DNA of 64,000 nucleotides from Amyelois transitella (taxonomy: Eukaryota; Arthropoda; Insecta; Lepidoptera; Pyralidae), in NCBI RefSeq assembly GCF_032362555.1, contig NC_083525.1, forward strand, positions 729,501 to 793,500, given 5' to 3'. This document shows, piece by piece, positions 1-64,000 of the stretch (position 1 is the first letter of the stretch; the number at the start of each line of letters is the position of its first letter). The notes below the pieces were generated by a model. It did no database searches. It was not told where the DNA came from and worked only from the letters and a program-made list of their open reading frames with translations. Both the position numbers and the translations under genes were made by a program.

Positions 1-220
1 ATTTATTTTCAAAATTGGATACAAGGTAATACTTATTGACGTCACATCACTTAAATCTATTAAAACTAATACCACTTCCAAAGCGCATGTGTAAAAGAAG
101 CGGCGGAACAAAACACTGCAGCATTTTCACCGGACGTCAATTTACAAATATAGTTTTCTTAAATCTAAATCGTGGACGAATGCACATTGTCTACATTTAA
201 AAAAAAACATGATTTTTTAT
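1..220 (+). repeat. dispersed repeat of unknown class (Harbinger target family)
   Basis: Blocks TTTTCAAAATTGGATACAAG, GACGTCACATCACTTAAATC, TTCCAAAGCGCATGTGTA, AGAAGCGGCGGAACAAA recur at 10774-10890, 29968-30045 plus 34408-34450, 56297-56520 and partly 8525-8890. Confidence 0.8.
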
Positions 221-367
221 TCTTCTAACCTACCGCTGCGTTAACTCAGTGAAAAATTACTGAGTAGGTACTTCAAGTCTGAAACAGTTAAAAAAATCAT
301 ATAGGTTTTCACGCTGGGGGTGAGTAAGGTACGTTTCTTTACGTAAAAGTTTTATTTTTTTTAATAA

Positions 368-955
368 TCTTCCTGACGTCGGTGGTCGAATCGATAAGGT
401 GCCCGGATAAAATGCGTGATGCCTAGAAAAGCACAGGTTCGAACCCCACCTCGGCCATGTACCAATGACTATTGTCGAAGTTATGTACATTAGTTGGAAT
501 ACTAACCGACACTATTACAGTGAGGGAAAACATTGCGAGGAAACAGGCACATTCAGGTAACTGGATGTGTAACCATGATCGATCCAATACGGGTTAAGTT
601 CTCCTGCAAAGGTTGCGGAGGTCAGATGGGACATACGTTTTTTTTTTTGTAATGTATTTTTGTCAGTATGCATGTGCACTTTATCGCACCACCAACTTAA
701 AGTTTTCTCTGTTTGGTCAACTGGTTGACTGGTAGAGAATGCCAAACGGCATTAAGTCCGCCTTTTGTACATTTTTTTTGTTTTTGTGCAATAAAGTTTA
801 AATAAATAAATAGATAAATGGGAGTCGCTTCGTGTAAAAACCCTGACTCACCCAATCTAGGATCCATGGTCAATGGCATACCCCGGGCTCTTCTCCAGAG
901 TGGTGAGGATGCGACCGGGACTAAAGCCAGGAAGCAGAAAAATCTTCCTGATGTC
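368..955 (+). mobile_element. tRNA-derived SINE (about 400 bp) split by another SINE
   Basis: The head has Pol III-like boxes (GTGGTCGAATCGATAAGG, GGTTCGAACCCC), then GTGAGGGAAAACATTGCGAG, CCTGCAAAGGTTGCGGAGGT, and after the interruption (628-818) GGAGTCGCTTCGTGTAAAAA, CCATGGTCAATGGCATACCC, CGACCGGGACTAAAGCCAGG. ATGGGA is repeated on both sides of the interrupting element. Confidence 0.85.
628..818 (+). mobile_element. Bm1-like lepidopteran SINE, nested
   Basis: Contains GAGAATGCCAAACGGCATTA, AGTCCGCCTTTTGTACA and an ATAAAGTTTAAATAAATAAA tail, the 3' end typical of Bm1-type SINEs. It interrupts the tRNA-derived SINE. Confidence 0.8.
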
Positions 956-1239
956 AACCGAGCACCGCTCGGTCAACCAGGTACTTTTTAATTAAACGCG
1001 TTTTAATTTCAGCAGGCGTAGTATAGTTAAGTATACCTACTTATATCTAATTTATATGACTCCATATAAAGGGCCGACGCGCCCATGTCGTGTGGTAATC
1101 AGCGTAAATACCCAGTAATTGTCGGAAATCCGTCCCTCATTAGCTTTACCTACAAATTTATTGCTCAATTAATCTTATGTATGTATGGAATAGGTTAAAT
1201 CCTTATGGCGTAATGATTGACAAGTAAAAATAGTATTTG

Positions 1240-1377
1240 TAGTGCCGTGTGGTTCCCGGCAATGCTTTACTTACTAAGTTTATAAGTTTATCCCTTAGTC
1301 GCTTTTAACAACATCCTTGGAAAAGAAATGGAGTGGTCCTATTATGTTTTCTATTGGTGCCGGGAACCACAAGGCAG
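1240..1377. mobile_element. LINE-tailed SINE, fold-back remnant
   Basis: A plus-strand 5' end (GTGCCGTGTGGTTCCCGGCA at 1241) is followed within 20 bases by a minus-strand 5' half ending GTGCCGGGAACCACAAGGC. Confidence 0.75.
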
Positions 1378-1553
1378 CAATGCAAAAATGTTTCTTTCAT
1401 TCTAATGTTATTTTTGAATATTGTTTTGTTAGTGTCTCGTTTTGTCAGTGGAAAAATAAAGACCGTATTTTCGCAATCTCTGTATTTTATTTATTCCTGC
1501 CTCTATATAGGGGCATTTCTGGAACAAGGAGAGCCGCGGGTCTGCCGGGCATA

Positions 1554-1792
1554 CATACATAAAATTACGCCTCTTTCCCGGAGGGGTAAGCAGAGACTAC
1601 CTCTTTCCACTTGCCACGATCTCTGCATACTTCCTTCGCTTCATTACATTCATAACTCTCTTCATGCAAGCTCGGCGGTTTCGGGTACTCTTGACCTGAC
1701 CCTGTACCAGGACGTCCTTAATTTGATCAAGATACGTTCGTCTAGGTCTTCCCACTCCGACCTTTCCCTCCACACTTGTATATCTGCGTAGG
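1554..1792 (-). mobile_element. 5'-truncated RTE-LINE 3' end
   Basis: CATA tail followed by the reverse complement of the LINE C-terminal coding region (GRPRRTYLDQIKDVL visible on the minus strand). Confidence 0.88.
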
Positions 1793-2016
1793 AATACGAA
1801 TCTAAATTCTACGAATCCATAACACATAGGTAATTTGAATGCTACTCTGCAAATCTGTTTATATCTTCGTTTGTGTGAATGTCTGTTTCTATTTATAGCC
1901 ATAACCGTGTAACCAATTTACATTCGCGAAGTTCTGTTTGAACTTTCACATTCAATGACTTCTGTGCAATGATTGATCACATTTTTTACTTATTGTTTTC
2001 ATGTTAATTTTAAATG

Positions 2017-2256
2017 TACATACATACATGTCATCACGTCTATATCCCTTGCTACGTAGACAAAGAATGACAGGCCACGTTCAGCTGTTTGGCTTAATGA
2101 GAGAATTGACATTCAAATAGTGACAGGTTGCTAGAACATCGCCTAAAAGAAAAATACCAAGTGTATACTCCTATCCCTTAGTCGCCAATTACGAAATATA
2201 GGAAAAAGATAGGGTGGTCCTCTTTTTTTTCTATTGGTGCCAAAAACCACACGGCA
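2017..2256 (-). mobile_element. LINE-tailed SINE (about 260-bp family)
   Basis: Family order on the sense strand: TGCCGTGTGGTTCCCGGCAC, CATGGATGTCGTAAAAGGCG, GATGGGCTAGCAACCTGTCA, CTGTCTACCCCGCAAGGGAT, ACGTGATTATATGTATGTAT. This copy is nearly full length, inverted. Confidence 0.88.
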
Positions 2257-2334
2257 CCAAGTATTTTTAGTATACCTAATAAAGTATACCTAAAAATACC
2301 TATTAAAACAAAAAAAAAACTCTGATTTTAATAC

Positions 2335-2575
2335 TCTTCCTAAGCTCCTAAGTCTGTATGCCTTTGACCATGGATCTGAATGTGCAGCTTTCCTCACGAT
2401 GTTTTTTCCTCACCGTAAGAGTATCGTTTCTATCAAACTAATTGACCTTATGTTAATGTTGTCTTAAATAGTTGTTGGTACTGGGCGGAATCGGGATTCG
2501 AACCTGTGCCTTTATGCGCATCACGCATTTTAACCGGGCACCTTACCGATTAGACCACCTACGCTGTAGTATTGT
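2335..2575 (-). mobile_element. tRNA-derived SINE, partial, inverted
   Basis: On the minus strand: a tRNA-like head (GGTCTAATCGGTAAGGTGCC, CAGGTTCGAATCCC) then the GTGAGGAAA and CCATGGTCAAAGGCAT blocks, with an internal deletion. Confidence 0.82.
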
Positions 2576-2705
2576 ATGAATAGAAGTATTTGATATTGTA
2601 TGAATAGAAGTCTCTATGACACAACGTGACTTAACACGATTCAGACATCAATTCCATCTAATTTTAATTTTAATTATAAATAAAATTTTAATTTTTTTCC
2701 CGACA

Positions 2706-2963
2706 GTGCCGTGTGGTTCCCTGCACCAATACAAAAAAGAATAGGACCACTCCATCTCTTTCCCATGGATGTCGTAAAAAGCGACTAAGGGATAGGCTTA
2801 CAAACTTGGGATTCTTTTTTAGGCAATGACCTAGCAACCAGTCACTATTTGAATCTCAATTCTATCATAAAGCCAAATAGCTGAACATGGCCATTCAGTA
2901 TTTTCAAGACTGCTCTGCTCTGCCCACCCCGCAAGCGATATAGACGTGGCCGTATGTATGTTT
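2706..2963 (+). mobile_element. LINE-tailed SINE, full length
   Basis: All five family blocks present in order; tail CGTATGTATG is short. Confidence 0.9.
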
Positions 2964-3334
2964 AACTATGAATATTCACAATTTGAGTAAGTCGAAACTG
3001 GTTCAAAATAACTTACCAGTGATTATATAAATCTATACCTACCTTACAAACTTGCTTACTTGTTTGCAAAACCATCGCCAATTTGTAACACATACAAAAT
3101 AAAACTATGTTATATGTTAGTTACGAAATTCATATAGAACAACTTTCTATTGGTCCGTTATATTATGTGTAATTATATGTTTATCTAATAACTGAAATAT
3201 ATGTAGATATATATTAATTTTTAACTGTTATTATCCAAATCGCATGCGGTCTGACAAGATAATTTAAACTGAGGAAACCGACATTAGCACCGATTAGATA
3301 GATAAGCGTAAAAATTAATTAATTAATTTTATTA

Positions 3335-3465
3335 AGGCGATGGGCTAGCAACCTGTCACTATTTGAATCTCAATTCTATCGTAAAGCCAAACAGCTGAAC
3401 GTGGCCTATCAGTATTTCCAAGACTGTTGGCTCTGTCTACCCCGCAAGGGATATAAACGTGGTTT
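3335..3465 (+). mobile_element. LINE-tailed SINE, 5'-truncated
   Basis: Begins at GGCGATGGGCTAGCAACCTG and runs to ATATAAACGTGG. Confidence 0.85.
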
Positions 3466-3724
3466 TACGTTTCTTTTTTTGTTTTTTTTTTATGTCTACC
3501 TCGTGACTAATATAAACGTAACATTTCATTGCGCAAAATTGCGCCTAATTCTTAAATAATTACTTAAAAATACAGATTTCAAAGCAATGAACTCAGTAGT
3601 TCTTTACATCATGTGGGTACTTATGTCATGTACCTATCGCAAAAAATCGCCCACTCAATAATTAAATACTAGTTTCGCTCATGTGTTCTAATATAGGCGT
3701 TTACTTTCAAATAAACAGCAACAT

Positions 3725-3933
3725 GTGCCGTGTGGTTCATGGCACTTAAGACAAGAACCACTATCTTTCCCATGGATGTCGTAAAAGGCAAAGGCTTATA
3801 AACTTGGGATTCCTCTTGTAGGCGATATCTAGCAACCTGTCGTTATTTGAATCTTAAACGTGGCCTTTTAGTCTTTTCAAGGCTGCTGGCTCTGTCTACT
3901 CCGCGATATAGACGTGACTATATGTATGTATGT
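3725..3933 (+). mobile_element. LINE-tailed SINE with internal deletions
   Basis: GTGCCGTGTGGTTC start and ATGTATGTATGTA end; parts of the centre are missing. Confidence 0.85.
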
Positions 3934-3936
3934 ACT

Positions 3937-4140
3937 TTCATCTTCCTCCTGGCTGGAGAAGAGCCCGGGGTATGCCTTTGACCATAGATCCTGGATTGGG
4001 TGAGTCAGGTTTTTACACGAAGCGACTCCCATCTGACTTCCGCAACCTTTGCAGGTCAACCTAACCCGTATTGGATTCATGGTTACACATCCAGTTGCCT
4101 GAATGTGCAGGTTTCGGTTACTCTTCCAGAACTTTTGGTA
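3937..4140 (-). mobile_element. tRNA-derived SINE 3' part
   Basis: TCCTCCTGGCTGGAGAAGAG, ATCCTGGATTGGGTGAGTCA, CACGAAGCGACTCCCATCTG, AACCCGTATTGGATTCATGG. Confidence 0.82.
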
Positions 4141-4265
4141 TACAACCACTCCATCCCTTTACCAGGGATTCCGGGTAGTCATTCATTTACAAGGGATGTC
4201 GTATAAGGCGATGTTCTCAATAATACTAACAGACCACAATTGAAGGAATCAGTATTCAACAGGCT

Positions 4266-4540
4266 GTTTAGATAGATAGATAGATAAAAGCTTTATTCAC
4301 CATCACAATAAATTTGTTGGACACATACATAATTAACAGTAATAAACAATGTGAATGTGCAATGTGCATGAATGTACCACAAACAATGACGGACAGTGAA
4401 AAGGTCAGCATGGTGTAGACACCGCGACGCTGATGATTCTGCCAGAACTGTAGATGAGCTCAGCGAAGCCACACGAAGAGGAGATAAATGTACTAGTTAT
4501 AGAGCAAGTGTCCTATAAAGTTTGTTAATGGCTCAGCAAA
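4266..4540. repeat. GATA microsatellite with adjoining unassigned repeat-like sequence
   Basis: TAGATAGATAGATAGATAAA followed by AGCTTTATTCACCATCACAA; a similar GATAGATAGATATATAAA start is at 38830. Could be the 3' end of an unrecognised retroelement. Confidence 0.4.
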
Positions 4541-4603
4541 AAAAGAAATATGTTTGAATAACGATCTTTGGGAAACACTGTATGCAGGACCTTAATAATC
4601 TAT

Positions 4604-4867
4604 ACTAATACTATAAAACTGAAGAGTTTGTTTGTTTGTCTAAACGCGCTAATCTCAGGAACTACTAGTCCGAAAAGAAAAATTTTGCGTTGAATAGACC
4701 ATTAATCGAGGAAAGCTTTAGGCTATATAACATCACGCTGCAACTATAAGGAGCGAAGAAATACTGTAAAATGTGAAAAAAACGGGGAAACTTATTCACC
4801 CTTGAGAGCTTTAATGATGCCCAAAATAACTATTCCACGCGGACGAAGTCACGGGCAAAGCTAGTTA
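4604..4867 (+). mobile_element. Helitron-like non-autonomous element
   Basis: ATACTAATACTATAAAACTG, GAACGCGCTAATCTCAGG-type block, CATCACGCTGCAACTATAAG, TTCCACGCGGACGAAGTCAC, terminal GCTAGT. The 3' CTAGT and lack of terminal inverted repeats fit Helitrons. Confidence 0.75.
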
Positions 4868-5146
4868 ATTATAATTAACTAATTGTTATCTCGTGTGACG
4901 TGACTCCATCTTTAGTAGATAATAACAGGTTGTTGTCGACAGTAGCACGAAAAAATTAATACTAAGTTAGTTACATGTATTATGCATATGTCTTTGATAA
5001 TGGTATGTTATTAAATTCATTACGTTAATTATATGTAATTAATTTCAGAGTAATGGGAAAACATTTAAGGTTGTAACATTTAATTTGTATTTTCATACGT
5101 ACCTACTTTATAAAATAAAATTATAACATACCTAAATATAAAAACC

Positions 5147-5375
5147 CAATCACGTTTATATCCCTTGCGTGGTAGACAGAGCCAACGGTCTTGAAAAAAC
5201 GGAGAAGCCACGTCCAGCTTAATGATGGAATTGAGATTCAAATAGTGACAGGTTGCTAGTCCATCGCCAACAAGAAGATCCCCAAATTTATTAGCCATTC
5301 CCTTAGTCTCCTTTTACGACATCCATGGGAAAGACATGAAGTGGTCCTATTGGAAAGTGCCGGGTACCACACGAC
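5147..5375 (-). mobile_element. LINE-tailed SINE
   Basis: AATCACGTTTATATCCCTTG to GCCGGGTACCACACGA, inverted and diverged. Confidence 0.85.
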
Positions 5376-5401
5376 TATAAATTGGATTTCTTTATGTACC
5401 A

Positions 5402-5622
5402 CTAGAGGCCGCCCGCGACTTCGTCCGCATGGAAACCCTATCAATCCCGCGGGAACTCCGTGAAAAAAGTAGCCAATATGTTATTCTGGGTCTTCAGCTA
5501 CCTACATACCAAATTTCATCGTAATCGGTTCAGTAGTATTTGCGTGAAAGAGTAACAAACATCCATACTGACATCCTGACATACTCACAAACTTTCGCAT
5601 GTATAATATCAGTAGGATTCAT
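5402..5622 (-). mobile_element. Helitron-like element, second subfamily
   Basis: ACTAGAGGCCGCCCGCGACT, GAAACCCTATCAATCCCGCG, GGTAATCGGTTCAGTAG-type block, ACTTTCGCATGTATAATATC. Same family as 46351-46550. Confidence 0.7.
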
Positions 5623-5862
5623 TAAAAAGTTCAAGGCGATCATTGTTTTGTTGTTAAGTAATTAATAATTAAGTAATTAATTATAAACAAAGCGCTAACA
5701 ATCAATTATTAAAGTTACGCAAGCGATAACACCAGCTTATCAATTAGATAACCTTGGGCATTGTATATATGAATATATCTCACAATGTAATGTGCTGAAT
5801 GAATAGTATGAAACAAACGGTTGAAGTTGGAAATCGAAGGTTCCGTATCCTAACTAATGTAT

Positions 5863-6115
5863 ACTAATATTATAAAGCTGAAGAGTTTGTTTGTTTGTTT
5901 GAACGCGCTAATCTCAGGAACTACTGGTTCGAATTGAAAAATTATTTTTGTGTTGCATAGACCATTTATCGAGGAAGGCTTTAGGCTATATAACATCACG
6001 CTGCAACTATTAGGAGCGATGAAATAATGGAAAATATGGACATAAGGTTTTCATCCCGGTAAAAATTTTAATTCTCGTGGGATTTGCGAAAAAAAACTTG
6101 TATAATTTTGTTGGT
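5863..6115 (+). mobile_element. Helitron-like element, 3' part replaced
   Basis: ATACTAATATTATAAAGCTG through CATCACGCTGCAACTATTAG; the CTAGT end is not recognisable. Confidence 0.65.
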
Positions 6116-6604
6116 GGCGCTAAATTTGCGCGATTAGGTGCGGTTAAAAGCTAGACATCGATAGATATTAACTTAAATTTATTTCATATGCATGCATATG
6201 CTGAGTGGAAACCCTTTTGGTCGTACATGTTTTTTTTTAATTTTTATTATTATAAACAATGTAATTTCATCTTTGGCGCCAATAAATACTTTTCTTTCTT
6301 CTTTCTTTCTTTCAATGTATGCCAAGTATCAATTTTTTTTCTGGTAACAAAAATCTTCCTTCTTGCTTTAAGAAGTTACCAGAATAAAATCTTTAATTTT
6401 TCGAGTCATTACAATAATCTCTATAAAGGACTGAGAGTATACTCGTAACAAATAACTGGCGTTTAGCTTACAACTACTAAAGAACCCTAATAAAAGATCT
6501 AGCCGATCCGTCCCACCGCATTCATTGTACACATTGTTAGAGCTTAAATTGTATGCTTTGAAGTAGGCCAAAGACACCGCTTAACCGATTTTAAAGAGGG
6601 GTTC

Positions 6605-7090
6605 TTATAAGACAACACACGTACAAAAAATATTTATTTAAGACTGACCATTGCCCACGACTTCGTACGCACGTTTCGGCGTCCTCGGAATTAAGACCAT
6701 TGGCTCTCAGGTCATCTTTAGGGACGTCCAGCTGATGATCTGTTTGGCCTGCCTTCCACCTGGGCTCAGCGAGAGCGACAGTCCTTTTTCTTTAAAAAAA
6801 ATAGTGAAAAAGGAATCACTGACTTAGGTACTTATAAGGTTTTATAAAGGTCTCAAAAATATGATACGTACGAGTATGATTCTTTATTCTTAAATCTAAT
6901 AAATTTATCCAAAGAGAAAATGCTGCAGTGCAGTTTGTTACCGCTTCTTCTGCACTGACGCTTTGGAAGCGGCAGTGAACTTAGTTTAAAGTAATCTATT
7001 TGACTTCAACCAATGTTGTGAAACCAAAAGATATCACAATTATTAAGTGATATTAAGTGTCTCAAAATAATGAATAAAAATTTTGAATTC
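6605..7090 (-). repeat. old repeat-rich stretch related to the same family
   Basis: Contains GTTACCGCTTCTTCTGCACT and GCTTTGGAAGCGGCAGTGAA, which resemble the inverted GCTTCCAAAGCG and AGAAGCGG blocks; the rest is unassigned. Confidence 0.45.
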
Positions 7091-7318
7091 GAATTTGATC
7101 CATTCTTTGATAAATAGACCATGGCAATTGACCACACCTGGACCAGATAAGGCTTGGCCTTCAACCAGTAATTAGTTGTATCGGTTATTCCGCCCTGGGC
7201 TGTGTTGCGAGAGGTGACAGATCATATCTTAGGTCATGGTGTGAAGACATGTGACGCAATGAAGTTGTTAGTTAGATGAGGGCAAAGAGTGGAACTAAAA
7301 GGCAAGGATAAATTTGTG

Positions 7319-7336
7319 CGTGTGTGTGTGTGTGTG
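7319..7336. repeat. (GT)n microsatellite
   Basis: Short uninterrupted GTGTGTGTGT run. Confidence 0.8.
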
Positions 7337-7539
7337 AAATAATTTTGCGAATTTTGCGAATAAACAAGCGTAATTAAGAATTTTTATACCGATAATCTGA
7401 TTTATATTGTTATTTATGACTTTGGAAGGTATTTTTTTGTTTTTGTATTTTCTAATTTTTAAATAAAAAAACTGTTTTGTAAAAGAATGCAATTAAAACT
7501 AACTAAGAGAAATACTAATAATGATGAGATTCTTCTTTT

Positions 7540-7656
7540 AGACGATGGGCTAGCAACCTGTCACTATTCTAGAATTCATTACTCCATAGATTGGCTTGTC
7601 AGTCCCACAAGCGATATAGCCGTGAATATATTATGTATTTATGTATGTATTAATAA
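7540..7656 (+). mobile_element. LINE-tailed SINE, 5'-truncated
   Basis: From GACGATGGGCTAGCAACCTG to a TTATGTATGTAT tail; partly deleted. Confidence 0.75.
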
Positions 7657-7746
7657 AAATCTTCAGGATTATACTCTATAGCTTTAGTGCTTATAATTTA
7701 AACATACGTTTCCGAAAGTTTGTTTGTTTGTTTATACGTATACAGG

Positions 7747-8046
7747 TATACATACATATATATTATGTATGTATGTATACGTACATATATACATATAATC
7801 ACGTCTATATCCCTTGCGGGGTAGACAACGCCAACAGTCTTGAAGGGACTGATAGGCCACGATCAGCTGTTTGGCTTAATGCTAGAATTGAGATTCAAAT
7901 AGTGACAGGTTGCTAGTCTATTGCTTAAAAGAAGAATCTTAAATTTATGAGCCTATCCCTCAGTCGCCTTTTACGACATCCATGGAAACGAGATGGAGTG
8001 CTCCTATTCTCTTTTTTTTTATTAGTGCCGGGAGCCACACGGCACT
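7747..8046 (-). mobile_element. LINE-tailed SINE with expanded tail
   Basis: A long ATACATA/TATGTATG mixed tail precedes AATCACGTCTATATCCCTTG; ends GGGAGCCACACGGCAC. Confidence 0.88.
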
Positions 8047-8075
8047 AATAAAATTGTAAAATAGATGTAATTTAA

Positions 8076-8312
8076 TGCCGTGTGGTTGCCGGCACCGATA
8101 CAAAAAAGAATAGGTACATATATATATTATAGGCTTGCAAACTTGGGATTCTTTTTCAGGCGATGGGCTAGCAACCTGTCACTATTTGAATCTCAATTGT
8201 ATCATTAAGCCAAATAGCTGAACGTGGCCATTCAGTCTTTTCAAGACTGTTGGCTCTGTCTACCCCGCAAGGGATATAGACGTGACCATATATATGTATG
8301 TATGTATGTAAT
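8076..8312 (+). mobile_element. LINE-tailed SINE just upstream of GMC exon 1
   Basis: TGCCGTGTGGTTGCCGGCAC to TATGTATGTATGTA. TGTAATTTAA flanks both sides as target duplication. It ends about 28 bases before the exon 1 acceptor. Confidence 0.9.
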
Positions 8313-8339
8313 TTAAAATTGAACAATTTTGTCCTGCAG

Positions 8340-22435
<14,096 letters not shown>

Positions 22436-22453
22436 AACTGCCAGCGCCATTAG

Positions 22454-22459
22454 AATAAA
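22454..22459 (+). promoter_or_regulatory. candidate polyadenylation signal of the GMC gene
   Basis: A canonical AATAAA lies 19 bases after the TGA stop. It is unusually close to the stop, so a later signal could be the one used. Confidence 0.35.
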
Positions 22460-24375
22460 TGATACAATAAGCTGAAGAGTTACCAGAGACAAGTTCTAAA
22501 TTTAAAATTAAGTGTTACCATTCCACAGGAAATCGAAATTTGAATATTGAAGTTATGCATTTGCAGTGCATATTATGGCATATTAAAAAGCTCGTAATGT
22601 ATGTACCTTTTATATATTTTTAATAATGAAAAACAAGGCAACGCATGCTTGTGGGTTTCTTGTTTAAAACAACTTAAATATTTTTTTGTTCAGTGTTCCC
22701 TGCATCAGTAAAACAATATTTTTTTTATATACGAAGACATTTTAGCTACTAACATTTATAAAGTGTTGACATACCTAAAAATCTTGCCATATTTTATAAT
22801 GACCAATTCTTGCCATGGTAATCGAAATTCCTTACAATATAAGATTAGATTCATTTTGTACCAGTTACAGTATTTTTTCTAGTAATTAAGATTAAATCTA
22901 GAAAATCCACGCAAACAGTGTGCAATGTGACTTAATGTCGACTTATAACGACTACCGTTGTACATACTAGTATTTATGACTTATGTTTCCTACGTATTAA
23001 GAATGTTTTTATTAATTTAGATTTAGTATTCAAGATTGATTTGATAAAATGTCTGATAGGACATCATCCTCTTCTACTATATTATCCATCCATCCATCTT
23101 ATCTGGGGCACGGCAGAGCCCCACCAAGTCGAGCAAAAAAAAATTTAATTATCAGAAAAAGAAAAAAAAATTACAACATACCTATAGTCAAATTTTACAC
23201 ACATGCATGTAGTATGCATTTCTTTCGATTATAATCCTTTTTTAAAATTGTTTAAAAATTTTATAATTATATTTATTCATTATGTAACCAAGGTGTTATC
23301 TGTGAGTGCATCAAGCTTTTCACCAAATCTCGATGTCGTAGAAGGCGAGTTGAGAACAAAAGCACTAACAATAAAGCAACATGGAAATATTGTATAAACG
23401 ACCGGACTTTGAAGATGAAATTCGAGATTATTTTGAGAAGATGGATGGAATTTAGTTATATAAAAAAAACCTAACTACCACGTGATTAGTGGAAGAGAAT
23501 CAGCAGCAGTTATTTATAAATAAAACTATTTAAATACTCCATAAGTAACTTTTATTTCACGTATATATGATAAAACATTTTCCTTTTAAACTTAAAACTA
23601 AATATGTTGTTCCCTTACCTGCAAAAGTCTAATACATATGTAGGAGTTCCCAATTTCACTATAAATGATTAAAAATTAATATTTTCTTATAAATAACATA
23701 GCAGAATATGACCCAATGGATTGCAAAATTTTAAATACTTTTTTCTTATACAAAGCGAAAATACAATCTACAAACAAATATGAACCTTTGAAAAAAGTCC
23801 ATCGCAAAAGGTTCTTTCTTATTGAGTTTTCTATATTAGGTAAGTATTTACCTAAGTATAACTTATCAAACGAATGGACTTAATGTTTAATAAAAAAAAA
23901 ACAAACTATTTCTGGCATAATCATTGATTCGGATAAATTTTCATACGTCAATAATGTCTTGCAAAAAGAATGGCAAATCAGACATTTTTGTTTCAATTTC
24001 GCGCTCATCATTTGAATCTTGTATATCGAACAATCGAACGTTTGACGCCATTTCCACTAGCGGGGTCTAGCTTGAACTACATCTGTGTTCTGAGACTTAG
24101 ATCAAATTTACATAGAGACTAGACCTTCGGGAGTAACATTAGGTTTCTTATCTTAATATACCTATAAAAAGAGAAAGTTAATAATCAAAACGCACAGCCC
24201 AAACCGCTGGATCTAGAGATATTTCTAAGGGTTCACTAAGAGAGGATTTCCCGAAATTCCCGCGGGAACAGGAATTATGGTGATTTTTCGTTTTACGCAG
24301 GCATCCTTTAGTATTTCCATAAATTTACAGTCTAGCATCCTAACTATGTAAATAAAAAACTAATTAACGTATTAT

Positions 24376-24550
24376 ACGTACATATAATCACGTCGATATT
24401 CCTTGCAGAGTAGACAGTGCCAACAGTTTCGAAAAGACCAATAGGTCACGTTCAGCTGTTTGGCATAACAATATAATTGAGATTGAAATAGTGACAGGTT
24501 GCTAGCCCATCGCCTCAAAGAAGAATCCCAAGTTTATAAGCCTATCCCGA
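24376..24550 (-). mobile_element. LINE-tailed SINE, 5'-truncated
   Basis: ACATATAATCACGTCGATAT to AAGCCTATCCC, diverged. Confidence 0.82.
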
Positions 24551-26091
24551 ACATGATTCACATATTATAATTAACAATAAATTGTATTGAACCCTGAAGT
24601 ATGTAGTTAGAAATAGTGGCCCTTGCCTCATTTCCTAATCTAAGTAAAAATTCACGACTATACAATTAAACTACTGGCATTAAAAATATGTTGGTTATTT
24701 ACTCACTCAAACTTTTCCTCACAACTTTTCCTATTAATCAACACAAATCTTATCTAAAATAGCCGATTCCTTACTTTGAAACAACATCTATAAACACAAT
24801 ACATAAGAGGCGCAACTTTGTTAATAACCACAGAGTTAGGAATAATGTAAGACTGTAGAAGTGGTCAGTCCAGGTGAATGTGAGTTAACCTCTGAGCTGC
24901 CGAACCAGCGATCCGCATCTGGCGCGGGAAATCGAAATTTTTTCGAGCTAGAAAGGAGTATTTCCAACCTTATAGTAATGCATCTAATACTCAAAATAAA
25001 ATAAAAAAAATGTGACAGGTAGGGCGAGCGCTGGTCAGAGCTTAAGCAGTTGAGGCCAGTGCACTGATCAGGGCTTAGACAGCAGAGAGAGACACCACAA
25101 TCAGTCACCATTACGTTTACATCCTACATCTAAAACCTGAGTTTTATTGGACAAGTTTACAAGCAATAAATAGCATTGTTTATTGCATAGCAAGACGAGA
25201 CAAAGATACTATTCCTATTGTATGAAATTATTCTGGTGTATTTAATTACACAAAGCGACTCCCGTCTGACTTCTGTGACCTTGTTTAGAAGAGGAACGTC
25301 AATGAGCTTGGATTTTGATTGCTTTCATTTGAATCTAAAAAGTAAACTACATAACTTTTGATATTTATTTAAACCTTAAAATATAATAAAGACCATTTAT
25401 TATCTCTAATTCGCATTAGTTTAATTTTAATATATTTTCTTTATTAAATTTTTTTTTTAATAACGCCACATTATGGTGTTTCAATTGTTGATTCCTTATT
25501 AAAAAAAAAATACAGTCCAATTGAGAAAACTCCTCCTTTTTTTGAACTCGGTTAATAAAAAAGAAGAAAATTTAAAATTTAAGATATTTATAGATATTTT
25601 GTTTCGCGCTAAGCGGATTTTAAAAATAATATATACGTCTAAATAAACTATCAAATACTCTTCAATAGCATAGTCTGCATACAACCAAATTTTTCAAAAA
25701 TATATCTATGCACATCGAAAGCTAAAAAAGCGAAAATTTTATCCACACAAGTTAAACTTAGATACTAAATTTAATATCTTAAGTACTAACATTACTAGCA
25801 CATTATGATTTAATTAATTTTATATAAATTAATGCCATGTAAGCTAAATACTAAATTGACTCGTTTTTGTCACCAGAGCGGCGCCACTTTCGCTCTTACG
25901 ATGCAAAAACTTGATGAACCTCAATATTTCATAAAGTAGATTTACAATTCAAAGTATACTAATCAATACAAAAATAATATTTCATTCTAGACACATGCAA
26001 AATATCATTTTATAAAAAAATAAATTTGTTAGTTATATATACTTAGAATCATCATAAAATATTTGCCGACGTACAACTCATATATACATCA

Positions 26092-26345
26092 CATCTTATC
26101 ACGTCTCTTTCCCGGAGGGGTAGAAAGAGACATCTTCAAGTTTTGTAATTGATTGTTGAATGCGTTTGACCTCAATCTTCCTGATGGTAAGCAAAAAGGG
26201 TGGTTGGTGGATGATTGTTCTGAGGTGTTTAGCAAGCTCGGATAATGCCTATAAACTCTTACTTTGAAAATCCCCAAGTTTTGAATATCAGGCACACGAT
26301 CTGCGCATACTTCTATTGTTTCATTCACATTCATTCGTTTCATGT
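26092..26345 (-). mobile_element. diverged RTE-LINE 3' fragment
   Basis: Begins CACGTCTCTTTCCCGGAGGG; a central insert is unrelated, and the distal part again resembles the LINE (ATCTGCGCATACTTCTATTG, CATTCACATTCAT). Confidence 0.5.
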
Positions 26346-26361
26346 AATTTTTATAATTTTC

Positions 26362-26516
26362 ATTTCACACATACATATTATCACGTCTATATCCCTTGCG
26401 AGTAGACAGAGCCAACAGTCATGAAAAGACTGATGGGCCACGTTCAACTGTTGGCTTAATGATAGAATTGAGAATCGAATAGTGACAGGTTGCTAGCCCA
26501 TCGCCTAAAAGAAAAG
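26362..26516 (-). mobile_element. LINE-tailed SINE, 5'-truncated
   Basis: TATTATCACGTCTATATCCC to GCCCATCGCCTAAAAGAAA. Confidence 0.82.
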
Positions 26517-26637
26517 TTAAGGTTATGAGCTTTAAACGTTTTCACTAACTTCCAAATAATATGACTAGGTCTAAATGCAAAGCATATGTCCAAATCAACA
26601 AGATTTACAAAATAAACTCTATAAAATAAAATACAAG

Positions 26638-26712
26638 ACAATATCCCTTGCAGGGTAGACAGAGCCCGCAGACTTGAACACTGATAGGCCACGTTCAGCT
26701 GTTTGGCTCAAT
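26638..26712 (-). mobile_element. LINE-tailed SINE fragment
   Basis: CAATATCCCTTGCAGGGTAG to CAGCTGTTTGGCTCAATAAT. Confidence 0.75.
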
Positions 26713-26751
26713 AATAGAATCCATTTTTAATTCCATATTTTTTATTTCCAT

Positions 26752-26920
26752 ACATTACATAAAATCACGTCTTATTTCCAGAAGGGGTAGGGAGAGACTA
26801 CATCTTTTCACTTGCCACGATCTCTGCATACTTCTTTCGCTTCATCCACATTCATTACTCTCTTCATTCTCTCTTCTGACCATTTGCCAGGACGTCCTTA
26901 ATTTGATCAAGATGCGTTAA
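26752..26920 (-). mobile_element. RTE-LINE 3' fragment, internally deleted
   Basis: Reverse-complement LINE end (CTTGCCACGATCTCTGCATA) with a deletion before CCAGGACGTCCTTAATTTGA. Confidence 0.8.
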
Positions 26921-28289
26921 TATTTAATTGGTCTTCATACTTCAAGATATATAAACGCATAAACATATGTAATATTATAATATAAGGATAGCATTTTATT
27001 AAAACGAATTTTCGCGTTTTGTTTTTATTTTATTTGAATTATTTTTATTTATTTGTTATTTCGCCAAAGAAGAGAAATTACATTTAGTTTTTCTTTTTTT
27101 ATCGTTGAGCATATAACGAAATCTTGAACGGCCAAAAGGGGTGACGAAAGAAAAACATACATATGTTCACGATTTAAATATTATGTGTATAGGTGTTATG
27201 TCATTTCGGAGGGATTAGAACGGGTAACACTAAGAAATCATATTCAAATGTACTACCTAACTTATTAATAAAATATTTATACGTTATAGAAAATTATATG
27301 AATTCACAGAAGCAGCTTATGATCACGTATAAGTATTGCTTAATTTTCTTACAATAGATAGGACCACGTGGTTACGATTTTAAAGACATTTTGTTTCTAT
27401 ACTTACCCTAACTTAGACTAGCCATATATGAAAAACATTAATATAAACTTGACTTTACACTTAAATTTATTTACACTGTAAATTATACAAGTTTTTATAC
27501 CTTGCTGTTGTCGCGTTTCAGTTGCTGTCGTCATGACATATAAAAGTCATGACCACGTCCTACCACGACCGTAGAAAGATTTTGTGTAATTTACACTTAT
27601 AAATTCTTATAACCCTTAAAAAACTAAATAGTTTTGAAATAAAAAATAAAATTTTGAATACTTTATTTTAGTTTGCAGCTATCACATTAATTTATAAAAA
27701 GTTTATTTTAACCTTACAAATACGACTGTTCCAAAGGTAGAAATTGGAATAATACAAGACAATAGAAATTCCATATTATACTTGAGATTATAGAAAATGA
27801 GTTGCCATCTTGCATCGTATGTAATTTTCTGCGCAGTTATAAAGCTGTCAAATAAATCTCAGAATTAAGATGCAATCTGAATACGTTATGGTGTTATTAT
27901 CATCATCATCATCTAATTTTTTGAAAATGATTGACGTCACATTCGCCTCACCAGTACCTTGCCACTTCTATAGTCTCATATTGTTCCGAATTCTATGTTT
28001 TTAATCCATATCATAAATTAGATGTATAACTTATTTTTTCAATTTGATTTACTGAAATGTAAAATGACGTGAAAAAGTGTCTGTGAAGGCCTATTTGCTA
28101 AATAAAGTATTGATTTTGATTTTAATCATCATCGTTAAAGTATTCCCGGTTGCGTCGTCAATAAGATTCATTTATTCATAGAATACAATACATATCTCTT
28201 TAATACACAAAACCACGTGCTTATTTCAACCCATCTATCTTCTATCTATCTACCCATTAGCCCCGTTTATATTGTTAAATAATCTATTA

Positions 28290-28556
28290 AAAAGTAACAT
28301 TTCATTTCTCTCGTTAAGGAAAAACATCGTGAGGAAAATTTACAAATGTAGATATATAGCGTATCCACCAGTACGCTACGTACGTTACAACAATAGTAAT
28401 AAAATAAATAAATACGGATTGGGTTCCCTGCAAAGGTCGCGGAGATAATACAGGTGTCGCTTCGTGCAAAAACACTTACCAAATCAACGATTTATAGTCA
28501 AAATGCGCACGCGCATCTCTTCTCATGTGGACGCAACCGGGACTAAAGCCTGTCGA
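28290..28556 (+). mobile_element. tRNA-derived SINE body, diverged
   Basis: ACATCGTGAGGAAAATTTAC, ACGGATTGGGTTCCCTGCAA, GTGTCGCTTCGTGCAAAAAC, CAACCGGGACTAAAGCCTG; just downstream of the pasha stop in gene orientation. Confidence 0.75.
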
Positions 28557-28679
28557 AAGTAAATACCAAATCCATTATAATGACGTCTATATCCCTTGCG
28601 GGGTAGACAAAGCCCACGGTATTATATCAATACCGTGTCATTATGAAGACGAGTACTCACTCTCTTCTTTCAACATTGG

Positions 28680-31600
28680 TCACAGCTCCACGTTGTTCAG
28701 ATTCGACCCCGAATGCGTCGGCAGATCGTCCTTGACAACTAATGTTCCTATCGGCACCACCGCCTCGTCTCTCTCCCTTAGTTTTCTCATCTCGTGGCGT
28801 AATTTCTCCAGAACTGCGTAATTGGGTTCGTTGTGTCTCGCTCTGTCTTGGAGCAGAGTGATCTGTTGCTCCTCCAACTTCTTCTCTTTGCAGCTTTTGA
28901 CGGAGCGCGAGCCGTAGAGGCGGAGTAGGGAACCCCAGGAGCGCACATGCGGGTGGAGCGCCTAAAATTTCATAAGTAGAATATTTTATGGGATTATTTT
29001 AGGGTAGCGCTAGGGTAGCGCAGAAGTACATATTGAAGTATAATGAATATAATATTGAATATTAAATCTTTCTTTCTCATCTTTTCTCAACGGTTTCTTC
29101 TGCAAAGTTACATAAGACAGGAGTCGTTATATACACAGTTTTAAAGCTATTAAGAAAAATCAGAAAATTGAGATACAATATGAAAACGTTATGGTCGCAA
29201 TGATTGCCACTTCTATAGTCTTACTTAATTCCGAATTCTATAAAAAAATATAAAAACTTGACTTTATATTAACTTATGATACTTGCATCTATATTTCCAA
29301 TTTCCACGAAATAGAGCAGTTTACCCGAATCCTTCGGATATACACGAAGAGAGTTATGAATGTGGGTGAAGCGAAAGAAGTATGCAGAGATCGTGACAAG
29401 GCGTACTCTCTGCCTACCCTTCCGGGAAAAGGCGTAATTTTATTTATCTAAACTAATATTATGAAGCTGAAGAGTTTGTTTGTTTGAACGCGCTAATCTC
29501 AGGAACTACTGCTGCTACTACACACACACACACTCATTATTACATTTGCAGCGTGATGTTATATAGCCTTAAACCTTCCTCCATAAATGGTCTATTCAAC
29601 AAAGAAAGAATTTTTCAATTCGTACCAGTAGTTCCTGAGATTAGCGCGTTTAAACAAACAAACTACATACATACATATGTACATAAAATCACGCCTCTTT
29701 CTCGAAGGGGTAGGCAGAGACTACCTCTTTCCACTTGCCACGATCTCTGCATACAAACAAACTCTTCAGCTTTATAATATTAGTATTATATATATACAAA
29801 TATTGCTCGTTATAAACATTACCTGCAGAATGGCCTGGGACGCCCTCTGCTTAGCCGTCTTCTTGTTCTTGCAGACCACGGTGGCGGTGTGCTTGCCCAC
29901 CTTCATCGTCAGCTCGATGTTCTGGAACTCCAGTTTCTTCATCTGTGTGAAATAATAAATAGACTAGAACAGATTTATTTTCAAAATTGGATACAAAGTA
30001 TCACTTATTGACGTCACATCACTTCGATCTAATTTTATCTACTACGGGCCTACGCAGACCGGGACGTCATGGCAAGGGATTTTGCCGTGAGTCAGCGCAC
30101 ACCGGCTGCTTAGATACCGCGGCATACCAGCATTTTACCACGGCATGCCACGGCGTGCCGCGGCATTCCAGCACTTTGCCACGGCATGCCCCGGCATGCC
30201 CCGGGGTGCCGCGGCATGACAAAGCACGCCTCAGCGACTCCTGCTGCCTGCAGTCTTCAGTTGCGTTTGATTGAGTGTTGGTGTGCCTCAGTTTTACAAT
30301 GGTAGATTGGGATTTAGTGTTGATATCGATTATTGCAGATGAAGAAGAAAGTGCACAGGCTAATAATAGGAATAGAAGAAGATTTTGGGTTGATAATTTA
30401 TGGAAAGAAAGGGAATCAAAGGGTGAATTCAATAATTTATTTAATGACTTAAAATACGACGTGCAAAAATTTTATGACTATCATAGAATGGATTATGAGA
30501 AATTTCAAGCACTGTTGAATATATGTCGACCATATATCGAAAAACAGAGGACCAATTTTCGCAACCCCATTGAAGCCGATCAAAGATTATCCTTGTGTTT
30601 GAGGTGGGCAGTTAAATGATTGTATAAGTTTAATATTTTCTTCTTTTATTTAATTAAAAAAACAATTTTTTTTGCCAAATACAATCATGAATTGTAGACA
30701 CATAATAACGATTTTTATGTTTTTGCACTGATAAATCTTCTCACTGATAATTCCTGGATCTTTATTTCTTTTTACTTAATTTAGAGTACCTACTACTTTA
30801 GATTAGTTTCGTATTCAGAAACTGCAGTTTTGTAGCCAGACCCTGAAGCAGCTTCATAGCCAGGGCCCGAGGCGGTTTCATAACCAGACCGTGAAGCAGG
30901 TTCATAGCCAGAACCTGAGGCGGTTCCAAAGCCAGACCCCGAAGCTGCTTCATAACCAGAGCCTGAGGCAGTTCCAAAGCCAGACCCCGAAGCTGCTTCA
31001 TAACCAGAGCCTGAGGCAGTTCCAAAGCCAGACCCCGAAGCTGCTTCATAACCGGAGCCTGAGGCGGTTCCAAAGTCAGACCCCGAAGCTGCTTCATAGC
31101 CAGATCTTGAGGTGGTTTCATAGCCAGATCTTGAGGTGGTTTCATAGCCAGATCCTGATACAGCTTCATAGCCCAAGCCTGCCGCGGTTCCACAGCCAGA
31201 TCTTGAAGTAAAAGCGGTACGGCATGGTCGTTGATGTTGCAAATTGGTAGAGACATCTTCAGATGTTGGAGCTGGAGTTCCCTCTATGTAGTTTAATTCG
31301 GCGTCAGTTACCATATTAAATATTTGTCTCTTTATTCGGACCTGCTCTCTTTTTGGTAGCTTTTTTACTGTGGCAGCCATTGTTTGAAAGAACGAATCAA
31401 TGGCGTCCACCTCCTTTTTCGATTCAATATATTTATTTAGTATTTCAGCAGTTGTTGTAGGTTCTGGTATTATTGAGGAATGGTGTGAATCATTGGTCAT
31501 TCGCGAAACTGAACGTTCATCGCTATCAACGACAGCGGATTCTGCAAAAGAAGTCTGCGTATCCTCTGAAGAGGAGTCCAAATTCGAGGTTTGTTTTCTG

Positions 31601-34448
31601 TGCTGAATGAATTTTTTCAAAAACTCCAGCTCTTTTTCAAACTTGATAGGGCGTCGCTTTGTGTACGGGTCACCACTCTTTGTTTTTCTGTTATTCAGAG
31701 CTTTCCTAAAATTATTACGTATATTACTCCATATTTTCTGACATTCTTCACCTAAAACAAAACATAAGCAGGTAAAATGGTATAGAATCAGAATAAGTAG
31801 GTAATGGGAAAAGGCCTTAGATAGTGACTAGGTGACTAGGTTAGCACCAGCTATGTTTATGGGATTATATTGAGCTAATTTTTTTTCTAAGTAAAAATTA
31901 CCACTGGCTTTACGGTGAAGGAAAATATCGTGAGGAATTCATAATTATATATAAATAAATATATCGTATTATTTAATTGACTTTGTTTAACTGTACCCTG
32001 TCTTTCACTCTGCCTCACTTACCCCTCTTTATATTATCTTTCAGATTTTTGATCACGGGAAGTAGCTTCAAGTCTCTAGGTTACAGCTATCGTATGGGGT
32101 TTAGTACAGTGCGCTCTATAGTACATGAAACTTGCCAAGTCATTTGGAATGTCCTAAGGCCTAGTGTTATGCCAAAACCAACAAGGGAAAAATGGACGCG
32201 AATCGCGATGGAATTTGATGAAAAATGGAATTTCCCGAACTGCATCGGTGCAATAGATGGTAAACATTTTAGGATAAGGGCACCTCGCAATAGTGGAAGT
32301 CTCTACATGAACTATAAAAAGTTTTTTAGTATCGTGCTACTAGCGGTTGTGGATGCAAATTATAAATTTGTGATTGCAGATGTAGGATCATATGGACGAA
32401 ATAGTGATGGAGGTATAATGCAAAACTCAATATTTGGAAAAAAATTGACTTCTAATGCCCTCGATATTCCCCCAAAAAAACGTTTACCGAGGACAGATCT
32501 TGAGTTGCCCTATGTTTTTATAGCAGACGAGGCTTTTCCGTTAACCACAAACATTATGAGACCATTTAGTAGCGACCGATTGACAGATGAAGCAATGAAA
32601 ATATACAATTATCGTTTGAGTAGAGCCAGGCGTATCGTCGAAAATGCATTTGGTATACTTCAAGAACGTTTCGAATTATGTCAAAAAGGAATTCAGGTTC
32701 AACCAAAATATATTGATAATATCATTTTAGCATGTACTTGCTTACACAATTTCATCATAGGTGGTACAAGCACAGAAAGTCAAAGTATAGCAAGTGTAAG
32801 CATTAATTTAGAAAACGATAATAATATGAACAATGCATTAGATGGTACGACAGTACGGGAGATGTTTAAAGATTACTTTAACTCTGATGAGGGCTCGATT
32901 CCATGGCAAAACGATATTGTAAATAGACATTAATACCGTGTGAAGTATTAAAATATAATTATATTGCAAAAATATTTACCTGTTTTATTCATTTCTGTCC
33001 CAATTATTCTCCACGCATTGTTCTTCATTTGAGTGTTCATATAATGTTTTGATGACATATTATATAAATAATCATAGGCTTGAACTAATGTTATTAATTT
33101 TTCCTCCATGTTGGAATAAAAAACGTAAAAAACTGGTCTCCGAAAAAAACACGTAGGTACACAGTCGTCAAAGACGCGGGCGCAAATGGATGGTCAATGG
33201 TGTGCATTCCCCGCTTCTCTACCCCCACCGCCGCACCCCGCAGTATATTACTACGAGCGCTGGAGTCCGTGTCATGCCGTTGCCTACCGCAGTATGCCGC
33301 GGCATCCCGCCACGGGAGCCTGTGACGAGCGCCGGAGTCCGTGTCATGCCGTTGCCTACCGCAGTATGCCGCGGCATCCCGCCACGGGAGCCTGTGACGA
33401 GCGCCGGAGTCCGTGTCATGCCGTTGCCTACCGCAGTATGCCGCGGCATCCCGCCACGGGAGCCTGTGACGAGCGCCGGAGTCCGTGTCATGCCGTTGCC
33501 TACCGCAGTATGCCGCGGCATCCCGCCACGGGAGCCTGTGACGAGCGCCGGAGTCCGTGTCATGCCGTTGCCTACCGCAGTATGCCGCGGCATCCCGCCA
33601 CGGGAGCCTGTGACGAGCGCCGGAGTCCGTGTCATGCCGTTGCCTACCGCAGTATGCCGCGGCATCCCGCCACGGGAGCCTGTGACGAGCGCCGGAGTCC
33701 GTGTCATGCCGTTGCCTACCGCAGTATGCCGCGGCATCCCGCCACGGGAGCCTGTGACGAGCGCCGGAGTCCGTGTCATGCCGTTGCCTACCGCAGTATG
33801 CCGCGGCATCCCGCCACGGGAGCCTGTGACGAGCGCCGGAGTCCGTGTCATGCCGTTGCCTACCGCAGTATGCCGCGGCATCCCGCCACGGGAGCCTGTG
33901 ACGAGCGCCGGAGTCCGTGTCATGCCGTTGCCTACCGCAGTATGCCGCGGCATCCCGCCACGGGAGCCTGTGACGAGCGCCGGAGTCCGTGTCATGCCGT
34001 TGCCTACCGCAGTATGCCGCGGCATCCCGCCACGGGAGCCTGTGACGAGCGCCGGAGTCCGTGTCATGCCGTTGCCTACCGCAGTATGCCGCGGCATCCC
34101 GCCACGGGAGCCTGTGACGAGCGCCGGAGTCCGTGTCATGCCGTTGCCTACCGCAGTATGCCGCGGCATCCCGCCACGGGAGCCTGTGACGAGCGCCGGA
34201 GTCCGTGTCATGCCGTTGCCTACCGCAGTATGCCGCGGCATCCCGCCACGGGAGCCTGTGGCGTGTCTTTTCGATTAAATCCCTTTCAATGCCACGGCAT
34301 CATTTTAAAGCATAGCAATTTATGTCGTATTTCTGTAACAGTACGGTTGAATGTCCATTAGTAAAAATTAAAATCCCTTGCCATTCCGTCCCGGTCTGCG
34401 TAGGCCTTACAGCGGTTGTCCAAAGCGCATGTGTAGAACAAGCGGTGG

Positions 34449-34496
<48 letters not shown>

Positions 34497-37400
34497 TGTT
34501 GATTCTGTCTACCCCGCAAGGTATATAGACGTGAATATATGTATATACATACATTTTTTTATAATTTTACAACTTTTAGTATGGCTGGCTGTAGGTTGAC
34601 TAACAAGTCAATCAACGTTAAATTTATGTTGTGAATGATACTCTCGAGGTGTTTTTAAAAGTCTTTTGACTAGATGTTCTTCAGTATGGCGTGGGGGGAG
34701 GGCTCGCAGGTGTTACATACAGACACACACCTCGGTGGCGATGTGGCGGTCTCCGGCCCCGAAGTTGCGGAGGAGGCAGGTCCTCAGGATGGCGTGGGGG
34801 GAGGGCTCGCAGGTGGCCGCGCAGAACTCCGTGATGCGGGGGTCCTCGATGCCAACGCAGTCGAAGAACTGTGGAACAATTATTTGTTATTAAAATCTGG
34901 GAATATCTTAGTGAACAAACTGGGCTACGGATAGAGCGTTAGAGCATAAACGAATGTATGTACAAGATTCGTCACGCGTAACAACGACAAACATAGAAAA
35001 AAGTGAGAGTCGAGGAAAACATGACTGTTAAAGAGCCTTGCTGAGATATCAGGAAATCCTTTTAAAGACTTACCGAGAAATCAGGATCATTAGCCTGTTC
35101 TGCGGCTTTAGCATCTTTCGGAGGGGCATCAGCGTCTAATTCTTCTCTCATCTCAGGTATGAGGATGTGTATGGAAGCCCTGGCGGCCGCAGACTTCGCC
35201 TGTCGTTTACTGGAGCCCTGGCCAACGCCGTACTGCATGCCTCCGATGTATACCGTCGCTTGGTATGGGGTTGACGCGTTTTCTGAGAAGAAGAAATGGA
35301 TATGATTATTTTTATGTTGAACTAACGATAGAGAACTCACTGAACTATAGAGAACTCACCGAGCTATAGAGAACTCACCGAGCTATAGAGAACTCACCGA
35401 ACTATAGAGAACTCACCGAGCTATAGAGAACTCACCGAACTATAGAGAACTCACCGAGCTATAGAGAACTCACTGAGCTATAGAGAACTCACCGAGCTAT
35501 AGAGAACTCACCGAGCTATAGAGAACTCACCGAGCTATAGAGAACTCACCGAACTATAGAGAACTCACCGAACTATAGAGAACTCACCGAGCTATAGAGA
35601 ACTCACCGAGCTATAGAGAACTCACGGAGCTATAGAGAACTCACCGAGCTATAGAGAACTCACTGGTCTATAGAGAACTAACCGAGCTATAGAGAACTAA
35701 CCGAGCTATAGAGAACTCACCGAGCTATAGAGAACTCACTGATCTATAGAGAACTAACCGAGCTATAGACAACTCGCTGAGCTATAGAGAACTCACCGAG
35801 CTATAGAGAACTCACCGAGCTATAGAGAACTCAGCGAGCTATAGAGAACTCACCGAGCTATAGACAACTCGCCGAGCTATAGAGAACTCACCGAGCTATA
35901 GAGAACTCACCGAGCTATAGAGAACTCAGCGAGCTATAGAGAACTCAGCGAGCTATAGAGAACTCAGCGAGCTATAGAGAACTCAGCGAGCTATAGAGAA
36001 CTCACCGAGCTATAGAGAACTCACCGAGCTATAGAGAACTCACTGAGCTATAGAGAACTCACCGAGCTATAGAGAACTCACCGAGCTATAGAGAACTCAC
36101 TGAGCTATAGAGAACTCACTGAGCTATAGAGAACTCACTGAGCTATAGAGAACTCACCGAGCTATAGAGAACTCACTGAACTATAGAGAACTCACTGAAC
36201 TATAGAGAACTAACCGAGCTATAGACAACTCGCTGAGCTATAGAGAACTCACCGAGCAATAGAGAACTCACCGAGCTTTAGAGAACTCACCGAGCTGCTT
36301 GAACTCGTAGACGGGCTGCTTCTGCAGCGCGCGGCGCACGTACTCGTGGAACACGGACAAGTAGCTGCGCCCGTTCATGTTCATAACGCAATCACGCTTT
36401 GCCGTCTTGCCTGGAAACAAAAGCATATTGAAGCCACATCAAAATTAAAAAGGGGATGTTGAGATGGTTTGGACTTAAGTATCAAGAGAATGGATGAAGA
36501 GAGACTAACGAAAGGAATTTATAACGCAGAGCTGACTGTACAAATGGGATAAGGCTTGCCTTGTCGAACTTTCAAGGACCAAATTTCGTATGTCTTAAAA
36601 AAGGGAGATGTTAAGAGTACCCGTAATCGTCGAATATGCACAAAAAAGAGTAATGAGATTAGAGGAAGCGGGAGAGGTCTGTAAGGATCGTTGCAAGTGG
36701 ATATCCATAGTCTCATATGCCTACCCCAATGGGAGATAAGCGTGATGATATATAAGCATCGGTTGTAACTCACCATTCTCCTGTCCGTTGGCCGGCTGTG
36801 CTGGTATGGTGATGAGCTTTGTGCCTTCCGGTAACGCCGGATATTGTAACGCCTTGCGAGCCTTCGTATACTTCCGCCGGTCAGCCCAACGTCTAAAAAA
36901 GCATTACAGATTTAGATCAGGACTTGTTGGTCGAAAAGCACATAGAAAAATATGTACTGATAAATTTTGTGGTGTGTGGTTCCCGGCACCAAGAGAAAAT
37001 AGAATAGGATCACTCCATCTCTTTCTCACGGATGTCGTAAAAGGGATAGGCTTATAAACTCGGGATTCTTCTTTTAGCCGATAGGTTTGCAACCTGCCTC
37101 TATTTAAATCTCAATTCTATCATTAAGCCTGACAGCTGAACATAGCCTATCAGTCTTTTCAAGACTGTTGGCTCTGTCTACCCCGCAAGGGAAATAGACG
37201 TGATTACATGTATGTTTGTATGTATAGTTATTTGTAGATTTGACCAGAAATTATATAATCAGTTAAATGTTTAAAACAAAGTAAGACGAGCGAGAAATTC
37301 TATAAATACTCACTTAAAATGCATAATATTAACAGTCTTGAATTTGAATAGATTCTTGCAATAATCGTTCACTTGCTCGTGAGTCAATTGCTGAGTCTTC

Positions 37401-40036
37401 CAACTCGTGCTAACAGTTTCTACCCTCGGAGGCGGCATTACTATACCGCCAGGTAGGACCACTGGCTGTCTGTTCAGAGGTATCTCTTCTTCGTTCTCAT
37501 CATCTTCTCCATTATTCTCCTTATCAGCTTCTTGTTCTTTCACTGCAGTATTTTCATTCTCATTTTGAGCATCTTCGTTCTTATTGTGATTTGTTACGTT
37601 ATCATGTTGAACATTTCCATCTTTATTTTGGACTTCTTCGTCCTTATTTTGAACTTCGTTCTTAGTTTCAACTTCTTTATTCTTATTTTGAACATCATCA
37701 GTAATTTTATCTATACTTTGTTGATTGCTATCGTTCACACTACAATTTTCGTCTTCGTGTTTATCTTTTGGTATATCATTGTTCTGTTCACTTTGGACAT
37801 CATCATTTACGCTTTTGTTACCTTTAGTTTCATCATTGTTGATTGACGTTTCCCCTTTTTTACTAAATGGACATTTTCCTACCTTCGCTTGACTTGATTC
37901 TTTGTCATTATCATCAGTTTTTGATTGACTATTAGTATTTTTGTCATTATTTTCTTTATTTTTCTTGGATTTGTTGTTCTTCTTAATGTTATTCACCCAT
38001 GTACCGTTTTTTATTTGTTCCTCTATTTTTCTATCAATTTCCTTCTGCTTCTCCTCTTCTTTCAACGCTGTTCTATATGCTAAGCAAGGGATAGCGCTGA
38101 TTGGTATGTCGTGTCTCTGTAAAAGCAATTGTTCTACCATTTAAGTCATTTATTCATTAATTTATTTAAAATTTAAGCACGTAAATGTACAACAAGTGAA
38201 CTAAATGCCATAAGACATTATCTGCCGTTCGAACCTTTGGACCAAATTGAGATGGGTAAAACGTCGGACAATTTTTTCTAACATTTATTTCACAATGTCA
38301 TAAAATTATTTCTTACAAATACACATTTCGATAATCTTACTAGTGCAAAAAAATAATAATTAAAAAACCCTCTACTAGAAAGATATCTTAGGAGTTCTGA
38401 TGATAAAAGCTACAATTCAAATTAACAGGCACCACTTTAGTACTACCTGTTTTACACTAAGATTGTTGGTATACTCATAATACAATTGTAAAATAACCAT
38501 CACCGCACAAACCAAGAGGGGTGTGCCCCAAGGTTCAACTCTAGGACCGATGTAATTTATAAATGGTTTTCTAACAACACAAATGTATTGTAAAATCTAT
38601 AGAAGTCCGTAAGTATCAACATACCCTGGTGTTCCCCTTGCCCAGACTGTAAGGTTTGGACAGCGTGCAGACACGCGTGCCCCTGTGCATGTACACCGGC
38701 ATGCCGCTGTAGTGGCGCACCATCATCCAGTCCAGAGGTAGGACTTCGAAGAGGTTGATACCCTTTTCTGATACATATGAAAATTGACAAGGTTTCTTAG
38801 GAAGGCGTCTACAAATTGTACATTTCAATATGATAGATAGATATATAAAATGTTTATTTGACAGTGATACAGACACAAAATAAATATAACAAAACAAATC
38901 CTTAAAACTAACACAGGTGTGCTGTAGCAAGTCGAAATGATCATAGCTTAGCGATCTTTTTGCATTGAAAGAGTACAAAAACGCTGATTTTCACTTAAAA
39001 ACAAAAAATAAATATTACTAAATAAGTTGAATTGAAATATAATTAAGTGGCCTTCATGAGTGCTACTAGGAGCCACTTATATTTATTGTTGTAAAGTATA
39101 AAAGTGTTGTTTTTGCACATTAAAACTTTTCACATTCACTCAAAATTTCTGACAATAAATTTAATTACTGCCTACCCCTCCGGAAGAGAGGAGTGATTTT
39201 ATGTATGTATGTATGTTTGTATATATTAAATGCTAACATCAAAACTATACCTTCAAGGACGATCTTCTGCCTGGTGACAAATGGTTTCTCCTTGGGCTTG
39301 GGGGCTCCCTTGAAGTTCTCCGGAAGGTTTTCTTCCAACATCTGCTCGATCTCCTCTTCGGGAACCTCGGTTGTGCCTGAGAGTAGAAATAGGAGAACTT
39401 AATATTGGTACAAATACAAATGTACTGTAATTTTTATACAAACTTTTTAATAACACAGGTTTTATGGTCTATTGTTTAACCGCCTTCAGAAAAGTTAGAA
39501 GTCAGGTTAGAAATTTGACATGTATATTTTTATGTATATTTGTCTGCGATTATCCCGCGTTTCGCTGACCGATTTTGATGTGATTTTCAGAAAGTGTATG
39601 ACACAGTTAAGAGAAGCTTTTAGAAATTTAACCGACTTCATAAAAGTAGGATATCGACAGGAGGCGGTCCTCTATCGTTACGTTAAAAGTTATTTAATTC
39701 TCTGTTATGTTCAAATGTGTATAATATTTATATTAAAAATAAATACAATGAAAATTTTGGTAAAAACTTTTTTTTTGATATGTTACGAGAAGAATTCAAT
39801 CAAATGACGTTACCCTCAGAGCTGTCGGAGTCCTCATCATTGCTGTCCTCATCATTGGAGTGCACCTCGTCCAGCACCTTGAACTCCCGGAGCCTCTCCA
39901 GCTCTTCCTGGTTCACGTAGTTGCCAAACTGCTCAAAAGCATTCCCCGTCTCTGTCGTGTCCACAGAGAAGTCTATCTCTGCATCTTTGTCTAACCGTGC
40001 CCGCTTCGTCGGTGGAAGTTCAGAGTCTTCACTCAT
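28680..40036 (-). CDS. pasha: Microprocessor subunit Pasha / DGCR8, 10 coding exons
   Basis: Exons on the minus strand: 40036-39814, 39376-39251, 38767-38625, 38116-37314, 36892-36774, 36410-36291, 35282-35074, 34868-34731, 29942-29823, 28961-28680. They join in phase into 760 aa, close to the human protein. Domains seen: an acidic N-terminus; a WW-like/Rhed segment near residues 117-165 (SGMPVYMHRGTRVCTLSKPY); the AIPCLAY motif near 175, whose Cys corresponds to the heme ligand of vertebrate DGCR8; a charged Asn/Asp/Glu/Lys-rich stretch near 195-390; dsRBD1 near 487-560 (GSSKRQAKSAAARASI); dsRBD2 near 605-670 (KNKKTAKQRASQAI); and a C-terminal tail (HPHVRSWGSLLRLYG) that in homologues binds Drosha. 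Role (family knowledge): recognises primary microRNA hairpins in the nucleus with Drosha. Introns contain a 19-bp minisatellite and a whole Harbinger transposon. All introns show GT-AG. Confidence 0.95.
29342..29441 (+). mobile_element. RTE-LINE 3' fragment
   Basis: Sense copy of the LINE last 100 bases (GTATGCAGAGATCGTG, CTGCCTACCCTTCCGGG). Confidence 0.8.
29449..29795. mobile_element. Helitron-like element, fold-back pair
   Basis: A plus-strand 5' part (29449-29515) meets an inverted part (29545-29795, ending TATAATATTAGTATTATATA); a LINE fragment sits inside the second. Confidence 0.7.
29667..29757 (-). mobile_element. RTE-LINE 3' fragment inserted in a Helitron-like copy
   Basis: The LINE tail (TACATACATACATATG to CTCTGCATAC) interrupts the string AAACAAACAAACTCTTCAGC; AAACAAAC-like bases are repeated on both sides as a target duplication. 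Confidence 0.82.
29968..30045 (+). repeat. dispersed repeat, left part, split by the Harbinger transposon
   Basis: AGATTTATTTTCAAAATTGG to ATCTACTAC; continues at 34408-34450 (TACAGCGGTTGTCCAAAGCG). Confidence 0.85.
30299..32933 (+). CDS. Harbinger DDE transposase (HARBI1-like), two exons
   Basis: Exons 30299-30603 and 32045-32933 join in phase 2 (TTG-AG then A-TTT) across a GT-AG intron to give 397 aa, normal for the family. An N-terminal helix-rich region (YDYHRMDYEKFQALLNICRP) is followed by the DDE_Tnp_4 domain. The catalytic acids are probably Asp in GAIDGKHFRI, Asp in FIADEAFPL and Glu in RIVENAFGILQERF. No stop or frameshift is seen, so the protein could be active. The intron contains the large exon of the opposite-strand MADF gene. 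In the family the transposase cuts DNA but needs the Myb/MADF partner to find the ends and enter the nucleus. Confidence 0.9.
30793..33109 (-). CDS. Harbinger accessory protein with MADF-type DNA-binding domain and Gly/Ser-rich repeats, two exons
   Basis: Minus-strand exons 33109-32980 and 31751-30793 join in phase 1 (ACA-G then GT-GAA) across a GT-AG intron to give 362 aa. Residues 1-100 look like a MADF/Myb-SANT domain (LITLVQAYDYLYN, NNAWRIIGTEM, CQKIWSNIRNNFRKALN, KSGDPYTKRRPIKFEKEL). A middle segment is Ser/Thr/Glu-rich with TTAEILNKYIESKKEVDAIDS-type helices, resembling the BESS-like part of such proteins. The C-terminus carries about fifteen 8-residue repeats of the type SGSGYEAA and SGSGFGTA. 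The second exon lies within the transposase intron, and the transposase second exon lies within this gene's intron. Family role: binds the transposon ends and recruits the transposase. Confidence 0.82.
33255..34262. repeat. 14 x 72-bp tandem satellite inside the Harbinger right arm
   Basis: Fourteen head-to-tail units start at 33255 and every 72 bases after. They are identical except for CTGG against CCGG in the first. Each includes the palindrome ATGCCGCGGCAT. Because 72 is divisible by three and the unit lacks stops in several frames, long open frames cross it on both strands (33186-34361 plus, 33219-34241 minus); these look like artefacts, not genes. Similar CCGCGGCAT motifs sit in the left arm. 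Confidence 0.95.
34449..34494. repeat. (AT)n microsatellite
   Basis: About 46 bases of uninterrupted AT dinucleotides just outside the right Harbinger end. Confidence 0.95.
34496..34555 (+). mobile_element. LINE-tailed SINE 3' end
   Basis: CTGTTGATTCTGTCTACCCC to GAATATATGTATATACATAC beside the AT microsatellite. Confidence 0.75.
34681..34712. repeat. 31-base copy of pasha exon 8 sequence inside the adjacent intron
   Basis: The stretch GGCGTGGGGGGAGGGCTCGC and flanks occurs in exon 8 (34784-34814) and again 103 bases away, about 20 bases past that exon's donor at 34730. It is a short exon-edge duplication with one mismatch. Confidence 0.85.
35325..36297. repeat. 19-bp minisatellite (about 50 units) filling a pasha intron and copying its 5' splice site
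   Basis: Unit on the plus strand is GAGCTATAGAGAACTCACC. On the coding (minus) strand each unit reads AGCTCGGTGAGTTCTCTAT, which matches the exon 6/intron junction at 36291/36290 (CAGCTCG then GTGAGTTCTCTA). The array starts at that donor and ends about 45 bases before the next acceptor at 35283. Variants are mainly GTTAGTTC, GCGAGTT and CTGAGTTC; most units keep GTGAGT. Confidence 0.95.
36460..36752 (+). mobile_element. old, diverged RTE-LINE 3' copy in a pasha intron
   Basis: Follows the LINE order GAGATGGTTTGG, GAATGGATGAAGAGAGACTA, AAAGGAATTTATAA, then CCTACCCCAATGGGAGATAA and GCGTGATGATATATAAG, with many substitutions; a different subfamily or an old insertion. Confidence 0.65.
36970..37228 (+). 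mobile_element. LINE-tailed SINE in a pasha intron
   Basis: GGTGTGTGGTTCCCGGCACC to ATGTATGTTTGTATGTAT; full length. Confidence 0.88.
39168..39222 (+). mobile_element. RTE-LINE extreme 3' end
   Basis: CTGCCTACCCCTCCGGAAGA followed by GTGATTTTATGTATGTATGT; only the last 55 bases remain. Confidence 0.75.
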
Positions 40037-40188
40037 TTTGCTTTTCCTACCTAAAAATATTTATTAGCTTAACATGTTTGGGATCTGGTGCATGGGTTAA
40101 AAGCTGCAAGAATATAATGTGTAAAAAGATCCATGGATGACAACAATATTATTTTATGGTCTTTCTAATTAATTTTAAATGGATGTAA

Positions 40189-40440
40189 CAAGTGCCGTGT
40201 AGTGTCCAACACATAAGAATAGAATCACTTCATATATTTGGCAATAATGTCGTAAAAGGCGACTAGGAATAGGCTTATAAACCTGGGATACCTTGTGTAG
40301 GCAATGGGCTGGCAACTTGTCACTATTTTAATCTCAATTCCATCATAAAGCCTTATGAATGTGGCCTTACAGTCTTTTCAAGACTTCTGGCTTTTGTCTA
40401 CCCCACAAGAGTTATAAAAGTCACTATGTGTAGGTATGTT
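40189..40440 (+). mobile_element. LINE-tailed SINE, diverged, upstream of pasha
   Basis: AAGTGCCGTGTAGTGTCCAA to CACTATGTGTAGGTATGT; many substitutions, so relatively old. Confidence 0.8.
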
Positions 40441-40792
40441 CGGATGTACAAAACAATTTTTCCTTCTTTCTTTCAATAAGTACCAAACTAAGTAGATATA
40501 AAATAAATGGAGGAATAGTATCAAATTATTTAATTATTTTACAAAATAAAACACCGGGCTACCCGTTAACAATAATTTGTCTTTCTGGCCACAAAAGGCT
40601 AGGTACATACATTAGCCATAACTAAAAATTTTGTTTACAAATCATAGACCATAGAGAAAATTAAAAGGAAATTATAAAACAAGCCTAAAGACATTGTATT
40701 ACTGATAGGCAAGGCCTCTGATTTGATTTCGAAAGTGGCTGAGGAGCTCTCCCCATTATTGACTTCAAATGACCTAGTTGAAATATCTCATA

Positions 40793-41030
40793 ATCTATAC
40801 TAATATTATAAAGCTGAAGAGTTTGTTTGAATGCGCTTATCTGAGGAACTACTCGGGTTTGAATTGAAAAGTTTTTGTGTTTAATAGACCATTTATCGAG
40901 GAAGGCTATAGGCTATTTATCATCAAGCTGCAACTATTTGGAGTGAAGATATAATGGAAAACGTGAAGAAAATGGGGGATGCTCAAAATAACTATTACAA
41001 TTAGACAAAGTCGCGGGCACAGCTAGTGAT
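40793..41030 (+). mobile_element. Helitron-like non-autonomous element
   Basis: CTATACTAATATTATAAAGC to GGGCACAGCTAGTGATAT. Confidence 0.75.
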
Positions 41031-41045
41031 ATGATATATTAAATT

Positions 41046-41235
41046 GACGGCCTCAGTGGCTCAGCGGTAGTACGCTTGTCTGTGACACCGGAGGTCCCGG
41101 GTTCGAATCCCGGCCAGGTCATGATGAGAAAAGAACTTTCTCTGATTGGCCTGGGTCTTGGATGTTTATCTATGTAAGTATTTATTATAAAATATAGTAT
41201 CGTTGAGTTAGTATCTCATAACAGTTCAGTGAAGC
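41046..41235 (+). mobile_element. second type of tRNA-derived SINE
   Basis: A tRNA-like head with A-box TGGCTCAGCGG and B-box GGTTCGAATCC is followed by a unique body (TTGGCCTGGGTCTTGGATGT, ATCGTTGAGTTAGTATCTCA). An inverted homologue is at 46590-46795. Because the body repeats with the head, this is a SINE and not a working tRNA gene. Confidence 0.82.
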
Positions 41236-41267
41236 CCAGTTTCCAATCCATTTAAGGTTATTGTAGA

Positions 41268-41402
41268 TTTATATAATCACATCTTTATAACTTACAGGGT
41301 AGACAGAGGCTATAGTCTCGCAGAACTGAAAGTTCACGTTCTGGTGTATCAAATCTAATGATGGAATTGACATTCCAATAGTGATTGCTTACTAGCCCAT
41401 TA
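41268..41402 (-). mobile_element. LINE-tailed SINE, diverged fragment
   Basis: TATAATCACATCTTTATAAC to TGCTTACTAGCCCATTATTT. Confidence 0.65.
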
Positions 41403-41477
41403 TTTAAAAAGAATGAGATGGCAATAGGGAATGCAGTGTGATGAAAGACAAGGAGATAAGCTATATCTGGATACAAA

Positions 41478-41590
41478 GTTTTTCTGTTTGGTCAGCTGGT
41501 AGACTTGAAGAGAATGCCAAACAGCATTAAGTCCGCCCTTTGTAATTTTTCTTTGGGTAATAATGTTTTTATAAATAAATAAAAATAAAA
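41478..41590 (+). mobile_element. Bm1-like SINE 3' end
   Basis: GTTTGGTCAGCTGGTAGACT, GAGAATGCCAAACAGCATTA, AGTCCGCCCTTTGTAA and an AT-rich AAATAAATAAA tail. Confidence 0.8.
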
Positions 41591-42794
41591 ATAAGATAGA
41601 AGCGATACACTTTTGATTATTATAGTATTGAAATGCAGTCAGTTTTACAAAGTAAAATAATGTATTTACTAATGTATAAAGGTAAAATTGTAATACATTT
41701 TTGTTTAGAAATATAATGAACATGTTAAGAAAATTTATTTATTACAAGACAAATTGTTGTTCCTAATTGTTGTTCTTTGTAACTTTTTTGTGATACATAA
41801 AATAAGAACTATCCTATAGTGTAACTATAAACTTAATACTCACTTGCAGATAAATACTTAGAAATACAGAAATTATCTATAAAATCTGTGTGTAATACAT
41901 AAATAATTAGACATTATTTACATCAGGAAATAAGCAAAAAATTTAAACTTTATCATAACAAAATATTGATGGATTCCTCAAAGGTGTTTACCTCAAAGGC
42001 TCACAACAAAACTAAACCCAAAAGCCGAAGAAAGATCGTCCACAAATAGCGATAGCAATAAAATTCCAATGCTTTATAACAGTTGGATTTTATCCATCGC
42101 TCGCTGTAGACTTTCGTAAGGTGAATCACCGCATTATAGAAGCGCAATGTACCCGCGAGGACAGGGCAGAGTTGCCAAAGGCTAGAAGCTCTGACAATAG
42201 TGATACAGAGTCTAGTGTTTAGCAAAACTGCTGTAAGACACGAGATACGCCTGCAGTGGTGCACAGTCCAATGCTGAGTCTGGAAAGATAACTCTTAAAT
42301 GTCACTTGCATCATGGTCTTATTCTCACTGTTTTCATTTGAAGTTTGCATAAAATTTTTAATTTATTTACCTGTGATAACATTTTAAATTATTTCATGGA
42401 TGTACAAGATATAAAACCATGGCGCAAGCACGAAGTCTGCAGTTTATCGAGGTTACTTACGTGACCTATTTGCCTCCGTGAGTTTGATCAATACAGCAAT
42501 TTCATCAGTTGTATTCGACAACTCACAATACCTATTTTCTCACATGAATTAGTTGCCTGTTACCAAAAGCCGCCCACCGCAAGGTTAATTCCACGGGAAA
42601 AAATAAATCAAAACCGACAAAAAAATGTAAGGATGATTCGTGGCTGTAATTTTTGTGAAGCATTCAAAATTCCAATTTAAAGTAGGATGTTATTTGGACG
42701 AAATGACACAGACGTTAACATCTACATGACATTTTTGACACTTGACAGATGAGTATATTTTTTATGAAATTAGGCGAGATAAATATGGAAAGAT

Positions 42795-42980
42795 TGATCT
42801 TTGACCATGGATCCTGGATTGGGCGAGTCAGGCTTTTGAGCGAAGTAACTCCCATTAAATCTCTTCAACCTTTGCAGGGGCATCTAACCCGTATTAGATC
42901 GGTCATGGTTACCCATTATTGGCTGATGTGCACGTTTCCTCACAATGGTCACTCCCTAATAGTAAGAGTGAAAAACATGA
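42795..42980 (-). mobile_element. tRNA-derived SINE fragment
   Basis: TGACCATGGATCCTGGATTG, GCGAGTCAGGCTTTTGAGCG, ATCTAACCCGTATTAGATCG. Confidence 0.75.
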
Positions 42981-43077
42981 TTGAATGAAACAAGAGTTTG
43001 AGTTTATTTTCAGTTTCAGAATACAATAAGTTACAATACAATAATCCTAATAAACCAACATCAAATATAGATTGATT

Positions 43078-43330
43078 TTTCCTCCTGGCTTGTGTCTCGG
43101 TTGCATCCTCACCACTCTGGGGAAGAGCCCCTTTCGCCCTTGACCATGGATCCTAGATTATGTGACTTCGGTTTTAACACGATGCGACTTCCATCTGACC
43201 TCCGCAACCTTTGCAGCGACAGCGACAGCGACAACTCTTAAAAGATCGTACACATTTCGTTGCATGAATGTGCAAATTTCCCCACGACGTTTTCCCTCAT
43301 CGTAATAGCAACTTCAATATCTATTGTAAC
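43078..43330 (-). mobile_element. tRNA-derived SINE fragment
   Basis: TTTTTCCTCCTGGCTTGTGT, CTCACCACTCTGGGGAAGAG, CATCTGACCTCCGCAACCTT, CCCTCATCGTAATAGCAACT. Confidence 0.75.
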
Positions 43331-43979
43331 CTTTTCTTAATCCTAAATGACATATCACAGTAACTTTAAGAATTGAAAAACAAATATTACTAATATATAA
43401 AATCACATCTTATATCTTAACCTTGTTTTTTCTAAAACCATGACATAAATTTACATAAATTAAAAAAAAACAACACAATACTGTTTCTTTAAGACTTATT
43501 ATATATTATATAACCATTTAATTCGTTAAATTATTTTTTATTGATTGACTTTCGGCAGTATAAAAGTTAATGTTGGGACCACACCATCAGGTATCGTTAC
43601 ACTGAGACCCAAATTAATATGCCAGGCATCTCTCAGAGGCGTGGCCCTTAATGTTGGATCTAATCTTGTTTATAAGCATCAATATAAAATCAAGTCGGCA
43701 GTCCCCTTTCATTTCTTAGTCTTTACAACGAAAGACATCAAAATTAATGCCTTCCATACTGGAAGTGTTGACTCTTCCAAGATCCATTCCCTCATTATGA
43801 TCCCCGGGTTCTTTCAGTCCAGGAACAGATGGTAACTTGCCGATGATATCACAACTTCCTGGATCCATTCTATATGGCCAGGGTCTTGGCGTGTTCTGTT
43901 CTGGGTCCCGTCCAGCCGATCCGTTCTATATGGCTGGTAACCAGGGTCTTCTGTCCTGGGTTACCCAGCTGCTGCAGGT

Positions 43980-46900
43980 CTACCGGCGCCTCCTGCGAGC
44001 GGGGCGGGCGGCGGGCGGCACGCTGAGCCCGGCGCCCGCCACCTCGTCCGCGGAGACCGCGCCCGCGGCCGCCGCCTGCTGCAGCTGGGATCGCGCTTCC
44101 ACGAAGAACATCACGTCGCGAAGCTGCTCCTTCAGATCCGCGACCTGGTGGAGAAAAACAAGAGTATTTTTTGTACATACATACATATGGTCACGTCTAT
44201 ATCCCTTGCGGGGTAGACAGAGCCAACAGTCTTGAAAAGACTGAATGGCCACGTTCGGCTATTTGGCTTAATGATAGAATTGAGATTCAAATAGTGACAG
44301 GTAAGTTTTAAAACTTTAAAATATAAAACTAACAGACTTATTCATTAAAAAAATAAATCCTAATTAGTCACTTAAGAACGTCTTAACTAAAACGTTAATT
44401 AAGACTTGAGCAGTGTCTTAAATTTTGTTAAATCATAAAACCAGTTAAGTCGTGTCTTAGTCAAACATCTCTTATTTTGTTATAACCTGGCAACACCGTG
44501 GTAGTTTTTAAATTTAGTGGTAGCTATCTGGCTGTAGAAGTATTGTTTGTACAAAAAGAAAGAAATAATGCATGTCACTGACACTTTGTTTGACTACAAT
44601 ACTTAATTTTTTTACCAAACATTTATACAGGTAAGTAAGTTTCTTGGTTGCGTTTATTTTGAACATAATCTGATGAGTAGTAGCTAGCAACTCTCAATAC
44701 CATCATTAAGCCGTACAGCGGAACGTGACCTTTCAGTCTTCAAGATTATTGACTCTGTCTGCCCCGTAAGGGACGAAGACGTGATTAATGTATATTTCAG
44801 AGTCAGCAAGCTGAAATATTCTCACCTCCCTGGTCAAAGCCTCCTCTCTGGACTGCCACTCGGACTGACTCCTGGCCAGAGCCGTAGATAGACTTCGCTG
44901 TTCTGACAGCTCCCCTTGAAGAGTTGACAGCCTGACACAAGAAATAATACATTATCTAAATATATAAAATAGGTCCTGATTACATCCTCACCACTCTGGA
45001 GAGGGTATGCCTTTAACCGTAGTTCCTGGATTGGGTGAGTCAGGTTTCTACACGAAGCGACTCCCATCTGACCTCCGCAACCTCTACAAAGGAACCTCAC
45101 TCGTATTGGATCGTACATTCCGTTGCCTGAATGTGCAGATTTCCTCACGATATTTTCCCTCACCGTGAAACCAACGGTTAGTATTCAAACTAATGTAAAT
45201 AACTTCAAAAATAGTTTTATTAAAAAGGCCTTCAAAAGACCAGCCAACAACAGGATGCTGTACTAACTTGGCAGTGAGATGCGTCATCTTCCTCTCCACC
45301 TGTTTGTTCCCCTTGCTGAGAGTAGACACCTCATCCTTCAGTCTCACGTTCTCTTCTTCAGCAGTCTTCGCTCGTGCGCTCAGCTCTGCCACTTCTGACG
45401 AATGCGCTTGCGCAATGCTGTTGAACGTAAAGTATGGCTTTATGATGGAATTGATGGATTCAATTAATGACAGGTTGCTAGCCCAAGGGGAATCCATCTA
45501 TCCAGGAAGTTATATATATACATATATAACTTCCTATGAAATATCTTTAGGATGTCGTAAAAGTCGACTAAGGGATAAAACTCGGGATTCATACATGACT
45601 CCTGTTTTACATACCTAGCTATCTTGTCCTCGTAGAAGGCACGCTGACTGTCCAACTGCGCCGTCAGTATATAGGTGAACTCTAATTGTGCGGAGTCTAA
45701 TTTCTCCCCGCAGGGCTCCGCGGCGGCGCCCTCGGACGCCACCAGCTTCCCGTCAGCCTTGTTCTGCACCAGACGGTGCACGAAGTTATCGCCTGATGCC
45801 ACAAAAAATTATAAATACATACATATGTACATATAATTGCCGTGTGGTTCCCGGCACCATTACCAAAAAGAAGAGAAGGACCACTCTAACTCTTTCCCAC
45901 GGATGTCGTAAAAGGCGACTAAGGGATGGGCTTATAAACTTTGGGATTCCTCTTTTAGGCGATGGGCTAGCAACCTGTCACTATTTGAATCACAATTCTA
46001 TCACTAAGCCAAACAGCTGAGCGTGGCCTGTCAGTCTTTTCAAAGACTGGTGGCTCTGTCTACCCCGCTAGGGATATAGACGTGATCATATGTATGTATG
46101 TATGTACATAAATCTCAATTCTATCATTAAGATAGCACGTAATTATATGTATGATACATATAATTACGTGCTATCTTAATGATAGAATTGAGATTCAAAT
46201 AGAGACAGGATTTTAGCCCATCGCCTACATGAAGAATCACACGTTGATTAGACTTTCTCTTAGACGCCATTTTCGACATCCATGGGAAAGAGAGAGAGTG
46301 GTCCTATTTCAAAGTGCTGGAACCACACGACGTCAAAATTATAATTAAACTAGAGGCCGCCCGCGACTTCGTCCGCATGGAAACCCTATCAATCCCGCGG
46401 GAACTCTGGGATAAAAAGTAGCCTATGTGTTATTCTGGGTCTTCAGCTACCTACATACCAAATTTCATGGTAATCGGTTCAGTAGTTTTTGCGTGAAAGA
46501 GTAACAAACATCCATACAAACTTTCGCCTTTATAATAGTAGTAGGATTAAGGCGTTGACCTTATTTTTTCGGGACAAATTACACAGATTGAGTTAGCCTC
46601 GAAGTAAGTTCGAGACTTGTGTAACGAGATACTAACTCAACGATACTATATTTTATAATAAATACTTATATACATAAACATCCAAGACTCAGGCCAATCA
46701 GAAAAAGTTCTATTCTCATCATGTCCTGGCCGGGATTCTAACCCGGGACCTCCGGTGTCACAGACAAGCGTACTACCGCTGCGTCAAACTTTGATTTTGA
46801 CTGACATACATACATACATATGGTCATATCCCTTGTGGAGTAGACAGAGCATCGGCCACGTTCAGCTAATTGGCTTAATGATAGAATTGAGATCCATACA

Positions 46901-49900
46901 GTTACAGGTTGCTAGCCCATCGCCTAAAAAAACAATCCCAAGTTTGTAAGCCTATCCCTTAGTCGCCTTTTAAGACATCCATGGGAAAAAGATGGAGTTG
47001 TCCTATTCTTTTTCGTATTGGTGCCGGGAACCACACGGCACTGCTGGAAACCACACGGCGGTGATTTTGACTTACCCGCATAATCCCAGACTCGATTGGA
47101 CCCTAACTGCAGAGCGTACGTGTGGTTTGAAGCCAGGAAGTGCTTAGCTGCGTGACCATTTTTATACCTGAAACAAGGGGATACTTCTTCAAACACTCCA
47201 CGATGTCAGCTGCCGGCGTATCATGGCGTGAGCTGTTTTTATCGCGCGAAAAACTATTGCTGTCTCGCTTTTTATTATGTCGTGAAACGAGACAGCGATA
47301 TTTATAAATAATCCAGGTGTTAATCGCGGTACTCTTTGCCTACCCCTCCGGGAAACAGGCGTGATTTTAATGTATGTATGTATGTATGTTAAACGAGCAC
47401 GTAACATACCTACCTTTATTTTATCCTGGACGTTTCGAATCATGTTACAATGATCTGTGGTCATCGAGCGATTGAAACGACTGCTTCGCTTTGTGTAAAA
47501 ACCTGACTTACTGACTTACCCAATCCAGGCTGCATGGTCAAATGCATACCCCGGGCTCCTCTCCAGAGTGATGAGGATACAACTGGAACTAAAGCCAGGA
47601 GAAAGAAGGTGGCCATAGACATTAAGGTTCATGCTGATGAGCACTTAAGTTTTATAAATGACCAGAACTAAATTTTTATGGTTTTAACTTGATTATTATA
47701 TAGCTGAAGAGTTTGTTTGTTTGAACGCGCTAATCTCAGGAATAACTGGTTCGAATTGAAAAATTCTTTTTGCGTTGGATAGACTATTTATCGAGGTAGG
47801 CTTTAGGCTATACAACATCACGCTGCAACTATAAGGAGCAAAGAAATAATGGAATATGTGAAAAAAACGGGGAAAATTAGCCATCCTTGAGAGCTTCAAT
47901 GATGCCCAAAATAACTATTCCACGCGGTTGAAGTCACGGGCACAGCTAGTAAATAATAAGATCTCACCTCCCACAGCCCACATGACCACAGATGAGACAT
48001 ATCCACAGCGAGCCTGACTCCGCCCCGTCCGGGAGGCCTTCAGCCACTCCGCTTAGATTCTGGATGTCTCGGGGCTCCTCGCCTTCACCTTCCTCTTCTT
48101 CTTCTGTCGGAAGAAGGAAAATTTAATTAAGAGGCTTCTGGTTTTGTGTAGAAATAAATATATGGGTGTCGCTTGTGTATAAAAAAATATTTAATATTAT
48201 ATTATTTTCTTCGGAAAAAAATTACGTTCAGTCATGATAGTGAACGTTGATTAAACGACTTGACGATGTACTTTAGTCATTCAATTGAACACTGTCATTC
48301 AATGAACGAACTAGTCATTCAATGAAATACAGATATGACCAAATGACTGTGACACATTACATCAATCCCAGTTTAATTAAGTTGCCTCCTTTACTACATG
48401 AGGATTCTGCCAGAACTAGGAAGTTGTAGTGTGGTGTTAGCAAGTAGTGTCAAGTTCGGGACTGTATCCATGTCGCTGGGTTATATCCGGCTCGAAGGAC
48501 CACAAAAATTTACAGTCCCGGACTGAATTAGTTCTTAGTTTCTGTGTGTGTGTGTGTGTTGTCCCACCGCTCACCGTGAGCGCGGCAGTGCGCGCAGCTG
48601 GCGGCGCCGCGGGGCTCGGGCGTCTGCGCGGCGCGGCACACGGGGCACGCGGCGCCGCGCCAGCGCGCCAGGCACGCCGCGTGGAACGCGTGCGCGCATT
48701 GCACGCTCAGCACGCCCGCCACGCTCTCGTCCATGCGCTCTGCAACACAAATTCAATCCCACTTTGTATCCGGCTCGGAGGACCAAAAATATTTCTCCGG
48801 CTCGAAGGACCAACTACTTTTATCCATCTTTAATTCTATTGGCTCAGCTTTAGGATTTCTATGACCTGCTTTTACCAAGAAATGAATGTATCTTTTGATA
48901 TCAATAAAATTAATTATCTAACTCCTTCTCATCACACATACCCAGGCACACAGGGCACGTGGGGAGCTCCGTGTGCTTGTTCGGCGGAGTCCCGTCGCGC
49001 GCCCACTCCACGCGGGAGACCCACGCCATGTGGCACACGGCATTGGGCTCCAAACTACTGTACGGAACCCCGTCGAATACTTCGTAGAACTCGCGCGCCG
49101 CTTGGCTTGTTCGAAATCTGAAAGAAGACATTATAACAAACATATATTGAATGTGGCCTTTCAGTATTTTCAAGATTGTTGGCTCTGTCTACCCCGCAAG
49201 GGATATAGACGTGATGATATTTATGTATGTATATATTAAAGAACAGTGGCGTGTGGTTCCCGGCACCAATACAAAAAAGAATAGGATCACTCCATCTCTT
49301 TCCCATGGATGTCGTAAAAGGCGACTTAGGGATAGGCTTACAAACTTGGGATTCTTTTTAAGGCGATGGGCTAGCAACCTGTCACTATTTGAATCTCAAT
49401 TTTATCTTAAAGCCAAATAGCTGAATGTGGCCTATCAGTCTTTGCAAGACTGTTGGCTCTGTCTACCCCGCAAGGGATATACACCTGATTATATGTATGT
49501 ATATTGAAGAAGGACATATCACAGGACATATGCCTTGTGGGTGAGACTCACAAGGAACCAGAAAAAATGGAAAGATCTGGAGTCTTGTGTCAACACGACA
49601 AAGGCCAAACCCTCCCTCAGTGAACTCCTACACTAAATAAGGATCTTACATTCTTAATTTCCAGACTTTAGACCTAGCTCTGATTTCATGTTTAAGAAAC
49701 TGCAAAAATTGCATGAAAATATTGATGAATGTGGATGAAGCAAAAGAACTAAGTACCCCTAATGGAATGCAGCATTACGTATTATGGCAACAATCTATAT
49801 TTACACATAAGTTTACAGAGAATAGATTCATGTTTGTTTGTCAATGAATGAATGTGTTTTTTTTTCTTGGACCCTGTATGAGATAAAGACGTGATTATAA

Positions 49901-50812
49901 GTATGTTTCAAGGAATAAACTCAAAAAATGACAACCAATTTTGTACTTACGACAGCAGAGCCATGTAGTGGTCTAGAGAACCATCCCTGAGCACGCGTAC
50001 GTGGGCTATGTCTTGTTGGCAGGCCGCGGCGAATGCCAGTAGATCCGAAGCCCCCAGGGCTCCCGGCACGGCTAGGAGGCATAGCGTTTTCGCCTCCTCT
50101 GCTGCTTCTTTTAGTTCACTGTTAAGAAAAGTTGGACTTGTAGACAATTTTTACTTTACAAAATGAAAACAATCTTTAATTTATTTGCTGCCAGATATGG
50201 AAGTTTTAAAAATTACAAATGCATACTTACTTCTCCTTGTACAAGTGTAGCACACCCTTGGTGACCTCAACAAGGGGGTTTCCATAAAAGAAGCTGATGG
50301 TCTCGTCCTCTTCCGAGACGCTGCCTTCAGGAGGAGAGCGACGGGAACTGGTGGGAAGGATGCCCGGAACATTGGGACCTGTTAGCACACTTGCGTAAGT
50401 CTCCACGGTGATGGTCTTAGCTTCTCGGGCTCCGCGGTCCCTTCTCTTCTGTTCCTTTGCCGCTTCTATTGAATAAATACACATTTTATAATCAAATTAC
50501 ACATATGGATGGACATACAGTAAATTTCGATAGTTTTAATTAACACAAAAATAAATCACACTGTAAAAATTTAGTAAAGTTACAATGATACAAATTCAAG
50601 AACAATAAGTAATAATGAAGATAAATTGTTCTTTTTAGTTTCACTGAAATAAAGGAAACGATGGAACGTTTGGATTCTAGTTAATTAAATACTAGTGTTA
50701 ATATAGTTTTTTCAAGACACTGTATTTGCTCACCTGAATCAGCTGGATTGTCACCCATCTCAGGTAGATCTTCGTCAATCTCGACTCGCAAAACGCACAG
50801 GGAGACAGACAT
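43980..50812 (-). CDS. BRAP: BRCA1-associated protein (BRAP/IMP), RING and ZnF-UBP E3 ubiquitin ligase, 11 coding exons
   Basis: Exons on the minus strand: 50812-50734, 50465-50231, 50118-49951, 49117-48942, 48739-48575, 48103-47968, 47167-47076, 45792-45615, 45417-45268, 44931-44826, 44144-43980. Phases agree and give 549 aa. Domain order matches BRAP: an RRM-like region (about 70-190) with SFFYGNPLVEVTKGVLHLY; a C3H2C3-type RING (about 214-255) with CPVCLERM, CAHAFHAACLARW and CPVC; a ZnF-UBP (about 275-350) with WICLICGHVGCGR and GHAAKHFLASNHTYAL; then coiled coil to an Arg-rich C-terminus. Family role: a Ras-responsive E3 ligase that restrains KSR/MAPK signalling and retains nuclear-localisation cargo in the cytoplasm. 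The RING and last exons are very GC-rich (Ala/Arg codons) compared with neighbours. The exon ending at 45268 uses a GTTAGT donor. The ATG is the only in-frame start in its exon that fits; 5' UTR not resolved. Confidence 0.93.
44177..44302 (-). mobile_element. LINE-tailed SINE 3' half in the last BRAP intron
   Basis: ACATACATACATATGGTCAC to AAATAGTGACAGGTAAG; starts about 33 bases from the last-exon acceptor. Confidence 0.85.
44685..44798 (+). mobile_element. LINE-tailed SINE 3' fragment
   Basis: TAGCTAGCAACTCTCAATAC to GACGTGATTAATGTATATTT. Confidence 0.72.
44981..45200 (-). mobile_element. tRNA-derived SINE fragment in a BRAP intron
   Basis: CATCCTCACCACTCTGGAGA, GGATTGGGTGAGTCAGGTTT, CACGAAGCGACTCCCATCTG, CCCTCACCGTGAAACCAACG. 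Confidence 0.8.
45838..46110 (+). mobile_element. LINE-tailed SINE, full length, BRAP intron
   Basis: TTGCCGTGTGGTTCCCGGCA to TATGTATGTATGTACATA. Confidence 0.9.
46111..46330. mobile_element. LINE-tailed SINE fold-back: palindrome plus inverted 5' half
   Basis: A perfect palindrome with 42-base arms (46111-46152 and 46154-46195) continues into a minus-strand SINE 5' half ending GTGCTGGAACCACACGACG. Confidence 0.85.
46351..46552 (-). mobile_element. Helitron-like element, second subfamily
   Basis: ACTAGAGGCCGCCCGCGACT to CTTTATAATAGTAGTAGGAT. Confidence 0.7.
46590..46795 (-). mobile_element. second type of tRNA-derived SINE, inverted copy
   Basis: Reverse complement of the 41046 element: GAGATACTAACTCAACGATA, CAAGACTCAGGCCAATCAGA, GGGACCTCCGGTGTCACAGA. 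The B-box is mutated (GGTTAGAATCC) and the A-box altered. Confidence 0.82.
46803..47044 (-). mobile_element. LINE-tailed SINE, BRAP intron
   Basis: ACATACATACATATGGTCAT to GGGAACCACACGGCACTG; followed by a second partial ACCACACGGCG. Confidence 0.88.
47325..47390 (+). mobile_element. RTE-LINE extreme 3' end
   Basis: TTGCCTACCCCTCCGGGAAA then GGCGTGATTTTAATGTATGT; short remnant in a BRAP intron. Confidence 0.75.
47484..47606 (+). mobile_element. tRNA-derived SINE 3' end
   Basis: GCTTCGCTTTGTGTAAAAAC, ATACCCCGGGCTCCTCTCCA, GGAACTAAAGCCAGGAGAAA. Confidence 0.78.
47692..47952 (+). mobile_element. Helitron-like non-autonomous element
   Basis: TATTATATAGCTGAAGAGTT to GTCACGGGCACAGCTAGTAA in a BRAP intron. 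Confidence 0.75.
49150..49236 (+). mobile_element. LINE-tailed SINE 3' fragment
   Basis: AATGTGGCCTTTCAGTATTT to TTTATGTATGTATAT. Confidence 0.82.
49249..49502 (+). mobile_element. LINE-tailed SINE, full length
   Basis: GCGTGTGGTTCCCGGCACCA to GATTATATGTATGTATA. Confidence 0.9.
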
Positions 50813-51768
50813 TTAATTCGACAAGGATGAAAATTATTTATTTACATTACAATACAACAAAATATATTGACACCATAACATGAAATGCTTTTAAACAGAG
50901 TACCTAGTATCAAAATATCGCAATATTTGCAACGCAAAGAGAGTAATTGCCACTTTTGGCAACAGTAATTAATTTTCTCGAACGCAAATAAAAAATAAAC
51001 AAAGTCTGATGGAAACTGGAAAATGTAGTACCTAATAGAAAATATCGGAACACGAACGAAACGAACAACAATGGATGAGCGGGATGGCAATATTCGAATC
51101 GTTCACATATGATAGAGATAGACGTCTCTTTGTTTTTTTTTTTCTTTTTCATAGGTCTTTTTTGTCTGTCATAGCTTTGTCGTCTGACAGTGACAGCTGA
51201 TATATTTCATGATCATGTTGATGTTCAAAAATTCTGCAGTCAATAAATTGGTCATCACATCATATTTATTGCTTTTTAGTTTTAAATAATTAAAAAAGTT
51301 TTATTAATTAATGTAACGGTATTAATAAGAAAAGAGTATCTTTGATAGATAAACATAAATAGATGATAATTGTAGGCGGAAGTGTAGTTGTCAGCTGTAA
51401 GGTTTTGTTTGGATACACATTTTGCGTTTTAACTTAAAGTAAAAAATAAAAACGACGCCTCTTTCCTTGACGAGGTTTCCTCTTCTTTCCATTTACATAC
51501 CTTTAACCGCTGCCCTTTACTAAAACGAAGCCTAGAACACGTTGTTCTGATTTAAAAACTATAACAACTTAATTAATTAAAATATTTAAGAAAATGTTTT
51601 TTGTAGGTACGCAAAATCGAACATAAATTGCAATAAAAAAAAAATAAACTTCAAATTCAAAATGGCTACAAATCATAATACGACGTGAACTGTCAGCTGT
51701 GTAGTAATTTTTGTTTCTTTGTGTTTTTTAAACTTAAAAATGTTATAATTTCGATGTAAATAACGAAT
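50813..51768. promoter_or_regulatory. shared divergent promoter interval of BRAP and Usp32
   Basis: The two start codons face away from each other with 956 bases between them and almost no mobile DNA, unlike the flanks. GTGACAGCTGATA near 51189 and GAACTGTCAGCTGTGT near 51688 are paired CAGCTG-containing sites. No TATA box or certain initiator could be assigned. Confidence 0.5.
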
Positions 51769-54700
51769 ATGGGTGCAAAAGACTCAAAACCTTGTTTTAT
51801 ATCTTATGAAGATGCAGAGAAACGAGGTACTTATGAGTGCAATAGTTAAAAGTGCGTTGTTAGATTAGGAGTATCTTTCAGCTAATGTGTCGTTTTATTT
51901 GCAGTGTCTGAGAGTGAATTGAGACGTATTCGCGAGGCGTTCAAAAGATGTGCTGGTGCGAACGGGACGGCCTTGAGCTTGGACGTGTTTGTCCATGAAG
52001 TGTTGTGCGACGGTGTGCCATACGAGGTGGCAGAATGGCTTTACCAGGCTTGTGGGGGCACTAAGCGAGGCATTGGCTTCCGAGACCTGCTGCGTGGTAT
52101 CGTGGTACTGACTAAAGGCAGCCTTGAAGAGAAAATCAAGTAAGTTTCGGCACAAATTCCTATTTGATTTCTTATTGGATTGTTGTTCAAACTTATTGTT
52201 ACTTTGTAGGTTTTTATGGACACTGTATGTAAACAATCAGAGTGATAATGGCACATATATATACAAGAAGGATTTCGCACGCGCCCTGCACCTGGAGAAC
52301 ACATCATTGCCAGTCACAGGGGCACAGAAGAGTGCCGAGATACTTCTTGGTCTATTTGGAACTGGAGAAAAAGTGACATTTGAGCAGTTCCGGTCCTGGT
52401 TACTGATACATAAAGATGCCACTGTTCTATCGAAATGGTTGTTGGCAGACAGAGGGCATGTGGCACAGGAACTGGAGACCCCAACATTCTATCAAAGTTT
52501 GGCAGGAGTCACCCACTTGGAAGAAAGGGTAAGTGTTTGTTGAATTTTCTTTATAACTTTCGATTCATTACAAACTAATTGTTTACATAAACATACCTAA
52601 AGTGTCTGGTGTAGACTTTATTATCAATATGTTATGAAAACTGAAAAAAAATTTTTGAATTTACTCTAAATGCTTTCATAAACTTTAATACATTAGTATT
52701 GGGGCCAATATGCCTTCTCTCTTCATTTTTTGCCAGGTTTAAGGCAACTTGTATAACATAGACCTGACCCTCCCTTGCTTTGTTACATGGCCATCTAAGG
52801 TGTCCGTCAATGGCTCATTCTGTAACCTAAGTAAGTTGCACAGATGTGGTCATTACAGATCACTCCTGACCATTTGAGTATCCTTATGGCAGATATATGA
52901 AATTGAGTTTAAAAATTTTATTTGGATGTCTAGAGTATTTAGAGATCTTTTTTTTAAAATATTTAATGGCAATATTATATCTAAAATGTTCGTTCCACAT
53001 CTTCCTACAATCATGGAAAGCTATCAGTGTCCCATGCCATGCTATAATAAGAAGCAAAACCGCAATAGGTTATCCCGGTGATGTTAGTCCCAGTAACATC
53101 CTCACATACATACATATTGTCACGTCTATATCCCTTGCGGGGTAGACAGAGCCAACAGTCTTGAAAAGACTGAATGGCCACGTTCAGCTATTTGGCTTTA
53201 TGATAGAATTGAGATTCAAATAGTGACAGGTTGCTAGCCCATCGCCTAAAAAAAAAGAATCCCAATTTTGTAAGCCTATCCCTTAGTCGCCTTTTACGAC
53301 ATCCATGGGAAAGAGATGGAGTGGTCCTATTCTTTTTTTCATTGGTGCCGGGAACCACACGGCACACCTCACCTCTCTGAAAATTATCCTAGGTGTGCCA
53401 TGTTTACGTGTATTATAATGTTTGATATGCCAAATTAACTGATTAGATTGATATCTGATCAGGTCACCAGATTATCAAAGGAAAATCCAATGATTAAATT
53501 AAAAGTTATCTGCTTTATTTTGATATGTAAAATTTATTTATTGGTAAGTACTTTGACTTGGTCATGAAGCGCACCATACATTCCCATCTCAATATCATTC
53601 ATAGCTGTGCCCGCAACTCCGTCCGCGCTGAATAGTTATTTTCTCGTTTTTTCACATTTTCCCTTATTTCTTCGCTCTTAATAGTTGCACCGTGATTTTA
53701 TATAGCCTAAAGCCTTCTTATCTCCTTCTATAAATGGTCTATTTGACTTCTACTCAAAATTAAGTTAACTGCTTATTTAAATTGACTGAAAGGCCACATA
53801 CAGCTTTTTGGCTTGATGATAGAATTGAGAAAGTGAATTCAAATAATGACAGGTTGCTAGCCCATTGCCTAAAAGAAGAATCCCAAGTGTATAAGCCTTT
53901 CCCTTAGTCGCCTTTTACGACATCAACAAAGAGGAGGAGTGGTACTATTATGTTTTCTATTGGTGCCGGGAACCACACGGCACATACGTTCTGTTTGCAT
54001 ACGTACATTAAACCCCGCTTTTTTTAAATTAACAAACATCTTAAATTTTTATCTTAGGTGTGTAGAGTTCATGTAGAAACTTTGATATCACAATATTAGT
54101 AGGTACAGGAATATAAAAGGGTATGTTAAGATGGTATGGTCATATGGAGAGGATGAATGGAAGCAGGTTGACTAAGCAGATATACAAGGAGAGTGTGGAG
54201 GGAAAGGTCGGAGTGGGAAGGCCTAGACAAAAGTATCATGATCAAATAAAGGACGTCCTGGAAAAGGGTCAGGTCAAGAGTACCCGAAACCGCCGAGCTT
54301 GCATGAATGTGGATGAAGCGAAGGAAGTATGCAGAGATCTTGGAAAGATGTAGTCTCTGCCTACCCCTCCGGGAAAAAGGCGTGATTTTATGTATGTATG
54401 TAGTTGATAGAAGTGTTAGACGCCGCGACTTCGTCCCTGACAAGACATCAAGCGTTGTCGGCGTTATTTCCGTCTATTCATAAAACCATGACCTTAGAGA
54501 GTTAGAACAATGAAGCACCCGATTTAGACTTCTACAATGACTTGGTTAAATATCATTTGTCTAGTAAATTAATTAATTTTTAATATAACTTGTTCTTTGT
54601 AATGTATAAAAGGATTAAAAAATTTACATGCATTTAATTTATGAAGAATCCCGAGCTTGTGAGCCTATCCCTTAGTCGCCTTTTACGACATCCATTGGAT

Positions 54701-57700
54701 CGAGATGAGAGTGGTCCTATACTTTTTAAACTACACTGCAACAAGTATAAGTTTAGGAGTACTGAAAAGGACGTAGAGAAGGACTAAGTAGGACGTTGTA
54801 AGGAGTATCCCAAAAAATAAAATTTGCTTGACATTGGCGACAACGATTTTGTACGCGTAATGATGACATTTAGCTGGAGTTTGTTTTTGTGTCAAAAGCG
54901 ATAGCTACTCGACATTTTCTACAAGATTGCAACGGTACTGTCTCACTTGAAACATGTTTAATTTAATTATCTATCGGTGTCGTAACTTGGCACACTTCTG
55001 GCCTTATCGAGATCCACCTGAATCGGAACTTTGCACCACTAGTTACAATGTTATAATTGACTAGCTGTGCCCGCGACTTCGTCCGCGTGGAATAGTTGTT
55101 TTGGGCATCATTGAAGCCCTCAAAGATGAATAATTTTCTCCGATTGTCGAAAAACACACAAACAAAGTATTTGCATTATTATAATTCGCAGTCACGTTTA
55201 CCACGAGCGACAGTTCCAATATCTCTGTCTTGTCTGTCTGTCTGTACCTGTCGGGCTTAATGATAGTAGACGGAAGGACTTTTCCATTTTTGATGAACTA
55301 TTTTTTAATACATAGTAACTACAAACAATCACGTCGTTTTCGCTTACGGAGCAGACAGAGAGAACAGTTTCGATACATCATATTCAGCTGTATGGCGTTA
55401 ATAAATCCATCTATCAATATTATCACGTCTGTATCCTTTGCGGGGTAGACGGAGCCAGCAGTCTTGAAAGTCTGACAGGCTGTCATCAGCTGTTTGGTCT
55501 AATGATAGAATTAAGATTCAAATAGTGACAGGTTGCTAGCCCATCGCCTATAAGAAGAATCCCATGTTTTAAGCTTATCCCTTTGTCGCCTTTTACGACA
55601 TCCATGGGAAAGAGATGGAGTAGTACTAATTTTTTTTTTATATTGGAACCGGAAACAACTCAGCTTTAAAAAAAAATTAATATAAATTCAAATTATCAAA
55701 TTAGTTTTTAGTACCCCTATATAATATTGGCTTTCTAATCTAGAATATCTATAAGAAAAGATGGAGTGCCTCTTGTATTCTTGCAAATATACTTACATAT
55801 AAGGAAAATAATAGAAGATAACAAATTATTACAACACATGTAAGTACTAGCATGCGTCATGTGTCTTAGAAATACGAAACATCACCAAACAATTGTTGTT
55901 TATTGCTGGTTTGCGGCATTTACTTATTGAAATTATGTTATGTACTCGAATATAATGTCAATAGAATAGAATAGATAATCACGTATAATCACGTCTATAT
56001 CCCTTGCGGGGTAGACAGAGCCAACAGTCTTGAAAAGACTGCTAGGTCACGTTCAGCTGTTTCGCTTTATGCTGGAATTGAGATTCAAATAGTGACAGGT
56101 TGCTAGCCCATCGCCTAAAAGAAGAATCCCATGTTTATAAGCCTATCCCTTATTCGCCTTTTACGACATCCATGGGAACGAGATGGAGTGGTCCTATTCT
56201 TTTTTTTTATTGGTGCCGGGAACCACACGGCACATAGAATAGATTTATTAAAAAAAAAAAAAATCTATTCTATGTGCCGTGTGGTTCCCGGCATAGAAAA
56301 GATTTATTTTCAAAATTGGATACAAGGTATCACTTATTGACGTCACATCACTTGAATTCAATTGTAACTACTACCGCTTCCAAAGCGCATGTGTAGAAGA
56401 AGTGGCGGAATGAACTACACTGCAGCATTTCCATCGGACGTCATTATACAAATAATAGATCTCTTAAAGCTAAATCATGGACGAATGACAATTTACATAA
56501 ACTCATGTACATATGTATGTACATTTTAAAACATTTATTTCACTCATGTAGCGAATTTATATGGGCTCCATATATTTCTTTACTAGCTGTGAGTGTGACT
56601 TCGTCCGCGTGGAATAGTTACTTTGGGCATCATTAAAGCCCTCAAAAGGTGAATAATTTTCCCCGTTTTTTTTTCGCATTTTCGAATATTTATTTGCTCC
56701 AAATAGTTGACGCGTGTTGTTATACGAGTATAAAGCCTTCCTCGATAAATGGTCTATTCAACACAAAAATAATTTTTCAATTTGAACCAGTAGTTCCTGA
56801 GATTATCGCGTTCAAACAAACAAACTCTTCAGCTTTATCATATTAGTATAGATTATGTGGGCGAATTTATGGAATCGCTGTATTTAAAAATACTGCTTGA
56901 ACCATAATCGACTTATTTTGTTCTAAAGCTTAACAGGGCCTTTTATAAAATACTAGCGGCCCGCCCCGGCTTCGCACGGGTGGACATATTTTTGTGTTTT
57001 ATATTTTGAAATAAATTTATTTCAAAACAAATTTATGCCTATGTCACTTTTGAAGGTCTATTCTATATCTGTGCCAAATTTTATCAAAATCGGACCAGTA
57101 GTTTTTGAGTTTATTCCACACAAACATACAAAAATACAAATCTTTCCTCTTTATTATTAGTGTGGATAGAATTTTAAGACTACTGGTTCTGTCTACCCCA
57201 CAATGGATATAGACGTGATTGAATGAATTATTTTAAAACAAAGTCTGCACTATGTCTGTTTTTTTTTGTATTCGTAAACCTTTAACCTTATTTTGTTACG
57301 GATTTTATTTTTTATAGTAAGACTAGCTGTCCCGGCAAACGTTGTTTTGCCATATAAATAATACTTAAGTAATTTCTAGTTAAAAAAATTGTTAAGGATG
57401 GACAACCCTTATCACTAAGGGTTATCCCTTATCACTAAGGGTTATGAAAAATAGATGTTGGCCGATTCTTAGACCTACTGAATATGCTCACAAAATTTCA
57501 TGAAAATCGGTCAAGCCGAAACGAACATTGTGACACGAGAATTTTATATTTAAGATTGATTCAAGAAGATGGTCTATATAACTTCAGCATTGCACTCGTG
57601 CGCAGCCGAGGCGGCTCGCTAGTTATCAAAAAAATTAATACATAAATGTGAAATCTTTTGCACAGGACATCATAGAGCTGGAGAAGTTCTTCTGGTCTCT

Positions 57701-57894
57701 CCGCAACAGCGCGCCCACTGGCCAACTGGACGCTGAGAGTCTGAGTCCTCTTCTATCACCTCCTCTGCCGAGATCTGCTGTCACCGGGTTCTTCCTGGCC
57801 TTCGACGAGAATCGAGATGACCATGTGGACTTCAAGGAGCTCTGCTGTGGCCTCAGCGCGGCCTGTCGTGGTCCGAGGACGGAGAGACTGAAGT
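51769..57894 (+). CDS. Usp32: Ubiquitin carboxyl-terminal hydrolase 32, N-terminal part (first four coding exons; gene continues beyond window)
   Basis: Exons: 51769-51826, 51905-52139, 52210-52528, 57666-57894, phase-consistent, 280 aa. The start MGAKDSKPCFISYEDA carries the N-terminal Gly-2 context typical of the myristoylated USP32 family. The rest reads as the EF-hand-rich N-terminal region: HLEER followed by DIIELEKFFW and an EF-hand loop DENRDDHVDFKE near residues 248-259. The last visible exon ends AAG-T before a GTGAGT donor, so the reading frame must continue. No later exon (further EF-hands, DUSP, USP catalytic Cys and His boxes) was found before the window ends, so the next intron exceeds 6 kb. 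Family role: a membrane-associated deubiquitinase acting on endosomal and Golgi trafficking. The fourth exon is followed by three degraded or partial copies of itself. Confidence 0.9.
53104..53366 (-). mobile_element. LINE-tailed SINE, Usp32 intron
   Basis: ATACATACATATTGTCACGT to GGGAACCACACGGCACA, with CCTCAC on both flanks. Confidence 0.9.
53604..53770 (-). mobile_element. Helitron-like element, 5'-deleted
   Basis: TAGCTGTGCCCGCAACTCCG to AAATGGTCTATTTGACTTCT. Confidence 0.7.
53785..53985 (-). mobile_element. LINE-tailed SINE, 3'-deleted
   Basis: GACTGAAAGGCCACATACAG to GGGAACCACACGGCACAT. Confidence 0.82.
54119..54403 (+). mobile_element. 5'-truncated RTE-LINE 3' end in a Usp32 intron
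   Basis: Sense copy encoding LRWYGHMERMNGSRLTKQIY and GRPRQKYHDQIKDVL, ending GTGATTTTATGTATGTATGT. A short deletion removes the KRVM residues. Confidence 0.9.
54641..54735 (-). mobile_element. LINE-tailed SINE 5' fragment
   Basis: GAAGAATCCCGAGCTTGTGA to GAGAGTGGTCCTATACTTTT. Confidence 0.72.
55060..55170 (-). mobile_element. Helitron-like element 3' end
   Basis: ACTAGCTGTGCCCGCGACTT then TGGAATAGTTGTTTTGGGCA. Confidence 0.7.
55418..55665 (-). mobile_element. LINE-tailed SINE
   Basis: TATCACGTCTGTATCCTTTG to a degraded GGAACCGGAAACAACTCAGC. Confidence 0.82.
55987..56234 (-). mobile_element. LINE-tailed SINE, Usp32 intron
   Basis: ATAATCACGTCTATATCCCT to GGGAACCACACGGCAC. AGAATAGAT recurs on both flanks; followed by an inverted copy of its own 5' end. 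Confidence 0.88.
56297..56520 (+). repeat. dispersed repeat, same family as 1-220
   Basis: AAAGATTTATTTTCAAAATT to CTAAATCATGGACGAATGAC; the most complete copy after 1-220. Confidence 0.8.
56582..56858 (-). mobile_element. Helitron-like non-autonomous element
   Basis: ACTAGCTGTGAGTGTGACTT to CTTTATCATATTAGTATAGA; full length and inverted. Confidence 0.75.
56952..57172. mobile_element. Helitron-like element, third subfamily relative
   Basis: ACTAGCGGCCCGCCCCGGCT to CTTTATTATTAGTGTGGATA. Confidence 0.65.
57170..57224 (+). mobile_element. LINE-tailed SINE 3' end
   Basis: TTTAAGACTACTGGTTCTGT to GGATATAGACGTGATTGAA. Confidence 0.72.
57323..57565. mobile_element. Helitron-like or similar ACTAG-ended repeat
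   Basis: ACTAGCTGTCCCGGCAAACG, then GAAAATCGGTCAAGCCGAAA. The phrase TTATCACTAAGGGTTA is doubled inside. Confidence 0.55.
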
Positions 57895-58038
57895 GTGAGT
57901 ACTAGGATACCATGGTAGTTAAAGAGTATGTAAGAGGGAGGTGCTGAAAGTCAGGATTTGAGTTAATTGACCAATGTACTGTGTGGACTCATCTCGCCTG
58001 AGAGACTGTAGTGTAAGTACCAGGCTAGCTTTTTACTT

Positions 58039-58298
58039 ATATATACATACATATGGTCACGTCTATATCCCTTGCGGGGTAGACAGAGTTACCAATCCTG
58101 AAAAGACTGAATGGCCACGTTCAGCTATTTGGCTTAATGATAGAATTGAGATTCATATAGTGACAGGTTGCTAGCCCATCGCCTAAAAAAGAATCCCAAG
58201 TTTGTAAGCCTATCTCTCAGTCGCCTTTTACGACATCCATGGGAAAGAGATGGAGTGGTCCTATTCTTTTTTGTATTGGTGCCGGGAACCACACTGCA
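58039..58298 (-). mobile_element. LINE-tailed SINE with exact 10-base target duplication
   Basis: CTTTTTACTT at 58029-58038 and 58299-58308. The uninserted paralogue at 59644-59655 has this string once, which sets the element at 260 bp. Confidence 0.95.
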
Positions 58299-58590
58299 CT
58301 TTTTACTTTAGAGAATAAAAGAAGGTGTTTAAAGCTCAAAGGGACGCTGAGAGTCTCAGTCCGCTTCTATCACCTCCTTGTGTGAGTGTGAGTACTAGGC
58401 TACCATGATTGTTAAGGAGTGACGTAAGAGGGAGGTGCTGAGCCAATGACACGTGATTGTAATTCGAGTACCAGGCTGGCATAGTTATTGAGAAGTTTCA
58501 AAGAAGGTGGTAAAAATCTTGTTTGGCTTTAACTCTACGTGAATATTGGTCTTAGACCGTTTCTATCACCGCGTTTACCAAGGTCTGCAG

Positions 58591-58704
58591 TCACCGGGTT
58601 CTTCCTGGCCTTCGACGAGAATCGAGATGACCATGTGGACTTCAAGGAGCTGTGCTGTGGCCTCAGCGCGGCCTGTCGTGGCCCGAGGACGGAGAGACTG
58701 AAGT
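58591..58704 (+). pseudogene. duplicated copy of the Usp32 EF-hand exon, possibly spliceable
   Basis: This 114-base block repeats the 3' half of the exon at 57666-57894 about 810 bases downstream, including the EF-hand loop and the GTGAGT donor. Relative to the parent, one change creates CTGCAG just before it, a plausible acceptor. Entry and exit are both phase 1, so inclusion would add 38 codons without a frameshift or stop. Two further copies (59372-59514 and about 59902-60012) lack this AG. Whether it is spliced is unknown; an inert duplicate is the default reading. Confidence 0.55.
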
Positions 58705-58848
58705 GTGAGTACTAGGCTACCATGATTGTTAAAGAGTATGTAAGAGGGAGGTGCTGAAAGTCAGGATTTGAGTTAATTGACCAATGTACTGTGTGGACTC
58801 ATCTCGCCTGAGAGACTGTAGTGTAAGTACCAGGCTAGCTTTTTACTT

Positions 58849-59108
58849 ATATATACATACATATGGTCACGTCTATATCCCTTGCGGGGTAGACAGAGTT
58901 ACCAATCCTGAAAAGACTGAATGGCCACGTTCAGCTATTTGGCTTAATGATAGAATTGAGATTCATATAGTGACAGGTTGCTAGCCCATCGCCTAAAAAA
59001 GAATCCCAAGTTTGTAAGCCTATCTCTCAGTCGCCTTTTACGACATCCATGGGAAAGAGATGGAGTGGTCCTATTCTTTTTTGTATTGGTGCCGGGAACC
59101 ACACGGCA
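58849..59108 (-). mobile_element. LINE-tailed SINE, duplicate of the 58039 copy
   Basis: Copied with the 810-bp segmental duplication; same flanks, with a base difference near its right end (ACACGGCA against ACACTGCA). Confidence 0.95.
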
Positions 59109-59371
59109 CTTTTTACTTTAGAGAATAAAAGAAGGTGTTTAAAGCTCAAAGGGACGCTGAGAGTCTCAGTCCGCTTCTATCACCTCCTTGTGTGAGTGTG
59201 AGTACTAGGCTACCATGATTGTTAAGGAGTTACGTAAGAGGGAGGTGCTCAGTCAATGACACGTGGTTGTAATTCGAGTACCAGGCTAGCATAGTTATTG
59301 AGAAGTTTCAAAGAATGTGCTAAAAATCTTGTTCGGCTTTAACTCTACGTGAAGAATGGTCTTAGACCGTT

Positions 59372-59514
59372 TCTATCACCTCGTTTACCAAGGTCTGCTG
59401 TCATCGGGTTCTTTCTGGTCTTCGACGAGAATCGAGATGACCATGTGGACTTCAAGGAGCTGTGCTGTGGCCTCAGCGCGGCCGGTCGTGGCCCGAGAAC
59501 GGAGAGACTGAAGT
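59372..59514 (+). pseudogene. second degraded copy of the Usp32 EF-hand exon
   Basis: Homologous to the 3' half of the exon at 57666-57894 with several substitutions (for example Cys to Gly in the AACRG stretch). The donor GTGAGT is retained. The base change that gives copy 58591-58704 its AG is absent (CTGCTG here), so no obvious acceptor exists. Confidence 0.7.
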
Positions 59515-59901
59515 GTGAGTACTAGGCTACCATGATTGTTAAGGAGTTTATAAGACTGAGGCGCTGAAAGTCAGGATTTGGGTTAATTGACCAGTGTACT
59601 GTGTGGGCTCGCCTGAGAGACTGAAGTGTAAGTACCAGGCTAGCTTTTTACTTTAGAGAATAAAAGAAGGTGTTTAAAGCTCAAAGGGACGCTGAGAGTC
59701 TCAGTTCGCATCTATCACCTCCTTGTGTCAGTGTACTAGGCTACCATGATTGTTAAGGAGTAACGTAAGAGGGAGGTGCTGAGCCAATGACACGTGATTG
59801 TAATTCGAGTACCAGGCTGGCATAGTTATTGAGAAGTTTCAAAGAAGGTGGTAAAAATCTTGTTTGGCTTTAACTCTACGTGAATATTGGTCTTAGACCG
59901 T

Positions 59902-60012
59902 TTCTATCACCTCGTTTACCAAGATCTGCTGTCATCGGGTTCTTTCTGGTCTTCGACGAGAATCAGGATGACCATGTGGACTTCAAGGAGTTGTGCTGTG
60001 GTCTCAGCGCAT
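59902..60012 (+). pseudogene. third, truncated copy of the Usp32 EF-hand exon
   Basis: Repeats the EF-hand loop region of the exon at 57666-57894 and then breaks off after the Leu-Ser-Ala codons, running straight into TAA. There is no donor and no acceptor. It marks the right end of the duplicated block. Confidence 0.7.
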
Positions 60013-60253
60013 AAAAGAGTGACCACAAAAGTATAATTTTGATTTTTTTTACACCAATACTCCGAAATTATCTGAATCAGTATCAAAATTAAACCAATTT
60101 ATTAAACTATTTAATACTAGTTCAATCATAGCGATCAGTTTTGGCTGTTGATAAAGTGCTAATTATAGAAATATATTTTTAACCTATAACGTATCGGTCT
60201 TATCTGGAGGAAACGAGAAAATGGACCAAGTGGATGTATGATTGTATGTTTCA

Positions 60254-60358
60254 CATACATATGGTCACGTCTATATCCCTTGCGGGGTAGACAGGGCCAA
60301 CAGTCCCGAAAAGACTGAATGGCCACGTTCAGCTATTTGGCTTAACGATAGATGTATG
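60254..60358 (-). mobile_element. LINE-tailed SINE 3' fragment
   Basis: ACATACATATGGTCACGTCT to TATTTGGCTTAACGATAGAT. Confidence 0.82.
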
Positions 60359-60377
60359 TTTCACACTCAATTATAAA

Positions 60378-60690
60378 TTATAAACTTTTGTCCGCAACTT
60401 CGCTTCACGAATTAAACGCCACTTACAAAAAGCGATGAATATATATATACGCGCCAACGACACGCGCGAATATGGGTTGCCTACAAAAGAATACAGGTCT
60501 TCCGCAAATCCCACGGGAGCTATAGTTTTGCCCGGGATTACAAATTATCCTTTGTCCTTCTCCAGACTCTTAATTATATACCTATACTTACGCAAAATTT
60601 CAAGAATATCGGTTCAGTAGATAACGCGTGAAGGGGTAACAAACAAACAAACAAACTCTCGAATTTATGATATTAGTACGGATTCACACG
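60378..60690. mobile_element. Helitron-like element, diverged
   Basis: CTTTTGTCCGCAACTTCG, CGCAAATCCCACGGGAGCTA, ATCGGTTCAGTAGATAACGC, AAACAAACTCTCGAATTTAT. Confidence 0.55.
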
Positions 60691-60984
60691 TCGAGCGTCT
60701 GTTATCGCAATTACGTAAAAAATGTTCGCTAGGAAAAGGTGTTTTTCAACAAAGTTCAAAGTCGCATAACATGTGTGAATTAATTATATGTATATACAAA
60801 CACTCACACAATCCCAACATATAAATGAATGCGAAAGTGACTTGTACATTTTGTTTGTGTTCACAAACCTTTATAACATGTTACGCATTAGAAGTTTAGG
60901 ACTCACTAATTTCATCACTATGCCAGACAGAGGTTCTTAATGGAACTGCTCGTAAAAGCCAGTATCTACGTTAATACGTATATA

Positions 60985-61240
60985 CATACATATAATCACG
61001 TTTATATCCCTTGCGGGGTAGACAGAGCCGACATTGAAAAGACTGATAGGCCACGTTCAGCTATTTGGCTTTAAGATAGAATTGAGATTCAAATAGTGAC
61101 AGGTTGCTAGCCCATCGCCTAAAATAAGAATCCCAAGTTTATAAGCCTACCCCTTAGTCGCCTTTTACGACATCCATGGGAGAGAGATGGAGTGGTCGTA
61201 TTCTTTTTTTCCTATTGACGCCGGGAACCACACGGCGCTA
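60985..61240 (-). mobile_element. LINE-tailed SINE, full length
   Basis: ATACATACATATAATCACGT to GGGAACCACACGGCGCT. Confidence 0.9.
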
Positions 61241-61523
61241 TATAGAAACAAGTATTTAGTAGCTAGTATTTAGCGCGCCGCGTGAATTTAGCGCCATCTA
61301 CAAAAAGAGAAGAATTTAAATTAAACACCGTCTAACAAAAAAGCGACTAAAATAGCAACACCTAAAAAAATAATCTAATTTAACGCAACCTACGAAAACC
61401 GACGAATTTAGCGCCGCCTACAAAAGTTTACAGTGTTTTCAGATCTCAAAACTCACAGGAACTAAAGTTTTTACTGTGACGAAAGGTGCGCTATGTCCTT
61501 GTCCAGACTCTTAATTATACTTA

Positions 61524-61712
61524 TACTAGCGACCCGCCCCGGCTTCGCACGGGTGCAAAATTATAAATGTTATTATACATAAAAACCTTCCTCTTGAATC
61601 ACTCTACCTGTTACAAAAAACCGCATCAAAATCCGTTGCGTAATTTTAAAGATTTAAGCATACAGACAAACAGACTAAAATAGCGACTTTGTTTTATACT
61701 ATGTAGTGATAC
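61524..61712. mobile_element. Helitron-like element, third subfamily
   Basis: ACTAGCGACCCGCCCCGGCT to TTTATACTATGTAGTGATAC; close match to 15198-15388. Confidence 0.68.
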
Positions 61713-61964
61713 GTAAATTTTCGAGAAGATTGGTTCAATAGTTAACCCGTGAAGTGGTAACAAACAAATAAACTAACATAATATTTGTTGTGATGTGAGC
61801 GATACCGCTGGCAAAAAGCTGGTGGTGTGTTTGTATCGTGTAAAGAAATAACATTTATTTGCATAAGGCCTCAAATCGTTGCATATTAATAGCGCGCAGG
61901 CGCACTTGACCGATTTTCATGAAAGATAACAGAATAAGAAGTTATTCAATGCACTAGAAATACA

Positions 61965-62168
61965 ATATGTTACGGCTTAGAAAGCCGCGCGCTCTATCAT
62001 TCATCAAGAGCAAACAATATCAGCCAATAACAGGGAGAAGTCTAAATCGCGCAAGCAAAGATTTTTCGGATTGGCGCATATACATCACCTAGCCCGGCGG
62101 AAGATCTTTCCTTTGGTGGCGGTCGGGGCCGGATCATCGCTCCGGAGACAGTGTAGACCTAGTGGTGA
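61965..62168 (-). repeat. LTR-like or other repeat shared with 10988-11335
   Basis: Inverted homologue: GCGCAAGCAAAGATTTTTCG, TTTCCTTTGGTGGCGGTCGG, CCGGATCATCGCTCCGGAGA. Confidence 0.45.
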
Positions 62169-62287
62169 TTGGAAGCATCACCTCCTTCATCACCAACTCC
62201 CAAAGTTCCATAAAGACCTTTCGAATGATTATGATTTCGAGTGAAATACGGACAAACACATGTACACTTTCATATTTATACTTTTAG

Positions 62288-62512
62288 ATACATACATACA
62301 TATAGTTGCGGGATAGACAGAGCCAACAGTCTCAAAAAGACTGAAAGACCACTTTTAGCTGGTATGGCTTCGTAATGGAATTGAGATTCAAATAATTATA
62401 GATTCATACGAAAATAGCTGTACGAGGCCTATCGGCCTTCAAGACTGTTCAAGGCACTGTCTACCCCGCAAGAGATATAAACGTGAATATATGTATATAT
62501 ATGTGTATGTAG
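62288..62512. mobile_element. two facing LINE-tailed SINE fragments
   Basis: A minus-strand piece (62290-62400, GTTGCGGGATAGACAGAGCC) is followed by a plus-strand piece (62430-62512, CTGTCTACCCCGCAAGAGAT then TATGTATATATATGTG). Confidence 0.75.
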
Positions 62513-62700
62513 TGCCTCCGTGCAATACGCGAATAGTCTGGGAATTTATTGGTCGTTTAGAGATAACGTATCGCGTGCTAATCGTCCGATAACTTTAATT
62601 GTTCTTACCGATGTTTGTAATTACAATTGTTTGTTGTTCGTACCAATTATGAAAATCAGATTCAACCGGCTTGAATAAAAGGTCATGTTCAATATTGGTA

Positions 62701-62790
62701 CATACATACATACAGTCACGTTCATATCCCGGCGAAAGCGGAACTAACAGTCTTGAAAAGGCTTGGAAGGCCACGTTCAGCTGGCTATGG
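62701..62790 (-). mobile_element. LINE-tailed SINE 3' fragment, diverged
   Basis: ACATACATACATACAGTCAC to GGCCACGTTCAGCTGGCTAT. Confidence 0.75.
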
Positions 62791-62875
62791 TAGAATAGAA
62801 AAAATAATTCTAAAATACATCGTTTGAGGATATAAAAACACATGACTTTAAATGAGTAATATATGTATATAACGA

Positions 62876-63093
62876 TCCATCTCTTTCCCATGGATGTCGT
62901 AAAAGGCGACTAAGGGATAGGCTTATAAACTTGGGATTATTTTTTTAGGCAGGACAGGCAGACAGGCTAGCAACCTGTCACTACATATTTAAATCTCAAG
63001 TCTATCATTAAGCCAAACAGCAGTCTTTTTAAGATTGTTGGCTCTGTCTACCCCGCAAGGGATATGGACGTGATTATATGTATGTATGTATTA
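62876..63093 (+). mobile_element. LINE-tailed SINE, 5'-truncated
   Basis: CCATCTCTTTCCCATGGATG to GATTATATGTATGTATGTAT. Confidence 0.88.
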
Positions 63094-63099
63094 TAAAAT

Positions 63100-63480
63100 G
63101 TAATTGGAAGCAAGACTACGAATTTGAGAAAACGTGATGTATTGAAATTAATACTGCGAACTGATAGAGGTCATATTGCAATCAATGCTGCGAACCTGAG
63201 AGAACACGACGTATTGGAATCAAGACTACGAATTAGAGAAAACATGATGTATTGGAATTAATGCTGCGAACTGATGGAAATCAGCATCATCAAACGAGAG
63301 ATATAGAATCAATACTAAGAACCTGATGAAACACGGGCATAGGAGGCGAAAACAAGATCTGGAAAATACGGCGGCGAACCAGAGTAAATGAAATCGGAAT
63401 CTATGCTACGAGCTGGAAAAACACGACGCATTGGGGCTAATGCTGCAACTGGAAGTGTACAAGAAACACGTCACTTTAGA
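63100..63480. repeat. degenerate tandem repeat, about 38-bp period
   Basis: Phrases CTACGAATTTGAGAAAACGT, CTGCGAACCTGAGAGAACAC, CTACGAATTAGAGAAAACAT recur at about 38 bases with GATGTATTGGAAT-like spacers, then decay. Downstream (63420-63840) is A-rich with no clear gene. Confidence 0.6.
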
Positions 63481-64000
63481 AACAACACTACAAACGAAAC
63501 GTGTGACATCAATATCTCAAACTGGAAGTACTCACATTAGAAACAACGCGGCCAACTTCAGAGAAAGCCACAGGTTGAAGGCAAATTTGCATGACAAGAA
63601 TAAAGATCTGAAACAGCCGACCGACCAACCACAAAAATAATCGAAACGGGGATAAAATTCCTACATAATAACGAAGGCCTAATGAAATCCTACACTACAA
63701 ATTCTTTAGAATGGGCAGACATCGCGACTAATAACAAAAATCATCTCAGCAGCACGAGATTCCTACGAAATAAATGAAACTGATAACGAACCGTTAAAAC
63801 AAGAATTAGAAAACAAGGAAGAAGGAAACACGCAACACATCAACGCTCTCCTCCGTCGCAATACCCGTCTTCCTTAATTCCTATATTGGCTATAGGCTGT
63901 ATAGTCGGTCGATTGTGGTCGACTGGTTGCGGCTGGTCGGCCTTCCTCTCCCATCCCCGAGCGTGTCACTCCCTATAAAATCTGTGCCCCCTGGTGTATC

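Follow-up and report, generated by a model that had tools for sequence, protein, structure and literature searches.

The window analysed here, a stretch of 64,000 nucleotides of Amyelois transitella DNA, contains a gene in which one intron consists largely of tandem copies of its own 5′ splice site. This locus raises three connected questions: how such an array originated, how a correct transcript may be obtained from an intron that offers dozens of equivalent donors, and whether the array is a device of this particular gene or one case of a wider class.

The array-bearing gene and its sixth intron

The predicted product identifies the gene as DGCR8/Pasha. Indeed, its exon translations, once joined, show a match to Microprocessor subunit DGCR8 (6v5b) with an E value of 5e-36, covering residues 1-210 of the 212 given, and a dsrm domain falls on exon 7 (E 2.9e-09), which has a single match in the 327-Mb genome. 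Exons 6 and 7 join in phase (...CAG CTC G/AA AAC GCG, read as QLEN; here and below the slash marks the splice junction), and exons 6-8 are free of stop codons. Exon 6 ends in CAGCTCG, its last base being 36291, and is followed directly by GTGAGTTCTCTA, with the donor G at 36290; the first base of exon 7 is 35282. Coordinates of the features are collected in Table 1.

The initial annotation had described about 50 tandem 19-bp units repeating the exon/donor junction between 35283 and 36297, a span that corresponds to intron 6 plus a few exon bases. This description was confirmed by TRF on the window, which returned a 19-bp period with 51.0 copies and 93% matches at 35328-36296; on the coding strand the consensus unit reads AGCTCG/GTGAGTTCTCTAT. 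Only the final 45 nt of the intron, including the acceptor, lie outside the repeat. Most copies retain the donor motif, as had also been noticed: GT is present in 43 of the 51 units (the real donor counted), GTGAGT in 39 and G/GTGAGT in 28, while the eight units devoid of GT have either lost the first G (five units) or carry GC (three units).

Table 1. Positions in the window of the pasha and GMC features discussed in the text.
Feature	Position	Strand	Basis or remark
pasha exon 6, 120 nt, 3′ end ...CAGCTCG	36291..36410	-	DGCR8 match
Authentic 5′ splice site GT of intron 6, in the first unit of the array	36289..36290	-	Use predicted from the reading frame
pasha intron 6, 1008 nt, of which the array takes 963 nt	35283..36290	-	
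Minisatellite, 51 units of 19 bp	35328..36296	-	Consensus: last 6 exon bases and 13 intron bases including the 5′ splice site
pasha exon 7, double-stranded RNA-binding domain, preceded by TTCTTCTCAG	35074..35282	-	dsrm match
pasha exon 8	34731..34868	-	DGCR8 match
GMC oxidoreductase exon, 3′ end repeated in the 131-bp array	13335..13494	+	GMC_oxred_N, E 3.5e-08; acceptor by eye
Second boundary array, 131-bp units, 10.4 copies, 3′ part of the GMC exon and donor ACCAG/GTACAC	13442..14807	+	TRF, sequence

Two other elements of the window were noted by the way. A 72-bp array of 14 copies with 99% identity and a GC content of 0.69 occupies 33253-34260, downstream of pasha exon 8 and with a DDE_Tnp_4 transposase gene (31977-32933) as its neighbour; it was considered as a boundary array and rejected, since no exon is visible at its edge. 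On the minus strand, an open frame of 1013 amino acids (17983-21024) resembles, by eye, the reverse transcriptase of an intact non-LTR retrotransposon.

Origin and turnover of the array

The exact 19-bp unit occurs in at least 22 copies in the 327 Mb, every one of them inside the pasha array; the search used one rotation and zero mismatches, and genome-wide match counts are lower bounds. The 51 units fall into 13 types, and identical variants stand side by side 8 times versus 1.4 expected (p 5e-05); moreover, a two-unit block is present twice, at units 3-4 and 27-28 (numbering from 0), and the units without GT are distributed as 2, 6 and 0 over the three thirds of the array. Clustered variants together with a repeated two-unit block are the pattern left by tandem duplication and unequal exchange. 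A consensus combining six exonic and thirteen intronic bases, exact copies found only here and the local clustering of variants support an origin by duplication across the boundary, and the proposal that the array was born in this way is thus borne out. That it arose by tandem duplication spanning the exon/donor junction is well supported, the duplication mechanism itself being deduced from the present sequence. The seed would have been a tandem duplication of a short stretch across the exon 6/intron 6 junction, which would later have expanded to 51 units through slippage, unequal exchange or gene conversion.

Predicted consequences for splicing

The later copies had been proposed to be competing donors, each adding a multiple of 19 bases to the transcript. 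As candidates they are supported by the sequence, since 42 of the 50 later unit positions keep GT; all 50, if spliced, would lead to a premature stop, located within the array in 49 cases and in exon 7 in one. Retention of intron 6 likewise gives a stop a few codons beyond exon 6. Later donors would then act as decoys or poison, not as sources of open isoforms. In 27 of the 50 the donor equals the real one both in sequence (G/GTGAGT) and in calculated U1 pairing energy (-9.4), so that use of the first donor, as predicted from the reading frame, would have to stem from its position. In classic competition experiments, the intron-proximal of two equal donors is often favoured, and this counts against the first copy. 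In the mechanism proposed here, the limits of exon 6 would be set by its own acceptor and by the donor closest to it, the first copy would be spliced and the other 50 would leave with the intron; any leakage to later copies would produce stop-bearing transcripts destined to decay. The array is most likely tolerated, driven by turnover and spliced from its first donor.

No significant sign was found that the donor core of the pasha units is either kept or removed, five of the 11 substitution types falling at positions -1 to +3 (P 0.06). Nor is the clustering of these types within the unit significant (8 of the 11 within a 7-bp window, p 0.17).

Boundary arrays in a 264-kb sample

To place the pasha array in context, a sample of about 264 kb was considered, composed of the window and 200 kb of the same contig with an overlap of 500 bp. 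Eleven strong arrays were present, a strong array being defined by a TRF score of at least 800, a threshold picked once the list was known; on our own reading, eight of them repeat an exon end together with its donor. The sample is small and one gene is dominant: five of the eight belong to a single presumed ubiquitin-protease-like gene, containing DUSP and UCH domains, with units of 99, 150, 136, 124 and 115 bp in 26, 3, 5, 18 and 4 copies, respectively. Six of the eight (pasha, GMC and four of the five in the protease gene) cannot be read through. The frame is open throughout the arrays of USP exon 2 and L020, which are less certain as boundary arrays and could be coding repeats. At USP exon 1, the frame ending on K meets a TGA seven codons on, as judged by eye. 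USP exon 2 alone has no match in PDB, L020 has none in Pfam or PDB, and USP exon 3 lies outside the DUSP match. In 30 kb taken from three other contigs there was no strong array, the best TRF score being 66.

Some further features of these arrays were observed. The copies of the 131-bp GMC array show, by eye, many synonymous differences from the real exon in their 5′ part and agreement towards the donor, as if the array preserved older sequence or had undergone patchy conversion. Two more arrays in the protease region begin a few bases past a donor-like site (C21:803477 and C21:825894). Outside the repeat, third-position GC is higher in the array-side half of six of the eight exons considered and equal in the other two, with few codons in each (window 36291-36410 and 13335-13494; L011, L012, L014, L015 and L020); GC-biased conversion is possibly the cause. 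Arrays are also found at AT-rich exons, for example L041.

Recurrence across the genome

Three donor patterns were searched genome-wide together with their reversed counterparts, and loci rather than matches were counted, because single large arrays can dominate the number of matches. Three GGTGAGT at a spacing of 13-43 bp gave 60 matches versus 10 for the reversed pattern, at nine loci; among the six loci checked (C22, C27 and C28 were left out), three are boundary arrays, namely pasha, a Laminin G exon and a PDZ-like exon whose match (E 0.0085) is below the Pfam cut-off, and three are not. Three AGGTRAG at 87-117 bp gave 250 matches versus 335 for the reversed pattern; at least eight loci were recognised among the matches listed (100 of 250, up to C11), seven of these eight at exon ends, with Pfam support for PPPDE, DUF4789 and zf-Nse exons. 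The longer AGGTRAGT, three times at 87-117 bp, gave 89 matches versus 16 reversed, at 13 loci, of which nine are at exon ends and four are not or are unclear. The nine include WD40 and FragX_IP exons and an LRR-like exon below the cut-off; L050 (C27:1725883) was judged from its unit alone, as the examined stretch starts within the array. Two of the nine had already appeared with the second pattern and one in the 264-kb sample.

In total, 23 boundary arrays were recognised at 19 places, presumed to represent 19 genes, two of the arrays being less certain because of their open frame. Twelve lie on exons with an above-cut-off match in Pfam or a match in PDB: dsrm/DGCR8, GMC, DUSP (two), UCH/USP15 (two), Laminin G, PPPDE, DUF4789, zf-Nse, WD40 and FragX_IP. 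For the remaining 11 the assignment was made by eye, on the strength of an open frame with an acceptor upstream; two of them have a sub-cut-off match (PDZ and LRR), eight have no significant match of their own and one was unsearched. L037 and L042 have no Pfam match and L047 has no match, while L043 and L048 have weak hits only; L039, at first taken for integrin-like, has no match in Pfam or PDB. The pasha array belongs to a class that recurs in this genome, in which the 3′ end of an exon and its donor are repeated in unrelated genes.

Individual members of the class differ in size and setting. The longest among those listed is a 56-bp boundary array at the DUF4789 exon, which extends for several kilobases (L040, from 425; C5:2630845-2635477); the Laminin G exon (L035, 288-1014, minus strand) carries a 41-bp boundary array with a higher-order period of 158 bp. 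In the WD40 gene (L045, near 375) the repeated donor lies a few codons past a stop codon, and the array site may be an intron of the 3′ untranslated region.

Donor and acceptor sides

The same spacing was used for two acceptor patterns, which yielded 10 matches at five loci versus 45 for the reversed patterns; none was evidently an acceptor with its exon in the printed bases, although acceptors may be covered less fully by these patterns than donors are by AGGTRAGT. Arrays at exon starts were likewise absent among the inspected arrays of the 264 kb, a sample that does not preselect donor arrays, unlike the three genome patterns, which were built from donors. From these sequence counts, a donor-side bias of boundary arrays appears possible. 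It would fit a filter, because repetition of an acceptor would make the exon longer; an excess of arrays at donors, relative to the rest of the introns, would need a mutational cause. A bolder reading, according to which the exon/donor junction itself is a hotspot of tandem duplication in this genome, with arrays in dozens of genes or more and acceptors spared, is tentative, and we hold it somewhat less probable than its opposite.

Alternative explanations

The initial annotation had suggested that decoy binding of U1 tunes the level of pasha. U1 would be captured by the repeated donors and a fixed proportion of transcripts would end as stop-bearing products, thus adjusting a dosage-sensitive Microprocessor subunit; the retention of GTGAGT in 39 of the 51 units, the premature stop predicted from each of the 50 later positions and the single genome match of exon 7 are all in line with such a role. 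However, unrelated genes carry arrays of the same build at their donors, the donor core bears no significant sign of selection and GT has been lost in eight of the 51 copies (2, 6 and 0 by thirds of the array); the suggestion is unsupported, and a dosage role is unlikely. Since like arrays stand at exon ends elsewhere, the pasha array looks like local DNA duplication of a recurrent kind rather than a switch built for a single gene. A role for RNA structure was also considered, in which the array transcript would fold on itself, burying the later donors or offering the Microprocessor a hairpin. A 115-nt stretch folds better than 200 of 200 dinucleotide shuffles (z -3.8) and, in local folding, the real donor (0.0013) exceeds 35 of the 50 later sites in openness; yet 15 of the 50 are more open than the real donor, which in the global fold is not more open either (0.11 versus a mean of 0.17), and a 96-nt stretch folded as DNA is unexceptional, 17 of 200 shuffles being as good. 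Special folding was rejected on the column-permuted control, since 37 of 200 permuted arrays equal or surpass the first 16 units in folding. In these models folding affords no clear protection, and a structural role is highly improbable.

Two further explanations concern the array as such. Its length in the assembly could be wrong, and in the extreme the copy number or the entire array might be a product of assembly; this is very unlikely, as the 51 units comprise 13 locally clustered types, separate loci share the build yet differ in their unit, and in some arrays the first or last partial copy is unlike the interior. Alternatively, intron 6 itself may owe its birth to an exonic AGGT site that was duplicated in tandem, according to an intron-gain model proposed for the amphioxus mirages (PMC3087553, in the part compared). 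A simple duplication would, however, be expected to leave repeat sequence at the acceptor too, and the acceptor end, that is the last 45 nt with TTCTTCTCAG, lies outside the repeat, which makes this the least probable of the alternatives. With these weighed, the pasha array is probably a tolerated junction-duplication minisatellite, presumably spliced from the first donor, and a member of a recurrent class.

The main interest lies in the frequency of such arrays in the genome, more than in pasha itself. Every such array lets one ask, in a natural setting, how equal donors are told apart by the spliceosome: if the first donor is consistently chosen in genes whose copy numbers range from 3 to 51, nearest-donor exon definition would be strong in vivo, and if it is not, the genes bearing arrays would leak and decay. 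Were the hotspot reading true, nature would have run an experiment in this lineage, obliging splicing to choose the first among near-identical donors that number up to about fifty. A donor-side bias, if real, would have to be explained either by a mutational process acting at the ends of exons or by a strong filter that removes acceptor repeats. On the practical side, the arrays would mislead gene predictors that treat every copy as an exon.

Comparison with known systems

The closest parallel is found in amphioxus, where the so-called mirages are tandem duplications of exon-intron boundaries, unstable in length, with units of 10-72 bp and of 150-160 bp, reported in Adh3, globins, PGBD5 and troponin C (PMC3087553; PMC3902484, in the passages compared); according to the authors, they seem not to disturb regular splicing (PMC3087553, same passages). 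The arrays described here are likewise boundary-spanning tandem repeats, many of them with splice signals, and the 10-72 bp units of amphioxus Adh3 bracket the 19 bp of pasha (PMC3087553; PMC3902484). As far as those passages go, mirages occur at both 5′ and 3′ boundaries, whereas all accepted cases here are at donors, most of the searches being donor-directed; and amphioxus provides haplotype length differences and RT-PCR data, whereas the pasha array is known from one assembly alone. Measured against the mirages, the pasha unit contains bases of the exon along with the splice site, its origin is local, as judged from exact copies, and its turnover is local too.

A second parallel is the minisatellite of human IFI6 (6-16), reportedly the subject of Turri et al. 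1995. In the part of a later account compared here, two downstream repeat units are said to serve as donors and to give different isoforms (PMC4526556). In pasha, by contrast, splicing from later copies would give stops, and this is the prediction for all 50 of the 50 later positions. Human internal tandem repeats are minisatellite-like and placed at exon-intron boundaries, as in pasha; in the passages compared they are located within segmental duplications and may give rise to new introns (PMC2812944), whereas pasha exon 7 has a single genome match. The intronic minisatellites of C. elegans (PMC4039745) and the arrays in earthworm metallothionein introns (PMC12783039) are intronic arrays for which the text compared states no repetition of the boundary.

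No report of boundary arrays in insects was recognised by title or abstract among the open-licence papers listed, and in the parts of the papers compared such minisatellites are suggested as a general feature for amphioxus only; their occurrence across an insect genome would therefore widen them beyond amphioxus. The pasha array belongs to a known kind, that of the amphioxus mirages and of human IFI6; what is new here is the setting, the apparent abundance of such arrays and their possible bias towards the donor side.
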